Shown: piece after piece, positions 1-52,967 of the stretch | Position numbering within the stretch: position 1 is the stretch's first letter | How the letters are laid out: each line of letters starts with the position of its first letter | IMG/VR virus record: IMGVR_UViG_3300025921_000005 | Location: 1-52,967 of that record | Source of the DNA: a virus | Length of the DNA: 52,967 bases | Strand: one strand, 5' to 3' | The notes under the pieces: generated by a model | The model's input: the letters and a program-made list of their open reading frames with translations, nothing else | Told to the model about the DNA's origin: nothing | The model's database searches: none | Program-made: the position numbers and the translations under genes

Positions 1-127
1 GACGGCATCCACTTAGCGATCATCGACGAGCCCGCGGCGATGGATGACGAGCTCTTGATCTACTTGATGGACGAGGTTGTCGGGCCGCAGTTGCTTGACC
101 ACGGCGGCCACTGGGTGATGACCGGAA
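1..127. repeat. Terminal direct repeat, left copy (contig closure)
   Basis: Identical to 52841-52967. The large-terminase reading frame continues without a break from the right end into position 1, so the two copies are one locus in a circular (or circularly permuted) molecule. The length of 127 is a common maximum k-mer in short-read assemblers, so this is most simply assembly overlap, not a biological terminal repeat. Confidence 0.95.
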
Positions 128-981
128 CGCCTCCCAAGATGCCGATCGGGCGCTGGGCGGAGGTCGTCGACGAGATCGCGAACGCCAAGCGCGAGAACGC
201 CGACGCGCGTTGGAACCTCATCATGGGTTGGACGTACCACGACAACCCCGAACTCAAGGACCCCGAGCGCACGATCGACGCCGAGCTCGCCCGCATGGGC
301 AAGACGCGCGACAGCGACACGTTTCTCAACGAGTACATGGCGCAGGTCGTTAGTAGCGACAGCGTGCGGCCGCTGCACTGGACCGCGGCCAACGACTATG
401 ACGAGCTGCCCGACACACCGCCGATTCTGAAGGTCACGGGCGTCGACATCGGCTGGACCGACGAAGACGCGATCGGGACGCTCTACGTGTGGCGGGGGGC
501 GATCTATCTCGTCGAGGAGGAGATACAGGCGCGGCAGACCGATCCGCAGCTGGCGGCGAAGCTGCGAGAGAACCGGGCCGCCCACAACCCCGATATCCTG
601 GTCGGCGACAGCGCGCAGGCGAAGTCGATCGCGAACCTGCAGGCCGAGAACCTACCGATCATCGGCGCGAAGAAGGGGCGCGGGTCGGTCGCGCTCGGCT
701 TGAAGCAACTCGACGACCTGATGCGTGAGAAACGGTTCTTCGCGAAGCGTGCGTCACGGTTCGTTCGCGACTCGGCGATCATCCAGTGGAAGCAGCCGGG
801 GAAGTCGCTGAAGGAGAAACCTCACAGCAACATCATCCCGGCCGTGCGGTATGCCCTCGACGAGGTCCCTCCGCAGTACCTGCTCCCGCCGCCGCCCGCG
901 AAGGCGCCGACGATCTTCGATGACCCCGTGCTCAAGGGGATGATGGTGGATCCGAATGCGGACAGGCCAAATTACGGCTAG
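1..981 (+). CDS. terL: Terminase large subunit, C-terminal part (joins 52427-52840)
   Basis: This is the DNA-packaging motor ATPase/nuclease, which acts at the portal vertex. The gene starts at 52427 and crosses the circle junction. Its first 138 codons are at 52427-52840 and a further 326 are here, giving 464 residues, a usual TerL length. Walker B is visible near the left edge (LAIIDEP, Asp147-Glu148), and the P-loop lies in the other part. The C-terminal RNase H-like nuclease shows VTGVDIGW with a metal-binding Asp, then ILVGDSA with a second Asp, and a terminal AVRYALDE segment. No small terminase was recognised. The short genes just upstream and downstream are candidates by position only. 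The split is an artefact of where the circle was opened. Confidence 0.93.
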   Translation, partial: DGIHLAIIDEPAAMDDELLIYLMDEVVGPQLLDHGGHWVMTGTPPKMPIGRWAEVVDEIANAKRENADARWNLIMGWTYHDNPELKDPERTIDAELARMGKTRDSDTFLNEYMAQVVSSDSVRPLHWTAANDYDELPDTPPILKVTGVDIGWTDEDAIGTLYVWRGAIYLVEEEIQARQTDPQLAAKLRENRAAHNPDILVGDSAQAKSIANLQAENLPIIGAKKGRGSVALGLKQLDDLMREKRFFAKRASRFVRDSAIIQWKQPGKSLKEKPHSNIIPAVRYALDEVPPQYLLPPPPAKAPTIFDDPVLKGMMVDPNADRPNYG

Positions 982-996
982 ATTGGAGGCGTGACG

Positions 997-1293
997 ATGT
1001 GGGAACCGATGAAGGTCGAGCGATTCAAGGATGGTGTCGAAGCATTTCTGATGCTCCTCCACGACAACACCGCGCAAATCCACGTCATGAAAGGACTGCG
1101 GCACGCAGTTGCGACGATCGAATCGCCCTACACCGCGAAGACATGCGATGAAGCTATGCGGCGCGCGGTGTCGCAACTGGAACGGAATTGCGCCGAGGGG
1201 CCGAAGGTCGGGGACATGATCACGAAGATCGATCGCGCGACTGGCGAGTTTTGGTGCAACGGCAGTCTAGGACCATTCAAGCTGGAGGCGTGA
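997..1293 (+). CDS. Hypothetical protein, 98 aa
   Basis: No family recognised. The start is ATG 997, which lies 7 bases after a GGAGG at 985-989. A GTG at 991 in the same frame is only one base from that site and is unlikely. The product is mixed helical with Cys residues (TCDEAMRRAV, ERNCAEG) and ends in a short beta-like stretch. It directly follows the terminase and shares the GGAGGCGTGAC initiation sequence with the next gene. Confidence 0.7.
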   Translation: MWEPMKVERFKDGVEAFLMLLHDNTAQIHVMKGLRHAVATIESPYTAKTCDEAMRRAVSQLERNCAEGPKVGDMITKIDRATGEFWCNGSLGPFKLEA

Positions 1294-1295
1294 CC

Positions 1296-1607
1296 ATGCA
1301 CTGCGCCGGGACGAAAGACTGCCGCGCCGTGGAGCACACCGTGGGATGTGAGCGCTTGCCGGCGCTCGCGGTGACCTATCCATCTGAAGGCGCTCCCCTT
1401 CCGTCGTACTTGCGCACGCACACGCCACGGCCGTCCGTGCCGACGAAGAAAGAGATCGAGATCGCGCGCATCGTCGCGCGCGTTGACTTCGAGCGCTGTC
1501 GTATCCATGACGCCGCAACGCTCACGGCGCTCGTGTGCGAGGCTTACGAAGCTGGCCAGCGCGATCCGCTGCCTCTGCCGCCAGGACCATACGAAAACCG
1601 ACTGTAG
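1296..1607 (+). CDS. Hypothetical protein, 103 aa
   Basis: No family recognised. ATG 1296 follows a GGAGG at 1284-1288 and sits 2 bases after the previous stop. The N-terminus has three Cys residues in a short span (HCAGTKDCRAVEHTVGCE), suggesting a small metal or disulfide site. The C-terminal half is helical (KKEIEIARIVARVDFERC). It belongs to the small-gene group between terminase and portal. Confidence 0.65.
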   Translation: MHCAGTKDCRAVEHTVGCERLPALAVTYPSEGAPLPSYLRTHTPRPSVPTKKEIEIARIVARVDFERCRIHDAATLTALVCEAYEAGQRDPLPLPPGPYENRL

Positions 1608-1616
1608 GAGGAAACG

Positions 1617-1784
1617 ATGCCGCTCATGAAAGGCAAGTCCAAGGCCGCGTTCAGCCAGAACGTCAAGACCGAGATGGCGGCCGGCAAGCCGCAGAAGCAA
1701 GCCGTGGCCATCGCGTACTCCGAGGCCGGCGAGAAACGGAAGCGCAAGATCGGGCTGGCGAACGCGCTGCGGGGGAAGCGATGA
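1617..1784 (+). CDS. Small basic phage protein, DUF6496-like, 55 aa
   Basis: The start is ATG 1617 after a strong AGGAGGAAA site. The sequence KTEMAAGKPQKQAVAIAYSEAG matches a very common short basic phage or bacterial protein pattern (KTEMxAGKPQKQAVAIAxS). The role is unknown, and the Lys/Arg-rich helix suggests nucleic-acid contact. It overlaps the next gene by 4 bases (ATGA). It was found by reading, being shorter than 60 residues. Confidence 0.75.
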   Translation: MPLMKGKSKAAFSQNVKTEMAAGKPQKQAVAIAYSEAGEKRKRKIGLANALRGKR

Positions 1785-2023
1785 TAGAGCCGCCGAAGAT
1801 CATCCAGTGCCCTTCGTGCGACTGGCACGTTGAGCAGCCATTTGCGTCAGAGTTGACGAATCAGTTCAACCTCGACGCGCTGACGGGCCACCAGCAGCGC
1901 GTTCACGTTGAGGAGCGCTACGGATCGCCATCGCTCGAGGAGATCATGCGCGTCGAGCGTCCGTTCAAGGAAGAGGCGATGCGCGCCGCGTTCTACGTCG
2001 GTTGGCTGGCCGGAATGAGATGA
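1781..2023 (+). CDS. Hypothetical zinc-finger-like protein, 80 aa
   Basis: ATG 1781 overlaps the previous stop (ATGA). The N-terminus holds CPSCDWHV, and His residues follow in TGHQQRVHVEERY, so a CxxC-H-H zinc site is plausible. The rest is helical, ending AFYVGWLAGMR. No family name can be given. The position next to terminase would allow a packaging or DNA-binding role, but nothing shows it. Confidence 0.7.
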   Translation: MIEPPKIIQCPSCDWHVEQPFASELTNQFNLDALTGHQQRVHVEERYGSPSLEEIMRVERPFKEEAMRAAFYVGWLAGMR

Positions 2024-2083
2024 TCCGCCCTCCCGCCCTCCGCCCGCTCCGTTGCCTCGGCTGCCTGCCCGTGAGCCTTCGCC

Positions 2084-2314
2084 ATGGACGACGACCTCGG
2101 TGACCTCGACGACCCGACCGACGTTGACGGGCCGCCCGTCGCGCCCGACATCACCCGCGAGTACGACTGGCTGGCCGTGTTCAATAAAGGCGTCACCGCG
2201 GGGCGGCAGGACGTGATCCAGGCGTTGCGCTCGGTTCTCGGCGCGAGCCCGCTGGCGGAGGACGTCGAACTGCGGGTGTTGGCGCGGCTGGCCGATCCGA
2301 AGGAGGCGCGGTGA
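2084..2314 (+). CDS. Hypothetical acidic protein, 76 aa
   Basis: The start is ATG 2084. No clear ribosome-binding site precedes it, and the 60-base leader is C/T-rich, so the start is less certain than most. The N-terminus is very acidic (MDDDLGDLDDPTDVDG) and is followed by a helical core (GVTAGRQDVIQALRSVLG). It is coupled to the next gene by a GTGA overlap. Function unknown. Confidence 0.55.
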   Translation: MDDDLGDLDDPTDVDGPPVAPDITREYDWLAVFNKGVTAGRQDVIQALRSVLGASPLAEDVELRVLARLADPKEAR

Positions 2315-2526
2315 GCGACGACGTCTGCGAGTGCTGCGGTGCACCCGGCGAGAGCTATTACCCCTACGGGGTTTACTGCGACCCGTGCGGAGATACCATC
2401 GCGCACCCAACCGGCTACGGCTGGTGTTTCGTGCCCGACGACGCCCTCGACGGCCGCAAGCACAAGAACCACTGCACCGAAGAAGAGAAGGCGCGCATTC
2501 GCGCCGACTTCCCCGACAGTGGTTGA
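2311..2526 (+). CDS. Small zinc-ribbon protein, 71 aa
   Basis: GTG 2311 overlaps the previous stop, and GGAGG lies a few bases upstream. Two CxxC pairs (CECCGAPG and YCDPCGD) form a compact zinc ribbon, and a third Cys/His pair follows (HKNHC). Such miniproteins are common in phage accessory regions, and their roles are mostly unknown. It is the last gene before the promoter-like gap that precedes the portal gene. Confidence 0.7.
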   Translation: MSDDVCECCGAPGESYYPYGVYCDPCGDTIAHPTGYGWCFVPDDALDGRKHKNHCTEEEKARIRADFPDSG

Positions 2527-2548
2527 CCCCCGCGTCATCCGGTTCCCC

Positions 2549-2577
2549 TTGACCTAACCGACAAGTCAAGCTTTACT
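2549..2577 (+). promoter_or_regulatory. Candidate sigma70-like promoter before head genes
   Basis: TTGACC (2549-2554) and TTTACT (2572-2577) are 17 bases apart in the AT-richer 142-base gap before the portal gene. The -35 matches 5 of 6 consensus bases and the -10 four of 6. This is one of very few gaps on the rightward strand upstream of the late genes, which supports it. Host promoter consensus is unknown, so this is weak. Confidence 0.35.
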
Positions 2578-2668
2578 TACTCAGCAAGCGCCACAGAGCG
2601 ACCTCGGCGCCTCGGTCCTAGACGGTCTCGCGTGACCTCGTTCCAGGCGGTTCGCTCTGTCCGATTCG

Positions 2669-4624
2669 GTGTCCACGGGCCGCACGGCCCCCGAAGCATT
2701 CTGGCGTCAGGACCTCCAAGGCGAGGACCTGCGGCAGGCCGCGTTCAGCTTCGGCGACGGGCTCTGGAACAGCGAGCGCGAGAAGTCCCGCCGCACTGAC
2801 TTCCTCGTCTACGGCTCGCAGTACATCGGCCGCCCGCTCACGTCGCTGGCCGACTTCGAGGAGCGCACCGAGGCGAACGCGCCGGGCTCGGTGACCGTCG
2901 GCAAGACCACGCGCAACCTGACGCGGACGCTCGTTGACACCGTCATGTCCCGCGTCGCCAAGAGCGAGACGCGCGTCCAGTACCTGACGAACGGCGGCAA
3001 CGAAGGCGAGCAGGAGAAGTCCGAGGAGGCCACCGACGCCGCGAACGCGCTGATCGAGCAGACCGGCGGAGAGATCGAGCTGCGCAAGGCCGCGCTGCAC
3101 GCGTGCGTGTTCGACCTCGGCATCGTCAAGGAGATCGATACGCCCGACGGCCCCGAATGCGAGCACGTGCCGAGCTGGGAGGTCATGTTCGACCCCGCCG
3201 ATGCGCACCGCGGGAAGCCGTCGATTCGCGTGCACCGCTTCCCGGCGGACGTCGACGCGTTGATCGTCAAGTTCCTGGCGCCGGTCGAGGGCGAGACGCA
3301 GGAAGAGACCAACGCGCGCGAGGAGGCGATCCAGCGGCTCAAGAGCGGCAGCGGGACCGCGCTCGTCACGCCCGACCACACCTCGGACGACAACCACCGC
3401 GTCGTTTACGAGCTCTGGCGCGACCCAATCGGCAAGCGCCCGGGCCGGCACGTCGTGGTGACCGAGTCGGTTCTGCTGGCGAGCGAGATGGTTCCGGTCT
3501 CGACCATCAAGAAGAAGCCATTCACGTTCTTCGGCTTCTCCGAGCCCGTGATCGGCGCTTACCCGACCAGCGTCGCCGCCATCGGCTCGGAGCTCCAACT
3601 CGAGATCGACGGCATGAAGACGCGGCGCGGGCAGATCCTGCGCCTCTGCGCGGTCCCGCGCTACGTCATCACCGGGCCCGAAGGTGCGAACATCGACACC
3701 CAGGTTCGCGGCGGATCGGACGCCATCGGCGATCTGATCCACGTGCCGCCGGGCTCGACGATTCAGCCGCTCGACACCGGCGCCGGCGAGTCGCTGATCG
3801 CCCTCCGTCAGGAGGAAGAGGCGGCCTGGGCCAAAGGCTTCGAGATGGTCGGGGTGAACCCGAGCAACGCGACCGGGTCGCGCCCCAACGGCCTCAACAG
3901 CGCGCCCGCGCAGCGCGAATGGAACGAGATCGCGCAGGATCGCCTGTCCCTGTTCGCGCTTGGCTACCAGCAGGCGCACGTGGACCTCGCGACGCTGCTG
4001 CTCGATGGCGTGTCGGACATGCCCGACTACGAGATCAACGTCAAGACGTCGAACGGGCGGTTCTTGCGCAAGATCAAGGTCGCCGACCTGAAGCTCAACA
4101 CGTCGGACATGGTGCTCGTGCGCTACCCGATTGGCGCGCTCCCGACGACGCCGACGGGCAAGCTCGCCGCGGCGGGCGATCTCCTCCAGATGGGCGGTCT
4201 CGACAAAGACGACTTCCTGCAGATCGTGCAGCTGCCCGACCTGAAGTCGAAGATCAACATGAAGGAGGCGAGTCGCGACGCGGTCGCCAAGCTCGTCTCG
4301 AAAATGATGAAGACGGCCGAGCCCATCGCGCCGCCCGAGTGTATCGAGCCCGTGAGCGCGCTCGAGTACGTGACCTGGAAGTGGCTCACCGGCGTGGCGA
4401 CCGACCTCGACCAGCACCGGTTGGACTTGCTTCAGACCTGGATGGACACGCTCACGCAGCGGATCGGCGAGAAGAGCGCGCCGGTTGCCGGTGCCGCGCC
4501 CGGGCCGGCCATGGGCGCAGGCCGCGTCGGCGCGCAGGCCGTACCGCTGCAGGCCGCCGGGATCGCCCCGCTTCAGAACCACGAATTCGCTCCGCCGCCT
4601 GGCCCGATTGGCGGCCCGCAGTGA
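2669..4624 (+). CDS. Portal protein (podovirus-like), 651 aa
   Basis: This is the dodecameric head-vertex ring through which DNA is packaged and ejected. The length, the position right before a scaffold/coat pair and the composition fit short-tailed-phage portals. The N-terminus has the DLQGEDLRQAAFSFGDGLW helical start, the centre carries FGFSEPVIGAYPTSVAAIGS followed by a helix that would line the ring (QLEIDGMKTRRGQILRL), and the C-terminal third has long helices typical of the wing/barrel region before a Pro/Gly-rich tail. The start is GTG 2669. There is no strong ribosome-binding site, so the exact N-terminus is uncertain. The stop overlaps the next gene (GTGA). Confidence 0.85.
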   Translation: MSTGRTAPEAFWRQDLQGEDLRQAAFSFGDGLWNSEREKSRRTDFLVYGSQYIGRPLTSLADFEERTEANAPGSVTVGKTTRNLTRTLVDTVMSRVAKSETRVQYLTNGGNEGEQEKSEEATDAANALIEQTGGEIELRKAALHACVFDLGIVKEIDTPDGPECEHVPSWEVMFDPADAHRGKPSIRVHRFPADVDALIVKFLAPVEGETQEETNAREEAIQRLKSGSGTALVTPDHTSDDNHRVVYELWRDPIGKRPGRHVVVTESVLLASEMVPVSTIKKKPFTFFGFSEPVIGAYPTSVAAIGSELQLEIDGMKTRRGQILRLCAVPRYVITGPEGANIDTQVRGGSDAIGDLIHVPPGSTIQPLDTGAGESLIALRQEEEAAWAKGFEMVGVNPSNATGSRPNGLNSAPAQREWNEIAQDRLSLFALGYQQAHVDLATLLLDGVSDMPDYEINVKTSNGRFLRKIKVADLKLNTSDMVLVRYPIGALPTTPTGKLAAAGDLLQMGGLDKDDFLQIVQLPDLKSKINMKEASRDAVAKLVSKMMKTAEPIAPPECIEPVSALEYVTWKWLTGVATDLDQHRLDLLQTWMDTLTQRIGEKSAPVAGAAPGPAMGAGRVGAQAVPLQAAGIAPLQNHEFAPPPGPIGGPQ

Positions 4625-4872
4625 CGTTCACCGACCTCAACGTCGAGATGAAGCGCCTCGGTGCGATCGCGGACCGCGCCGAGACCTTGCACGCCGTGGG
4701 TCCGTATGTGCGCGACGGCGGTCGCTGGCGGCGCCGGACCCATGAGGAGTGGGCGGGTCGGATGTTTTCGAAGCGGTGGATCGAACGCGTCTCGTTCGGA
4801 GACAGCGGATTCCTCGCGATGCTGAAAAAGAGAAACCCTGTCGCCCGCGAGGGCAGAGAAGAGACGCGATGA
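4621..4872 (+). CDS. Hypothetical basic protein, 83 aa
   Basis: GTG 4621 overlaps the portal stop by 4 bases. This is the true reading in a region where the same frame is open much further upstream through the portal gene. The product is helical and very basic (RDGGRWRRRTHEEWAG, LKKRNPVAREGREETR). Its place between portal and scaffold suggests a small head-assembly factor, but no family is recognised. Confidence 0.65.
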   Translation: MTFTDLNVEMKRLGAIADRAETLHAVGPYVRDGGRWRRRTHEEWAGRMFSKRWIERVSFGDSGFLAMLKKRNPVAREGREETR

Positions 4873-5063
4873 CTTCGATCGAGACGCAGGACATGATCTA
4901 TGAGATCCACCGGTTCGCGCGCGGCGAGGACGATGCCGCAGCCGACGAAACCCGCGACGCGCAGGAGGCCGAGCAGGACTTCAACGCCGCTGCGGCGCGC
5001 GCCGTCGGCCCCACCGAGGCGCAGCTGGTCGCCGAAATCAACGACTGGGCGAGGACCGCGTGA
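4869..5063 (+). CDS. Hypothetical acidic protein, 64 aa
   Basis: ATG 4869 overlaps the previous stop (ATGA), and the end overlaps the scaffold start (GTGA). The product is Ala/Asp/Glu-rich and helical throughout (RGEDDAAADETRDAQEAEQD). The coupling on both sides suggests that it is made together with the scaffold. Function unknown. Confidence 0.65.
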   Translation: MTSIETQDMIYEIHRFARGEDDAAADETRDAQEAEQDFNAAAARAVGPTEAQLVAEINDWARTA

Positions 5064-6067
5064 GCGAGCCCGTCGCCACCGAAGGCGCCGCCCCCGCCGA
5101 CAACTCGATGCCGGTCGCCGAGCCCGTTGAGCTCGGGGGAACCGTCGACGACATCCGCGACGCGCTTGGCTTCGACCAGATCGAGGACCTCGCTCCCGAC
5201 GAGCGCGCGGCGCCCGCCGACGAGGTCGCGGCCAAGCGCACCGAGAAGGCGAAGCCGGCAGCCGACACCTCCAAGGAGGACGAGATCGCCGACGTGAAGG
5301 CCATCGAGGCGCGCGGTAAGGCCCGGCGCGCGGCAAAGATGGCCGCCAGGCGTGAACGGGAAGCGGCCGTCGCGAAGGCCGCCCAGGCGAAGCCGGACGC
5401 ACCCGCGGCGGCCGCCGCCAAGCCGGCCGAGACTGCGCCGGCGCGCGCCGCGACCCCGGTCGAGACCGCCGTCAAGGACGTCCTGGCCATGATCGGCAAG
5501 CTGGCCGGCGACGATGCCGAAGCTGCGGCGGCTGCCGGCGACAAGCCCGCGCCCGACACCGACGAACGCAAGGCGGCGCTGGCCGCCGTGAACGCGCGCC
5601 TCGACGAAATCAAGGCGAGCCTCGAGAAGACGACCGAGGGCGCGAAGAAGCTCGAGGAGATGCAGGCGCAGCTGAAGGCGCTCGAGAGCGACCGCGTCAT
5701 CCGCCGCCACGCGCTGCAGGCGATCGACAAGGTCGCCGACGAGTTGCCGACGCTCACGGACGCCAAGGCGATCCGCGCGTTCAACAAGGAGCACGGCACG
5801 ACCTATGCGGACGCCGCCGAGATGATCGGCGATGCGGCCGAGCGCTACTTCGAGAAGTTCAAACGGACACCCGACTTCGCCGAGTTGGCGAAGCGCATCG
5901 AGAGAAAACTGTCGGGGAACACCGCCCCAGAGAAGACCGCCGAGAAACCCAACCCCAAGAGCAAAACCGTATCTCGCAACGACAGCTCACCGCCCGCGGC
6001 CCGAACCGGTCCCGACGAACGGACGTTCGAGGAAGCGATGGAGGACTTCAATCGACGTTTCGGTTGA
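5060..6067 (+). CDS. Putative scaffolding protein, 335 aa
   Basis: Scaffolds direct coat assembly around the portal and then leave the shell. The call rests on position immediately before the coat gene and on composition: an acidic N-terminus, a long Ala/Lys/Glu-rich coiled-coil-like middle (about residues 60-230) and a charged C-terminus. The C-terminal segment RTFEEAMEDFNRRFG resembles the short conserved tail seen in many phage scaffold-type proteins. The start is GTG 5060. No protease domain is seen, so self-cleavage is not supported. Confidence 0.7.
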   Translation: MSEPVATEGAAPADNSMPVAEPVELGGTVDDIRDALGFDQIEDLAPDERAAPADEVAAKRTEKAKPAADTSKEDEIADVKAIEARGKARRAAKMAARREREAAVAKAAQAKPDAPAAAAAKPAETAPARAATPVETAVKDVLAMIGKLAGDDAEAAAAAGDKPAPDTDERKAALAAVNARLDEIKASLEKTTEGAKKLEEMQAQLKALESDRVIRRHALQAIDKVADELPTLTDAKAIRAFNKEHGTTYADAAEMIGDAAERYFEKFKRTPDFAELAKRIERKLSGNTAPEKTAEKPNPKSKTVSRNDSSPPAARTGPDERTFEEAMEDFNRRFG

Positions 6068-6117
6068 TTGACAGTCGTTCGTAACGGCGGAGGGCCTCGC
6101 ATCCAGGGGTTTCTCCA

Positions 6118-7383
6118 ATGGCACAAGTATCAGCGGCAGCGCAGTTTGCCGACGTCCAGTACGAGCTCATGCGGCTCTACCGGACCAAGTCGGTCATCAA
6201 CAACCTCGTCTTTCGCTACGACTCGTTCTTCGGGCAGCTCAAGAAGAAGCTGATCAAGGTCACCGGACAGGCGGACGTCATTTCGGTGATGTTCGAAGGC
6301 GCCGGCGTTCCGTCCAACACGCAGGGCACCTCGGGCATCGCGAACCCCTCGCAGGGCGCGCAGTTCCTGGTGACCCCGGTCCAGATGACCAACCTCGCGC
6401 AGCTCTCGGGCCTCGCGGCGGCTGGCGGCGCGAACGGCGCCGGCACCCTGGCCAACTCGTTGAAGAACGAGATCCAGGCTGCGATCATCAAGGTCGGTCG
6501 TCACGCTTCGATCCAGGCGTGGTCGGACGGCTTCCCGTCGGTCGGGCAGATCAACACGCCCGGCGCGAGCACCACGCTCACGCTGGTCGACCCGGACGAC
6601 ACCTCGAAGTACGCGATCGGCGACGTCCTGATCTTCGCGGCGACCCGCAACTCGGGCGCGGCGCGCGGAGCTCCCGACTCGCTGACCGTGAAGAAGATCC
6701 TGTCGTTCTCGGCAGGGACGCTGCTCGTCGACGCCAACACCAACACGGTCACCGGCATCACGAACAACGACTTCATTTTCTTCAAGAACCAGCGCGACCC
6801 GACCGGCGCGACGAAGATCGCCATCACCGGCGTCCAGGGCTGGCTGCAGAGCACGCCCGGCACGCTGTTCGGTGTCGACTGCACCGTTGATCCGCGTCTG
6901 AGCGGCATCTTCACCACGGCGTCGCTGTCGGACATCGAAGGCGCGTTCATCGACGGCATCGCGGCCCTGGCGCAGTTCTCGGCCAACGGCAGCGAAGGTC
7001 TCGCCTTCTACATGCACCCGAAGATGTGGGCGACGCTCGCGAAGGCGCTGCAGTCGAAGTCGATCGTCGTGATGCCGTACAAGACCACGCCCCGCAAGGG
7101 CGAGATCTCGTTCCAGGGCTGGCAGGTGTCGACGCCGAACGGAACCGCCGTCGTGTTCGCGCCGCAGTTCTGCCCGAAGAACGTGATCTTCGGTCTCATC
7201 CTCGACGACTGGAACCTCGTCTCGTGGGGCACTGAGTTCCCCGCGATCGTCCCAACCCAGATCGGCGCGGCGCCTGGCATTTTCCAGGACCCGACGACGG
7301 GCAACATCAGCTGCATGGTCGGCGGCTATCCGCAGATCGAGTGCGTGGCTCCCGGTCACCAACTGACCATCACCCTCAGCTAA
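6118..7383 (+). CDS. Major capsid protein, 421 aa
   Basis: This is the main shell subunit (HK97 fold expected). The position after the scaffold, the length, and the high Gly/Ala/Thr content with few charged patches fit. The N-terminus (QYELMRLYRTKSVINNLVF) resembles the start of podovirus-type coat proteins, in which residues near the N-terminus describe a protein of interest in many Vibrio and environmental phages. The centre has beta-rich stretches such as TGVQGWLQSTPGTLFGVDC. The start is ATG 6118 with only a weak AGGGG upstream. A strong hairpin at 7391-7424 follows the gene and may set its transcript level apart from downstream genes. Confidence 0.85.
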   Translation: MAQVSAAAQFADVQYELMRLYRTKSVINNLVFRYDSFFGQLKKKLIKVTGQADVISVMFEGAGVPSNTQGTSGIANPSQGAQFLVTPVQMTNLAQLSGLAAAGGANGAGTLANSLKNEIQAAIIKVGRHASIQAWSDGFPSVGQINTPGASTTLTLVDPDDTSKYAIGDVLIFAATRNSGAARGAPDSLTVKKILSFSAGTLLVDANTNTVTGITNNDFIFFKNQRDPTGATKIAITGVQGWLQSTPGTLFGVDCTVDPRLSGIFTTASLSDIEGAFIDGIAALAQFSANGSEGLAFYMHPKMWATLAKALQSKSIVVMPYKTTPRKGEISFQGWQVSTPNGTAVVFAPQFCPKNVIFGLILDDWNLVSWGTEFPAIVPTQIGAAPGIFQDPTTGNISCMVGGYPQIECVAPGHQLTITLS

Positions 7384-7390
7384 CTCTTCC

Positions 7391-7424
7391 GCCGGCTCGG
7401 GCGCTTGTACGGGCCCGGGCCGGC
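7391..7424 (+). terminator. GC-rich hairpin after coat gene
   Basis: Arms 7391-7402 and 7413-7424 pair over 12 bases, 11 Watson-Crick plus one G-U, around a 10-base loop. No T-tract follows, so this may be a Rho-independent partial terminator, an RNA 3' end stabiliser, or an mRNA-processing site that raises coat expression relative to later genes. Confidence 0.5.
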
Positions 7425-7450
7425 CGCATGAACCGAAAGCGAGAAGTCAC

Positions 7451-7840
7451 ATGGCAGTAGGATCACCGATCATCAGAATGCCGCGACGAGGGTCGCGGTG
7501 GTACACGGGCGAGTTCACCGGCGCCGTCGGCTCGATCTCGGGCGTGAAGTTTAAGGGCGAGGTTTCTGTCACGCGCACGGGCGCCGGCCTGTACACGTTT
7601 CAGTGCCTCGAAGGCGGCGCCGCCGCGCGGCCCGGCACCACATGCCGGATCGCGAAGTTCGCGTTCACGCCGGTCAACCTAACGAACACCGCGTTCGGGG
7701 GTTGGTTCTTCTGGCCGCTGGTCGACTCGTTGACCACGAACGGATCGTTCACAACGGAGGCGTTCGCGCTCGCCGGCACGGCCGCGGACATTCAAACGCT
7801 CATGAAGGTGGCGTTTCTCATCGAATTGGAGGCTGCGTAA
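7451..7840 (+). CDS. Putative minor head protein, 129 aa
   Basis: No family recognised. The product is beta-rich with repeated Gly/Thr/Phe (YTGEFTGAVGSISGVKFKG, TNTAFGGWFFWPLVD) and few helices before the C-terminus, which fits a small structural or decoration protein. It follows the coat gene and its hairpin. ATG 7451 has a purine-rich GCGAGAAG leader. A head-decoration role is inference from position and composition. Confidence 0.6.
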   Translation: MAVGSPIIRMPRRGSRWYTGEFTGAVGSISGVKFKGEVSVTRTGAGLYTFQCLEGGAAARPGTTCRIAKFAFTPVNLTNTAFGGWFFWPLVDSLTTNGSFTTEAFALAGTAADIQTLMKVAFLIELEAA

Positions 7841-8103
7841 TGGCACTCCCGGGTAAGAAGGCGGACTTTCTCGACGACGTCGTCGACGAGATGGGACCGA
7901 GCGACAAGGGCGGCGACGATTCGTACGGCGCCAAGATGAGCGAGGACGACGGCGACGGGATGGACGATGAGTCCGACCCGGAGGAAGCGCAGCAAGACCG
8001 CGTGATGGCCGCGAAGCAGATCGGCAAGGCGATCGGAGCCCCTCCCGGCTTCGACGCGACCAAGCTCGCCGATGCGCTCAAGGCGTTCATCGAGAACTGC
8101 TGA
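7840..8103 (+). CDS. Hypothetical acidic protein, 87 aa
   Basis: ATG 7840 follows a GGAGG a few bases upstream and overlaps the previous stop by one base (TAATG). The N-terminal half is extremely acidic (KMSEDDGDGMDDESDPEEA), and the second half is a predicted helical module (AIGAPPGFDATKLADALKAF). The function is unknown. Being wedged between head genes it is probably a minor structural or assembly factor. Confidence 0.65.
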   Translation: MALPGKKADFLDDVVDEMGPSDKGGDDSYGAKMSEDDGDGMDDESDPEEAQQDRVMAAKQIGKAIGAPPGFDATKLADALKAFIENC

Positions 8104-8106
8104 GCA

Positions 8107-9207
8107 ATGAGCACGACGTTCCGAAGCGTGTGGCAAGGGGCTGCGTTTCGCGCTGATCTCAGCGTGAACGGGATCGGTCCGCACGCTTCGGAACGGGTTA
8201 CCGACCCCGAGTGGCGCACGCTGCTCAATAAGGCAGTACTGAGTGCATGGCGCATCGCCGCCGCCGCACGCCCCGACTTTCAGGTCACCTCGCAAGACTT
8301 CACGATCAACTCAGGCGGATCGGCATCATTCGCCGTGCCCGCGTGGTTCTTTGACGTCATCGACGTCGTATGGGGACCCGACACGGCCGCCGAGTATTCG
8401 CTCGGCCCCTTCGCCTGGCAGAACCGGCGATCGCCCGGCGGCTGGTTCCCCGCCAACTTCGGCGGCATCTACAACATCGGCGGCAGCAGCGCGCGCCTCA
8501 TGGGCTCGAATATCTACATCGAGCCGAGTCTGCGCGCCGGCGGGACGTATCGGCTCTGGTTCTGTCCGTTGCCCAAGACGATCCGCGCCGATGCAACCGT
8601 CCGTCTCGCGACCACGGCGCCGCTTCCGACGTGCGTGGCGGCCGGTGGTCCCGGGTTGGGCAAGACGCTCACGGGTAGCTTCAACGGCGCGCTCAGCATC
8701 GACGGTGTGGCGGTCAACGCGAGCGACACGGTGCTCGTCGCCAATCAGGTCAACGCAGTCAACAACGGGATCTACTTCGTTGTGCAGCCGGGCGACGGTG
8801 CAACGCCGTTCATTCTCACGAGGCAGATCGTCACGGTCTCGACGGGAAACCTCGGCTTCATGGTCTACGTGTCGGCCGGCGCGACGAATGTTGACCTGTT
8901 CTTCGAGACCGTAAACCCCGCGACGACCACCGTCGACGTCACCACCTGGACGTGGGCCGAGGCGTTCATCGAACCGGCGCTCGATCAGTTCTCGGAGCTG
9001 CTCGAGTTGCTGACCGCGATCCCTGCCATGCAGCGGGACGACGACCTCGACCCGAAGCCGCTGATTCTGCGCGCGTTCGGCGCCGATGGTCAGAGCGGCC
9101 TCGCGGGTGAGCTCAAGGCGTACTTCCGCCAGACGCGGACGGGGAACGCGCCGTCGAAGATGGTCGACACCGACGCACGAGGCCCACGCAGTCCATGGAG
9201 CATTTGA
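8107..9207 (+). CDS. Putative head-tail adaptor carrying an inserted fibre-type module, 366 aa
   Basis: The N-terminal 160 residues and the C-terminal 80 residues (FIEPALDQFSELLELLTAIP) look like a podovirus tail-adaptor or neck protein: helical ends around a beta core, located right after the head genes. Residues about 164-284 match a module common in tail-fibre proteins, with the features VRLATTAPLP, LSIDGVAVNASDTVLVANQ and NNGIYFVV. The module is flanked by the adaptor-like halves, so it reads as an insertion. GGPGLGKT at 180-187 has P-loop spacing but belongs to this module and is not an ATPase site. The adaptor identity is moderate; the fibre-like module is clear. Confidence 0.6.
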   Translation: MSTTFRSVWQGAAFRADLSVNGIGPHASERVTDPEWRTLLNKAVLSAWRIAAAARPDFQVTSQDFTINSGGSASFAVPAWFFDVIDVVWGPDTAAEYSLGPFAWQNRRSPGGWFPANFGGIYNIGGSSARLMGSNIYIEPSLRAGGTYRLWFCPLPKTIRADATVRLATTAPLPTCVAAGGPGLGKTLTGSFNGALSIDGVAVNASDTVLVANQVNAVNNGIYFVVQPGDGATPFILTRQIVTVSTGNLGFMVYVSAGATNVDLFFETVNPATTTVDVTTWTWAEAFIEPALDQFSELLELLTAIPAMQRDDDLDPKPLILRAFGADGQSGLAGELKAYFRQTRTGNAPSKMVDTDARGPRSPWSI

Positions 9208-9208
9208 C

Positions 9209-9733
9209 GTGCAGATCAACTTCACGGCGCGCGGGACCGGCAATGCGGACCTCGATCGCATCGTCTCGGACGTCGCGACCGCGTTCAAGCGCATCGAGCG
9301 CGGCGGGGGGATCCCCCTCGGCTATGCGCCCCTCGACGAAAACGGGCTCATCGATCCCGCGTTCATCGGTGACGACGTGACGCTCTCGACGTTCATGGCC
9401 AGCGCGACGGCGGCCGCCGGCGTGGCCGCGACCGCGACGCTGCCGGCGGTCGTCGGCAAGACGCACGTGATCACCGCGATCCAGCTCGTGCGCGCATCGG
9501 CTGCGGCGGTCGCCGGCGGCGCCGTGCTCGTCACGACGTCGACGAACCTGCCCGGCAACCCATCTTGGTCGGCGGGCAACCTGATTGCCGCTGGTCAGAC
9601 GATCGTCGATCTCGACTGGGAGCCCAAGTTCCCGCTGCGCGCTGCCGCGGCCAATACGGCGACCACCATCGTCATGCCCGCCGCCGGCGCCGGCGTGGTC
9701 AACCGGATCAACGTGAGTTACTACCTTGTTTGA
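9209..9733 (+). CDS. Putative virion protein, 174 aa
   Basis: The start is GTG 9209, one base after the previous stop, with GGAG about 8 bases upstream. Residues about 40-60 (PLGYAPLDENGLIDPAFIGD) resemble the short linker found in many phage appendage proteins, before a beta-rich Ala/Thr/Val half that suggests a trimeric or surface structure. No enzymatic motif is seen. The role (tail accessory or adhesin) is inferred from location between adaptor and hub. Confidence 0.6.
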   Translation: MQINFTARGTGNADLDRIVSDVATAFKRIERGGGIPLGYAPLDENGLIDPAFIGDDVTLSTFMASATAAAGVAATATLPAVVGKTHVITAIQLVRASAAAVAGGAVLVTTSTNLPGNPSWSAGNLIAAGQTIVDLDWEPKFPLRAAAANTATTIVMPAAGAGVVNRINVSYYLV

Positions 9734-9737
9734 CGCG

Positions 9738-10088
9738 CTACTGACGGCAGGCGACGGACTGCCAATGCGTGGCGCCCGCGCCGCTGGCGGTCCACATCTC
9801 GGTTGGCGTCAGTTCCGAGACTCGCGAGAGCGATGTCGCTGGACCGTTCGCGCTCGAGGCGCTCGTGATCGTAAGTGTGAGGTACTGGCTGCTCGCGTCG
9901 TAGGTCCAGGTGCCGGCGTCGGTGGTGGGCGAAACATCGAACGTCTGACGCCAGCTGCCGTCGGGCATCAGGTCAAGCTCCTGGCCATCCGATCGCCAGC
10001 AGCCGACTGGGGACACCGTCTCCGCGATGGGCTCGGCGCCGCCGCAGCCAATGGTCACCAGGATCAGAGTCAAAAGAAGGTATCGCAT
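9738..10088 (-). CDS. Lipoprotein, reverse-strand moron candidate, 116 aa
   Basis: This is the only leftward gene within the late region. ATG 10088 has GGAG about 6 bases upstream. The N-terminus is a lipoprotein signal: MRYLL, then a hydrophobic stretch, then TIGC with Cys15 as the acylation site, followed by Gly-Gly. The mature part reads as a small beta barrel or sandwich (PVGCWRSDGQELDLMPDGSW, GTWTYDASSQYLTLTI), the pattern of lipocalin-like short domains. It would sit in the host membrane. Phage lipoproteins on the opposite strand are typically expressed from the prophage and may block superinfection or alter the host surface, which is inference here. Confidence 0.75.
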   Translation of the reverse strand: MRYLLLTLILVTIGCGGAEPIAETVSPVGCWRSDGQELDLMPDGSWRQTFDVSPTTDAGTWTYDASSQYLTLTITSASSANGPATSLSRVSELTPTEMWTASGAGATHWQSVACRQ

Positions 10089-10120
10089 GGTCGCTCCGTC
10101 CATCCGCTCCCTGGGTTGAA

Positions 10121-10178
10121 GCAGGCAGCGCCGGGAGCGCCAGCGCGCCGGGGGGTAATTACTCCCTCAGTTGCCTGC
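10121..10178. promoter_or_regulatory. Inverted repeat and palindrome upstream of the reverse lipoprotein
   Basis: GCAGGCA (10121-10127) and TGCCTGC (10172-10178) form a perfect 7-base inverted repeat, and inside it lies the palindrome GTAATTAC (10155-10162). The gap 10089-10227 lies between the divergent lipoprotein and hub genes and should contain the lipoprotein promoter. The elements could be operator or promoter parts. No clear -35/-10 pair could be fixed. Confidence 0.35.
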
Positions 10179-10227
10179 CAGAGAAGGATGCCGCGATCGG
10201 GCGCCGCCGTCAAGCGGGGGGCGCGCT

Positions 10228-13200
10228 ATGGGTAGCCGCTCGCCGTTGTTCGTGCCGCTGGGCGCCGGCATCCGAACCGATCTCGCCGACAAGCTGCTCC
10301 CGCTCGGGAAGGATCTCGAGGTCGAGAACATGCAGTTCGACCAGGCAGGGGCGCTGGTCAAGCGGTTCGGTCACCTGGCGCAGTCGGTCTCGGTCCCGAG
10401 CCAGTCGACGACACTTCAGCCGATCTGGCAGCTCGCGACGCACAAGGGCGCGCGGGTCTCACTTTCATACCCGAGCGGACAGAACCCGATCGCGACGTAC
10501 TCGTCAGCTGATGCCGGCTGGAACATTCCGTCCACAGCAAAGCACGGCCCAGTCCTCACGTCGCTTCAGAGGATCAATGCGAACGGAAACGCTCCACGGA
10601 TCGCAAGCGGCGCCGGCTTCTACTTTCTGCTCTACAAAGATCTCCTCGTCTTCAATCAGATGCGGTTCGACATGGTCGACGTCACGACCGGTCACACCGT
10701 TTCTTCGCAAACCTTCGTCGTAGGCGGTGGCAGCGCGGTCGCCGCGTATGACGTCATCTTCTGCAACGGCTTCGCGGTGGCTGTTACATATGAGTCCACC
10801 GGCAATATCGTATTTCGAACCCTGACTCCTTCGACCAAGGCAATTACCACGACAACGTTCGTTGTGGGCGGCACAGGTTCGTCGGCAATGGACGTCACTC
10901 TGCGCGGAACGACGGCGATTAGTGTGGCGTTTATGAACGCGGCCATTCAGCTCGCCGGTGTCGATTTCACTCCGTCCACACTTACGACGTCGGCCATTGT
11001 CTATCACGACGCAACCGCGGCTTTAATTCCGCTCGATCTCGGCCACGTGGCATGGGTGAATGACTTTGGCGGCTCTGGCAAGGTTGCCCTTGCCACCGTC
11101 TCAAGCACGCAAGGGCTGCGTGTTCAGTGGGATTTCTCCATTGGCGCCACACGCACAGCTGCGACGACCTACGCCGTCGATGCATCGATCACGGCCAATG
11201 TCGCGCAGCTGGTCGCATACACGACCGACGTCAGCGCTACCGGATCGTTTGTGGTCCTGACTTCCATCACCGGTTCGCCGCTCGGGAACTACCTGACCCG
11301 CATTGCCTCGCGAAACGGAGGCGTGGTTCAGGCTCCGAATGTCCTATTCCGGTCGCTTGTGCTTCTCTCCAAGGCGTGGACGCAGAACAACGCGTTCTAT
11401 GCTCTCTTTTCGTTCACCGGCGACGGTGGACAAGTGGCAGCAGGTAACAGCTATGTCATGCAGACCGGCACGCGCGCTAACGGTCAGCCTCCTCTTCCGT
11501 CGTACGAGGCAATCTTCGGGGTAGGCAACACCGGAAACACCGATCAGACCGGGTTGACGCTTAATTCTGGTCTTACGTCGGTGGTATCAACGTCTTCATC
11601 GACGTTTGTGGCGGCCGTATCGTTCTTGAATCGGATCGGCGCGACCGCTTCCGGTAGCTTCACATCCACGACTATCGGAATCGAAGTCGTTACGATCAAT
11701 CACACACAGCCGACGTCGGCTCCGGTCACTGGAACGCCAGTGGAAATCGGAAACACTCTGGTCGTGCCGGGGGGAGCGATCGGTCAGTTCGACGGGATTG
11801 GCTATGGCGAGATGGGATTTGCCTATTCGCCATTCGGCGCGACCCTGGCGTCGGGCGCCGGGGGGGCGATGACACCCTCTGCCACCTATTGGTACGTCTT
11901 CGTATTCGCTCGCCCCGATGGACAGGGGCGCTACTGGCGAAGTGGAGTCAGCATTCCGATCTCCGTGACCCTCGGCGGCGGTGACGGCCGCGTCACCATC
12001 GGCGTTCCGACCCTCCGAGTTACGGGATGGGGAACTACCGTCACCGAAATCTACCGAGGCGCGGCGAACGACGAGGCTCTGTTCCAGAAGGTTGGACAGG
12101 TCAACAACGATGTGACGGTTGATTCGATCAACTTCGTCGATACGTTTTCAGACACTCAGATCGCGCAGGGCGAGGAGGTCTACACCGGCCAGAACGACAA
12201 CGCGATCTTGAACAATGACACGATTCCAGGATCGTCCTTCGTGTTCGTCTGGCAGAACCGCGTTTGGTTCATATCGGCCGACGACCCAACCGAGCTCTGG
12301 TTCTCGAACGTCATCAGCCCCGGCAACGGTTGGCGCTTCAACGCGCAGAACATCGTCCGCCTTTCCGACGCGCATGGCCCGACCTATGCGGCCGGCGTCA
12401 TGGACGACAAGATCGTCGCGATCAAAGCCGACGCGGTCTACTCGTGGAACGGCGACGGGCCAGACGATGCCGGCAATGGCGGCTATGCGCCGCCGCTGGT
12501 CGTCGCGCTCGGGATCGGATCGACGAACCCGCGCTCAGTTGTCTCATCGAAGGATGGCGTCTTTTTCGACAGCACATCGAACCGCCCCGGTATCCAGATG
12601 ATCGACCACGGGCTCAACGTGGCGAGCGCGCCAGATGGCAGCGCGTTTGCGGGCGCGGTCCAACGCTATGCGACCGAGCAGATCATGTCGGCGATCCTCG
12701 TGCCCGAGCAGTCCCAGGTGCGTTTCTACTGCCTGTCGGGCCGCGTGCTGGTTTACGACATGATCAGCAAGAACTGGACGACGTTCCTGCTCAACCTCGG
12801 CGGCGCGCATGCGATCTCGGCGATTGCGACGAATGGCGGCGCGCTCATCGCCACCGACGCGCCGGAGATTTGGCTCGAGGATACAGCGGGCGCGACCTAC
12901 ACGGATGCGGGTCGGACGTTTGGCGAGCGGCTAGCGTCTCCATGGATCGCTGTCGGTGGCGTGAACGGCTTCGAACGAGTGATCCAGATGATCGGCTCGG
13001 GCAAGACGATCGGTGACCACACGCTCACCGTTCAGAAGCTCCACAACTACGACGACAACACGATCGTCGAGACTCGCACATTCGCCGAGACGGTCGCGAG
13101 CACGCCGCTTTGGAACTGGCAGTGGAATCGCCCGCGTGTCGCGCGCATGTCGGCGCTCAAGCTGATTCTGTCCGAGAACTCGACGACCGCCGGATTCAAG

Positions 13201-13275
13201 ACCGAGGGTGTGTCGCTTCTGATGGGCCTGCGCGATGGCCTCAATCGTCAACCAACCACCACGCGAGGTCCGTAA
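10228..13275 (+). CDS. Tail hub/nozzle-like protein, 1015 aa
   Basis: ATG 10228 follows a G-rich site about 7 bases upstream. The ORF is open 19 codons further but without a ribosome site. The N-terminus (PLGAGIRTDLADKLLPLGKD, LEVENMQFDQAGALVKRFGH) matches the layout at the start of short-tailed phage nozzle proteins, where a GG-x-D/N run is followed by a KR-x-G motif. The second half (about 620-950) has beta-propeller-like repeats (RVWFISADDPTELWFSNVI, GVFFDSTSNRPGIQMIDHG, VRFYCLSGRVLVYDMISKNW), as in P22 gp10-type hubs. It is longer than the usual 470-800 residues because of a Thr/Ser/Val-rich beta stretch at about 150-560. The role is to extend the portal channel and anchor the appendages. 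Confidence 0.65.
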   Translation: MGSRSPLFVPLGAGIRTDLADKLLPLGKDLEVENMQFDQAGALVKRFGHLAQSVSVPSQSTTLQPIWQLATHKGARVSLSYPSGQNPIATYSSADAGWNIPSTAKHGPVLTSLQRINANGNAPRIASGAGFYFLLYKDLLVFNQMRFDMVDVTTGHTVSSQTFVVGGGSAVAAYDVIFCNGFAVAVTYESTGNIVFRTLTPSTKAITTTTFVVGGTGSSAMDVTLRGTTAISVAFMNAAIQLAGVDFTPSTLTTSAIVYHDATAALIPLDLGHVAWVNDFGGSGKVALATVSSTQGLRVQWDFSIGATRTAATTYAVDASITANVAQLVAYTTDVSATGSFVVLTSITGSPLGNYLTRIASRNGGVVQAPNVLFRSLVLLSKAWTQNNAFYALFSFTGDGGQVAAGNSYVMQTGTRANGQPPLPSYEAIFGVGNTGNTDQTGLTLNSGLTSVVSTSSSTFVAAVSFLNRIGATASGSFTSTTIGIEVVTINHTQPTSAPVTGTPVEIGNTLVVPGGAIGQFDGIGYGEMGFAYSPFGATLASGAGGAMTPSATYWYVFVFARPDGQGRYWRSGVSIPISVTLGGGDGRVTIGVPTLRVTGWGTTVTEIYRGAANDEALFQKVGQVNNDVTVDSINFVDTFSDTQIAQGEEVYTGQNDNAILNNDTIPGSSFVFVWQNRVWFISADDPTELWFSNVISPGNGWRFNAQNIVRLSDAHGPTYAAGVMDDKIVAIKADAVYSWNGDGPDDAGNGGYAPPLVVALGIGSTNPRSVVSSKDGVFFDSTSNRPGIQMIDHGLNVASAPDGSAFAGAVQRYATEQIMSAILVPEQSQVRFYCLSGRVLVYDMISKNWTTFLLNLGGAHAISAIATNGGALIATDAPEIWLEDTAGATYTDAGRTFGERLASPWIAVGGVNGFERVIQMIGSGKTIGDHTLTVQKLHNYDDNTIVETRTFAETVASTPLWNWQWNRPRVARMSALKLILSENSTTAGFKTEGVSLLMGLRDGLNRQPTTTRGP

Positions 13276-13278
13276 GAC

Positions 13279-14964
13279 ATGGCCACTCCTCCGCCTGGCG
13301 CACCTCCCGCAGCCCCGCCCGCGGGAGCGCCGCCGGCCGCGTCGAACACGATCAGTATCCCCGGGATCGGACCGGCGACGCAGCAGCCAGACGGTACCTA
13401 CGTCGTTACGAGCGGACCTGCGGCTGGCGTCAAGATCGGCGCAGACGGGCGCGTCGACTCGCAGTCGCTCGCCAACGTCCAGGCGATCGCGAAGGCGCAA
13501 TCCCAGCCCGGGGGACTTACGACGCAGGGCCTTACCTATTTTCCAAACCCAGACGGAACTCTGACCATTACCGGACGAATCGACGGCAAGCCGTTGGCCG
13601 GTACTGATGCCGGAGGTCTCAATGGGGCCACCCTCAGCGCGAACGGGATGTATACGAAGCCCGATGGAACTCCGGTCATGGCCGGAGATCAGCCAATGTG
13701 GGCTGCCAGAACGCCATCGGGCGCGCCCGCAACCGACAATCCCAACTACAAATCAAACACCGTCACCGATCTGGTAACGAAGGACAACCCGATCGCCGGC
13801 ACTTTAAACGCGGCCGGTGATATTTGGCACGGCAAGTATAAGGATGCTGCGAGCGACTTCGGCGCTGGCGCGTCGGGCGGCACGCTTCCCCAGGTCGATG
13901 CGAACGGGAACATTGTCCCGGGCGACACAACGAAGGCGGTCGCTACCGATGCCGGCGTTCCCAGCGGGGTACCCGGTGTCACGTCCCCAGTGACGGGCCC
14001 CGGCGGCATCGCTGACCAGCTCGGTGGCTTGCTCGGCGGCCTCGGGATTGGCGGCAAAGGCGGGACGATTGACACCTCGGCTGCTGACGCCGAGACCGCG
14101 CGCGCGAACGCGCTCGCCGATGCGCTTGGCGGCAAGGCCGACATCGCTGGCGCGCAGGCCGACACTGACCGCGGTCTCGGCAGTCAAACGCGCGCGCAGC
14201 AGGAGCAGTCGATCTCTGATCTCCAGGATGCAGCCGCGGGGCGCGTCGCGAGCCCTGCCGAACTTCAGCTGAGGCAGCAGGCTGGGATCGATGCATCCCG
14301 CCAGTACGGTCTTGCCGCCGCGCTCCAGGGCAACAACCCCGCCGCCGCACTTCGGCAGGCGAGCCTGGGCTCCGCCACCATCGCCGGCACGACGAACCAG
14401 AACGCGGGGATTCTGCGCGCCAACGAGACCGCCACCGCGCGCAATGCGCTCGCGAACACGCTCTCGAACGTCCGCCAAAGCGACCAGGGCGCGGTGAATA
14501 CCGACGTCAACCAGCAGGGCACGATGACGCAGGGCCAGCTGACGAGCCAGGGTCAGGGCGTGACCTCTACGGGCGAGAAGCTCACCGCAGAGGCCGAGAA
14601 GGAGAAGGCCGACGCGGCCCGAGCGGGCGCACTGGTGGGCGCGGCCGGCACGCTCGGTGCGACGCTGCTGTCCGACAAGCGCGCCAAGAAAGACATCGTC
14701 AAGGCGTCGCTCGCCGACGCGCTCGGCAAGGGCGTCCACGGCGTCACGTTCGAGTACCGTCCCGAGTCCGGAGAGGACGACACGCCGCACTTCGGGGTGC
14801 TGGCCGATCAGCTCGAGCGCGTCGTTCCGGGCGTCGTGAAGCGCGACTCGAGCGGCTTCAAGGCGGTCGACACGGGACACATGACGCTTGCGAACACGGC
14901 GATTCTTGCCGAACTCGCCGCGCGCCTGATGGACCTCGAGAAGAAGCAGGGGGCGCGACGATGA
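13279..14964 (+). CDS. Virion protein ending in an S74-type chaperone domain, 561 aa
   Basis: The C-terminal 110 residues fit the intramolecular chaperone of tail spikes and fibres (peptidase S74): LSDKRAKKDI, then a GVTFEYRP strand, then FGVLADQLERVVPGVV and a final helix. Ser465 and Lys470 have the Ser-x4-Lys spacing of characterised self-cleaving members, so release of the chaperone after trimer folding is plausible. Upstream, residues about 1-250 are Gly/Ala/Pro-rich and 260-440 form a Gln/Ala/Asn-rich helical stretch like those of internal virion proteins. The order (between hub and ejection-type proteins) is odd for a fibre. It is therefore either an appendage or an ejection protein with a fibre-type end. 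Confidence 0.7.
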   Translation: MATPPPGAPPAAPPAGAPPAASNTISIPGIGPATQQPDGTYVVTSGPAAGVKIGADGRVDSQSLANVQAIAKAQSQPGGLTTQGLTYFPNPDGTLTITGRIDGKPLAGTDAGGLNGATLSANGMYTKPDGTPVMAGDQPMWAARTPSGAPATDNPNYKSNTVTDLVTKDNPIAGTLNAAGDIWHGKYKDAASDFGAGASGGTLPQVDANGNIVPGDTTKAVATDAGVPSGVPGVTSPVTGPGGIADQLGGLLGGLGIGGKGGTIDTSAADAETARANALADALGGKADIAGAQADTDRGLGSQTRAQQEQSISDLQDAAAGRVASPAELQLRQQAGIDASRQYGLAAALQGNNPAAALRQASLGSATIAGTTNQNAGILRANETATARNALANTLSNVRQSDQGAVNTDVNQQGTMTQGQLTSQGQGVTSTGEKLTAEAEKEKADAARAGALVGAAGTLGATLLSDKRAKKDIVKASLADALGKGVHGVTFEYRPESGEDDTPHFGVLADQLERVVPGVVKRDSSGFKAVDTGHMTLANTAILAELAARLMDLEKKQGARR

Positions 14965-16880
14965 GCGTTGGCTACGCACCGACCGATCCGCCGCCATTCG
15001 ACCCGAGCGCGCTGACGCCCGAGGACCAGGCGCGTATTGCCGCCCAGATGGCGCAGCCGGCGCCCCCGGTGCTGCCCGCGGCCGCTCCGCCTCCGCCGGC
15101 GCCTCCGCCCGCCCCGGCGCCCACGGGCATCGACGCCGTTGACCCGACGGCCGTAGCTCAAAATATTGCCTCGGTCGGGCAGCCGCCGGCGCCAACGTCG
15201 GCTCCCACTGCAACCCCCCCCGCAGCACCAACAGCGGTGCCGGCGGCTCCCGCCGAGACTCCCAAGCAGACCGACGAGCTGAAGGCAGCACAGACCGAAG
15301 CCGAGAAGTCGCGGATCGCGAACGACAAGGCGCAAGTCGACTTCCAGAAGGCGCAAGAGCCGTTCGTTCATCAGCGCGAGGATCTCGCGAATCAGCAGGT
15401 CGCGAACCAGCAGGAGTCGATCCGCCAGCAGCAGGAGATCCAGCGCCGCTACCAGGCGGCCGAGGATGCCGCGAACCAGCAGATCCAGGCAAGCCAGGAC
15501 GCGATCAAGAAGTTCAAGTTCCGCGACTACTTCTCCGACGGCGAGGGCGGCACGAATTGGGTGCGCAAGATCGGCGCGGCTCTGGCCGCGGCAGCGGGCG
15601 CGTACGGCGCCGGCCTCACGCACGGGCCGAACTACGCGCTCCAAATCCTGAACAAGGACATGGACGACGCGCACCAGCACCAGGTCGACGAGCTCGGGAA
15701 GATGAAAGACGAGGAGGTCATGCAGCGGACCGGCCTCAACGACATCCGCGCCGCGCGCCAGAAGGCGTTGGCCGACCTGACCGTCAACGATGCCGCGCGC
15801 GACCGGCTCATCGGTACGCAACTCGAGCAGGTGGCCGCGCGCCAGAAGACGGCAGAATTTGCGCCCGGCCTGGCGAAGTTCGCCGCGCAGTTGAAGCAGG
15901 ACGCCGACGAGAAGGACGCAGCCGCGAAAAAGGCTCTCGTCGAGCTCAATCTCAAGCTGCAGGACGAGCAGCGCAAGGCGCACCTCGATACGGCTTCGAT
16001 CGACGAAAAGGAAGCGCTCACGAAGTTGCACAACGTCCAGGCGGCGGCCGGCGGCTTCGCGCGCACCGCGCACGGCCATGGCGGCACGGGTGGCGGCGGA
16101 TCTCCGTCGACGGTTGGCGCCAATGCCGAGGAGCTCGCGCGCCGCATCCGCCAGGGGAAGGACGGTCGGCCGCTCACGGATGACGAGATCATCCACGCCG
16201 CAACCGAACTGCACATCCCTCTCGCGGGCAAGGCTGGAGTGGTCACGCTCGACAAGGTGCGCAGCGTGGCGAAGTTCGACGCCGACGCCGCGCTCAAAGC
16301 GAAGCGGGCCGGAATCCAGGACGAGCGGATCGAGAACACCGAAGCAAAAGAGTGGGCCAAGCAGAACGGGCTCGACGCGATCAATAAGTCGCAGCGCGAG
16401 TTGGAGTCGCTCGAAAAGCAGCTCAAGGACAACAGCAACAACCCGCTGAACCAGGCGCTCGCCGTCGAGAAGGCGGTCAGCGCGGCCCGCGGCGGCGCCG
16501 CCAGCAAACAGGCGCTCGCGCTCGCGCTGCACCACCTCGGCGGATCGCTCGACAACGCCGAGGGAATCATCAATGGCTGGCGCAATGGCACGCTCGGCGA
16601 CAAGCAGAAACAGAACTTCATCGACTTCGTAAACGGCCAACTCGGCGCCGCGCAGAAGGAAGGCGCGGATAAATACGAGGCCTTCAACAAGTATGTCGAG
16701 AGCCAGCCGGAGGCGAAGCGCCCGGGTCTGCTTGCGGCGCGCGGACGGCTGTTCTCGGGGATGGCCGGCTTCGGTGGCGGAGGCGGCGGTGGCGACATGG
16801 TCACGATCCGCAACAAGGCCGGACAGACGCGGCGAGTGACGCGCGAGGAAGCCAAGCGGCTGGGAGCCATCAATGAGTGA
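14961..16880 (+). CDS. Putative internal virion (ejection) protein, 639 aa
   Basis: ATG 14961 overlaps the previous stop (ATGA). The N-terminal 100 residues are Pro/Ala-rich and disordered. They are followed by a long coiled coil (about 100-175, LANQQVANQQESIRQQQEIQ), a hydrophobic Ala/Gly stretch (IGAALAAAAGAYGAGLTHG) and more Ala/Gln/Lys-rich helices, with a Gly-rich run near the end. This fits proteins stored in the head and ejected ahead of the DNA to form a channel. No lytic transglycosylase motif is visible. Position and composition carry the call. Confidence 0.6.
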   Translation: MSVGYAPTDPPPFDPSALTPEDQARIAAQMAQPAPPVLPAAAPPPPAPPPAPAPTGIDAVDPTAVAQNIASVGQPPAPTSAPTATPPAAPTAVPAAPAETPKQTDELKAAQTEAEKSRIANDKAQVDFQKAQEPFVHQREDLANQQVANQQESIRQQQEIQRRYQAAEDAANQQIQASQDAIKKFKFRDYFSDGEGGTNWVRKIGAALAAAAGAYGAGLTHGPNYALQILNKDMDDAHQHQVDELGKMKDEEVMQRTGLNDIRAARQKALADLTVNDAARDRLIGTQLEQVAARQKTAEFAPGLAKFAAQLKQDADEKDAAAKKALVELNLKLQDEQRKAHLDTASIDEKEALTKLHNVQAAAGGFARTAHGHGGTGGGGSPSTVGANAEELARRIRQGKDGRPLTDDEIIHAATELHIPLAGKAGVVTLDKVRSVAKFDADAALKAKRAGIQDERIENTEAKEWAKQNGLDAINKSQRELESLEKQLKDNSNNPLNQALAVEKAVSAARGGAASKQALALALHHLGGSLDNAEGIINGWRNGTLGDKQKQNFIDFVNGQLGAAQKEGADKYEAFNKYVESQPEAKRPGLLAARGRLFSGMAGFGGGGGGGDMVTIRNKAGQTRRVTREEAKRLGAINE

Positions 16881-19008
16881 GTGGGAGGTCGTCCCCGATG
16901 CTCCCTCGCCCGCTGGCGGTGATTCGGAGTGGTCCGTGGTGCCAGATGCGGCCCCCGCGCCCGCTCCGCGCAGCTTCCTCGACCGCGTCGGCGACAGGGC
17001 ATCGCAGGCGGCCGGCGCCGTCGGACGCAGCTTCGCGAACCTCGGTCACACGGTCGCCAGCGCCGCGCGCGGGGCGGTCGACCTCGTCTCCCCGATCTCG
17101 AAGGAAGGCGGCCTGCAGGTCCCGTTCGGCCAACTCGCCGATCCCGCCTACCGTCACCAGCTGGAGCGCGGAATCTCCGACACGGTCACCGGCGGCCTCG
17201 CCGAGAAGGCCGCGAACGCCGTGAGTCCAGAGTTCGCCGCGAGTGCCGCGCCTGACGCCGCGGCCGCGCCCGACGCGCGCGCGCTGGGCAATGTCGCCGG
17301 GACCGCGCTCCCCTCGCCGTTCTCCTACCTGGGCGGCCAGGCCGCGCGGCTCGTCCCCGGCGCGGGCCCGCTCGCCGCCGGCGCCAAGGGACTGGTCAGC
17401 TACGAGGCGTCCGCCGTCCCCCAGGCCGCGATCGCGGCGCCCGAGGGCCATCGCCTCGAGGCCGCGCGCGAAGCTGCGACCGACCCAGCCGGCATCGTCA
17501 CGAGCGCCACGATTCCCGCGGTGACCAGCTTCCTCCAGAAGAAGCTCGACGTAGCGGCCTCGCGCGCGCCCGAGGTCCAGGAAGCGGCGAAACGCCGTGC
17601 CGTAAAGGATCTCGGCAAGGACATCACGTCGGCCGAGGGTGTCAAATCGCGGGTGACAGACCAGAAGCGGATCGCAGAGGTCAACGACCGCCTATACGAC
17701 CTCGCCGACAAAAATCCCGAGCTTCGACAGGCGTTCAGCGAGCCCGCCGAGAAGGCGCTCCCGAAGGTCCGCGAGTTCAAGGCCAAAATCGCCGGTCCGC
17801 TCGACCGGCTCTACGACGCGATCGACGAGAAGACGGGGGGCGGCATCGATGCGCGCGGCGTTGTCGCTGACTTGCGCCGCATGGCGAAGGACGCGCGTAC
17901 GCCCGGGGTAGCCGAGGCCCCGGTCGCGGGAATCGGTGACGCCAAGCGCCTGAACGATTTGGCCAACCAATTCGAAGAGGTCTATGTCAACGGCAACGAA
18001 GCTCTCGCGCCGGCGGCGGCGCCAGCCACGCAGCAGCACGGCGCCGGAAAGATCCCGCCCGGCATGGCCGAGCACCTCCAAGCACTCGAGACGCTCCGCA
18101 AGAACGCGAAGGGCGTCGCCGCAGACGCGCTCGATCGCCAGATCGCGCATGCGAAGGACGTGATCGCAGGCCGCGCCGAGAAAATCACCCTTCGACCGTT
18201 GGAGCCCGAGGTCAGGGAGCCGAATCCATTCGACGAGATCACCGAGGCCGAACCCAAGGGGCACAAGACTGTCGGCGACAAGACAGTGGGCAGTCCAGCG
18301 GCGAAGCGCGAAGTTACCCCGGCTGAAACGGCCGAGACCGTAGCGGCTGCGCCTCCTGCGCCTGCTCCAGCTGAAGCGATCCCGGCCGGGAAGATTCCGA
18401 CGCGAACCTTCCGCCGCGAGGTGACCGAGTTGCTCAAGAAGTCGGACTCGGTCATGGGCGGGATCGAGGGGACGCCGCGCTTCGAGGCTCTGCAAAAGCT
18501 CTACGACGCCGGAAAGCAGATCATCGACAAGCACATCGACAACAGTGGTTTGCCGCCCGAGCAAATCGCGCAGATCCGCGACATCAACAACGGCTACTTC
18601 TTGTTGTCTCGCGCCGAGGATGCGATCGAATCACGCGGATTCAAGGAAGCGAACAAGCCCGGTTTTCAGTTCCCGCACACCATCAAACAAGCGGTCCACG
18701 GCGGCGGACTCGGTGCGATCGCGACTGCGGCGGCGATGGCTGGCCCGCACGCGGCCGTCCACGCTCTGCCCTACGTGGCGGGCGCGACCCTGGCCACGCA
18801 CGCACTCCCGAAGATCGCAAAGACGGTCAACTGGGAGCTCGCGCACGGCGCGTATGGACGTGTGGTCAACCGGCTGGTCGACGTCGCGCGAAAGATGCCG
18901 CGCTCCGAGTTCATCGGGCAGGCGGCGCGCGCGGGGCTCGGCGTGGAAGCCGCGCGGAAGATCTATGACGCGGCGAACGCACCCGCGCAGCAGGGAGCCA
19001 CGCCGTGA
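16873..19008 (+). CDS. Putative internal virion (ejection) protein, 711 aa
   Basis: The start ATG 16873 lies within the previous gene (8-base overlap). The N-terminus repeats a short element twice, SEWEVVPDAP and SEWSVVPDAA, each followed by a Pro/Ala linker. This pattern occurs in many phage ejection-type proteins. The rest is Ala-rich and helical, and residues about 600-640 are hydrophobic (GAIATAAAMAGPHAAVHALP), a possible membrane-inserting segment. It is the largest of the three proteins in the internal-protein block. Channel formation is inference. Confidence 0.6.
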   Translation: MSEWEVVPDAPSPAGGDSEWSVVPDAAPAPAPRSFLDRVGDRASQAAGAVGRSFANLGHTVASAARGAVDLVSPISKEGGLQVPFGQLADPAYRHQLERGISDTVTGGLAEKAANAVSPEFAASAAPDAAAAPDARALGNVAGTALPSPFSYLGGQAARLVPGAGPLAAGAKGLVSYEASAVPQAAIAAPEGHRLEAAREAATDPAGIVTSATIPAVTSFLQKKLDVAASRAPEVQEAAKRRAVKDLGKDITSAEGVKSRVTDQKRIAEVNDRLYDLADKNPELRQAFSEPAEKALPKVREFKAKIAGPLDRLYDAIDEKTGGGIDARGVVADLRRMAKDARTPGVAEAPVAGIGDAKRLNDLANQFEEVYVNGNEALAPAAAPATQQHGAGKIPPGMAEHLQALETLRKNAKGVAADALDRQIAHAKDVIAGRAEKITLRPLEPEVREPNPFDEITEAEPKGHKTVGDKTVGSPAAKREVTPAETAETVAAAPPAPAPAEAIPAGKIPTRTFRREVTELLKKSDSVMGGIEGTPRFEALQKLYDAGKQIIDKHIDNSGLPPEQIAQIRDINNGYFLLSRAEDAIESRGFKEANKPGFQFPHTIKQAVHGGGLGAIATAAAMAGPHAAVHALPYVAGATLATHALPKIAKTVNWELAHGAYGRVVNRLVDVARKMPRSEFIGQAARAGLGVEAARKIYDAANAPAQQGATP

Positions 19009-19790
19009 GCATCCCTCCCGACGCCATCGTGCAGCCCGTGGGCAACCCCATGCCGCCGCCGAGCCCCCCGCCGCCACAGCCGACGGGCAGCGACCTCGAG
19101 GACATGGCGCGCGCGCGCCTGCGCCGCCTGATCGGCCTGCGCGTCGATGTCACGGCACCGACCTGGAACCAGATCCTGTTCGCCTCGCAGAAGATCCCAA
19201 TGCGTATCGAGTCGCCGCCCGGCGGCGTACTCAATGCGATCGACCAGCTGCCGCCGCAACCCGCGCCGCCGGGCTCGCCGCCCGACCCGGTCCGCTCCGA
19301 GTCGGAGCAGATCTTGAAGCAGCTCAGCGACGCGCGGCCGCGCGGGTCATCGCCCCGAAGCATCGCGGGCGGCCCGCGTCTCCCGCCGCCCCAGGACGCG
19401 CTCGCCGCGTGGATTCGCCGTGTGTTCCTCGTGGTGACCGGGCCCGAGGCGTGCCGGCTTCTGGTTGCAGCCGGCTACCTCCAGCCGGGCGATGTCGATG
19501 TGCTCGACGTGGTCTACCCGAAGGGCCTCGATGAGGAGCGCCAGGCGGCCGTGGGCGCGGCGATCAATTTGACGAACGCGGCCATGCGCAACGGCGTCCC
19601 GCACGACTTGCCGAGCTGGCTCAACGACCAGCTGCTCACGCTCATGGACGAGAAGCGGCCGATCGACGTCTACCGCGACATCTACGACGCCGAGGACAAA
19701 GCGCAGAAGCCGAGCGGCCCGAGCCCATCGAGCGCGCAACCGAATCTGATCGCGCAACAGAGCGAACCGAAACCAGCGACCGACAGGTGA
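19005..19790 (+). CDS. Hypothetical virion-region protein, 261 aa
   Basis: GTG 19005 overlaps the previous stop (GTGA). A Pro-rich N-terminus is followed by a helical core (LAAWIRRVFLVVTGPEACRL) and a C-terminal tail rich in Ser/Pro/Gln. The order within the tail/internal-protein operon suggests a structural role. No family recognised. Confidence 0.6.
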   Translation: MSIPPDAIVQPVGNPMPPPSPPPPQPTGSDLEDMARARLRRLIGLRVDVTAPTWNQILFASQKIPMRIESPPGGVLNAIDQLPPQPAPPGSPPDPVRSESEQILKQLSDARPRGSSPRSIAGGPRLPPPQDALAAWIRRVFLVVTGPEACRLLVAAGYLQPGDVDVLDVVYPKGLDEERQAAVGAAINLTNAAMRNGVPHDLPSWLNDQLLTLMDEKRPIDVYRDIYDAEDKAQKPSGPSPSSAQPNLIAQQSEPKPATDR

Positions 19791-20170
19791 ACATGATGTC
19801 GAAAAATCGACCCTACATCCCCCCGCCGAAGATGACGCCGCCAAATCAGCCGAACGCGGCCGAGATGGAACTGGCCGCGAAGCTAGCCGCGGAAGCCGTG
19901 CGCGCGCCCGTCGAACCGGCGCGACCGGCAGTCGAGCTCGCCATCGTCCCGCCGCCCGCGCGCATCGCGAGCATGAAGATCCTGCCCGATCGAATCGAGT
20001 TCACGAACCCGACGATCGACCTCGCGGAATACATCTGGCTGAAGCACACGGCCAAGCCCGAGCAGGTCAACAAACTCATGCCCGACCGCGCCGTGGTGGC
20101 GCACGGGCTGATCGTCATCGAGGAATACCGGATCGCGATCCCGCTGGCCGGCGCGCGCATTCGCACCTGA
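19787..20170 (+). CDS. Hypothetical protein, 127 aa
   Basis: The start could be GTG 19787 (overlapping the previous stop) or ATG 19793. Both are in frame and neither has a strong site. The N-terminal half is Pro/Ala-rich, and the second half is beta-like with RIASMKILPDRIEFTN. Coupled expression with the upstream gene is likely. Function unknown. Confidence 0.6.
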   Translation: MNMMSKNRPYIPPPKMTPPNQPNAAEMELAAKLAAEAVRAPVEPARPAVELAIVPPPARIASMKILPDRIEFTNPTIDLAEYIWLKHTAKPEQVNKLMPDRAVVAHGLIVIEEYRIAIPLAGARIRT

Positions 20171-20179
20171 GGAGAAATC

Positions 20180-20590
20180 ATGTCCACGGACTCACGCTAC
20201 ATCGTGAACGGAAACACTGCCGCCGCGATCAACAACGGCGCAGAGCAGGGATGGATCTCCCTGCAACAACGCGGCGGGACGATCGGCTTTCAGGTAAACC
20301 TGCCTGCGACGGGCTCGCCCATCGGAAACTTCATCTTCGAGACGACCGACGACGACAATCCGAACGTAGCGACCGGTCACATCCTAGGGCCTGTAGTCGT
20401 TCCGCTCGGTGCGACCTACGGTGGCGCGACCTTTCAGCCAACCGACGGAAATGCTCGGTTGGTCAACTTCGACTTCGGGCCCGGGCAGCCAGTGGCGGCG
20501 CCTTCTGCGCGCTGGATGCGAATGAGATATGCGCCGACGAGCGGCGGAGCAGCAACCCTGAACGTTGGCGTTTGCCAGAGAGGATTTTAA
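20180..20590 (+). CDS. Putative virion surface protein, 136 aa
   Basis: ATG 20180 follows a GGAG about 7 bases upstream. The product is beta-rich with Gly, Asn and Thr spread through it (GWISLQQRGGTIGFQVNLPA) and no enzymatic motif. It precedes the adhesin and SGNH hydrolase genes and shares their composition. A capsid- or appendage-surface role is likely from context only. Confidence 0.6.
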   Translation: MSTDSRYIVNGNTAAAINNGAEQGWISLQQRGGTIGFQVNLPATGSPIGNFIFETTDDDNPNVATGHILGPVVVPLGATYGGATFQPTDGNARLVNFDFGPGQPVAAPSARWMRMRYAPTSGGAATLNVGVCQRGF

Positions 20591-20593
20591 GTC

Positions 20594-21454
20594 ATGGCTG
20601 GAGGTGGACAGCAATTTCTCGACGTTCTCACGATGGGAACGCAAGGCAGCAAAGGGCCGACGAATGCGACGCGCATCGCGGCCGACACAACCGGAACGCT
20701 CAACGCTTCGGTGAAGGGCGGTAAGTTCGTTCCTCTTATCGCCGCGAGCGGCGACGCGAAGGACATGTTCAAAGCGCGGGCGCAAGCTTTCCTGCCGCCC
20801 GGATTTCACACGCGCTGGGTCGACTACTACGGCCCGGCAACCGACGTGTTCACGAGCGGCTTTGCCCCGACGTCGGCGCAGGCTGCCGTTACGACCGGTC
20901 GTTGCGGCGGTGCGCGCAATCGATTCACCTCGAGCGGCGCGAGCGGATTTCACTACGAACAGGGCGGCGCGACGCTCGCCGGAACCATTCTGGCGCCCGT
21001 CTGCGCCAACCACGTATGGGATCCATGGTACGTCGAAAGCGGCGTTGTGGTCAATGCGATCACGGGCTCGGGCGAATTGCACCTGTGCGGAATGTTCAAG
21101 TCGGTCGACGGCATCGCGAACACGGACGCCGGCTCCGGTAGCTACATGGAGCTGGCCATCCGCCTCGCCTTGAGCGCTACGAACTTGGTCCAGGTCTCGC
21201 AGATCGGCGGCGTCCTGACGACGACGGTGACGACCATCCCGATCGACTTCGGCATCTACCACATCTACGGCATCGGAAACGACGGCATGGGGAAAGTGTG
21301 GTGGCACAGAGACGGCGTGCCGTTCGATTCGGGCGCTGGGATTCCGCCAGCAATTCTCCCATTCCCCGGCGATTTTTTCAGGGCGGAGCGGGCCAACGGC
21401 GGAACGACCGACATCACGGTGGACTACTGGTCCGCTGCTTCAGTGAGCAACTAA
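20594..21454 (+). CDS. Putative receptor-binding or appendage protein, 286 aa
   Basis: ATG 20594 starts 3 bases after the previous stop. The N-terminal 60 residues look like an anchor, and residues about 70-280 are beta-strand-rich with aromatic and Gly residues (HTRWVDYYGPATDVFTSGF, IYHIYGIGNDGMGKVWWHRD), the texture of concanavalin-like lectin or tailspike domains. It lies immediately upstream of two SGNH hydrolases, consistent with a host-surface recognition module. No catalytic motif was found in it. Confidence 0.55.
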   Translation: MAGGGQQFLDVLTMGTQGSKGPTNATRIAADTTGTLNASVKGGKFVPLIAASGDAKDMFKARAQAFLPPGFHTRWVDYYGPATDVFTSGFAPTSAQAAVTTGRCGGARNRFTSSGASGFHYEQGGATLAGTILAPVCANHVWDPWYVESGVVVNAITGSGELHLCGMFKSVDGIANTDAGSGSYMELAIRLALSATNLVQVSQIGGVLTTTVTTIPIDFGIYHIYGIGNDGMGKVWWHRDGVPFDSGAGIPPAILPFPGDFFRAERANGGTTDITVDYWSAASVSN

Positions 21455-21455
21455 C

Positions 21456-22130
21456 ATGGCGCTCAATACTGTTACCTGGACGAACAAGACTCGGCTGATC
21501 CATATCGGCGACAGCGTGACCGGTCCATTCTCGACTGCGACGTCACCATTCCTGGTGGCATACCCAACCATCGCGGCCAAGTTTGGATTGCCGGCAATTC
21601 CCAATGCACTGTCGCCGTTTTTGCCGCCGGTATATAAGCGCCCTGTCCTGGGCGGGATCGACGGTCCGGCCGGGCGCGAATGCAAGACAATCGGGGTCGA
21701 CGCTGCGACGTTTCTGACGTTCACGAGGAACTACAACGGCCCCTTTACCCACGCCATCGTGCAGCTCGGCATCAACGATGCGGCGGCGATCTTGGCCGCC
21801 ACTACCACGCCAGCGGTTTGTTCTGCCTCGCAGATCTTCATCCTCGACGGCTTGAACAGCATCTTCGGGATCCCGTATTCCAACATCATGTGGATCGGTC
21901 CGTGGCAGCGCCCCGCTGACCTCTCGGTACAGGTTCCGCAGGTAGACGGAATCTTCATCGCGAACTCGCTCACATTCAACGCGTCGGGCGTCCAGCGCAA
22001 TTTCTGTTACGTGCCATGGAGCGGGCTTCTCTCGTCCGGTGGCTTGTCGATCGGAGATCAAACTCACCCGTCGGCAACGGGAGCTGCGTTGCTGGCCACG
22101 CCGGTCGTGTCGGCAGTCAATCTCGCCTGA
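21456..22130 (+). CDS. SGNH/GDSL-type hydrolase 1, 224 aa
   Basis: This is a probable esterase or deacetylase acting on host surface glycans. The family blocks are present in order: GDS (Gly18-Asp19-Ser20, nucleophile Ser20), LGIND (Gly105 and Asn107 of the oxyanion hole) and DQTH (Asp201 and His204 of the catalytic pair). It is about the usual length for single-domain members and has no signal peptide, so it is likely to be a virion-bound depolymerase, or a cytosolic enzyme less likely. It is one of a paralogous pair with 22406-23047, sharing GLNS-x-G-(IV)-PYS-x-I and (IV)GPW. ATG 21456 follows the upstream stop by one base. Confidence 0.85.
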   Translation: MALNTVTWTNKTRLIHIGDSVTGPFSTATSPFLVAYPTIAAKFGLPAIPNALSPFLPPVYKRPVLGGIDGPAGRECKTIGVDAATFLTFTRNYNGPFTHAIVQLGINDAAAILAATTTPAVCSASQIFILDGLNSIFGIPYSNIMWIGPWQRPADLSVQVPQVDGIFIANSLTFNASGVQRNFCYVPWSGLLSSGGLSIGDQTHPSATGAALLATPVVSAVNLA

Positions 22131-22142
22131 AAAGGAAACACC

Positions 22143-22409
22143 ATGGACAGAGCAAATTCAGCGCATATCGATGAAAAGACCGGGCACGAAATCCAGACGA
22201 TGCTTTCTGGCAAGACGGTAGATGTCGACGCCCTACTCGATCGCATCGGCATCAAGCACGACGCGGAGGACATGTGGAGTGCGGCGCGGTCGGCTGTGCG
22301 CGCGGAGTTGGCGCGAGACGCTGGCGCATCCGACAAAGACATCAAGGCAGCCGTCGCCGTTTATGAAGCGCGCGTCGCACGGATGGCGGCCGAGCGCCAA
22401 ACCGCATGA
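22143..22409 (+). CDS. Hypothetical helical protein, 88 aa
   Basis: ATG 22143 has an AAAGGAAA leader. The product is helical and charged (DVDALLDRIGIKHDAEDMWS, VYEARVARMAAERQTA) with no motif. It sits between the two SGNH hydrolase genes and overlaps the second by 4 bases, so it may be a chaperone or spacer co-expressed with them. Function unknown. Confidence 0.6.
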   Translation: MDRANSAHIDEKTGHEIQTMLSGKTVDVDALLDRIGIKHDAEDMWSAARSAVRAELARDAGASDKDIKAAVAVYEARVARMAAERQTA

Positions 22410-23047
22410 TCATCACCAGGTCCGAAAGGATCATGTGGATCGGCGATTCGATCAGCGCCGGTTTTGGCGCGGGGACGTGCCCGCTGCCGCTGATCGCGGG
22501 ACCGGCGATCGCGTCGTTCTACGGCACGCCGCCGGTCCCGCCGGTCACTGCGCACGTGCTTCCGCCCGCCAGAAATCGCCCAGTGATGAGTGTCGACGCC
22601 GTCGCGGGTAGGGCGTGCGCGAACATTGCCGTCGATGCGCCTACGTTCCAGGCGTTTCTGTCGCCATACCGTCAGGCATCGGCAGCGATCGTCCAGCTTG
22701 GGGTCAATGACGCGGCCAACATCTCGACCGCATCTCTCTTACTGTCGGACTTCGTACTTCAGTCGCTGATTATAGTCAACGGACTGAACAGCCTGTGGGG
22801 CGTGCCGTATTCGAAAATCCTGTGGGTCGGTCCCTGGGCGCACGATAGCGGCGACATCGCGGCGTTCATCGCGCAAGTCGAGGGAGCACTGGCGACCAAC
22901 GCGGCATCGCGCGGGTTTCAGTTGGTCAGAATGTCCAGCATTCCAAACACCGGCGGCAACTCGATCGCAGACGGTACCCACCCGACCGTTCAAGGAGCGA
23001 CGGCGCTGACCGCGCAACTCATGGGTGCGATTCAGCTTGCAGCTTGA
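22406..23047 (+). CDS. SGNH/GDSL-type hydrolase 2, 213 aa
   Basis: This is the paralogue of the 21456-22130 product. Blocks: GDS (Ser15), LGVND (Gly99, Asn101) and DGTH (Asp189, His192). ATG 22406 overlaps the previous stop. The middle region, including VNGLNSLWGVPYSKILWVGPW in the part right before the variable segment, aligns with the first copy, while the N-terminal 60 residues and the surface loops differ. That pattern fits two enzymes with related chemistry but different substrates. Position in the adhesion module suggests surface glycan deacetylation during attachment. Confidence 0.85.
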   Translation: MIITRSERIMWIGDSISAGFGAGTCPLPLIAGPAIASFYGTPPVPPVTAHVLPPARNRPVMSVDAVAGRACANIAVDAPTFQAFLSPYRQASAAIVQLGVNDAANISTASLLLSDFVLQSLIIVNGLNSLWGVPYSKILWVGPWAHDSGDIAAFIAQVEGALATNAASRGFQLVRMSSIPNTGGNSIADGTHPTVQGATALTAQLMGAIQLAA

Positions 23048-23058
23048 GGAGGTAGCAT

Positions 23059-23544
23059 GTGGCCGGCGACGAGTACATCACGCCTACTGAATTTCCCGCT
23101 TCCCCCGCCCAGGCGGCGCTCGATGACACCAATCAGCGCCTGGCGGAAGCTCTCTCACTTGGACGACGTGTGGCGCGAGACTTTGAGCGGCTTACGTCGG
23201 ATCAGCGGACTCGTGTCGCTGCTGGCCTCGCTCGAGAATATCGCCGACTCAGTCTCTCCATCGCCATCAACGCCAACGTGCTCGAAGATCTCAGCGCAGG
23301 TCGTGACCCTACGACCTGGGACGACTTCCCCGCTGTCAACGGACGAAAGGATCGACGAATGAACAAGCTCGATGGCCTTTCCGGTTTCCTGTTCACGAGT
23401 GCCGCGGCTCTTGCGGCACACGAGACATTCGGACCGATCTGGTCGAAGGTTGGCGCCGGCGCGCTCGCGCTTGCGGCCTACATCGTCGCGCGCCTGACCC
23501 CGGTCAAGGTGGCGCCGGCCCTCCCGCCCAAGAGCGTGCCCTGA
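23059..23544 (+). CDS. Holin-like protein, possible internal start, 161 aa
   Basis: GTG 23059 is 6 bases after GGAGG (23048-23052). An ATG at 23057 in another frame reads a 101-residue Ser/Pro/Arg-rich product that looks non-coding. The first 95 residues are helical and soluble, and the last 60 are hydrophobic and start at Met101 (LSGFLFTSAAALAAHETFG, GAGALALAAYIVARL). ATG 23359 there has AGGA about 7 bases upstream, so a shorter 61-residue membrane form may also be made. It heads the lysis cassette. Whether the full form or the short form is the pore-former is open. Confidence 0.55.
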   Translation: MAGDEYITPTEFPASPAQAALDDTNQRLAEALSLGRRVARDFERLTSDQRTRVAAGLAREYRRLSLSIAINANVLEDLSAGRDPTTWDDFPAVNGRKDRRMNKLDGLSGFLFTSAAALAAHETFGPIWSKVGAGALALAAYIVARLTPVKVAPALPPKSVP

Positions 23545-24006
23545 GTGCCGCGCGTCCTGGTCATAGACGACGAGCGGGACATTCGCGAGAATCTCGAGGA
23601 GATACTCGAGGCGGAGGGTTACGAGGTACGCGCCGCGGCGAACGGGCTCGACGCCTTGGCCGTCCTGCGCGACTGGGTTCCAGACGCGATCTTGCTCGAC
23701 ATCATGATGCCGCGCATGGATGGCGCCCTGTTCCGCGCGCAGCAGAAGGAGCGGCCCGAGCTCGCTGATACGGTCGTTATCGGCATCACGGCGCACCATG
23801 AGCGCGCCGAGACGGTCGACTTCGAGTGCTTGCTCAAACCGTTCGGGATGGAGGTACTTCTCTCTCGGCTGCATGAGCGCCTCGCCGAGCGCCCGAAAAA
23901 AACTCCCGTCGCGCGACTTCTTCGAAACGCCGCCATCGTAATTGGTGGGCTCGCCACGCTGGCGAAAGTGATCTGGGACCTCATCAAAGGAAGGAAGTAC
24001 CAATGA
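23545..24006 (+). CDS. Membrane-anchored CheY-like receiver domain, 153 aa
   Basis: GTG 23545 follows the previous stop directly. Residues 1-115 are a complete response-regulator receiver: VLVIDDE with Asp8-Asp9 (Mg site), Asp52 in ILLDIMMPRMDG (phospho-acceptor), Thr82 in VIGITAHH (switch) and Lys98-Pro99 in CLLKPFG. Residues about 124-147 are a hydrophobic helix (RNAAIVIGGLATLAKVIWDL) followed by basic residues. There is no DNA-binding or enzymatic output domain. It is placed between the holin-like gene and a lipoprotein gene, and its end overlaps the latter by 4 bases. A receiver on a tail anchor in a lysis cassette is not a known arrangement to me. It may sense host kinase signals to time lysis, which is inference. 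Confidence 0.85.
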   Translation: MPRVLVIDDERDIRENLEEILEAEGYEVRAAANGLDALAVLRDWVPDAILLDIMMPRMDGALFRAQQKERPELADTVVIGITAHHERAETVDFECLLKPFGMEVLLSRLHERLAERPKKTPVARLLRNAAIVIGGLATLAKVIWDLIKGRKYQ

Positions 24007-24323
24007 TGCGAGTGGTTTGGTGGATTGCGTACGTTCTGTTTCTGGTCACCGCTCTCGGATGCGCGCACGTCAAGGCGGTCGAGACCGCATGCAAGCCGGT
24101 CCCGGCGGATGTCGACACGGCTCTTACCGATCTGCAGTCCGATGGCTGGCAGGCCGCGCTGGATCAGTTAGCGATCGACAAGACCCTGTGCATCGCGCGC
24201 GCGGCCGTGCAGGAAGTGGTTGCGGCGCTATCGGGTAAGCCTCAGCTGGCTATGCCGGTCGACGCGCCAGCGAGTGCGGAGGTCGTGGCGCGCGGGAATC
24301 AGTGGCTGGCGGCGCACAAGTGA
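24003..24323 (+). CDS. Lysis-cassette lipoprotein (o-spanin-like), 106 aa
   Basis: ATG 24003 overlaps the previous stop. The N-terminus is a lipoprotein signal, MMRVVWW, a hydrophobic stretch and ALGC with Cys20. The mature part is a short helical protein with two further Cys residues (ETACKPVPADVD, KTLCIARAA). Small outer-membrane lipoproteins next to an endolysin are usually o-spanins, which help fuse the membranes at lysis. No C-terminal membrane helix is present, so a unimolecular spanin is not supported. A matching i-spanin would be the next gene, but that is unproven. Confidence 0.65.
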   Translation: MMRVVWWIAYVLFLVTALGCAHVKAVETACKPVPADVDTALTDLQSDGWQAALDQLAIDKTLCIARAAVQEVVAALSGKPQLAMPVDAPASAEVVARGNQWLAAHK

Positions 24324-24496
24324 CGCTCCAGCGGCCGCTCGACTTCCTGGTGATGTTCTTCCCGTTTTGGGCCGGCGTCCCGGTTGGCCTGTGGATTTTG
24401 AGACGTTGTAGCCTGGAGGCTTCTATGTCGCCGCCCTTCGAAAACTACGCGGACGATCTTCAGGACGATGTCGATTCGGACGCAGTGCGGCCATGA
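24320..24496 (+). CDS. One-helix membrane protein of the lysis cassette, 58 aa
   Basis: GTG 24320 overlaps the lipoprotein stop (GTGA). One transmembrane helix (residues about 8-27, LDFLVMFFPFWAGVPVGLWI) is followed by an acidic tail (ENYADDLQDDVDSD). It could be a holin, an antiholin or a short i-spanin partner. Its end overlaps the endolysin gene by 4 bases. Found by reading, being short. Confidence 0.65.
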   Translation: MTLQRPLDFLVMFFPFWAGVPVGLWILRRCSLEASMSPPFENYADDLQDDVDSDAVRP

Positions 24497-24990
24497 TCCC
24501 CGCCCCGCCCGGCCTCGCCGAGCTCGTCATTGCGAACGCGCGCCGCTATGCCACCGGCAGGAGTCTAGAGACCGACGGGCCAAACGATGGGCCCGAGATT
24601 CGCGAGTGGCTGGCCGAGCGCGGAATCACCACGCCCGCGAGCTGGTGTGCTGCTTTCGCCTGCGCGCAGGTCCACGAGGCCGCACGCGCGACGGGACTCG
24701 TCCTGACGATGCGCTACTCAGCGGGCGCGCTGCGCTTGCTCGACCTGAACCCCGATCTGGTCATCGCCGAGCCTGAGACCGGTTGCCTCGTCGTCTGGGA
24801 CCACGGCGCCGGGCTCGGCCACGTCGGCATCGTCACAGGCGTGACTCGCGTCGGCGGCGAGCTGGCCAGCATCGAGGCGATCAGTGGGAACACGAACCTC
24901 GAAGGCAGCCGCGAAGGTAACGCGGTGGTCGAGCGGGGCTTCCCGTTTCCGCAGGCGCGTCGGCTAGCCGGCTACGTTCGCGTCGCCTGA
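24493..24990 (+). CDS. CHAP-type endolysin, 165 aa
   Basis: This is a peptidoglycan amidase or endopeptidase. The CHAP triad is visible: Cys52 in ASWCAAFAC, His110 in GLGHVGIVTG and Asn133 in ISGNTN, with the usual spacing. The product is a single domain with no wall-binding part and no signal peptide, so it needs the membrane lesion made by the cassette upstream. It is about the usual length for a compact CHAP endolysin. ATG 24493 overlaps the previous stop. The last 27 bases overlap the convergent 24964-25278 gene. Confidence 0.85.
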   Translation: MIPAPPGLAELVIANARRYATGRSLETDGPNDGPEIREWLAERGITTPASWCAAFACAQVHEAARATGLVLTMRYSAGALRLLDLNPDLVIAEPETGCLVVWDHGAGLGHVGIVTGVTRVGGELASIEAISGNTNLEGSREGNAVVERGFPFPQARRLAGYVRVA

Positions 24991-25278
24991 ATTCAGCTGG
25001 GCCTCGTACTTCGCCTTCGCCGCAGCTTCGGCCGCGTACGCCTCTTCCTTCGTGAGGAGCTTGCCGAGCGACTCCTTCGGCCAGTACTTCATCGGCGCAT
25101 GCGGGCGTCCCTGGACCTCGCCGCCGGGGTTGCAGCCGGCGCGGGTCGCCTCCATTACGGCGACCACGAAGTCGTCGACGGCTGGCGCGACGAGCGCGAC
25201 GCCAATGAACTGCGTTCCCGCCGGTCGGCCAGGATCGCAGAACGACAGCCACCAAACGGGACGGGAATCATCGCTCAT
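24964..25278 (-). CDS. Hypothetical protein, 104 aa
   Basis: Last gene of the leftward operon; its 3' end overlaps the endolysin gene by 27 bases. ATG 25278. The N-terminal half carries hydrophobic beta-like segments (PVWWLSFCDPGRPAGTQF), and the C-terminal half is a charged helix (TKEEAYAAEAAAKAKYEAQL). The function is unknown. The sequence IGVALVAP hints at a beta-strand core, not at a membrane helix. Confidence 0.6.
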   Translation of the reverse strand: MSDDSRPVWWLSFCDPGRPAGTQFIGVALVAPAVDDFVVAVMEATRAGCNPGGEVQGRPHAPMKYWPKESLGKLLTKEEAYAAEAAAKAKYEAQLNSGDANVAG

Positions 25279-25281
25279 GGT

Positions 25282-25485
25282 CTAGCCATGTTCCGGGTCA
25301 TCTTCGGCGCCGTAGCACACCTCGCCGTCGGCCAGAATAGCCCGACAGCAGCAACACTCCTCATCTGAACACTGTATGAACTCATGCGGTTCCTTCACGC
25401 GATCAGGCGTCGGCGTGACCGGCTCGGCGGTCGCCGTAAAGTTGCCTTTCCCGTCGTATGACAGCGTGAACCGAAAGGCGGTCAC
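25282..25485 (-). CDS. Cys-rich small protein, 67 aa
   Basis: Starts at GTG 25485, directly behind a copy of the operon's repeated initiation sequence (25482-25500). The middle contains a dense Cys cluster (IQCSDEECCCCRAIL) followed by another Cys (GEVCYGAED), so a compact metal-binding knot is likely. The N-terminus is beta-like. Function unknown. Confidence 0.65.
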   Translation of the reverse strand: MTAFRFTLSYDGKGNFTATAEPVTPTPDRVKEPHEFIQCSDEECCCCRAILADGEVCYGAEDDPEHG

Positions 25486-25500
25486 GTCTCACCGTCGATG
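25482..25500 (-). repeat. Repeated translation-start element, copy 1
   Basis: Plus-strand TCACGTCTCACCGTCGATG. It reads on the coding strand as a GGTGAG purine box with an overlapping stop-start GTGA, immediately before the 25485 start. It is identical to the copy at 26039-26057; a third copy at 26467-26485 has two mismatches. Confidence 0.75.
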
Positions 25501-25515
25501 CCGTGACCACGATGC

Positions 25516-25722
25516 TTAGTCGCCATATCCCTGCAACATCCGCCGCGCAGCCTCGAGCATTCCCGTCCAGTATTCTCTCTGCTCAGCCGTCTCGCACTTC
25601 GCCAGCATCTCTTCGCATAGCGCGACCGACTTCTGCGCCTGGGAGTAGTCGCCGGTACGGACCACGCCGTTCTCGCACACGACTGGGCGGCCGACCACGA
25701 ACAAGCGCTCGCCGGGTTTCAC
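25516..25722 (-). CDS. Hypothetical protein, 68 aa
   Basis: GTG 25722 overlaps the stop of the upstream gene by 4 bases. The N-terminal half is beta-like (GERLFVVGRPVVCENGVVRT), and the C-terminal half is a helix (SVALCEEMLAKCETAEQRE) with two Cys. No family recognised. Part of the leftward operon. Confidence 0.65.
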   Translation of the reverse strand: MKPGERLFVVGRPVVCENGVVRTGDYSQAQKSVALCEEMLAKCETAEQREYWTGMLEAARRMLQGYGD

Positions 25723-26042
25723 GACAACGTCTTCTTTCTGAGTTCAATCTCTTCTCTGATCTGTGCGGCTGACGGCCCCTGAAAATCGGGGTGCGTGCCG
25801 GTTGTGAGCATCTCGATCTCCTCGGACGCCGTCGGGATTAGCCCAGTCAGTTCGGCCAGCAGACGATCGAATGCTGCCTGTGGCACCTTGTGCCCGACTG
25901 CCTGATGCAGTCTTAGGTGTTCGATCATGGCCGACCTGTCGCCGAAGAAGTCCTCGCCGAGTATGCACCACTGACAGTTGATGTCCTCGCCGGTGTCGTA
26001 GACGTAGACATCGGACTCTTCATTGCGGCGCGCGTAGCTCAC
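25719..26042 (-). CDS. Hypothetical zinc-binding protein, 107 aa
   Basis: GTG 26042 lies in a second copy of the repeated initiation sequence (26039-26057). The motif INCQWCILGEDFFGDRSAMI followed by EHLRLHQAVGH reads as a Cys2-His2 zinc finger, with CxxC and a later HxxxH-like pair. Further on is a helical Leu-rich part (AFDRLLAELTGLIPTASE). It could bind DNA as a regulator of this operon; not proven. Confidence 0.65.
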   Translation of the reverse strand: MSYARRNEESDVYVYDTGEDINCQWCILGEDFFGDRSAMIEHLRLHQAVGHKVPQAAFDRLLAELTGLIPTASEEIEMLTTGTHPDFQGPSAAQIREEIELRKKTLS

Positions 26043-26057
26043 GTCTCACCGTCGATG
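26039..26057 (-). repeat. Repeated translation-start element, copy 2
   Basis: Identical over 19 bases to 25482-25500. It spans the stop of the Ead-like gene and the GTG start of the next gene. Confidence 0.75.
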
Positions 26058-26470
26058 CAGGCGAGCAGGGCGCCAATACGGCAAGGGAACCGGCCCGTTT
26101 CCATGTAAGCGCCGGTCTCGTCTGGTTCTATCTCTCGTGTGACGATCTCGATGCTGTGGGTGCCGTCTCCACCGCCGCATAGCGGGCAACCGTCGGAATA
26201 GGGACCGGTCGCCGCCGCGCGCAACGCCTCCAGCATCTCGGGTGCGGCGGCGATGAGGCGGGCGTCTGCTGGCGTCAGCCAGAGCGAGCTGCCTTGGAAA
26301 CTTCTCCCATCGCTGCCACTGTCTCGACTACCGGGATCAACCGCGACGATGCTCTTGCGTTCAGCGTCCAGCAAGGCGGGGTATCCGACGGTCGACATCC
26401 CGCTTACGGGAGCGTCCTCGTCGTACTGGTTGCGTTTCCACTTCCACGGTCCCGGACTGTGCTTCGTCAT
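26039..26470 (-). CDS. Ead/Ea22-like protein, 143 aa
   Basis: ATG 26470. The motif DARLIAAAPEMLEAL is typical of the Ead/Ea22-like phage proteins, which occur in early regions of many temperate phages and have no settled function. A CPLCGGGDGTH cluster suggests a zinc site. The gene ends in CIDGET, whose DNA is the repeated element at the next gene's start. It is in the leftward operon with the RHH regulator. Confidence 0.65.
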   Translation of the reverse strand: MTKHSPGPWKWKRNQYDEDAPVSGMSTVGYPALLDAERKSIVAVDPGSRDSGSDGRSFQGSSLWLTPADARLIAAAPEMLEALRAAATGPYSDGCPLCGGGDGTHSIEIVTREIEPDETGAYMETGRFPCRIGALLACIDGET

Positions 26471-26485
26471 GGCTCACCGTCGATG
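26467..26485 (-). repeat. Repeated translation-start element, copy 3
   Basis: Matches the other copies at 17 of 19 bases and spans the end of the 83-residue gene and the ATG of the Ead-like gene. Confidence 0.65.
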
Positions 26486-26718
26486 TTCTTGATCATCCGA
26501 TCCGCCTCAGTTAGGTATCCCGCGATCCATTCCTCGGGGTAGACGCTGCCCGTCGCCTCTTCCGACCTCTCGCCGATACGTGTTCCCTCGCGCCAGCGCG
26601 TTCCGTTCCACTGCAGCTCGCCGATACGATGATCGCTGCGCGCAGCCTCGGCACCCAGTTGACGATTGCTGATCTTGATGCCGTCGAAGATGGCGGCCGG
26701 TGGCGTGGGCTTGTTCAC
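26467..26718 (-). CDS. Hypothetical protein, 83 aa
   Basis: GTG 26718 overlaps the RHH gene stop by 4 bases. The product is helical and charged, ending KNIDGEP, whose DNA again belongs to the repeated start element (third copy, 26467-26485, two mismatches). No family recognised. Confidence 0.65.
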   Translation of the reverse strand: MNKPTPPAAIFDGIKISNRQLGAEAARSDHRIGELQWNGTRWREGTRIGERSEEATGSVYPEEWIAGYLTEADRMIKNIDGEP

Positions 26719-26897
26719 CGGCGCCCCCGCGGCTTTTCGACGGCCACGCCCTGGCGCTCTGCCCGCTCAATCGCCGCCTGAATCATCCACTGCGTCAAGC
26801 TCTGCCGAGCCAGCGCAGCCGCCTTGATGAAGGCGCGTTTTTCGTAGACCTCGGGGGTCACCTTGATATCGCCTTCTTCTGTAGCCGCTCGTGCCAT
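26715..26897 (-). CDS. Ribbon-helix-helix regulator, 60 aa
   Basis: First gene of the leftward operon. The start is ATG 26897: an upstream in-frame extension of 33 residues is weaker and would run through the divergent gap. The product has the RHH order: a short strand (GDIKVTP), then helix A (EVYEKRAFIKAAALA) and helix B after SLTQW, ending in a basic tail. It fits Arc/CopG-type dimeric DNA-binding proteins. Next to the divergent gap 26898-26985, which carries 11-base-spaced repeats, it is a likely autoregulator and a candidate lysogeny or early control protein. Confidence 0.7.
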   Translation of the reverse strand: MARAATEEGDIKVTPEVYEKRAFIKAAALARQSLTQWMIQAAIERAERQGVAVEKPRGRR

Positions 26898-26985
26898 TGG
26901 TAGATGAATAGCCGCTGAGAGAGAAAAATGCAAGGGGCGGTTCTTTTCCACTTGAAAGGGAATTGAAAGAGAGTACCTTTGAACC
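26898..26985. promoter_or_regulatory. Divergent promoter region with operator-like repeats
   Basis: 88 bases between the leftward RHH operon and the rightward genes. TTGAAAG occurs twice (26952-26958 and 26963-26969), with start-to-start spacing of 11 bases, which fits side-by-side binding of RHH dimers. It is AT-richer than the genes around it. No -10 could be placed with confidence on either strand. Confidence 0.45.
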
Positions 26986-27378
26986 ATGCCCAACACGAAC
27001 CGCCCCGATTACTTCGACTGCGACTGTGGCGACCTCTGCACCTCGTGCGGCTGCTCCGAGTGCGGTCGCAAGTCCGACCCCGACACGCGCGGCCCGCTGA
27101 CGCTCGTCTCGGGCCGGGTCGTCCAGGCGTGCGCGGAGTGCCGGGCGGCGGAGGCGGCGGGCCATGGCGGTCTCCCGCCAACCTGCGGCACCTGCGGCGG
27201 GTGCACCGATGGCGTGCGACCTGCCCCGTCGATGGGCGGCCTAAGGATCGCGGCGTGCGACTGCCCGTCTGACGGCGTGCCGGTCGCGGTCGACGAGGCT
27301 CCGACCAAGCCCGAGAGGATGACGATCGAGGAGCGCGACGGGTATCACGTCGCGGTGATTCGAGAGGAGGTGGTCTGA
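26986..27378 (+). CDS. Cys-rich protein, 130 aa
   Basis: First rightward gene after the divergent gap; ATG 26986. It contains an unusual Cys density: CDCGDLCTSCGCSECG near the start, then ACAECR and CGTCGGCTDG, and later ACDCPSD. Several zinc sites or a disulfide-knot-like fold are possible. The end is a beta-like segment (DGYHVAVIREEVV). No family recognised. It overlaps the next start by one base. Confidence 0.65.
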   Translation: MPNTNRPDYFDCDCGDLCTSCGCSECGRKSDPDTRGPLTLVSGRVVQACAECRAAEAAGHGGLPPTCGTCGGCTDGVRPAPSMGGLRIAACDCPSDGVPVAVDEAPTKPERMTIEERDGYHVAVIREEVV

Positions 27379-27596
27379 TGTCCGTCCACGAATACATTGC
27401 GAGGGCGAGAAAAGTCCGAAAGCTGATCGCCCTCGTCCCGGCGCCCGTGACGAAGTCGCAGGCATGGCGGCTCGCGATGACGCTCTCGGCGTTCACGCCG
27501 GCTCAGCGCGAGCGGTGGGCGCGCGCGGCGGGCGTCAAGGCGCCGAGCAACCTCACGTGGTCGCTGCTGTGCGACGCGGTCCGGGAGACGGCGTGA
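27378..27596 (+). CDS. Hypothetical helical protein, 72 aa
   Basis: ATG 27378 after GGAGG, sharing one base with the previous stop. Basic helices dominate (HEYIARARKVRKLIAL, SAFTPAQRERWARAAGVKAP), and the second half resembles a small HTH or SAP-type fold. Unknown role. Confidence 0.6.
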   Translation: MSVHEYIARARKVRKLIALVPAPVTKSQAWRLAMTLSAFTPAQRERWARAAGVKAPSNLTWSLLCDAVRETA

Positions 27597-28156
27597 TGTC
27601 TGTTCCGATCGATCAGATGACGCCCGATGAGTTACGCGCCGAAGTCATACGCCTTCGATCTGAACTGACCGACCGTGAAGAAATCCGTGGCGGCAAACGA
27701 TCGCAGTCGATGGTTATGTTGCGCCGCCTTGTCGAAGGTGCCGGTCTAGATAGATGCCTGGAATGGCCCGGTTCGCGGTCAAAGTCTGGCGGGTATGGAC
27801 GGATCTATCTGCGAGGAACCAACTACCGCGCGCATCGAGCTGCATGGGAATTGGTCAATGGCCCGATTCCGAAGGGTCTGCTCGCGCTTCACAAATGCGA
27901 CAACCCGCCCTGCGTGAACCCGCATCACCTATTCCTTGGTACCGACGCCGACAACATGGCCGATGCGATAGCCAAAGGAAGACGAACGATCGAGAACGGA
28001 CGCCGCGGATTCAAGTTGCTACCTGAGCAAGTCGTCAAAATCAGGAAGCTTCGTGCTGACGGACTCAGCACTTATGCGCTTGGCCGTCAATTCGGAGTCA
28101 CGCACAACCTAGTCAGCGAAATCTGCAACCGAAAGAAATGGAGGTCAGTCAAGTAG
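27596..28156 (+). CDS. HNH endonuclease with C-terminal helix-turn-helix, 186 aa
   Basis: The metal-binding HNH core is HRAAWELVNG (His80), LHKCDNPPCVNPHH (His99, Cys101, Cys106, His110-His111) and FLGTDADNM, the HNH_3 pattern of phage free-standing nucleases. A C-terminal helix-turn-helix (LSTYALGRQFGVTHNLVSEI) would bind DNA. The start is ATG 27596 just after GGAGA. Nucleases of this class are homing-type enzymes that spread between phage genomes, or helper nucleases in packaging. With no packaging neighbour here a selfish role is more likely. Confidence 0.8.
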   Translation: MSVPIDQMTPDELRAEVIRLRSELTDREEIRGGKRSQSMVMLRRLVEGAGLDRCLEWPGSRSKSGGYGRIYLRGTNYRAHRAAWELVNGPIPKGLLALHKCDNPPCVNPHHLFLGTDADNMADAIAKGRRTIENGRRGFKLLPEQVVKIRKLRADGLSTYALGRQFGVTHNLVSEICNRKKWRSVK

Positions 28157-28176
28157 GACCGGCGTTTTTAGTAAAT

Positions 28177-28208
28177 GCCCCGTCCCCCGTTGGAGCGAGG
28201 GACGGGGC
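28177..28208 (+). terminator. GC-rich hairpin after the HNH gene
   Basis: Arms 28177-28189 and 28196-28208 pair over 13 bases with one mismatch and a 6-base loop (TTGGAG). A T-run (GTTTTTA, 28164-28170) lies before, not after, the stem, so a standard rightward terminator is not clear. It separates the HNH gene from the lipoprotein gene. Confidence 0.45.
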
Positions 28209-28303
28209 CGAGAACCGCAACCGACCTGCTCGCGCAGGACAGCCCGGCCCCATCAACCGGCGGTCATACGTGCGCGCAGGTCTCCCTGTCAAGAGGAGAC
28301 CCA

Positions 28304-29005
28304 ATGAAACGAAAAGCACTGTTCCTGATCACCGTTCTGACCGCGACCGCAGCCTGTTCCGAAACGCCCGAGACCGTCGGCAAGGTGTCCGAGCCGCTCT
28401 ACGTCGATGCTGTCGGCGGCGGCCATGGGCCGTTTGTCGCGCCGGCGAACTCGAGCCCCAGCACCGTGCCGCCCGTGGGCGTGGCTGACGTCTGGGACGC
28501 GAATGGCAACGGACAGCGGTTCATCGGCGACTTTAGAACTGCGACCCATCCTGGCTATGCTTCCATGCCTGACGTTGCGACCCAGTGGATCATCCTGTCC
28601 AATCGCGACCTGGGGCAGACCAGCGGCTATGCATGCAAGGGAGCGATCTCGGGTCCGACCGATGACCCGTGCCGGGGTCAGCCGGGAAGCGACATCAGCA
28701 GCTTCAACAACATCTCATTCTCGGTCAACCATCTGCCGTTCGTCGCGCGCACGGTGGTGCTGGGCTACACGCTGAACTGCCCGACGACCCCCGGCATCAA
28801 TTCGATCTGCTACTGCTCAGGGGCGGCGGCGCCGATCGACGGCTCTGGCTACCGCACGGTGGTCATGCACGATTCGTTCGGGCACAGCCTGATGAACCCC
28901 GATGGCCCCGTCGCAAGCGATTGCCTGGTAACGAGCTCTCAGTACCCCGGGCTCATCCCGCCGGGCGAGACCGACGTTGCGGTCTACAGCTGCCCGGGTT
29001 GCTAA
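28304..29005 (+). CDS. Secreted lipoprotein, cargo or moron candidate, 233 aa
   Basis: ATG 28304 has its own AGAGGAGA site after a 147-base gap with a hairpin. The N-terminus is a lipoprotein signal (MKRKALFLITVL, then TAAC with Cys18). The mature part is Gly/Ser/Pro-rich with beta-like segments (YVDAVGGGHGPFVAPANSS, TQWIILSNRDLGQTSGYA) and six Cys residues that could form disulfides. It would be exported to the envelope. No family recognised. Its own transcription-unit signs and odd composition compared with neighbours suggest a lysogeny-expressed cargo gene. Confidence 0.65.
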   Translation: MKRKALFLITVLTATAACSETPETVGKVSEPLYVDAVGGGHGPFVAPANSSPSTVPPVGVADVWDANGNGQRFIGDFRTATHPGYASMPDVATQWIILSNRDLGQTSGYACKGAISGPTDDPCRGQPGSDISSFNNISFSVNHLPFVARTVVLGYTLNCPTTPGINSICYCSGAAAPIDGSGYRTVVMHDSFGHSLMNPDGPVASDCLVTSSQYPGLIPPGETDVAVYSCPGC

Positions 29006-29419
29006 ATGGGCACCGCAGCACAGATCCTCACCGATAGCGTGAACGCGGCGATCGCCGTCGGTCTCACGATCTCTCTAGACTCCGACATGCTCGGCGTGGT
29101 CTGCACGTCGAGCGAAGCGCCGCTCTGGGAGATCGACCCGATGGCGAAGGAGATCTCGCCGCTCGGGGCGGTTCTCCTCGCCACTCAGCCACCGCTCGTC
29201 GACGAGGACCGCGCGCTCGCGCACGTGTTCCAGTCGCGGCCAGAGTTCCATGAGGGGATCGAGGATGGTGCGTGCGGGCGGCGCAACCTCGCGCGCGATG
29301 ATCGGCTCTACACCGAGGGACATCTCCTCGGCGTGCAGGTTCGCGAGCTGATTCAACGGCGGTACGGCATCCCCGTCGAGCGATCGAGCATCGAAATCAC
29401 CGAGGAGATCGACGCATGA
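29006..29419 (+). CDS. Hypothetical protein, 137 aa
   Basis: ATG 29006 directly follows the lipoprotein stop. It has a helical start, a central region with LDSDMLGVVCTSSEAPLWE, and an RNLARDDRLYTEGHLLGVQV segment. No family or motif recognised. It overlaps the next gene by 4 bases. Confidence 0.6.
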   Translation: MGTAAQILTDSVNAAIAVGLTISLDSDMLGVVCTSSEAPLWEIDPMAKEISPLGAVLLATQPPLVDEDRALAHVFQSRPEFHEGIEDGACGRRNLARDDRLYTEGHLLGVQVRELIQRRYGIPVERSSIEITEEIDA

Positions 29420-29730
29420 TTCGGGAGCAGCAGGCCGGGGCGTTTGTGGCGGCGCTGGAGGCGGATGACACCGATCAGATACTGATCGTTGACGACGGGG
29501 AGGAGCCGACCGCGACGACGCCACCGGCCTTGCTGCTCGAGCTTACCGAGGGAACGCGCGGCGATCCGACTCCCGTGCCCGCGGAACTGCCCGTCCCTCT
29601 CGGTCGCGAGGCGCTGATCGTCATCGAGCGCTTCCGCTTCGTGCTCGGCTACCAGTGCGGGTGGGGCGCGGCATCGATCGAGGAGGTAATTCGCAACGTG
29701 AGGGCTCTGATGCCGCGGAGAAACCGATGA
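29416..29730 (+). CDS. Hypothetical protein, 104 aa
   Basis: ATG 29416 overlaps the previous stop. An acidic first half (EADDTDQILIVDDGEEP) leads into a mixed second half with a helix at the end. No family recognised. Confidence 0.6.
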   Translation: MIREQQAGAFVAALEADDTDQILIVDDGEEPTATTPPALLLELTEGTRGDPTPVPAELPVPLGREALIVIERFRFVLGYQCGWGAASIEEVIRNVRALMPRRNR

Positions 29731-30071
29731 CACACGAGGCGGCGGTTACCATCTCGAATCGACTGTTCGAGCGCAATCCGGCCATGTGGTATCGCTGGCT
29801 CGCGTTCGCCGACTCTCGCGGGATGACGTTGCTGGCACTGATCTACGTGGCGGTCCGCGAACTGCGCGACGCCGCTGCGCGGGCCGCGTTCGAGACGGGC
29901 GAGGACTTCAGCGTGATCACCTGGAAGTGGCGCGAGGAAATCGTCGGTTGCAAACAATGCACGCAATGCACGCTGCCGGCTTTGGCAACGAATTCGCTGC
30001 GTTCGACGGTTTCGCTGGTAGGCGGCGGGCAAATGGCGAATGTGGAGAGCGTGAAAGCGAGGGGCGAATGA
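29727..30071 (+). CDS. Hypothetical protein, 114 aa
   Basis: ATG 29727 overlaps the previous stop. Helical first half (RNPAMWYRWLAFADSRGMTL) and a CKQCTQCTLP cluster that could bind zinc. No family recognised. Confidence 0.6.
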   Translation: MTHEAAVTISNRLFERNPAMWYRWLAFADSRGMTLLALIYVAVRELRDAAARAAFETGEDFSVITWKWREEIVGCKQCTQCTLPALATNSLRSTVSLVGGGQMANVESVKARGE

Positions 30072-30307
30072 GCACTTACTTGGTCGATGTTTGCGACACG
30101 TGCGGCAGGGCGATGGCGGCTGGTCCGCTTGATGAGCACAACGTTCAGTTGGCAATTGCGACTCTCATCTTGACGGCTGGCGGCGCTGTGAAGTGCACGC
30201 TCTGTCAGGGCATGAACGGAGAGCCGACCAAGTCGTCGACCGAGCGGTTCAAGAAGATCGTCGAGGCCGACATGCGCGCGACAAATCGCACGGCGGTGTC
30301 GCAGTGA
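30068..30307 (+). CDS. Small zinc-ribbon-like protein, 79 aa
   Basis: ATG 30068 overlaps the previous stop. CDTCGRAMAAG near the start and CTLCQG later give one CxxC pair each, likely a single zinc ribbon. A helical C-terminus follows. Unknown role. Confidence 0.65.
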   Translation: MSTYLVDVCDTCGRAMAAGPLDEHNVQLAIATLILTAGGAVKCTLCQGMNGEPTKSSTERFKKIVEADMRATNRTAVSQ

Positions 30308-30525
30308 CCGCCAAAGCCATCGCGCGCGCCCACGCGCTCATCGAAGCCGAGCTGACCCGAATCCCCGAGTCAGACCGCGGCGAGGTCGCCAGCCATGTGC
30401 TGGTTGCGCTGATGGGCATGTTCATGATGATCCCGCACCCGACGGCGGCCGAAGAAGACGCGACGCGGGCCGGGCTCGCCGCGCTCGACATCCCGGGGCT
30501 CATGAGCGCGCGGGGGCGGTCATGA
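30304..30525 (+). CDS. Hypothetical protein, 73 aa
   Basis: GTG 30304 overlaps the previous stop (GTGA), and the end overlaps the recombination gene by 4 bases. Mostly helical, with a Met-rich hydrophobic stretch (LVALMGMFMMIPHP) that could be a membrane-contacting helix. Unknown role. Confidence 0.6.
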   Translation: MTAKAIARAHALIEAELTRIPESDRGEVASHVLVALMGMFMMIPHPTAAEEDATRAGLAALDIPGLMSARGRS

Positions 30526-32039
30526 GCGCATCACCAGTGCCGTCAGAATCACGTCGCGTCGTCCTGATCGATCTGTCGTCGCTGTTTCATCCTGCGTGGC
30601 GCGCGAACGAGAACGGTCCGCTCAGCGTCGCGTTTCAGGGCACCGTCGACAACGTCTGGCGGTGCGCCAACATGCATCCGGGCGCGCTCGTCGCGGTTTG
30701 CATTGACTCGCGCAAGTCGTGGCGCAAGGAGTTGGCCCCGACGTACAAAGCGCAGCGCGAGAAGCTCGGCAACGACTTCTATGCGACGTTGGACCGGGTC
30801 AAGGAACGGCTCCGCGATGACGGCTTCCTGCTCTGGGGCGCCGATGGCTACGAGGCCGACGACGTCATTGCGACGGCGACCGAGGCTGCGCTGGCCATGG
30901 GGCACGAGGTCCTGATCTGCTCGGCTGACAAGGACCTTCTGCAGCTCTTGCGGCCCGGCGTGACGCAAATGCGCACGCACGATTGGTCGACATGGGACGA
31001 AGCGGCGATGGTCGCTAAGTTCGGCGTGCGGCCTGAGCAGCTCGGCGACTGGCTCGCGCTCGTCGGCGATCCGAGCGACGGCATCAAGGGTGCGCCAGAC
31101 GTCGGCGCCAAGACGGCAACCGATGTGCTCAGCCGCTTCGGTAACCTGAATGCGCTCTACGTTCAGATCAGCGCCGATCCCAAGGCTGTTGGCTCAAAGA
31201 ACAAAGGCAAAGAGGTGGCGAAGTTCGTTACGGACATCGATCTTGCCGAAGCCGACGTGCGGCTAGCGCGGAAGCTGGTCGAGCTTGACCGGAACGTGCC
31301 GTTCGACTTCCGCGAAATCTACGCGACCCGCGAAAAGAAACCGCTTGTGCAAACAGAGGAGAACGACGAGATGGACAGCGACGACATTCCGATCAGCAGG
31401 GGACCGGGCCCGCAGACCGACGCGGCGCAGACGACGCCAGCGCCCGACGTGAAGGCTGAGCGCGTAGAGGTCAAAGAGGATCCTACGCCGACGCAGGGAC
31501 AGCCGACGCAGCTGACCGTCATCCCGGCGCAGCCCGTCGAGTTCGAGCGCGCGCTGGAGCCGCGGGACCCGGGCGGTGCGGTGACGCTCGCCAAGCACCT
31601 CTTCAACTCGCGGATCTACACGAAGTTCCCGACGTGGGAATCGGTGCTTGCGACGATCATCCGCGGCCGGTCGATGGGCATCACCTCAGCGGCGGCGCTG
31701 GACGTGTTCCACATCATCGACGGCAAGCCGTATCCCTACGCCTATCTGATCATCCATCTCGCGGAGGCCGATCCCAACTGCGAGTATTTCTACCCGGTCG
31801 AAGCCTCGGCGAAGTCGGCGACGTGGGAGACGAAGCACAGGCGCAACCCGAAAGCGACGCGGGTGACGTTCACGATCGAGCAGGCCGAACTGGCCGGTTT
31901 GCTAATCAAGGAAAAGACCGGCTGGCGCAAGAACCCTGAAGACATGCTCGTCAAGTCCGCCGGGGCGAAGCTCGCGCGCCGTGTGTACCCAGGCGCGACG
32001 CTCGGCCTGATCTCGATCGAAGAGATGGGTGAGACATGA
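30522..32039 (+). CDS. Fused 5'-3' exonuclease/RecT-like annealing protein, 505 aa
   Basis: Residues about 12-270 are a flap-endonuclease/Pol-I-type 5'-3' exonuclease: Asp17 in VVLIDLSS, Asp62, Glu111-Asp113-Asp114 in GYEADDV, Asp136/Asp138 in SADKDLL, Asp183/Asp186 in GDPSDGI, then GAPDVGAKTA as helix-hairpin-helix. A Pro/Thr/Glu-rich linker (about 275-340) joins a C-terminal domain (about 345-500) whose IIRGRSMGITSAAALDVFHI, DGKPYPYAYL and GWRKNPEDML segments follow the RecT-like annealing-protein pattern. Such activities are usually separate proteins. A start signal lies at the junction (see the separate entry). Role: phage DNA recombination and repair. The exonuclease half is firm; the annealing half is family-level inference. 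Confidence 0.8.
   Translation: MSASPVPSESRRVVLIDLSSLFHPAWRANENGPLSVAFQGTVDNVWRCANMHPGALVAVCIDSRKSWRKELAPTYKAQREKLGNDFYATLDRVKERLRDDGFLLWGADGYEADDVIATATEAALAMGHEVLICSADKDLLQLLRPGVTQMRTHDWSTWDEAAMVAKFGVRPEQLGDWLALVGDPSDGIKGAPDVGAKTATDVLSRFGNLNALYVQISADPKAVGSKNKGKEVAKFVTDIDLAEADVRLARKLVELDRNVPFDFREIYATREKKPLVQTEENDEMDSDDIPISRGPGPQTDAAQTTPAPDVKAERVEVKEDPTPTQGQPTQLTVIPAQPVEFERALEPRDPGGAVTLAKHLFNSRIYTKFPTWESVLATIIRGRSMGITSAAALDVFHIIDGKPYPYAYLIIHLAEADPNCEYFYPVEASAKSATWETKHRRNPKATRVTFTIEQAELAGLLIKEKTGWRKNPEDMLVKSAGAKLARRVYPGATLGLISIEEMGET
31357..31373 (+). promoter_or_regulatory. Internal ribosome-binding site and start at the exonuclease/annealing junction
   Basis: AGGAG at 31357-31361 is followed 9 bases later by in-frame ATG 31371 (Met284). 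The site falls within the linker between the two domains, so a free 222-residue annealing protein could be made from the same message. The spacing matches the better start sites elsewhere in this genome. Confidence 0.45.
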
Positions 32040-32437
32040 GCTTCGCGCAGGGCGCTGGCTTCCGGGTGTGCGGCTCGGTCGTTCGCCGCTGGACGAATCC
32101 CGCCGGCACGTTCGCGACGCTCACGCTCGACGTGTTCGCCGATGGGCGCGGCAAGAAGCTGGACTTCCGCGCGTTCAAGGAAGTCGTGAACGAGATCGGC
32201 TGCCTGACGGTCGGCGCGATCGTCGAGGTCACGGGGACGCCGGACGTCGAGAAGCTGACGGCGAAGGACAAGACGCCGGTCACCGTTGACGGCCGCGAAG
32301 TATGGGTCACGAAGCTGACCGTCCGCGCCGTCAAGACCGAAGCGTCGTCGCGTGCGCCTGCCGCGCGCAACGGGTCGTCTTCTGCCGTACCACCGCCGAA
32401 TCCAGACGGCGATCAGAACGACCCGGCGAACTGGTGA
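32036..32437 (+). CDS. SSB-like OB-fold protein, 133 aa
   Basis: ATG 32036 overlaps the previous stop. A beta-rich 95-residue core (AGFRVCGSVVRRWTNPAGTF, CLTVGAIVEVTGTPDVEKL) has the alternation of a single-stranded-DNA-binding OB fold, followed by a disordered tail ending in an acidic patch before DPANW. Position directly after the exonuclease/annealing gene supports the call: annealing proteins act with an SSB. Sequence identity is not strong enough for certainty. Confidence 0.6.
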   Translation: MSFAQGAGFRVCGSVVRRWTNPAGTFATLTLDVFADGRGKKLDFRAFKEVVNEIGCLTVGAIVEVTGTPDVEKLTAKDKTPVTVDGREVWVTKLTVRAVKTEASSRAPAARNGSSSAVPPPNPDGDQNDPANW

Positions 32438-32520
32438 TGAGACCGTCCAGCCCGACCGCCGTGGAATGGTCTGCGACGGTCGGGCGGGACGAGACCGAGA
32501 GATTCGAGGAGACCGAGAAC

Positions 32521-33267
32521 ATGGCTTTCAAGACGTATTGGGACCTGAGCGAGAAGGAACGTGCCGCCCTGGCGAGTGAGGACGTCGATCGATTCGTTGC
32601 CGCCGAGTTGATGCGGCTCGGGGTGCTGCAGGTCGGGCCGCTGGTGCGCGAGCCCGAGCCGGTGGTCTTCGAGCCGGGGAAGAAGACCTTCTACCAGATC
32701 GAGGTCAAGGCGCCCTACGCCCGCGAGCGCCTGCCGCTGCTCTTCCATTCGATCGACGACGCGAGGGCCGTTCTGAAGCTAGACCCGTGGCTCGCGAAAG
32801 AGGAGCGCCTGAACGAAGACTGGGCGCAACGGTGCGACGTAGCGCGGCTGCTCGGATCCTTCGCGCTGGACCCTCAAGTCGTCATGACCGAAATGCTCGA
32901 TGAGCACGACTTCGCGAAGACGCGCTCCGATCTGGAGAAGAGAGCCGCGATCCGCGCCGCCAACTCCAAGCGCGAGGAGGAGTGGGTCAAGGAGAAATCC
33001 AAGGAGGACGAGGCGCTCAAGGGCATGTGGGCCGACTGGCAGCGGTGCCGCGACCTGGACGCCGCCCACCGACGCGTGTCGACCACGCTCGACGCCTACG
33101 TAGCGACTGCGGGCGGTGACCGCGAGGTGGCATTCCGGTTCCTGCGGAAGGCGTTCACCGACCCGCAGATCGTCGCGGCGGCCGAGTGGTGCGGGTTCAC
33201 CGCGCCCGGGCCTTTCTACATGCGCGACGACCGCATCGAAGAGATTCACGCCGGGAACGGCCAATGA
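32521..33267 (+). CDS. Conserved phage protein of the recombination block, 248 aa
   Basis: ATG 32521 is 9 bases after AGGAG (32507-32511). An in-frame ATG at 32437, overlapping the previous stop, would add 28 residues but has no such site. The N-terminus MAFKTYWDLSEKERAALASE begins a helical protein seen in several environmental phages near recombination genes. The centre has a dense Lys/Glu helix (NSKREEEWVKEKSKEDEALK). Its role is unknown, perhaps a recombination accessory factor. Confidence 0.65.
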   Translation: MAFKTYWDLSEKERAALASEDVDRFVAAELMRLGVLQVGPLVREPEPVVFEPGKKTFYQIEVKAPYARERLPLLFHSIDDARAVLKLDPWLAKEERLNEDWAQRCDVARLLGSFALDPQVVMTEMLDEHDFAKTRSDLEKRAAIRAANSKREEEWVKEKSKEDEALKGMWADWQRCRDLDAAHRRVSTTLDAYVATAGGDREVAFRFLRKAFTDPQIVAAAEWCGFTAPGPFYMRDDRIEEIHAGNGQ

Positions 33268-33422
33268 CCCGCCCCTCCCCCGCCGTCACCCGCCTCTGCG
33301 CGACCCTCGTCGCCGAGCTCGAGGCCATCTGCGCCGCCCGGGCGCGCGAGTTGATCGCGATCCGCATGCGCGCGTACATGCCGCCACGGCGCGGGCGGCC
33401 GAGGAGGGAGAGGGCGCTGTGA
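33264..33422 (+). CDS. Hypothetical basic helical protein, 52 aa
   Basis: ATG 33264 overlaps the previous stop. One long amphipathic helix (LCATLVAELEAICAARAREL) and an Arg/Pro-rich end (PPRRGRPRRERAL). The basic tail suggests DNA or RNA contact. Short, and accepted because of tight coupling on both sides. Confidence 0.55.
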   Translation: MTRPSPAVTRLCATLVAELEAICAARARELIAIRMRAYMPPRRGRPRRERAL

Positions 33423-33691
33423 TACCTGCGCCTCCAACGCTCGAAGCAATCGTCGGCTACTGCTCCGTCTGCGGAGACGGTCGTCTCGATCCGGTGAACA
33501 TCGTCAAGGTGATGCACCCCGACGCGCCGATGGTGCCCGGCCAGAAGCGCGAAGGACATCCCGACAATTGCCAGTGCCGCCCGTGCATACGACTCGCTAG
33601 CGCCGGGGGCGAGGTGCCGCAGTGGTTCGGGTTCTGCAAGCGATGCACTGGGCTCCTCGGTGCGTTCGGGTTCCCCCGGAGCGCCCCGTGA
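33419..33691 (+). CDS. Zinc-ribbon protein, 90 aa
   Basis: GTG 33419 overlaps the previous stop (GTGA). Three Cys pairs, CSVCGDG, NCQCRPC and CKRC, suggest two zinc sites. The middle carries IVKVMHPDAPMVPGQKRE. Unknown role. It is in a run of short overlapping genes. Confidence 0.65.
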   Translation: MIPAPPTLEAIVGYCSVCGDGRLDPVNIVKVMHPDAPMVPGQKREGHPDNCQCRPCIRLASAGGEVPQWFGFCKRCTGLLGAFGFPRSAP

Positions 33692-33780
33692 CCCGCCTCT
33701 TCCGCCGCCTCCTCTGCTTCCTGCTCGGCCACGAGTCGCTGGGCACGTGGTGCCGGTGGTGCGGGAGGACGTTGCGATGA
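33688..33780 (+). CDS. Very small Cys/Arg-rich protein, 30 aa
   Basis: GTG 33688 overlaps the upstream stop, and its stop overlaps the next start. The sequence holds a hydrophobic LLCFLLGHE stretch and a CRWCGR end, the layout of one small zinc site (Cys, His, CxxC). Miniproteins of this look recur in phages. It was read directly because of its size, and the coupling on both sides is the main evidence. Confidence 0.5.
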   Translation: MTRLFRRLLCFLLGHESLGTWCRWCGRTLR

Positions 33781-33986
33781 AGCGGCGAGACTGGACGATG
33801 AACACGGTGACCGGCCGCTCGAACAGCAGCGCCGAGTTCGAGGCGATCGCCGGTGTGGTCGAATCGCTGATCGTCAGCTCGGCGCACGACCTGATCGCCG
33901 GTAATGCCTACGGCGTGGCGCGGTTGATCGTGGCGCAGCTCGCGCACAAGTACGGGATGGCGCCGCCGAAGAGGAGGAACCGATGA
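33777..33986 (+). CDS. Hypothetical helical protein, 69 aa
   Basis: ATG 33777 overlaps the previous stop. Two helices (AEFEAIAGVVESLIVSSAHD, AYGVARLIVAQLAHKYGMAP) with a basic C-terminus (PPKRRNR). Unknown role. The end has GAGGAGGAAC for the next start. Confidence 0.6.
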   Translation: MKRRDWTMNTVTGRSNSSAEFEAIAGVVESLIVSSAHDLIAGNAYGVARLIVAQLAHKYGMAPPKRRNR

Positions 33987-34327
33987 GCGCGAAGATCACC
34001 GACGCCGACCGCGCGGCTGCGCGAAAGGCCATCGGTCCGCATTCGATCAATCTCACCTCGGTTGATTACGGCGATGTTGTTCTCTACGTCGCCCAGGCCA
34101 TCGCCGACGCGCGCGAGGCGGGCGCGCTCTATCAGCGCCGAATCGACGCGGCCCACGCGTTCGACCGGTGCGAGCAGTACCAGCAGCCATCGGGCTGCTA
34201 TGAAGCCGTGAACAAGGTCGCCGCCTCAATCGCCAGGGGAGCCGCCAACGAAGCCGACCAACACGGCGAGTTCGAGCCCGAGTTGATGGCCCTGGTGGAC
34301 CGGATTGCGGCAAGGGCAAAGCGATGA
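33983..34327 (+). CDS. Hypothetical helical protein, 114 aa
   Basis: ATG 33983 overlaps the previous stop and has a strong GGAGGA site. The product is helical throughout, with a Tyr/Asp-rich middle (SVDYGDVVLYVAQAIADARE). No family recognised. It overlaps the next gene start. Confidence 0.6.
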   Translation: MSAKITDADRAAARKAIGPHSINLTSVDYGDVVLYVAQAIADAREAGALYQRRIDAAHAFDRCEQYQQPSGCYEAVNKVAASIARGAANEADQHGEFEPELMALVDRIAARAKR

Positions 34328-34485
34328 TGTGCCGTTGCCTTGCGACCGCGCCCCAGCGATGCATGCAGACGGCGCTGGCGAGCGGTCTGTGCCCATGGTG
34401 CCAAGGGCCGCATTGCCGAGCCGATCACCAACGCAACGCCATCGCGGCGATCTGGCACGCGATGTGGAAAAGGAGAACCCGATGA
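34324..34485 (+). CDS. Small Cys-rich protein, 53 aa
   Basis: ATG 34324 overlaps the previous stop. A CRCLATAPQRC start, then CPWCQGPHCRADHQ, points to one zinc site. Found by reading, since it is below 60 residues. It carries the strong AGGAG that starts the following DUF1643 gene. Confidence 0.6.
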   Translation: MMCRCLATAPQRCMQTALASGLCPWCQGPHCRADHQRNAIAAIWHAMWKRRTR

Positions 34486-34994
34486 CCACGGCCTCTCTCT
34501 TCCCCGCCGACGCGGGCGCAACGTTCGGCGGCCCCGGCGACATCTACCGCTATCACCTGTGGCGCCGTTGGTCGCTCGCGCCGAAGACGTGTCTATTCGT
34601 GATGCTCAACCCGTCGACCGCGACCGACGTAATCGACGACCCGACGATCCGCCGCTGCCGAGGATTCGCGCAACGTGAGAGATGCGGGCGGCTGGAGGTG
34701 TGCAACATCTTCGCGCTTCGGTCGACCGACCCCGCCGCGCTCTACACGACGCCAAAGGCCGAGGGCGACCCGGAGAACCTGGAACGCATCCTCGACGCCG
34801 CCGAGGAGGCTGACATCGTCGTGTGCGCGTGGGGCAGCCATGGCAAGCACCGGGCGCGCGGGGCATTCGTGAAGCGGGCTTTCGAGGAGTGCGGGATCAA
34901 GTCGTTCACGCTCGGCATGACGAAGACCGGCGAGCCCGGCCATCCGCTCTACATCCGGGCGGATGCACCGATGGAGGTGTTCACGTGCCCCTGA
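34482..34994 (+). CDS. DUF1643 family protein, 170 aa
   Basis: ATG 34482 has AGGAG about 9 bases upstream. The family pattern is clear: VMLNPSTATDVIDDPTIRRC, EVCNIFALRSTDPAAL, VVCAWGSHGKH and a final GEPGHPLYIRAD. The protein class is found in phages and bacteria; its activity is unknown, and no catalytic claim is made here. Its stop region overlaps the next start by 10 bases. Confidence 0.8.
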   Translation: MTTASLFPADAGATFGGPGDIYRYHLWRRWSLAPKTCLFVMLNPSTATDVIDDPTIRRCRGFAQRERCGRLEVCNIFALRSTDPAALYTTPKAEGDPENLERILDAAEEADIVVCAWGSHGKHRARGAFVKRAFEECGIKSFTLGMTKTGEPGHPLYIRADAPMEVFTCP

Positions 34995-35308
34995 CCATCA
35001 TCGCCCGTCAGCACATCTTCGACGCGATAGACGCCGAGCGCGACCGCCAGGACCGTCTGCACCCAGGCACGTCACAGATACCCGACGGCACAGGCGGCGG
35101 CGGGCGCAAGACGTGGGAGACGATCGCGCGCATTTCGTACGAGCGCGCCAAGCGCGAGGGGCGCCTCACGCACGCGCACGTGTTCGACGAGGAGACCGCA
35201 GAAGTGCTCGCCGAGACGGACCCGGTGAAGCTGCGGACCGAGCTCGTGCAGGTCGCAGCGGTGGCCGTGAAGTGGATCGAGGAGATCGATCGGAGGGAAG
35301 GGCGATGA
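34985..35308 (+). CDS. MazG-like NTP-pyrophosphatase-family protein, 107 aa
   Basis: GTG 34985 starts inside the previous gene's end. The helical pattern AERDRQDRLHPG, FDEETAEVLAET and TELVQVAAVAVKWIEEI matches small phage proteins of the all-alpha NTP-pyrophosphatase (MazG-like) type. Such proteins may hydrolyse nucleotides or counter host alarmones. The Glu-rich metal motif is only partly matched (EETAEV), so activity is uncertain. Confidence 0.6.
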   Translation: MPLTIIARQHIFDAIDAERDRQDRLHPGTSQIPDGTGGGGRKTWETIARISYERAKREGRLTHAHVFDEETAEVLAETDPVKLRTELVQVAAVAVKWIEEIDRREGR

Positions 35309-35724
35309 AGATGCGGCCTCTCCAGCCACTCGGCGCTCCCGCGCGCGTCCGCGTGACCAAGGTCATACGCACGTCCTGGCGGATCGGGTGGGAGTACGAC
35401 GGGACCAGGCTCATGGGAGACGAGGACGGCGTCTTTCGCGAGCGCGTTCGCCGGCGCCGCACCCGCTACATGCAGAGCACGCAGCTGGTCGCCTATCGCG
35501 CCGCAGCCATGCGGCTGATCTTCGGGCGACGAGACCGGTACTCGAAGGGCATGGACGATGGCGGGCGAAGCACGGGATGCAAGCTCTGCGACTCGTCGCC
35601 CGTCAATCGCTCACGCGAGGATCCGCAGGCGTGCCGATACCACGACTGCGACAGCGTCGAGGCGCTGCGCAACCGGCTCGCGCGTTACTTGCTCTGGCGT
35701 GACAGCCGCGGAGGCGCCCGGTGA
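35305..35724 (+). CDS. Hypothetical zinc-binding basic protein, 139 aa
   Basis: ATG 35305 overlaps the previous stop. The basic beta-like N-terminus (ARVRVTKVIRTSWRIGWEYD) leads to CKLCDSSPVN and CRYHDC, which could form one zinc site. Rich in Arg. Probably nucleic-acid binding; no family recognised. Confidence 0.6.
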   Translation: MKMRPLQPLGAPARVRVTKVIRTSWRIGWEYDGTRLMGDEDGVFRERVRRRRTRYMQSTQLVAYRAAAMRLIFGRRDRYSKGMDDGGRSTGCKLCDSSPVNRSREDPQACRYHDCDSVEALRNRLARYLLWRDSRGGAR

Positions 35725-36056
35725 ACGCCATCGCCCCGCCGCCACGCCCGGCGAAGCGCCGCCCTGGTACCGGCACGCTCTCCTGGCACCGCTCGACCAG
35801 CTCGTGGCGCTTCCGCACGCCCGGCCGCGCTGGGCAGGAGTTCACGGGGTTCGCCACGCGTGAGGAGGCCGAGCGCGCGCTTGAGGACGCGCTACGAGGC
35901 ATCCCCGAACGTCGCCGGCAACGATGCCAGACGCCGCTCGTCGTCGTGCGCGCGACGCTCCGCTACGTGATCGAGATGGCCGACAGGCACGACATCGATG
36001 TCGACGAGGAACTGAAATTCCTGCGCACCACGCGCGAAAGGAAATGGACCCCATGA
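35721..36056 (+). CDS. Small protein resembling an integrase arm-binding or AP2 domain, 111 aa
   Basis: GTG 35721 overlaps the previous stop. Residues about 15-55 (GTLSWHRSTSSWRFRTPGRA, then FTGFATREEAERALEDAL) have the three-strand plus helix order of AP2-like or integrase arm-type DNA-binding domains. The rest is helical and basic. It lies 1.9 kb upstream of the integrase gene, so a role in site-specific recombination or DNA binding is possible but not shown. Confidence 0.5.
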   Translation: MNAIAPPPRPAKRRPGTGTLSWHRSTSSWRFRTPGRAGQEFTGFATREEAERALEDALRGIPERRRQRCQTPLVVVRATLRYVIEMADRHDIDVDEELKFLRTTRERKWTP

Positions 36057-36757
36057 ACCGACTGACCGTTTTGGACCACGGATACATCGAGCCGATCGAG
36101 CACTGGGGCAGCGACGAGCGAATCATCGAGGCGGCGCGGATGTCGACCGCCAAGGGCTTCCTCGGTTGGGGCACGCCCGACGCGCCCGGCGACGAGAAGC
36201 TGCTCCGCTTCCTCTGGGAGAACAAGCACCAGACACCGTTCGAGATGGCCGGCCTGACGATCGAGGTGCAGGCGCCGATCTTTGTCTTCCGCGAGTGGCA
36301 CCGCCACCGCGTGCCGTTCGGCTACAACGAGATGAGCGCGCGCTACACGCCCTTGCCAGACGTCAACTACATTCCGAGCGTCGAGAGGCTGATGATCGGG
36401 AGCGACGGGAAGAACAAGCAGGCGGGCACCGTCGCGGGCGCGCGCGTGCTCACGGTTGATGATGCCGAGGACTTCCAGGACGGCCTGCGCGAGTCGTATG
36501 AGGCGGCAGAGACTCTGTATCAGGAGGCGCTGGCCGCCGGCGTGCCGAAGGAGCTCGCGCGCGTTCACCTCCCCGTCGGCCGCTACTCGCGGATGCGCGC
36601 AACGAGCAATCTCCGAGGCTGGCTCGGGTTCTTGGCACTGCGGATGACCGCCGGCGCGCAGTGGGAGATCAGGCAGTACGCGAACGCCGTCGGCGCGCTG
36701 GTGGCCGAGCGCTTCCCGCGCACGTGGCCGCTCTTCGACGAAGGGCGGCCGCGATGA
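36053..36757 (+). CDS. thyX: FAD-dependent thymidylate synthase ThyX, 234 aa
   Basis: Makes dTMP from dUMP with reduced FAD and methylene-tetrahydrofolate. The signature is REWHRHRVPFGYNEMSARY: Arg84-His85-Arg86 and Asn92-Glu93 with Ser95 and Arg97. The classical RHRxxSxNExS form has Ser at the third position after RHR and one residue fewer, so this protein is one residue longer there and lacks that Ser. ATG 36053 overlaps the previous stop (ATGA). The length fits. The gene supplies dTMP to phage replication, or maintains it in a thymidine-poor host. The downstream neighbour is a small phage protein often beside ThyX. Confidence 0.88.
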   Translation: MNRLTVLDHGYIEPIEHWGSDERIIEAARMSTAKGFLGWGTPDAPGDEKLLRFLWENKHQTPFEMAGLTIEVQAPIFVFREWHRHRVPFGYNEMSARYTPLPDVNYIPSVERLMIGSDGKNKQAGTVAGARVLTVDDAEDFQDGLRESYEAAETLYQEALAAGVPKELARVHLPVGRYSRMRATSNLRGWLGFLALRMTAGAQWEIRQYANAVGALVAERFPRTWPLFDEGRPR

Positions 36758-37020
36758 CGCCGGTCAAGCGCAGCGTCTACCACAAGGAGATCCCGATCTC
36801 CGCCGCCGACATCGAGCGCGGGCACGTCGTGGTCGACGTCTACCGCGTGCTGCGCGCATTCGGCGTGACCGACCACAACCTCGGCCACGCGATCAAGAAA
36901 CTACTCGTGCCGGGCCAGCGCAGCGGCGGCAAGTCTGCCGAGCAGGACGTCGCTGAGGCGATCTGGACGCTTCAGCGTTGGGAAGAAATGAACCGCGAGG
37001 ACAAGGGAGGAAAGTCGTGA
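36754..37020 (+). CDS. Conserved small phage protein beside ThyX, 88 aa
   Basis: ATG 36754 overlaps the ThyX stop. The segment HNLGHAIKKLLVPGQRSGGK followed by SAEQDVAEAIWTLQRWEEMN is a recurring phage pattern near nucleotide-metabolism genes. Its role is unknown. The end holds AGGAGGAAAG for the next start. Confidence 0.65.
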   Translation: MTPVKRSVYHKEIPISAADIERGHVVVDVYRVLRAFGVTDHNLGHAIKKLLVPGQRSGGKSAEQDVAEAIWTLQRWEEMNREDKGGKS

Positions 37021-37238
37021 GCACACCGAACAGAAAACCAGCACCGAGAGCGAAGTGGATCTTCGCGGCCCCCGTGACCGTGCCCGACGAGCGCGTCAAC
37101 CCGGAGAACGCCGAGTACGGCAAACGGACGCGGACGAGCCTCTACGGCATCGATTCGCGAGGGGCATTGTGGAGGGACGTCGACACCGCGGAGCCGGTGT
37201 TCCTCGGGTTTCCGCCGGAGATGCCGCCGAAAGCGTAG
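37017..37238 (+). CDS. Hypothetical protein, 73 aa
   Basis: GTG 37017 overlaps the previous stop and has an AGGAGGAAA site. Residues DERVNPENAEYGKRTRTSLY and ALWRDVDTAEPVFLGFPPEM suggest a beta-like small protein. It is the last gene before the integrase control region. Confidence 0.6.
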   Translation: MSTPNRKPAPRAKWIFAAPVTVPDERVNPENAEYGKRTRTSLYGIDSRGALWRDVDTAEPVFLGFPPEMPPKA

Positions 37239-37578
37239 GGCAAATTGCTGGTTTGTAGCCTCGTTTGCAATCGGCGGTTTGTCGCGATTTGCACAGATCA
37301 GTGATCACGGATGTCGGCCGATTGCGTGCCACGTGTCACGAAATGAGAGCGAACGGGAAGGGCGCCATTTCTTCCCGTGTCGATTTCGCGACTTGTACAG
37401 GATTGGCTTCGGTTTCGGGACTGAAACAGTGTCAGCCGGACAGCTCGTCCGTCGGTGACGCGTAAGGTAAAGCCTGACGGTTTCGAAATGCGGTTTGCCG
37501 AAACAAACGTCTAACTACATAGGACTACTTAAAAAAGTCGTTGCTGCGTCAAACGCATGACGCAACGATGTCGCTCCC
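37239..37578. promoter_or_regulatory. Integrase upstream region, probable attP and arm sites
   Basis: 340 bases with no gene. (G)GTTTG- or ATTTG-type elements repeat at 37250, 37263, 37276 and 37287 (spacing 13, 13, 11), with another GGTTTGC near 37491; these look like integrase arm or iteron sites. GTGATCAC near 37300 is a palindrome. A stretch from about 37505 to 37536 is AT-rich, and TGCGTCA/TGACGCA (37545-37551, 37558-37564) forms a hairpin just before the integrase start. The core of attP was not pinned down. Confidence 0.5.
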
Positions 37579-38586
37579 GTGGATTGCGGCGAGCGCATAG
37601 CAGGGGGCAGGACACTGAACGATGATGATCTCATCGCTCGAGCGCTGCAGATCCTTCAGCGCCGGGCCGCTGGCGAAGCCACGCCCGCGATCACGGTTGC
37701 ACAACTCTACGACCGCTACGAGGCGGCTCGTAAGCACACGCGCGGCTGGCCGGTTGTCGGAGGGCGTCTACGATCAATTCGCGACACGGTCTACGCCCCA
37801 GGGATTCCGCCGCTAGGCCGGCGCGAGGCGATGAGCTTGCGCGTGCTCGATTGGAGCGACTACCGGTCGTTCAAGCTGTCGGAGGAATTCGCGGTCGGCC
37901 GACGCCGGACGGAATGGACTGTCGACTGCCATCTGATCTCGCTAAAAACGATGCTGACGTGGGCTGTCGACGAAGGCCGCATCCCGCACAACCCGCTCGA
38001 CCGCGCGCGCGTCAAGAGCCATTCCAGGCGCGAGGTTGCGCCGGATGAAGAAGAGATCGGGCTGCCCCTGGAAGAGGCAGAGCCGCGCATGCGCTACGTG
38101 ATCTTGGCGGCCGCCGATGCCGGCATGAGGCGGAACGAGATCCGCCTGTGTGAGCACGGATGGGTGGACCACATCGCGCGGCGGATCCACCTCGCCGGTC
38201 ACGCGTGCAAAGGCGGCAAGGCGCGCAGTGTCCCGGCTACGCGCCGACTGCTATCCGCGATCGATGCTCTGCCGCGGCACGTCCGCGCGCCGTGGATCTT
38301 GACGAACCCCGAGACTTCCGCCCCGTACAGCATGAGCCTGTTCTCGCGATACTTCCGAGTTCTGGCGGACTCCGTCGGGCTCAAGCATGTGAAGCTTCAC
38401 GATCTCAGGCATAGCGCGGCGACGAACGCGGTCGCGCGCGGCGTGAAGATCACCGCCGTGCAGAAGATGCTCGGGCACGCGAACCTCTCGACGACGCTCG
38501 TCTACGTGAACGCGCGCGAGGACGATCTCGGGCCCGCGCTCGACGCGATCGAGGCCGGGATAGAGCGCGATACGCGCAAGCGCTAG
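37579..38586 (+). CDS. int: Tyrosine site-specific recombinase (integrase), 335 aa
   Basis: Integrates the phage genome into the host by cutting and joining attP and attB. All six catalytic positions can be placed: Arg184 (DAGMRRNEI), Lys214 (GGKARSVP), His274 and Arg277 (HDLRHSAA), His300 (MLGHANLS) and Tyr309 (TTLVYVNA). The N-terminal 60 residues hold a weaker SAM-like or arm-binding region. The start is GTG 37579; no clear ribosome site, so the start is uncertain. The gene sits in a gap-flanked position with likely att repeats upstream and inverted repeats downstream. Direct evidence that the phage is temperate, or derived from one. Confidence 0.92.
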   Translation: MDCGERIAGGRTLNDDDLIARALQILQRRAAGEATPAITVAQLYDRYEAARKHTRGWPVVGGRLRSIRDTVYAPGIPPLGRREAMSLRVLDWSDYRSFKLSEEFAVGRRRTEWTVDCHLISLKTMLTWAVDEGRIPHNPLDRARVKSHSRREVAPDEEEIGLPLEEAEPRMRYVILAAADAGMRRNEIRLCEHGWVDHIARRIHLAGHACKGGKARSVPATRRLLSAIDALPRHVRAPWILTNPETSAPYSMSLFSRYFRVLADSVGLKHVKLHDLRHSAATNAVARGVKITAVQKMLGHANLSTTLVYVNAREDDLGPALDAIEAGIERDTRKR

Positions 38587-38852
38587 TTGCGCGCGCAGAA
38601 AAGTCAAGCGGGGCCAGAAACTTTTTCTCTGACGGTTTCTGCACTGTTTCCCGACAGTTAGCGCAGTGTGCGAACTGTAGGCAAAAATACATTCTTGACG
38701 ATGCGGCAGAGTCGTAGAAAATCAACTCTGCCACTCATGCCGATCTCCTGGAACTGCCGAGTAGACGCCGCGCTCCTCACGGGCATGGGTGGCACTGTGA
38801 ACGAGTCGCAGCGCGACGTCTTCTCGGCAGTTTGAGGAAATGGGTGGGTCTC
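38587..38852. promoter_or_regulatory. Intergenic region after integrase, inverted repeats
   Basis: 266 bases. CAGAAAC/GTTTCTG (38615-38621, 38635-38641) is a perfect 7-base inverted repeat. GGCAGAGT/ACTCTGCC (38705-38712, 38725-38732) is a perfect 8-base repeat with a 12-base loop. ACTGT or its complement recurs four times between 38643 and 38680. TTGACG near 38696 could be a -35 with no good -10. These are candidates for the integrase terminator, excision-factor or repressor sites, and early promoter. Confidence 0.5.
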
Positions 38853-39143
38853 ATGGGCCGCAGCACGTCCACACAGATCGCGAACATGTATGCAGCGCCC
38901 GCGGAGAGCGCGCATTCCCGTACACCTCCGGAAACCGCCGACGAGTCGGTTCCTGAATTCGCGTACGACTTCGTCGCGGCCGGCGTCCCCTTCGCCCCCG
39001 CCGTCGCCCTGGCCCGCCGGATCGCCCGGACGTGCCAGGAACTGCGCGACCACGTAATCGACGAGGCCGAGGCCGAGCGGCGGATCGACCGCTACGCAGG
39101 GCTGGTTTTCATGGCGGTCGCGTCGAAAGCGGTGGCCGCGTGA
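38853..39143 (+). CDS. Hypothetical helical protein, 96 aa
   Basis: First gene of the right-hand early group. Starts at ATG 38853 (GGTGGG nearby); an in-frame TTG at 38832 and GTG at 38844 are alternatives. The middle is an Ala-rich helical region (YDFVAAGVPFAPAVALARRI), and the end is a coiled-coil-like helix (ELRDHVIDEAEAERRIDRYA). Function unknown. Confidence 0.6.
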   Translation: MGRSTSTQIANMYAAPAESAHSRTPPETADESVPEFAYDFVAAGVPFAPAVALARRIARTCQELRDHVIDEAEAERRIDRYAGLVFMAVASKAVAA

Positions 39144-39331
39144 GCTGGTTCGACGACGAGACGAAGTTCCTGATTGGCTTCGTGCTCGTGGCTGCGGTGG
39201 GCGCGTTCGGCGCCGTGAAGGGATGCCAGTACAACACCGAGCAGACGATGCGATCCGACGCCCAGCGGCACGCCGTGCAGCTCGAGTGCATCAAGACGCA
39301 CACGCCGGTCGAGTGCAAGGAGCTGCCGTGA
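39140..39331 (+). CDS. Small membrane protein, 63 aa
   Basis: GTG 39140 overlaps the previous stop (GTGA). One transmembrane helix (FLIGFVLVAAVGAFGAVKGC) near the N-terminus and a soluble Cys-containing C-terminus (LECIKTHTPVECKELP). Membrane location is likely; role unknown. Confidence 0.65.
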   Translation: MSWFDDETKFLIGFVLVAAVGAFGAVKGCQYNTEQTMRSDAQRHAVQLECIKTHTPVECKELP

Positions 39332-39687
39332 CCCGCGTCGAGTCCTGGTCCGATGTCAAGCCCGGCGCGCTCGTCACACTCCGCCGCGGTCCCCTAACCG
39401 GCGAGAAGACCGAATACACGAAGGCATGGACCGCAAGCGGCCCCTTCTACACCGACGGCGACCGCGCGGTTATCATGGTCAAGGTCGCCGGCGCGACCGT
39501 CACGTACCCGCTCGATCGCGTGAGTCTCGGATGGACCGAGCGCGCGCCTGCGGTGAGCATCGCGACTGCGGTCGAGCCGACCAGCGACGAGCTGCCGACG
39601 GGCGTGTTCGACTGGATCATGGTCGCGGGCGCGGCGTACTTCGTCACGCTCGGGCTGGCGGCGATGTTGCGGGCGGTGCTGCCGTGA
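39328..39687 (+). CDS. Hypothetical membrane-anchored protein, 119 aa
   Basis: GTG 39328 overlaps the previous stop. A beta-rich body (GALVTLRRGPLTGEKTEYTK, RAVIMVKVAGATVTYPLDRV) ends in a C-terminal hydrophobic helix (FDWIMVAGAAYFVTLGLAA). Tail-anchored membrane protein of unknown role. Confidence 0.6.
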   Translation: MTRVESWSDVKPGALVTLRRGPLTGEKTEYTKAWTASGPFYTDGDRAVIMVKVAGATVTYPLDRVSLGWTERAPAVSIATAVEPTSDELPTGVFDWIMVAGAAYFVTLGLAAMLRAVLP

Positions 39688-39974
39688 GTCGCTCTCACAA
39701 GCCACCAGAACCCGTCGACTTCTTTGTTACACAGTGGTGGCGCTCGCGCGGCGAGGTCGCATTGACCGGCTTCGTCGAGGACGGGCGCTTCAGCAACTGG
39801 ACGTGTTACCGCGAGCTTGGCGATCGGCCCTTCTCTGGCCGCATCGGATATTCGGCGTTCGCGACGCGTGACGAAGCAAGGGCGGCCATCCGCAAGAAGG
39901 CCGCCGCCGCAGTGAAGACGATGCGCAAGGAATTGGCGCGCATCGAGGCGATCGCCAACGGAGACGCGTCGTGA
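39684..39974 (+). CDS. Hypothetical protein, 96 aa
   Basis: GTG 39684 overlaps the previous stop. An aromatic beta-like part (WWRSRGEVALTGFVEDGRFS) leads into a helical C-terminus (TMRKELARIEAIANGDAS). It shares the FATRDEARAAI turn-helix shape with the 35721-36056 product. No family recognised. Confidence 0.6.
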   Translation: MSRSHKPPEPVDFFVTQWWRSRGEVALTGFVEDGRFSNWTCYRELGDRPFSGRIGYSAFATRDEARAAIRKKAAAAVKTMRKELARIEAIANGDAS

Positions 39975-40150
39975 GCGAATTCATGCAGCTCAAGGCCGAC
40001 CCGCGCCTCGTCGCCGCCCAGGCCCGCCAGCGCGCGAACGAGGCGACCGACTACGTCCGCGACCTCCGCCGCCTTCTCGGCCAGGCGATGCGCGACGAGG
40101 CCGACGCGCAGAAGGTCGCGCGCGAGCTCGAACAGGCGGCTGCGCGATGA
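39971..40150 (+). CDS. Small helical protein, 59 aa
   Basis: GTG 39971 overlaps the previous stop, and the stop overlaps the next ATG. Coiled-coil-like Ala/Arg helices (NEATDYVRDLRRLLGQAMRD). Found by reading, being short. Role unknown. Confidence 0.6.
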   Translation: MSEFMQLKADPRLVAAQARQRANEATDYVRDLRRLLGQAMRDEADAQKVARELEQAAAR

Positions 40151-40326
40151 AACGCCCGCTGAAGGGGCGCGCTAACATCACGCTGGTCGTCGTCGACCAC
40201 GAGTCGCGCATAAAGATCGAGATCGCCGACTGCGATCGTGAGGCGGCCATGCGCGTACTGCGCGCCGGTCGCGAGGAGATGCAGCGCGATCAGAACCGCG
40301 GGTCGGCTCGCAAGGTTCGCCCGTGA
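40147..40326 (+). CDS. Small basic protein, 59 aa
   Basis: ATG 40147 overlaps the previous stop. A beta-like N-terminus (ANITLVVVDHESRIKIEIAD) and a basic end. Found by reading. Role unknown; the overlap chain supports it being real. Confidence 0.6.
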   Translation: MKRPLKGRANITLVVVDHESRIKIEIADCDREAAMRVLRAGREEMQRDQNRGSARKVRP

Positions 40327-40541
40327 CGTTCCTCCTCAACGCGCTCGTCGACAAGTGGAAGCAGCAGGACGCTCTCGGCTTCGCGGCCGACGCGCGCGAC
40401 CTCGCCATCGGGTGCGGCGTGGTCGGCATCTACTCGCTCGCGCTGGCCGGCGCGGCGATCGCCGGGGTGGCCGTGGCGCTTCCGGTTGCGCTCGTCGAGT
40501 GCGTGGGTGAGATGACGGAGTGGCGGGAGCGGGGACGATGA
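40323..40541 (+). CDS. Small membrane protein, 72 aa
   Basis: GTG 40323 overlaps the previous stop. Hydrophobic region AIGCGVVGIYSLALAGAAIA and AGVAVALPVALVECVG give one or two membrane helices after an amphipathic start. It immediately precedes the cytosine methyltransferase gene by a 4-base overlap. Confidence 0.6.
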   Translation: MTFLLNALVDKWKQQDALGFAADARDLAIGCGVVGIYSLALAGAAIAGVAVALPVALVECVGEMTEWRERGR

Positions 40542-41701
40542 TTGGCTCGCTGTTCTCCGGCATCGGCGGCATTGAGATGGGGCTGGAGCTCTGTGGTCTC
40601 GGTCCGGTGCTCTGGCAATGCGACAGTGACCAGCACGCGCGCGCAGTGCTCGCGACGCACTGGCCGTTGGTCTACCGCTACAACGACGTGAGGGAAATCG
40701 ATGAAACCGCCGAGCGCCCCGAGATTATCTGCGGCGGCTTCCCCTGCCAAGACATCAGCCTCGCTGGCAAAGGTGCCGGAATCGACGGCGCGAGGTCCGG
40801 GCTCTGGTCCGAGTACGCTCGCATCGTTCGCGCGCTTCGACCCGCTGTCGTCTTCGTGGAAAACGTCGCAGCTCTTGTTAACCGAGGGCTCGACCGTGTT
40901 CTCGGGGATTTGGCCGCGCTCGGGTTCGATGCGGAATGGGATGTGTTTCGAGCGTCCGATGTCGGCGCGCCCCATCGACGAGAGCGACTCTTCCTGCTGG
41001 CCTACACCGACCGCGAGCGAGTACGGCAGCTCTCAGAACGGAGATCATGGCGTGGGGCGGGAGAACGAGAGGCCGAGCGCGAACACGCCGAGCCTCTTCA
41101 CGATCGCGCGGCGCTGGCCAACGCCGACAGCCTCATGCGCGACGGACGGGGACGCGAACCGCGGCGGGAGCAGATCGGCGGAACTTCTGTTGACGGGAAT
41201 GGCGCGCCACACGGTAGCCCAATGGCCGACACCCTGCGCCGCGGACTCGGGGCGGGCGAGCGGGACGTTTGCGCGAGGCAACCTGATCTTGACGGGCGCA
41301 GCGAAGGCGTGGCCGACGCCAACAGCGCGCGACGCGAAGGGCTGCGGCGCGGAAAACCATCCAGAGCACGGCGGCCCGACCTTGCCGAACTTCGTGCGCG
41401 AGATGTGGCCGACACCAACAGCAACGGACGCGAAAGCATCGGGGGTGGCGGCATACTCGACGGAGAGCGGTCGGCATGCCGGGACGACATTGACCGACGC
41501 CACGGTGCGCACCGTTTCCCGCCTGGTCCCGCCGCGATCGCCGGATGGGATGGTCCTCAACCCGCGGTTCGTCGAGGCGATGATGGGGTTTCCGGACGGT
41601 CACACCGCCTGCGACTTCTCGGCAATTCGGTCGTCCCCCAGCAAGCCGCGCTCGCCTGGCGGACGCTGACGGCGCGCATCGCGAAAGCGAGGGCCGCATG
41701 A
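40538..41701 (+). CDS. dcm: DNA (cytosine-5) methyltransferase, 387 aa
   Basis: Transfers a methyl group from SAM to cytosine in DNA. Motif I is FSGIGGIE, motif IV is GGFPCQDIS with Cys70 as nucleophile, motif VI has Glu108-Asn109-Val110, motif VIII is HRRERLFLL, and motif X is LLGNSVVPQQ near the end. The variable target-recognition region (about 155-330) is unusually Arg- and Glu-rich with repeated ADxN words (ANADS, ADANS, ADTNS). That bias arises because another reading frame overlaps this region. ATG 40538 overlaps the previous stop. With no restriction gene nearby, it probably protects phage DNA against host restriction. Confidence 0.88.
   Translation: MIGSLFSGIGGIEMGLELCGLGPVLWQCDSDQHARAVLATHWPLVYRYNDVREIDETAERPEIICGGFPCQDISLAGKGAGIDGARSGLWSEYARIVRALRPAVVFVENVAALVNRGLDRVLGDLAALGFDAEWDVFRASDVGAPHRRERLFLLAYTDRERVRQLSERRSWRGAGEREAEREHAEPLHDRAALANADSLMRDGRGREPRREQIGGTSVDGNGAPHGSPMADTLRRGLGAGERDVCARQPDLDGRSEGVADANSARREGLRRGKPSRARRPDLAELRARDVADTNSNGRESIGGGGILDGERSACRDDIDRRHGAHRFPPGPAAIAGWDGPQPAVRRGDDGVSGRSHRLRLLGNSVVPQQAALAWRTLTARIAKARAA
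40701..41669 (+). CDS. Candidate gene overprinted on dcm (WPTP-repeat protein), 322 aa
   Basis: Lies entirely inside dcm in another frame. ATG 40701 has GAGGGA about 6 bases upstream. The product carries features that recur in phage and bacterial proteins: SPAKTSAS, SSWKTSQLLL, WPRSGSMRNG, five WPTP elements (WPTPTASEYG, WPTPTASC, WPTPCAAD, WPTPTARDA, WPTPTATDA) and NPRFVEAMMGFPDGHT near the end. By eye, third-codon G/C in 40857-41000 is near 80 percent in this frame and nearer 60 percent in the dcm frame, and from 41000 onward this frame again looks the better-used one. GC-rich DNA holds many open frames, so the motif set and codon bias are the main evidence. Function unknown. Confidence 0.6.
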   Translation: MKPPSAPRLSAAASPAKTSASLAKVPESTARGPGSGPSTLASFARFDPLSSSWKTSQLLLTEGSTVFSGIWPRSGSMRNGMCFERPMSARPIDESDSSCWPTPTASEYGSSQNGDHGVGRENERPSANTPSLFTIARRWPTPTASCATDGDANRGGSRSAELLLTGMARHTVAQWPTPCAADSGRASGTFARGNLILTGAAKAWPTPTARDAKGCGAENHPEHGGPTLPNFVREMWPTPTATDAKASGVAAYSTESGRHAGTTLTDATVRTVSRLVPPRSPDGMVLNPRFVEAMMGFPDGHTACDFSAIRSSPSKPRSPGGR

Positions 41702-42090
41702 CCCGCCACGCCCCCGCCGTACTCGAGGCGTTCGACACCTTCTGCACCATCGTCGATCGCGACAAGTCCATCCCCGTCGATGAGCGCATGAAACACGCCT
41801 TGGCCGAGATCCTCGCGCCCAAGCACGAGTTGCTGCGTCGGCGCGCCGAGACCATCGCGCAACCCATCGCCGAACGTCACGGCGTGACCGTCACGGCGAT
41901 CTTCGGCCCGAGTCGGCGCCGGCACGTCACGGCCGCGCGCGACGCGCTCTGCGCCGAGCTGGTTGGGCGCGAGTGGACGCACACGGACGTCGGGCGCGTG
42001 CTGGGGATTGGGCGCACGTCGGCGATGAGGGCGGCGGTGCGGGGGGTGCGGGCGGAAACGGCGAAGGAAGGGAAGCGGGCACATGGGTAA
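41698..42090 (+). CDS. DnaA domain-IV-like DNA-binding protein, 130 aa
   Basis: ATG 41698 overlaps the dcm stop. The C-terminal part follows DnaA domain IV: IAERHGVTVTAIFGPSRRRH, then AARDALCAELVGREWTHTDV, then GRVLGIGRTSAMRAAVRGVR, matching the helices that in DnaA bind origin boxes. No AAA+ ATPase domain is present. It could bind a phage origin or a repressor site. It lies at the start of the methyltransferase/HNH/loader/helicase group. The N-terminal half is helical and unassigned. Confidence 0.65.
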   Translation: MTRHAPAVLEAFDTFCTIVDRDKSIPVDERMKHALAEILAPKHELLRRRAETIAQPIAERHGVTVTAIFGPSRRRHVTAARDALCAELVGREWTHTDVGRVLGIGRTSAMRAAVRGVRAETAKEGKRAHG

Positions 42091-42622
42091 GACGGTGATT
42101 GAAGACGTTGCGCCGTGTTCTGCGGCCGACTGCAACGGGACCTCCGATGTCTTCTGCAGCGAGTGCGGTGCGCCCGTCTGCGGAGCGTGCTCTCAGCGCG
42201 AAGCGATCGGATGCTGCATCGTCTCGGGCAAGCCCGACGACCGCAAGGAATGGAAGCGGCGCGCGGAGGCTGCGGAGGCGCTCCTCAACGCGCCCGAGAT
42301 CGTCGACTTCGTGCGCGCCGTGCAACTTGAAGCCGCTCACCAGCGCGCCCGTTGGGGCAGCGACCATGACGCCGGAAAGACCGACGCCGACTGGTTCTGG
42401 CTGTTGGGCTACCTCGGTGGCAAGGCGCTGCGCGCCGACGACGGCATCGAGAAGCAGCTCCACAGAATCATCACGGTCGCAGCCGCGGCTTGCAACTGGC
42501 ACGCAGCGAAGCTGGGGCAGACGAACATGCGGCCGGGCATCGATACGCCGAAGGGGCCAGGACCCGACGGCTTCGATATGTCGGTGCGGAAGAACAACGG
42601 AAAGGAGCCGGTGTTCAAGTGA
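42083..42622 (+). CDS. Zinc-finger protein with a conserved phage helical domain, 179 aa
   Basis: ATG 42083 starts 8 bases inside the previous gene. The N-terminus (CSAADCNGTSD, CSECGAPVCGACS, GCCIV) is a B-box-like zinc region. The second part (HQRARWGSDHDAGKTDADWF, WLLGYLGGKAL, RIITVAAAACNWHAAK) is a widespread phage pattern of unknown function. Its Glu/Asp and Trp placing recalls MazG-type folds, but no catalytic claim is made. Confidence 0.7.
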   Translation: MGKTVIEDVAPCSAADCNGTSDVFCSECGAPVCGACSQREAIGCCIVSGKPDDRKEWKRRAEAAEALLNAPEIVDFVRAVQLEAAHQRARWGSDHDAGKTDADWFWLLGYLGGKALRADDGIEKQLHRIITVAAAACNWHAAKLGQTNMRPGIDTPKGPGPDGFDMSVRKNNGKEPVFK

Positions 42623-42804
42623 CATCCAACCTACGCCTCCTCGCCGCAATCGCCCTGCTCCTCGTGTGCGCCGTGTGCGCGGTGTTCGGCAGCGCGTGCC
42701 ACCGCGGGCTCGCGCAGTGGACGGGCGAATGCGTCGCGTTGCTGGCGGGCGCGGGGGTTTCGTTGGCGGGGGCGATTTTCTTGATCAGCAGGGAGAGCGC
42801 GTGA
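42619..42804 (+). CDS. Small membrane protein, 61 aa
   Basis: GTG 42619 overlaps the previous stop. Two hydrophobic segments, LLAAIALLLVCAVCAVFGS and LLAGAGVSLAGAIFLI, fit a hairpin of two membrane helices. Role unknown. Confidence 0.65.
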   Translation: MTSNLRLLAAIALLLVCAVCAVFGSACHRGLAQWTGECVALLAGAGVSLAGAIFLISRESA

Positions 42805-43574
42805 GCTGGGATTTGCGCTGCGCCGACAATGCCGGTCCCGAGGGACTATCTGCGCTGGCGGACAAGAGCGTTGACGTGATCGCGACAGACCCGCCTTACT
42901 CGGACCATGTTCACGCAAAGTCGCGGCGTGGTCTTACCCAAGACAATCGCGCCGGCGCGACCGGAGAAATCAGCGCCCACCGAGAACTCGGGTTCGACGC
43001 GATCACCGTCGACCAGATGGAGGCATGCGCGGATCAGTTCGTTCGGCTTGCCCGTCGCTGGGTGCTCGTTTTCTGCGATATGGAGTCGGCGCATCTCTGG
43101 CGCGGGGCCCTAACGTCGGCAGGTCTCGAATACCTCCGCACCTGCGCATGGCACAAGATCGGCGGCGCACCGCAATTCACGGGCGACCGCCCGGCCGTCT
43201 GGGGAGAGGCGATTGTGTGCGCGCATCAACCAGGCCGAAAGCGTTGGAACGGCGGCGGGAAACAAGGCCTGTACTCGTTCCCAACGGCGATTGACCGCGA
43301 CCGCAGTGGTCTCGATATCCGCATGCACACGACCCAGAAGCCGGTCGCGCTCATGGAGGCGCTCATACTCGACTTCACCGACCCAGGCGAGACGATCCTT
43401 GACGCCTACGCGGGCAGCGGAACGACCGGCGTGGCGGCGATTCGGCTGGGGCGCTCCTTCGTCGGATTCGAGAAGGACGCCGAGATGGCCACCAAAGCGC
43501 GTGCGCGGCTCGCCAGCACGCGAGAGCTGCCAACCGGGTATCACGGCGCCAGAGCGCAAGGGGCGTTGCTGTGA
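42801..43574 (+). CDS. DNA methyltransferase, N6-adenine or N4-cytosine type, 257 aa
   Basis: GTG 42801 overlaps the previous stop. The catalytic motif IV is TDPPYSD (Asp30-Pro31-Pro32-Tyr33) and the SAM-binding motif I is DAYAGSGTT (Asp201-Thr209), so the motif order is that of beta-class enzymes. The region in between (HTTQKPVALMEALILDFT) is typical. It is a short, single-domain, phage-type enzyme. Together with dcm it probably modifies phage DNA to escape restriction. No cognate nuclease is seen, and the target site cannot be told. Confidence 0.85.
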   Translation: MSWDLRCADNAGPEGLSALADKSVDVIATDPPYSDHVHAKSRRGLTQDNRAGATGEISAHRELGFDAITVDQMEACADQFVRLARRWVLVFCDMESAHLWRGALTSAGLEYLRTCAWHKIGGAPQFTGDRPAVWGEAIVCAHQPGRKRWNGGGKQGLYSFPTAIDRDRSGLDIRMHTTQKPVALMEALILDFTDPGETILDAYAGSGTTGVAAIRLGRSFVGFEKDAEMATKARARLASTRELPTGYHGARAQGALL

Positions 43575-43623
43575 GCGCGCTCAGCATCGCCCGCACGGCG
43601 CACTCCGGGAGGGGGACGTAGAG

Positions 43624-44043
43624 ATGGCGCTCAATTACAAGACGCGCTACGAGATTTTGAAGCGCGACCACTACATGTGCCCTTATTGCGGCGGCAGGCC
43701 GCCGGCGGTCGAGCTCCAGGTCGACCACGCCATATCGCGCGCCAACGGTGGCACCGATCATCCAAGCAACCTGATCACCGCGTGCGTTCCATGCAACCAG
43801 GGCAAAAAGGCCGGCAACGTAGCCAGCTGCCGTTTCTGCGTTAGGCCGCTGTGCCGCGGACCGCAAGATCCCAGGGACGCACTGGAATCAGGCTGCGGTT
43901 GCACGTGTCACATGTGCGTTCGCTGCATGTCGGCTCGTTGCCCTGGAGCGCAGCTGGGCGGCATCTGCACTGACCCGGCGACGACCGTTCACGAAGAAGA
44001 GATGTTTCACGACGTCTCGGTCGAAGAGGGGTTCACGTTCTGA
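43624..44043 (+). CDS. HNH endonuclease, 139 aa
   Basis: ATG 43624 follows a GGAGGGGG region. The HNH core is CPYCGG (Cys19, Cys22), QVDHAISRANGGT (Asp34-His35), HPSNLITAC with Asn49 and VPCNQGK (Cys54, Cys57). A second Cys-rich half (CRFCVRPLCRG, CGCTCHMCVRC) may be extra zinc sites or structural. Such enzymes are homing or packaging nucleases. Here, beside a methyltransferase, a loose restriction-modification-like pairing is conceivable but unproven. Confidence 0.8.
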   Translation: MALNYKTRYEILKRDHYMCPYCGGRPPAVELQVDHAISRANGGTDHPSNLITACVPCNQGKKAGNVASCRFCVRPLCRGPQDPRDALESGCGCTCHMCVRCMSARCPGAQLGGICTDPATTVHEEEMFHDVSVEEGFTF

Positions 44044-44672
44044 TGCTCTGCCCGGAATGCTCAAGCCGCATGTCGGTGATCAAGACGATGGTTGTTCCTT
44101 CTCGGACTCTTAGGCTCACGGAGTGCGCGTGTGGGGTGCGCGCCGAAACGGAGGAAAAGGTAATTCGGCGGTTGCCCATGCTACCGGCAACCGTTCGGCA
44201 ACCGCCTGGCAACGGGCCGAACGACGCCGGCAACCATTCGGCGAATGAAAACCAGACTCTCTTTCTGGATCAGATCCGATCTGATCCGGACCCCCTCTCA
44301 GATCTCCGGTTGGATCACTCCCAAGAGGTTGATCGCGCGAAAGATGAGTACGAACAAGACTTTTTGACGTTTTGGGCGGGCATTGAGCCGATTGGTCGCC
44401 GGAAGGGCGACAAGGCTGAGGCGCAGAAGGTGTGGCGAAAAAAGAGGCGCCCGAATTCGGCGATTCTGATCGCCGGTTGGCTTCGGTACCGAATTTCGTG
44501 TGGCGAAGGGTTCACGATGGACGCCGACCGCTGGCTGCGCGGTGACGGGTGGCTGAAGGAATGGGAGGCGGCGCCGGCGTCGAAGCGACACGTCAACGGG
44601 ACCTCTTTCGACTACCCGAAGATGAAGCCGATCCCGCCTGGCGTCGCCCCGCCCCCGAGGCCGCGCCCATGA
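44043..44672 (+). CDS. Putative helicase loader/replication protein with N-terminal zinc ribbon, 209 aa
   Basis: ATG 44043 overlaps the HNH stop. The N-terminal 40 residues (CPECSSRM, CACGVRAE) look like the zinc ribbon of NrdR-type regulators. The C-terminal half (FLTFWAGIEPIGRRKGDKAE, SAILIAGWLRYRISC, DADRWLRGDGWLKEW) follows the shape of phage primosomal initiator/helicase-loader ends. It directly precedes dnaB and overlaps it, as loaders often do. Confidence 0.55.
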   Translation: MLCPECSSRMSVIKTMVVPSRTLRLTECACGVRAETEEKVIRRLPMLPATVRQPPGNGPNDAGNHSANENQTLFLDQIRSDPDPLSDLRLDHSQEVDRAKDEYEQDFLTFWAGIEPIGRRKGDKAEAQKVWRKKRRPNSAILIAGWLRYRISCGEGFTMDADRWLRGDGWLKEWEAAPASKRHVNGTSFDYPKMKPIPPGVAPPPRPRP

Positions 44673-46087
44673 GCGCCCAACTTCACGCGGTCCCCGCCGC
44701 GGCCGCGATCCGCGAGCCCCCCGCATCGAAGGACTCAGAGATGGCCGTACTCGGCGCCGTCCTGCTCTACCCGTACCTCCTGACCGAGCTCGCCGACACG
44801 CGCGTCGACGACTTCATGTTTCCCGTGCACCGCGACGTCCTGGAGGCCATGCGCGCGGTCGAGGCGGTCGACTCGATCACCGTGTTCGACGAGATGGACC
44901 GGCGCGGCGTGGCGAAGCGGCTCGAGGGCGGTATCGCCTACCTTGGCGAGCTCGCGAGCCGCGGCAGCGACATCATGTTCCCGCACCACCTCGGCATCGT
45001 GCACGAGAAGGCGCTGGCCCGCCGGCTGATTCAGACGTGCCTGGAGACCGCGTCCCGCGCGTATGGCGGCGCGCTGGTGTCGGAGATCCTGCCCGACCAT
45101 CGGGCCAACATCGCCGGGCTCGAGCTCGACGGCAAAGAGGGCGGCCCGCTCAGCTTCGGAGAGACCATCGACGCCGCGCTCGACCACATCGAGGCGAAGG
45201 CGACCGACCCGGGACGGTACGCGGTCAGCACGGGCCTGGCCGACTTCGACCACCAGATCGGCGGCCTGCGCGCGGGGAACCTGATCATCGTCGCCGGCCT
45301 GCCGGGGCAGGGTAAGACGTCATGGGCCGAGAACGTCGCGGTGCACAACGGCGCAGCGCAGGTGCCGGTCCTGATCTTCTCACTCGAGATGAAGCGGCAA
45401 GAACTGCTCGAGCGCGCGCTGTCGGCGCAGTCCGGGATCGACGGCCGCAACATTGTCTCGGCGCAGCTCGGGAAGCGCGATTGGGAGCTACTCCACGACG
45501 CCGGAGCCGAGCTCAGAAAGGCGTTCGTGTGGATCGACGACCGGAAGCTCAGCACGTCGCGAATCTGCTCTGAGGCGATGCGCTGGCGCGAGAAGACGCG
45601 ACGGCTCAAGGCGAAGGCCGGCGGCAAGACAGACGACCGCGCGCTCGTGATCGTCGACTACCTCGGGCTGGTGCGCGCCGACCGGCATGGCGAGAACCGC
45701 AATCTCGAGGTTGCGGCGATGAGCGCGGCGTTCAAGGCGCTGGCCGGCGATCTCGACTGCCCGGTGATGGTGCTCTCGCAGTTGAACCGGGCGAGCGCTA
45801 AGGACAAGCGCAAGCCGATCCCGTCTGACCTCCGCGACTCGGGCGCGATCGAGGCGGACGCCGACATGATCGTCTTCCCCTGGCGACCAGAGCCCGAGGA
45901 GGGCGACAAGCGAATCCCGCCCGAGTACGTCGACGCGACCATCATCGTTGCCAAGCATCGTAACGGGCCGATCGGTGAGGTCGACGTGAAGTTCAGACCG
46001 TCCACGACGCAGTTTCTCGATCGCGATCACGACCGCTGGCAACGCGGTCCTAACGACTTTCCGAAACATTTCACCGACGAGGCATGA
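44669..46087 (+). CDS. dnaB: Replicative DNA helicase, DnaB-like, 472 aa
   Basis: Hexameric helicase that unwinds DNA at the replication fork. The N-terminal 170 residues match the DnaB N-domain start (KDSEMAVLGAVLLYPYLLTE). The RecA-like domain carries Walker A (GLPGQGKT, Gly210-Thr217), Glu240 in FSLEMKR and Walker B Asp330 (VIVDYLGLV), with arginine-finger-region sequence LRDSGAIEADADMIV later. The length is that of the family. ATG 44669 overlaps the loader-like gene. It anchors the replication module. Confidence 0.92.
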   Translation: MSAQLHAVPAAAAIREPPASKDSEMAVLGAVLLYPYLLTELADTRVDDFMFPVHRDVLEAMRAVEAVDSITVFDEMDRRGVAKRLEGGIAYLGELASRGSDIMFPHHLGIVHEKALARRLIQTCLETASRAYGGALVSEILPDHRANIAGLELDGKEGGPLSFGETIDAALDHIEAKATDPGRYAVSTGLADFDHQIGGLRAGNLIIVAGLPGQGKTSWAENVAVHNGAAQVPVLIFSLEMKRQELLERALSAQSGIDGRNIVSAQLGKRDWELLHDAGAELRKAFVWIDDRKLSTSRICSEAMRWREKTRRLKAKAGGKTDDRALVIVDYLGLVRADRHGENRNLEVAAMSAAFKALAGDLDCPVMVLSQLNRASAKDKRKPIPSDLRDSGAIEADADMIVFPWRPEPEEGDKRIPPEYVDATIIVAKHRNGPIGEVDVKFRPSTTQFLDRDHDRWQRGPNDFPKHFTDEA

Positions 46088-46091
46088 ACCA

Positions 46092-46301
46092 ATGAACGAT
46101 CACATCACGGCGGAGTTGCGCGGCTTGCTGCGCGGGGCGTTGGCGGCAGCCGAGAAGGCGCGCGAGATGGCGGCCGATACGAAGCGACCGATCGCGCTCA
46201 ACGCGATCGGGAAGGCGGGGATCGCGTTGCTGGCTGCGGTGGCGCGTCTCGACGAAGAGGAGCGCGCGGCGGAGCAGGAAGGAAAGGCGGTGTCACAATG
46301 A
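46092..46301 (+). CDS. Hypothetical helical protein, 69 aa
   Basis: ATG 46092, 4 bases after dnaB's stop. A single amphipathic helix bundle (LLRGALAAAEKAREMAADTK, GIALLAAVARLDEEERAAEQ). Role unknown; position suggests a helicase accessory, not shown. Confidence 0.6.
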   Translation: MNDHITAELRGLLRGALAAAEKAREMAADTKRPIALNAIGKAGIALLAAVARLDEEERAAEQEGKAVSQ

Positions 46302-47071
46302 CGACCCCAACGACACAACCGGCGCAGGCCGGGCGAGAGAAGTGCGCGGCGCCCGAGTGGTGCGGGATGAAAGAGATTGGGCATGACCCGCGAGACAAGG
46401 CTTATTTCTCCGATGAGCGCGACAACATCGGTGTTGTCATTGACGGGCACATCTACTGCTCGCTTGATTGCCCAAGCCGCCTCCCTCCCATCGCCCCGCC
46501 CACCCCGGCCCCGGCGCGAGAGAGACGGGCAGGACAACGGTGGCGTAGTGGCCATACGCCGCCGATCGAGTTCGTCCTCGCCGAACGATTGGTCGACACG
46601 AACCTTGGATATTTACACGGACCAATGGAAACGTGGCTCTCTACCGATGGCCGCCGTTGGTACTTCGGGGAGATTGAACTCAGGGCGCTAACCCTCCTCT
46701 CCGACGCCCCCGCGACGTCCGAACCGGGGCGGGCGTGCGGCGTATGTGACGAGAAGACCGAGGAGCCATACCATTGCGGTGAGCCTGTTGATGAAGCAGC
46801 CCGTCCCGCGCAGGAAGCGACGAAGGCTTCGGTGTGCGTGGGGCTGGATGGCCATGTCTGCTCCGGTCCAGTTCTGCAACGCGCGGTAGGCGCGCACCGC
46901 GGATTTATGTGTGAGAAGTGGATGCTGCGAATCGAAAGCCGAGTTACCGACTTGACTAGGTTTGGGTATCGAACAACCGACATTCTGCGTGACCCGAAGA
47001 TTCCCGAACGCCTTCCCCGTCCTCGCCTGATGCACTCGGCGATGTGGGCTGATGAAGCGAGCGACGTATGA
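46298..47071 (+). CDS. Hypothetical Cys-rich protein, 257 aa
   Basis: ATG 46298 overlaps the previous stop. It has several Cys pairs spread along it (EKCAAPEWCGM, IYCSLDC, CGVCDEKTEEPYHCG) and a C-terminal helical part (PERLPRPRLMHSAMW). Zinc binding is likely. No family recognised. It is part of the post-helicase early group of coupled genes. Confidence 0.55.
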   Translation: MTTPTTQPAQAGREKCAAPEWCGMKEIGHDPRDKAYFSDERDNIGVVIDGHIYCSLDCPSRLPPIAPPTPAPARERRAGQRWRSGHTPPIEFVLAERLVDTNLGYLHGPMETWLSTDGRRWYFGEIELRALTLLSDAPATSEPGRACGVCDEKTEEPYHCGEPVDEAARPAQEATKASVCVGLDGHVCSGPVLQRAVGAHRGFMCEKWMLRIESRVTDLTRFGYRTTDILRDPKIPERLPRPRLMHSAMWADEASDV

Positions 47072-47871
47072 AAACTGCTGCTGAATTCGTAGCTGCGTGC
47101 GGATGGCTGGATACGCCGCAGACCGTGGGCGCAATTGCTGCCCGCGATGCTGAGCACGCGGCTCTTTTTGCCAATGAACTGCAAAGGCACGCCACCGAAT
47201 CCAAGGCCCGCGAGGAGGCGATGCAGGCGACGATTGGGCGGCTCGGCAAGGAGGTGATTGACCTGTCCGAAGAGCGCGACCGCCTCAAGGGCGAGCTGGC
47301 CGAGGCGCGGGACAGGGCGCGGATGATGAGCGAGCTGATTGCGCGCATCGAGTCGTCATACTTCGACTATCGCCATGCGCTCGCCGCCCCGTCGCCGGCC
47401 GAATCGACGCCCAAGATTCGCGACTCGCTCGCCGGGCAGATGCACGAGCCGTTGCGATTCCAGGACCTGGTCCAGCGCGTGGGGCCGTTGCCGACAACGC
47501 AACTGGCGGGAGCGGCCGAATCGACTGGCGTCGTAGGCATGCTCTGTGCGTTCTGCGACGGTCACGGCCGCGTTCCGCCGCTGCATAACTCGACGTGCAA
47601 CCTTTGCCGCGGAACAGGATTGCAACAGCCTGCAGCCCCGCCCGACGACATCCGGGAACGCTTGGAGCGCATCGAGAAGTGGGCCGCGAAGGTAGAAGTG
47701 TTCCTGAAGCATGAGTTCAATCCAGTCGAGCCAGCCGCGCCAGCCGCGCCCCAGGAGCAGGCGGGGCATGCGTTCACGATGGTCGCCAAGCACGAGTACA
47801 ACCGCGAACTCGACGCCTGCCAGTGCGGGCTGAGACGCGACAACCCAATCCACACCGGAGCCAAGCCATGA
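47068..47871 (+). CDS. Coiled-coil protein with a DnaJ-like zinc element, 267 aa
   Basis: ATG 47068 overlaps the previous stop. Residues about 40-95 form a coiled coil (LQRHATESKAREEAMQATIG). CAFCDGHGRV and CNLCRGTG later (near residue 160-180) are two CxxCxGxG repeats, the DnaJ-type zinc pattern, though no J-domain is present. The end holds a Cys pair (ACQCGLR). Function unknown, perhaps a chaperone-like or scaffold factor. Confidence 0.6.
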   Translation: MKTAAEFVAACGWLDTPQTVGAIAARDAEHAALFANELQRHATESKAREEAMQATIGRLGKEVIDLSEERDRLKGELAEARDRARMMSELIARIESSYFDYRHALAAPSPAESTPKIRDSLAGQMHEPLRFQDLVQRVGPLPTTQLAGAAESTGVVGMLCAFCDGHGRVPPLHNSTCNLCRGTGLQQPAAPPDDIRERLERIEKWAAKVEVFLKHEFNPVEPAAPAAPQEQAGHAFTMVAKHEYNRELDACQCGLRRDNPIHTGAKP

Positions 47872-47873
47872 GC
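47850..47873 (+). repeat. Gene-boundary repeat, copy 1
   Basis: CCACACCGGAGCCAAGCCAT with GAGC after it; identical for 24 bases to 48077-48100. It contains GGAG and the overlapping stop-start ATGA. It reads as HTGAKP at the end of both upstream genes. Confidence 0.7.
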
Positions 47874-48098
47874 TGGGACGTGATGCCGCCACCACGCGAG
47901 GGCGAGGATTGTTCCTGCTGCCCGGAATGCAGTCAGCCTCCATGCGACCCAGCCTTGGCAGGCGGTGTCTGCAACCGCGAGTGCGTATGTGACCAGGACG
48001 AACCGCCCAGCGCGCAGGCTGAGTGCGAGTGCTCCGGGTGCCGCACGCTGATGGGGATTTGCTTCAACGTCCACGACCACACCGGAGCCAAGCCATGA
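47868..48098 (+). CDS. Cys-rich small protein, 76 aa
   Basis: ATG 47868 lies in the repeated boundary element. Twelve Cys residues (CSCCPECSQPPC, CNRECVCDQDE, CECSGCRTLMGIC) suggest several metal sites or a knot. Ends HDHTGAKP, like the previous gene's end, because of the shared DNA repeat. Role unknown. Confidence 0.6.
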   Translation: MSWDVMPPPREGEDCSCCPECSQPPCDPALAGGVCNRECVCDQDEPPSAQAECECSGCRTLMGICFNVHDHTGAKP

Positions 48099-48100
48099 GC
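48077..48100 (+). repeat. Gene-boundary repeat, copy 2
   Basis: Same 24 bases as 47850-47873, 227 bases away. Spans the stop of the Cys-rich gene and the ATG (48095) of the next. Confidence 0.7.
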
Positions 48101-48565
48101 CGCGAGGATGACTTCGCCGACAAGGACGAACCCTGGCCCACCCGCGCCGAGGCGCCGCAGGTGGAAGTTATCAGTTCAGGACCACCCGATCGCAGTCTCG
48201 CCGAAATCCTGCGAAACCCGCCGAGGCTGCACATGGAGGCGCCGCAAGGGGAGATATGCAACGTTTGCGACAGGCTAGGCCCCATGGCGTGTTCTGACCA
48301 CGCAGCAGCGCAACCCGAGACGGTGGATGGGGGAAGGGTGCGGGAGATAGCGGAGCGCATCTACCGCGACGTCAAGCCGGGGAACGTATTCACAGATCTG
48401 ATCGCTGCCATCCGCGCTGGTTTCGCCGCCGGCCGGGCCGCGGAGAACGAAGCGTGCGAGAAGCTGGCGCGTCAGCATGTTCCGGCCGACTACAACAAGG
48501 ACTGGCAGGAGGCCTGCGAAGCGGTCGCCGACGCCATCGCCGCGCGACGCGGGGGCGGAAGATGA
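48095..48565 (+). CDS. Hypothetical protein, 156 aa
   Basis: ATG 48095 overlaps the previous stop. Acidic N-terminus, a CNVCDRLG pair in the middle, and a helical C-terminal half (FTDLIAAIRAGFAAGRAAEN). No family recognised. Confidence 0.6.
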   Translation: MSREDDFADKDEPWPTRAEAPQVEVISSGPPDRSLAEILRNPPRLHMEAPQGEICNVCDRLGPMACSDHAAAQPETVDGGRVREIAERIYRDVKPGNVFTDLIAAIRAGFAAGRAAENEACEKLARQHVPADYNKDWQEACEAVADAIAARRGGGR

Positions 48566-48813
48566 ATACGCATCAGCGATGGGCGCGGAAGATGACGACC
48601 AAGCCGATGCCGCTGATTGCGGAAATCGAGCAGCAAGCAGCCGATCGCGAACGGATGCGAATCAGGAGAGTGCAGGCGGCAGTTCTGGGCGAGCTGCGCG
48701 CCGGCTGCGCCGTTCCTGATCAGGGGATGGCGAACGCTTACGTCATGGGCAAGCTGCACGAACTCGACGCTGCCACCCGTGCCCCACGGGCGAAACGGAG
48801 GCGGGGGAAGTGA
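48562..48813 (+). CDS. Hypothetical helical protein, 83 aa
   Basis: ATG 48562 overlaps the previous stop. Basic helices (EQQAADRERMRIRRVQAAVL) and an Arg/Lys-rich end (APRAKRRRGK). Nucleic-acid contact is possible. Overlaps the RusA start. Confidence 0.6.
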   Translation: MNTHQRWARKMTTKPMPLIAEIEQQAADRERMRIRRVQAAVLGELRAGCAVPDQGMANAYVMGKLHELDAATRAPRAKRRRGK

Positions 48814-49211
48814 GACTACGTATCGACGGCGTTCCGCGCACAGCCAAGAACTCGCAGCGCATCGCGATGAACAAGAAGACCGGTAAGCGGTTCATCATTG
48901 CGGGCAAGTCGGCTGGAACGTGGGGCGAGAGCGCGGTAGGGCAGCTCATGGAGCAATACGCCCACCTGAGGCATCGCGCGAAGGGAACGACCGGCTATTC
49001 GATTACCGAGGACGTTCACGTCAAGGCGCTAATTTACCGCGACCGCCGCACCGGCGACCTCGACAACTTCCAGCACGCAATTGGGGATGCGCTACAGAAG
49101 GCGGGCGTCATCAAGAACGACAAGCAGATCGAGAGCTGGGACGGCAGCCGCAAACTTATCGACCGCGAGAACCCCCGAGTCGAAATCGAAATCGAACCCT
49201 TCACCGAGTAA
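48810..49211 (+). CDS. rusA: RusA-like Holliday-junction resolvase, 133 aa
   Basis: Cuts four-way DNA junctions during phage recombination and before packaging. The acidic positions RDRRTGDLDNFQHAIGDALQ (Asp83, Asp85 and Asp93), then KNDKQIESWDG (Asp104), follow the RusA pattern of paired metal-binding Asp residues and the Lys/Gly turn. The length is close to the 120-residue family. GTG 48810 overlaps the previous stop. It works downstream of the recombination block at 30.5-33.3 kb. Confidence 0.8.
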   Translation: MRLRIDGVPRTAKNSQRIAMNKKTGKRFIIAGKSAGTWGESAVGQLMEQYAHLRHRAKGTTGYSITEDVHVKALIYRDRRTGDLDNFQHAIGDALQKAGVIKNDKQIESWDGSRKLIDRENPRVEIEIEPFTE

Positions 49212-49231
49212 CCGACGCAAAGGAGCAATCA

Positions 49232-49657
49232 ATGGGCGAATCGAGACGCAATCCAATGTCCCCGGCATTCCGAGGCAAGTATCCAGACGAAGTAGAGCTC
49301 GCCGCGATCCGCGCCGTCCGCCACCCGACGCCCGAGTGGTTCGCCGAGCACCAAACGTGGGTCGAGGACAAGGTCGAACTACCTGAGGAACACACCCTCG
49401 TGTCGCTGATGCTCGTGATGAAGCGCATCGAGCCAAGTGCGCTATTCCCGGGCGACCCGTCGAAGTGGCCGGCGAGCGACGACGTGCCGCTCGGCCCGGT
49501 GCTGTTCCTCCAGCACGGCCCCAAGGGCGATGAGGCGCTCCCTGCGACGATGCCGCTCGCGCAGTTCCGCAAGCTGACGCCGATCGGCGGCGCGAAGGCG
49601 GCCGACAAGGAGACGCCCGTCATGCTCGAGGACGAGGTCTCGGTGACGGGAACATGA
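49232..49657 (+). CDS. Hypothetical protein, 141 aa
   Basis: ATG 49232 follows AGGAG about 8 bases upstream. The N-terminus has FRGKYPDEVELAAIRAVRHP, and later LVSLMLVMKRIEPSALFPGD gives hydrophobic strands. No family recognised. Overlaps the next start. Confidence 0.6.
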   Translation: MGESRRNPMSPAFRGKYPDEVELAAIRAVRHPTPEWFAEHQTWVEDKVELPEEHTLVSLMLVMKRIEPSALFPGDPSKWPASDDVPLGPVLFLQHGPKGDEALPATMPLAQFRKLTPIGGAKAADKETPVMLEDEVSVTGT

Positions 49658-49785
49658 AGTTCTCCGATGCGCACCGCCTCGTTGCGTTCTGGAGGTCGGT
49701 TGTCATCGATGATCGCATCAAGGCGCTTGAGGCGAAGTTGACGCCGACCCAGATCACCGACGCCAAGAAGGCGGTGAAGCGGTGA
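49654..49785 (+). CDS. Very small helical protein, 43 aa
   Basis: ATG 49654 overlaps the previous stop (ATGA), and the stop overlaps the next GTG. A basic amphipathic helix (RIKALEAKLTPTQITDAKKA). Found by reading; the coupling chain is the main support. Confidence 0.5.
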   Translation: MKFSDAHRLVAFWRSVVIDDRIKALEAKLTPTQITDAKKAVKR

Positions 49786-50282
49786 GCGCCGAGCCCGCGC
49801 CCCGCCCGTCCATCGTCGTGCGCCCGATGGACCCGCGCACCGAGACGCCGTACGTAGCGGCCACCTCGGTCGACGCCATCGTCGAGACGCACGGTGGCCG
49901 GTTCGCGCGCCGCGACGTGTTCCGTGGGATCATGAGCCAGCTCATCGCCGGCGCTGAGACGAACGTGGCCATCTTCGACGACGATCCCGTCACGATCATG
50001 GGCTACGCGGTGTGGTCGGCTGACCGCACGCTCGAGTTGCTCTACTTGCGCGCGAGCCTGTCGCACACCAAGTGCCCGCCTGGTTGCCCAGGGTGCTCGC
50101 AGAGCACGTTTCATGGGCACGTCGGGCGCCGGGTCCACAAGGCGCTCGCCGTCGACTTCGCGCACGCACTGCTCGGCGCGACGTCGTTCGTCCGCATGCG
50201 CCGCAAGCCGCCGCAGGAATGGGCCTGGAACGCGGTCAAGGCGGGTGGATACGTGCCGTCGATCGTGCCGGAGGCTATATAG
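49782..50282 (+). CDS. Putative acetyltransferase-like phage protein, 166 aa
   Basis: GTG 49782 overlaps the previous stop. The layout (PSIVVRPMDPRTETPYVAAT, DDDPVTIMGYAVWSADRTLE, LLYLRASLSHTK) matches small phage proteins with a GNAT-like core, strands flanking a helix. CPPGCPGC may be a zinc site inserted in it. No acetyl-CoA signature (Q/RxxGxG/A) was seen, so activity is uncertain. Confidence 0.45.
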   Translation: MSAEPAPRPSIVVRPMDPRTETPYVAATSVDAIVETHGGRFARRDVFRGIMSQLIAGAETNVAIFDDDPVTIMGYAVWSADRTLELLYLRASLSHTKCPPGCPGCSQSTFHGHVGRRVHKALAVDFAHALLGATSFVRMRRKPPQEWAWNAVKAGGYVPSIVPEAI

Positions 50283-50498
50283 ATGCCGCCGCAGACGTTC
50301 AAGTTCGCCGACCCGGGCGAGGCCTACAAATACGCGCCGGGCGATCTGGTCCTATTCGCCGCGAAGCTGAGCCGCTGGCGGCGGTTCTTGATGTGGGTGC
50401 GCCGCGGGTTCCGAAAGGCTCCCCCGCCGGCGGTGATGACGGTGGTCGGCGTGGACCACGCGACGGGGACGCTGACGATCGAGGACAGGAGCAACTGA
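50283..50498 (+). CDS. Hypothetical protein, 71 aa
   Basis: ATG 50283 starts right after the previous stop. A basic aromatic helix (LFAAKLSRWRRFLMWVRRGF) followed by a beta-like end (VMTVVGVDHATGTLTIEDRS). Looks like an SH3-type or small membrane-associated protein. Role unknown. Confidence 0.6.
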   Translation: MPPQTFKFADPGEAYKYAPGDLVLFAAKLSRWRRFLMWVRRGFRKAPPPAVMTVVGVDHATGTLTIEDRSN

Positions 50499-50499
50499 C

Positions 50500-50850
50500 G
50501 TGACCGAGATGGAAGCGCGCGGCAAAGCGCTGGAGACAATGGCGCTCGGCGGCTACGCGATGAACTGGCCGGGCCGGCTGGTCGTGAAGAGGCATCCACC
50601 GATCGGCGACGCCGTTGCAATCGCTGTCCGTGACCCAGGCGAGCCGTCGTTCACTGTGCGCGATTTGGGCCAGCCATGGCCGTTGACCTGCTGGAAGATC
50701 ATGCTCCAACCGTATCTCGTCAGGTATCGCTGGCTCGATCCGAGCACCAGAAACGGGTACCGGGAGTCGGACCTGTTCGTCTACTCGCTCACCGACGCCG
50801 AGCGCGAGATGTTCATGCGTTTCTGCGGCGCGTGGGACGGGTTGCGCTGA
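50500..50850 (+). CDS. Hypothetical protein, 116 aa
   Basis: GTG 50500 is 9 bases after AGGAG; an in-frame ATG at 50509 is the alternative. Aromatic-rich with beta-like runs (MNWPGRLVVKRHPPIGDAVA, QPYLVRYRWLDPSTRNGYRE). No family recognised. Confidence 0.6.
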   Translation: MTEMEARGKALETMALGGYAMNWPGRLVVKRHPPIGDAVAIAVRDPGEPSFTVRDLGQPWPLTCWKIMLQPYLVRYRWLDPSTRNGYRESDLFVYSLTDAEREMFMRFCGAWDGLR

Positions 50851-51134
50851 TGGCGCGCTTCGAGCGCAAGAAGCCGCTGCCGCCCCCGCCCCCCGCCGGC
50901 GAGCTCGCCCCAGTGCGCAAGGCGCTCGGCATCGTCGGCGTGCGCAAACTCGCGTGCTGGGTGCTCCAACAGCAGTTGGAATCATTCAAGAATCGCGTGA
51001 TCACACCCGACGATCGCCAGTTCGTGATCGAAGCCGTGAAAGCGCTGGTCGCGGGCGAGAAGGTTGCGCGTCAGCCCGGGAAGAGTCTCGACACGCCTGG
51101 GCAGCCGTTGCCGGCGCTGGAGCCGAAGTCGTGA
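50850..51134 (+). CDS. Hypothetical basic protein, 94 aa
   Basis: ATG 50850 shares one base with the previous stop (TGATG). Pro/Lys-rich start (ERKKPLPPPPPAGELAPVRK), helical core, and a polar tail. Unknown role; overlaps the next GTG. Confidence 0.6.
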   Translation: MARFERKKPLPPPPPAGELAPVRKALGIVGVRKLACWVLQQQLESFKNRVITPDDRQFVIEAVKALVAGEKVARQPGKSLDTPGQPLPALEPKS

Positions 51135-51292
51135 GCAGCAAACCGTCAGTTTGGGAGCGCGTTCGCCGCACGATGCCGGGCTATCAAGAACCGTTGCCGA
51201 ATCCGCGCAAACGCGCGATTCGCCGAGACATTGCGAAGGAAGTGGCCGAGACGATCAAACACGAAAGGAAAGTCCGACCCGATACGACATAG
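51131..51292 (+). CDS. Small basic protein, 53 aa
   Basis: GTG 51131 overlaps the previous stop. Very basic (WERVRRTMPGYQEPLPNPRK, RAIRRDIAKEVAETIKHERK). Read directly because it is short. It precedes the 184-base non-coding leader. Confidence 0.55.
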   Translation: MSSKPSVWERVRRTMPGYQEPLPNPRKRAIRRDIAKEVAETIKHERKVRPDTT

Positions 51293-51476
51293 CCGAACTG
51301 GGACCTGGTTGGCCACGTCGGGAAACGACCGCGGCCGGTGCGCCGTTGCAGCCCGATACGAGCCAGCAGGATGGAAAGCGGTAGCTGCTCGAAAGAGAGA
51401 GCCTGGGTGAGCTGTTGCAACCCAGGAGGGGACCTCTGCAACCAAACGACCGATACAATCAACCAAGGAGAGAACG
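51293..51476 (+). promoter_or_regulatory. Leader region with repeats and hairpin
   Basis: 184 bases with no gene. CCCGATACGA recurs at 51278-51287 and 51352-51361, with CCGATACAA at 51450-51458 containing TACAAT (51454-51459) as a possible -10. GTTGCA(G/A)CCC recurs at 51345 and 51414. CCTGGGT/ACCCAGG (51402-51408, 51420-51426) is a perfect 7-base hairpin with an 11-base loop. It may carry a promoter or an attenuator for the strongly initiated gene at 51477. Confidence 0.4.
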
Positions 51477-51659
51477 ATGCACGAAGAAGAGATGCCAGAG
51501 CCCGAGATGATGTTCGCCGTAGTCCAGCAAGGCACTCCCGCGTATCCGATTGCGATCTTTCAGACGGAGCGCGGCGCTTGGAATTGGCTGTTCATGAAGT
51601 ACGGCGAGAACGACAACTTCACCGTGCTCCCGTTCCTGGTCTCAGCTGTGCCCGAATGA
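51477..51659 (+). CDS. Hypothetical protein, 60 aa
   Basis: ATG 51477 has a strong AAGGAGA site about 7 bases upstream. Acidic start, then hydrophobic-aromatic strands (EMMFAVVQQGTPAYPIAIFQ, WNWLFMKYGENDNF). Compact globular look. Unknown role. Confidence 0.65.
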   Translation: MHEEEMPEPEMMFAVVQQGTPAYPIAIFQTERGAWNWLFMKYGENDNFTVLPFLVSAVPE

Positions 51660-51796
51660 CGCTAGGCCAGATACATCGAGCGTTCGCCCGTGGCGAGATT
51701 GACGCCGCCAAGGCGGCCGAACTGACAGCGGAGTTGCTCACGCTCACGCGCGTTCCGTGGTGGCTGCGGCTGCTGGATTGGTTGCTGGGCGCATGA
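51656..51796 (+). CDS. Very small protein, 46 aa
   Basis: ATG 51656 overlaps the previous stop, and its stop overlaps the next ATG. A helix (AFARGEIDAAKAAELTAELL) ending in WWLRLLDWLLGA, an amphipathic, membrane-touching end. Found by reading. Confidence 0.55.
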   Translation: MTLGQIHRAFARGEIDAAKAAELTAELLTLTRVPWWLRLLDWLLGA

Positions 51797-52017
51797 GCCT
51801 GCTCAAACCGCGCGAGAAGCGCACGCCCAAGCCGGGACGAACTCAGGATAACTTATTCGGTCACCGGCTGACGATGTTCTGGGATCTCGACCAAGCGACG
51901 TGCGCGTACTGCGGTGAGGTCTATAGCGGGATCGTTCTGGAGATTGCCGCCGGCGCCGTCGACGAAGCCGCATCGCCGATCAAGGGCTGCCGAGTCGCGG
52001 CGAAGGTGGGCGTGTGA
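51793..52017 (+). CDS. Hypothetical protein, 74 aa
   Basis: ATG 51793 overlaps the previous stop. CAYCGEV near the middle gives one CxxC. The N-terminus is basic. Unknown role. Overlaps the next GTG. Confidence 0.6.
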   Translation: MSLLKPREKRTPKPGRTQDNLFGHRLTMFWDLDQATCAYCGEVYSGIVLEIAAGAVDEAASPIKGCRVAAKVGV

Positions 52018-52427
52018 CGGCGCTCCTCGTCATCGTCGCGGCCTTGGCAATCGGCTTCAGCGCTGACTGTCGTGCGGTAACCGGAAAGTGGCCGTGGTCC
52101 AGGCGCTTCGAGCCGCGTCGGCTCGCAGCTCCGCACCACTGGGGCGACACGGACGCCGAGATGCTCGCCGCCATGCGCGAGGTCGATGCAATCGCGACGG
52201 CGGTCGAGCCGTTCCTTCCGCCGGCGCCGCAGAAGACGTACGTCGAGGCGATCGTCGACTTCAATCGGTCGATCGCGACGCTCGTGGCCAGTTCGGTATC
52301 GCGTCGCCCGGTGTATTGCCTGATAGACGCGTGCCGCGGTTCGATGCGCCCGTTCCCAAACCTGCGCGTGTCGATCTGTGAGCGTTGCAACCGGCACGTA
52401 AACTGGGAGGCGCAAGACGCGCGCTGA
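52014..52427 (+). CDS. Putative exported or membrane-anchored protein, 137 aa
   Basis: GTG 52014 overlaps the previous stop. The hydrophobic N-terminus (ALLVIVAALAIGFS) is a signal-anchor candidate. The body is helical with a CERCNRHVNW end that could bind zinc. It sits just before the terminase and its last base is shared with the terminase start (TGATG). A small-terminase role is possible by position only. Confidence 0.5.
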   Translation: MTALLVIVAALAIGFSADCRAVTGKWPWSRRFEPRRLAAPHHWGDTDAEMLAAMREVDAIATAVEPFLPPAPQKTYVEAIVDFNRSIATLVASSVSRRPVYCLIDACRGSMRPFPNLRVSICERCNRHVNWEAQDAR

Positions 52428-52967
52428 TGGCCTTTGACGGCAACAAAGTCCGCTCGGTCGCCGCGAAGATCCGAAAGGGCACGCTGCACGCCCAGACCGC
52501 AATCCGCACGCTCTTGTTCGCCCGCCAGCAGGAGCTCTTCGACTCGGCGTTCACGAACCGCCAGACCGCGGCGCTCGCCGGACGCCGCTCGGGCAAGACC
52601 TCGACGATCCTCGCCATCATCGCGCTAGCCGGCTTCTGCGGCTGGAACGTGCTCATCGTCTACCCGAACGCGAAGCAGGCGCGATCGAAGATGCTGGGCA
52701 AGTTTGTCCGCTTGGCCAAGCTTCTCGGCTTGCGCGTTCACACAAGGATGAGCGACGGCATCGTTGAGATCGGCCGCGGAGGCGGCACGCTCGAAATTGG
52801 CTCCGCCCACACACGCGACGCCATCGACTCCATCCGCGGCGACGGCATCCACTTAGCGATCATCGACGAGCCCGCGGCGATGGATGACGAGCTCTTGATC
52901 TACTTGATGGACGAGGTTGTCGGGCCGCAGTTGCTTGACCACGGCGGCCACTGGGTGATGACCGGAA
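52427..52967 (+). CDS. terL: Terminase large subunit, N-terminal part (continues at 1-981)
   Basis: ATG 52427 overlaps the previous stop (TGATG). The P-loop of the packaging ATPase is AGRRSGKT (residues 51-58), and the adenine-contact and coupling region follows (LIVYPNAKQARSKML). Codons from 52841 on are the repeat of positions 1-127; the unique gene part here is 52427-52840, 138 codons in frame with position 1. The whole protein is 464 residues. Confidence 0.93.
   Translation, partial: MAFDGNKVRSVAAKIRKGTLHAQTAIRTLLFARQQELFDSAFTNRQTAALAGRRSGKTSTILAIIALAGFCGWNVLIVYPNAKQARSKMLGKFVRLAKLLGLRVHTRMSDGIVEIGRGGGTLEIGSAHTRDAIDSIRGDGIHLAIIDEPAAMDDELLIYLMDEVVGPQLLDHGGHWVMTG
52841..52967. repeat. Terminal direct repeat, right copy
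   Basis: Identical to positions 1-127 and in the same reading frame of terL. Should be counted once in any length or gene tally. Confidence 0.95.

Follow-up and report, generated by a model that had tools for sequence, protein, structure and literature searches.

The 52,967-nucleotide window analyzed here, which is the whole of virus record IMGVR_UViG_3300025921_000005, carries a gene for a small receiver protein in a closely packed row of genes that follows the tail module. The genes of this region are as follows.

22406..23047, plus strand: GDSL-esterase-like protein, located where the tail module ends and directly before the lysis cassette (PF00657, 3.7e-5, above the cut-off)
23059..23544, plus strand: 161-aa protein whose N-terminal part is helical and whose C terminus forms a hydrophobic hairpin, as read from the sequence
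23545..24006, plus strand: receiver protein of 153 aa, with a receiver domain (residues 1-113), a linker, and a hydrophobic helix (residues 121-150); output domain absent
24003..24323, plus strand: lipoprotein-like 106-aa protein, candidate o-spanin, with a hydrophobic N terminus ending in ALGC
24320..24496, plus strand: 58-aa protein with one TM segment (Kyte-Doolittle, 1.98), encoded between the genes for the lipoprotein-like protein and the endolysin
24493..24990, plus strand: CHAP-domain endolysin of 165 aa (PF05257, 3.7e-7, above the cut-off; PHROG endolysin, 1e-4)

The receiver reading frame extends from a GTG start at 23545 to a TGA stop at 24004-24006, and its codon usage is the best of the six frames. 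The comparison included a long antisense open reading frame at 23155-24003, which was considered as the real gene and rejected on its poorer codon fit. The product matches PF00072 with an E value of 1.2e-20 and 74.2 bits (cut-off, 30.2), and its phosphorylation site is complete (Asp8, Asp9, Asp52, Thr82, and Lys98). Approximately 40 residues lie beyond the receiver domain and comprise a hydrophobic helix without an HTH, which sets the protein apart from the DNA-binding response regulators. The gene is known from one assembly only. No close relatives of its product were found in IMG/VR, the GTDB genomes, INPHARED, or PLSDB, the matches there being generic receivers at roughly 30 to 45% identity; a candidate relative, L002, proved to be an ordinary OmpR-type regulator.

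The cassette genes abut or overlap in the order coiled-coil/TM protein, receiver, lipoprotein-like protein, TM protein, and CHAP endolysin. The receiver gene has the attributes of a lysis-cassette gene: it is co-oriented with its neighbors, its GTG directly follows the TGA that ends the preceding gene, an ATGA at 24003-24006 joins it to the lipoprotein-like gene, and the CHAP endolysin gene begins at 24493, the holin being a candidate. The original prediction had described both the 4-base overlap, which is confirmed, and a placement between a holin-like gene and the lipoprotein and CHAP endolysin genes. The position in the cassette holds, but the 161-aa upstream protein, for which no convincing Pfam, PHROG, or NCBIfam family match was found, is putatively holin- or antiholin-like as judged by hydrophobicity and position only. 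At 23542-23547 a single TGA is followed by GTG and the two genes share a frame, such that readthrough would yield a 315-aa fusion. Such a fusion is possible, but a separate receiver gene is preferred because its start matches exactly where free-standing receivers begin.

The first and last 127 bases of the record are identical (window 1-127 = 52841-52967) and the terminase gene crosses the end junction; the record is therefore a circularized, complete tailed-phage genome of 52.8 kb. The portal and capsid proteins had no match in INPHARED. In INPHARED, the CHAP endolysin comes closest to a putative endolysin endopeptidase from Myxococcus phage Mx4 (29.6% identity), which is the sole pointer to a host. 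Two successive GDSL/SGNH-esterase-like genes (21456-22130 and 22406-23047) separate the tail genes from the lysis cassette, and positions 30522-32039 encode a 505-aa protein that is apparently a fusion of a 5'-3' exonuclease and a RecT-like annealing domain. The window phage encodes one receiver genome-wide, and no HATPase_c protein, hence no histidine kinase, was found in its genome (G000); the receiver therefore lacks the cognate kinase that would make it part of a phage two-component system.

The nearest relatives of the window phage are G001 (endolysin, 83%) and G004 (capsid, 81%). Their cassettes are comparable to that of the window, with an esterase-like gene, small TM proteins, a lipoprotein-like gene, and an endolysin gene, and the lipoprotein-like protein has a homologue in G001 (34% over 90 aa; E value, 2.5e-12). 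The receiver is absent from both cassettes, its place being taken by other small genes, and is thus an accessory gene in the lineage of the window phage. That these relatives lyse without a receiver counts against a working part of the receiver in lysis.

Structure of the receiver and its tail

An AlphaFold2 model of the window receiver, built with a 15-sequence alignment, has a mean pLDDT of 87.7 and comprises a receiver fold followed, after a break, by a separate helix (residues 121-150), which speaks indirectly against burial of the hydrophobic stretch within the soluble domain. Foldseek matched the model to many solved receivers with a probability of 1.00, including RR468 (3dge_C; E value, 4e-9). 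Structure prediction thus gives the expected receiver fold and, with the coordinates and the PF00072 match, bears out the description of a 153-residue receiver without an output domain. Two segments of the protein are detailed below.

23788..23838, plus strand: shortened beta4-beta5 stretch, with Thr82 and Lys98 16 residues apart (usually 22), from the alignment and DSSP
23929..23985, plus strand: 19-residue tail segment of highest hydrophobicity (residues 129-147; Kyte-Doolittle, 1.85), with basic flanks

The beta4-beta5 stretch is six residues short, which reduces alpha4 to the only helix that DSSP assigns there, at residues 85-88, and the switch-aromatic position on beta5 is occupied by Cys95. 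The claim that every conserved receiver residue is present is therefore correct for D8, D9, D52, T82, and K98 but does not extend to alpha4 or to the switch aromatic. With alpha4 nearly absent and a cysteine at the aromatic position, the protein falls outside the canonical Y-T switching class of the OmpR/CheY type. It likewise falls outside the FATGUY class of Rec-only proteins, since the beta4 motif PFxFATG[GY] is absent and the window protein reads VVIGITAHH. Without alpha4 and the switch aromatic, the protein is a poor candidate for switching of the classical CheY type, and phosphorylation may therefore not drive the normal conformational switch. Instead of the usual alpha4-beta5-alpha5 face, the output would probably use the active-site face or pass along alpha5 to the tail helix. 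Structures without alpha4 have been described among Rec-only phosphotransfer intermediates, and a stand-alone Rec from Myxococcus, 3nhm, is one of them (PMC9981736).

The tail had been proposed to be a membrane anchor formed by a single hydrophobic helix. It is hydrophobic, separate in the model, and flanked by basic residues, and residues 129-147 have an Eisenberg H of about 0.65 and a moment of about 0.35. However, Lys141 and Asp145 lie inside the helix and make it marginal as a TM segment, and the tail could either span the membrane, as a marginal TM helix, or lie on its surface. The resemblance of this tail to a small membrane-lytic segment, together with the lack of alpha4 and Y-T switching, would suit a protein in which the receiver fold does no more than help a holin-like or anchor protein to fold or oligomerize, phosphorylation being irrelevant. 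Such a pure scaffold would not need the catalytic residues, yet D9, D52, and K98 are invariant in an alignment of 14 lysis-associated receivers, and we regard this explanation as very improbable.

Receivers beside lysis genes in other phages

A fold search of viral proteins identified the receiver of Alteromonas phage V22, and the V22 and R8W receivers were then used as queries. All Alteromonas matches listed were inspected, apart from duplicate records and close sister phages. In every Alteromonas phage among these matches the receiver lies in or beside the lysis genes, in six groups that include V22, PT15-A5, R8W, H4/4, R9Y1-3, XX1924, and PB15. A small single-TM coiled-coil protein directly precedes the receiver in all six, and the other neighbors are a GH108 or M15 endolysin, an Rz spanin, or a holin. 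In V22, the coiled-coil protein and the receiver (ORF30) are followed by an Rz-like spanin (PHROG, 7e-6), whose gene overlaps that of the receiver by 32 bp, and by a 2-TM holin-like protein; in PT15-A5 (Schitoviridae) they are followed by an Rz spanin (2.9e-8), a 2-TM protein, and an annotated endolysin. R8W and H4/4 (Autographiviridae) have a class II holin, the 1-TM coiled-coil protein, the receiver, a membrane protein, and TerS/TerL, in that order. After a TM coiled-coil protein and the receiver, R9Y1 encodes a GH108 endolysin (5e-24); after a coiled-coil TM protein and the receiver, XX1924 encodes DUF5675 and a GTA holin (1.4e-14), and PB15 encodes an M15 endolysin (2.7e-13) and a GTA holin (3e-16). 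The 161-aa helical/TM protein of the window occupies the same position as these coiled-coil proteins and is of similar build. These Alteromonas phages have part of their ancestry and a host in common and are therefore not fully independent cases. Homology is weak for several of the small membrane proteins. INPHARED matches in unannotated records such as "Listeria phage LM" and "Acinetobacter phage MD-2021a" were left out, as they look like host DNA.

A scan of IMG/VR with a degenerate DNA motif, blind to gene context, yielded at least 80 loci. In G015, a 2-TM protein, a TM coiled-coil protein, and the receiver precede a GH108 endolysin (1.2e-18). The phrog_2 terminase was uninformative on several contigs; the phage identity of G015 was settled by other terminase (8e-188) and portal families, and that of G024 is supported by tail proteins. 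G024 (IMGVR 3300042518_001860; L244, 13129-15320) encodes an SLT-like protein, a coiled-coil TM protein, the receiver, and a TM histidine kinase composed of HisKA and HATPase_c, apparently a phage-encoded two-component system within a lysis cassette. G016 has a receiver, a coiled-coil TM protein, and holin-like genes, and G014 has a TM coiled-coil protein and a receiver with a convergent M15 peptidase. Together with the Alteromonas phages, these contigs satisfy the expectation that further genomes would carry a receiver gene beside lysis genes. In G018 (IMGVR 3300032136_000007; L240, 5345-6625), overlapping genes encode, in this order, a 2-TM protein, a receiver, and a CHAT-domain (caspase-like) protein.

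We also compared neighborhoods in an uncurated IMG/VR sample consisting of the 25 stand-alone viral receivers that have a close same-strand neighbor, among the matches listed. A small membrane protein adjoins 8 of these 25 receivers, compared with 19 of 246 control open reading frames (Fisher P = 0.001). Large low-GC phages carry a further family, termed REC-TM, of NarL-type receivers that end in a TM helix and lack an HTH.

L216, 8001-8630: REC-TM gene
L218, 8001-8630: REC-TM gene
L219, 8001-8666: REC-TM gene
L220, 7983-8837: REC-TM gene

A TM coiled-coil gene adjoins three of the four, a small lipoprotein gene lies upstream in three, and in L218 a PG-binding endolysin-like gene is found about 1.2 kb downstream. 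The tie of this family to lysis is less certain.

Descent of the lysis-associated receivers

In a tree of 186 receiver domains, in which branch support is limited by the length of about 110 residues, the lysis-associated receivers fall in several separate lineages. V22 groups with PT15-A5, R8W and H4/4 group with G014, and the REC-TM family forms its own group, while the window receiver, G015, G024, G016, and G018 stand apart. The R8W and H4/4 receivers are under purifying selection (dN, 0.043; dS, 0.271).

Late operons with lysis cassettes also gather unrelated cargo, and position alone is therefore no proof of function. The receivers might be signaling genes taken from hosts (morons or auxiliary metabolic genes) that act elsewhere in the cell, for which the slot near the lysis genes is merely a site of the late transcript where insertion is tolerated. 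The nearest relatives of the window phage, with other small genes in that slot, would fit such a history, and auxiliary metabolic genes is also what the receivers of V22 and R8W have been called in print (PMC7289586 and PMC8228385). Under this explanation, however, separate lineages must each have picked a slot that is tightly overlapped at either end and has the same TM coiled-coil neighbor, and the enrichment beside small membrane proteins among the matches listed would be left unaccounted for. We therefore consider cargo improbable. The explanation that we advance tentatively, as its chances fall a little short of even, is that phospho-receivers have been recruited repeatedly and largely independently as a standard lysis-cassette part together with a TM coiled-coil protein, and that host histidine-kinase signaling gates lysis. 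Within that reading, and with the same reservation applying to both together, the window phage would be the version whose receiver bears its own membrane helix.

DISCUSSION

The timing of lysis by the holin clock is well understood, and inputs from host physiology are little known. The present observations suggest that some phages link the timing of lysis, or the accompanying envelope stress, to host signaling. For the window phage, we hypothesize that the receiver is a membrane-attached, phosphorylatable component of the lysis cassette that tunes lysis to a host phosphorylation signal, a proposal whose chances we judge to be evenly balanced. The receiver would cooperate with the adjacent small membrane proteins (holin/antiholin-like and spanin-like). 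Asp52 may be phosphorylated by a host histidine kinase, a phosphotransferase, or acetyl phosphate, and the phosphorylated and unphosphorylated forms might contact a neighboring membrane protein differently. The changed contact could then shift holin triggering or spanin action, and the onset or progress of lysis would thereby depend on the host phosphorylation signal. The original prediction had offered a similar interpretation, of which the receiver, the hydrophobic tail, and the position in the cassette are observed; the functional part, phosphorylation-controlled lysis timing, is what we infer from them.

The main rival to lysis control is that the protein is a phosphoryl sink, a late, membrane-held receiver that drains a host kinase or phosphorelay, for example one for envelope stress that would react to damage by the endolysin and holin, and blunts the response while leaving the lysis proteins untouched. 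A decoy of this kind would be expected to have an intact phosphorylation site, no output domain, and no kinase of the phage's own, as is the case here; the lost alpha4 and switch aromatic fit Rec-only phosphotransfer intermediates (PMC9981736), membrane attachment would place the receiver near sensor kinases, and the timing of envelope damage would account for coexpression with the lysis genes. Alone, however, it explains neither the constant TM coiled-coil neighbor nor G024, in which a phage kinase lies beside its own receiver. These two features favor a dedicated signaling role in the cassette, and we consider the decoy unlikely.

If lysis control is correct, the receivers would represent a previously undescribed class of lysis regulator. 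Unrelated phages, some of them isolated on culturable Alteromonas, carry a receiver at their lysis genes, which provides a direct and testable route for an input from host physiology, and genes filed as "PhoB," "CheY-like," or auxiliary metabolic could be reread as likely parts of lysis or of an envelope response. Receivers in phages are already known. The window protein belongs, as a variant, to a known domain family, and its use as a lysis-cassette part is, as far as could be tested, undescribed. Our literature search, which covered work other than subscription journals and preprints, found no paper linking a receiver to phage lysis, and within that literature the original statement that no phage lysis gene of this form has been described holds, two such receivers having been published as auxiliary metabolic genes. 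PMC7824862 was considered as a precedent and set aside, since its divergent cREC domain is tied to NAD/cyclic-nucleotide systems in a different arrangement.

Among known systems, the antiholins and holin regulators (T4 RI and RIII, lambda S107, and PBSX XhlA) are small lysis-cassette proteins that modulate holin triggering at the membrane. To our knowledge, neither a receiver domain nor an input by phosphorylation has been described for any of them. The window protein shares a single receiver domain and the five catalytic residues with stand-alone receivers of the CheY, Spo0F, DivK, and CpdR type, but differs from stand-alone receivers in its phage lysis cassette, its hydrophobic C-terminal helix, and the ITAHH that replaces the FATGUY motif. 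A weak or missing alpha4 is common to it and to the alpha4-less Rec-only proteins SdrG, Sma0114, and 3nhm (PMC9981736). V22 CDS-30 (PMC7289586) and R8W g48, published as "PhoB" (PMC8228385) although it has no DNA-binding domain, resemble the window protein as stand-alone receivers of 149 to 153 aa in the late region, between a TM coiled-coil gene and spanin-like or other membrane genes; they differ from it in their overall identity of about 20 to 25% and in having no hydrophobic tail. The REC-TM family (L216 and L218-L220) shares with the window protein the receiver, the C-terminal TM helix, the absence of an output domain, and, in three of four cases, a TM coiled-coil neighbor, but is NarL-type, has a clear TM helix, and belongs to a separate lineage.
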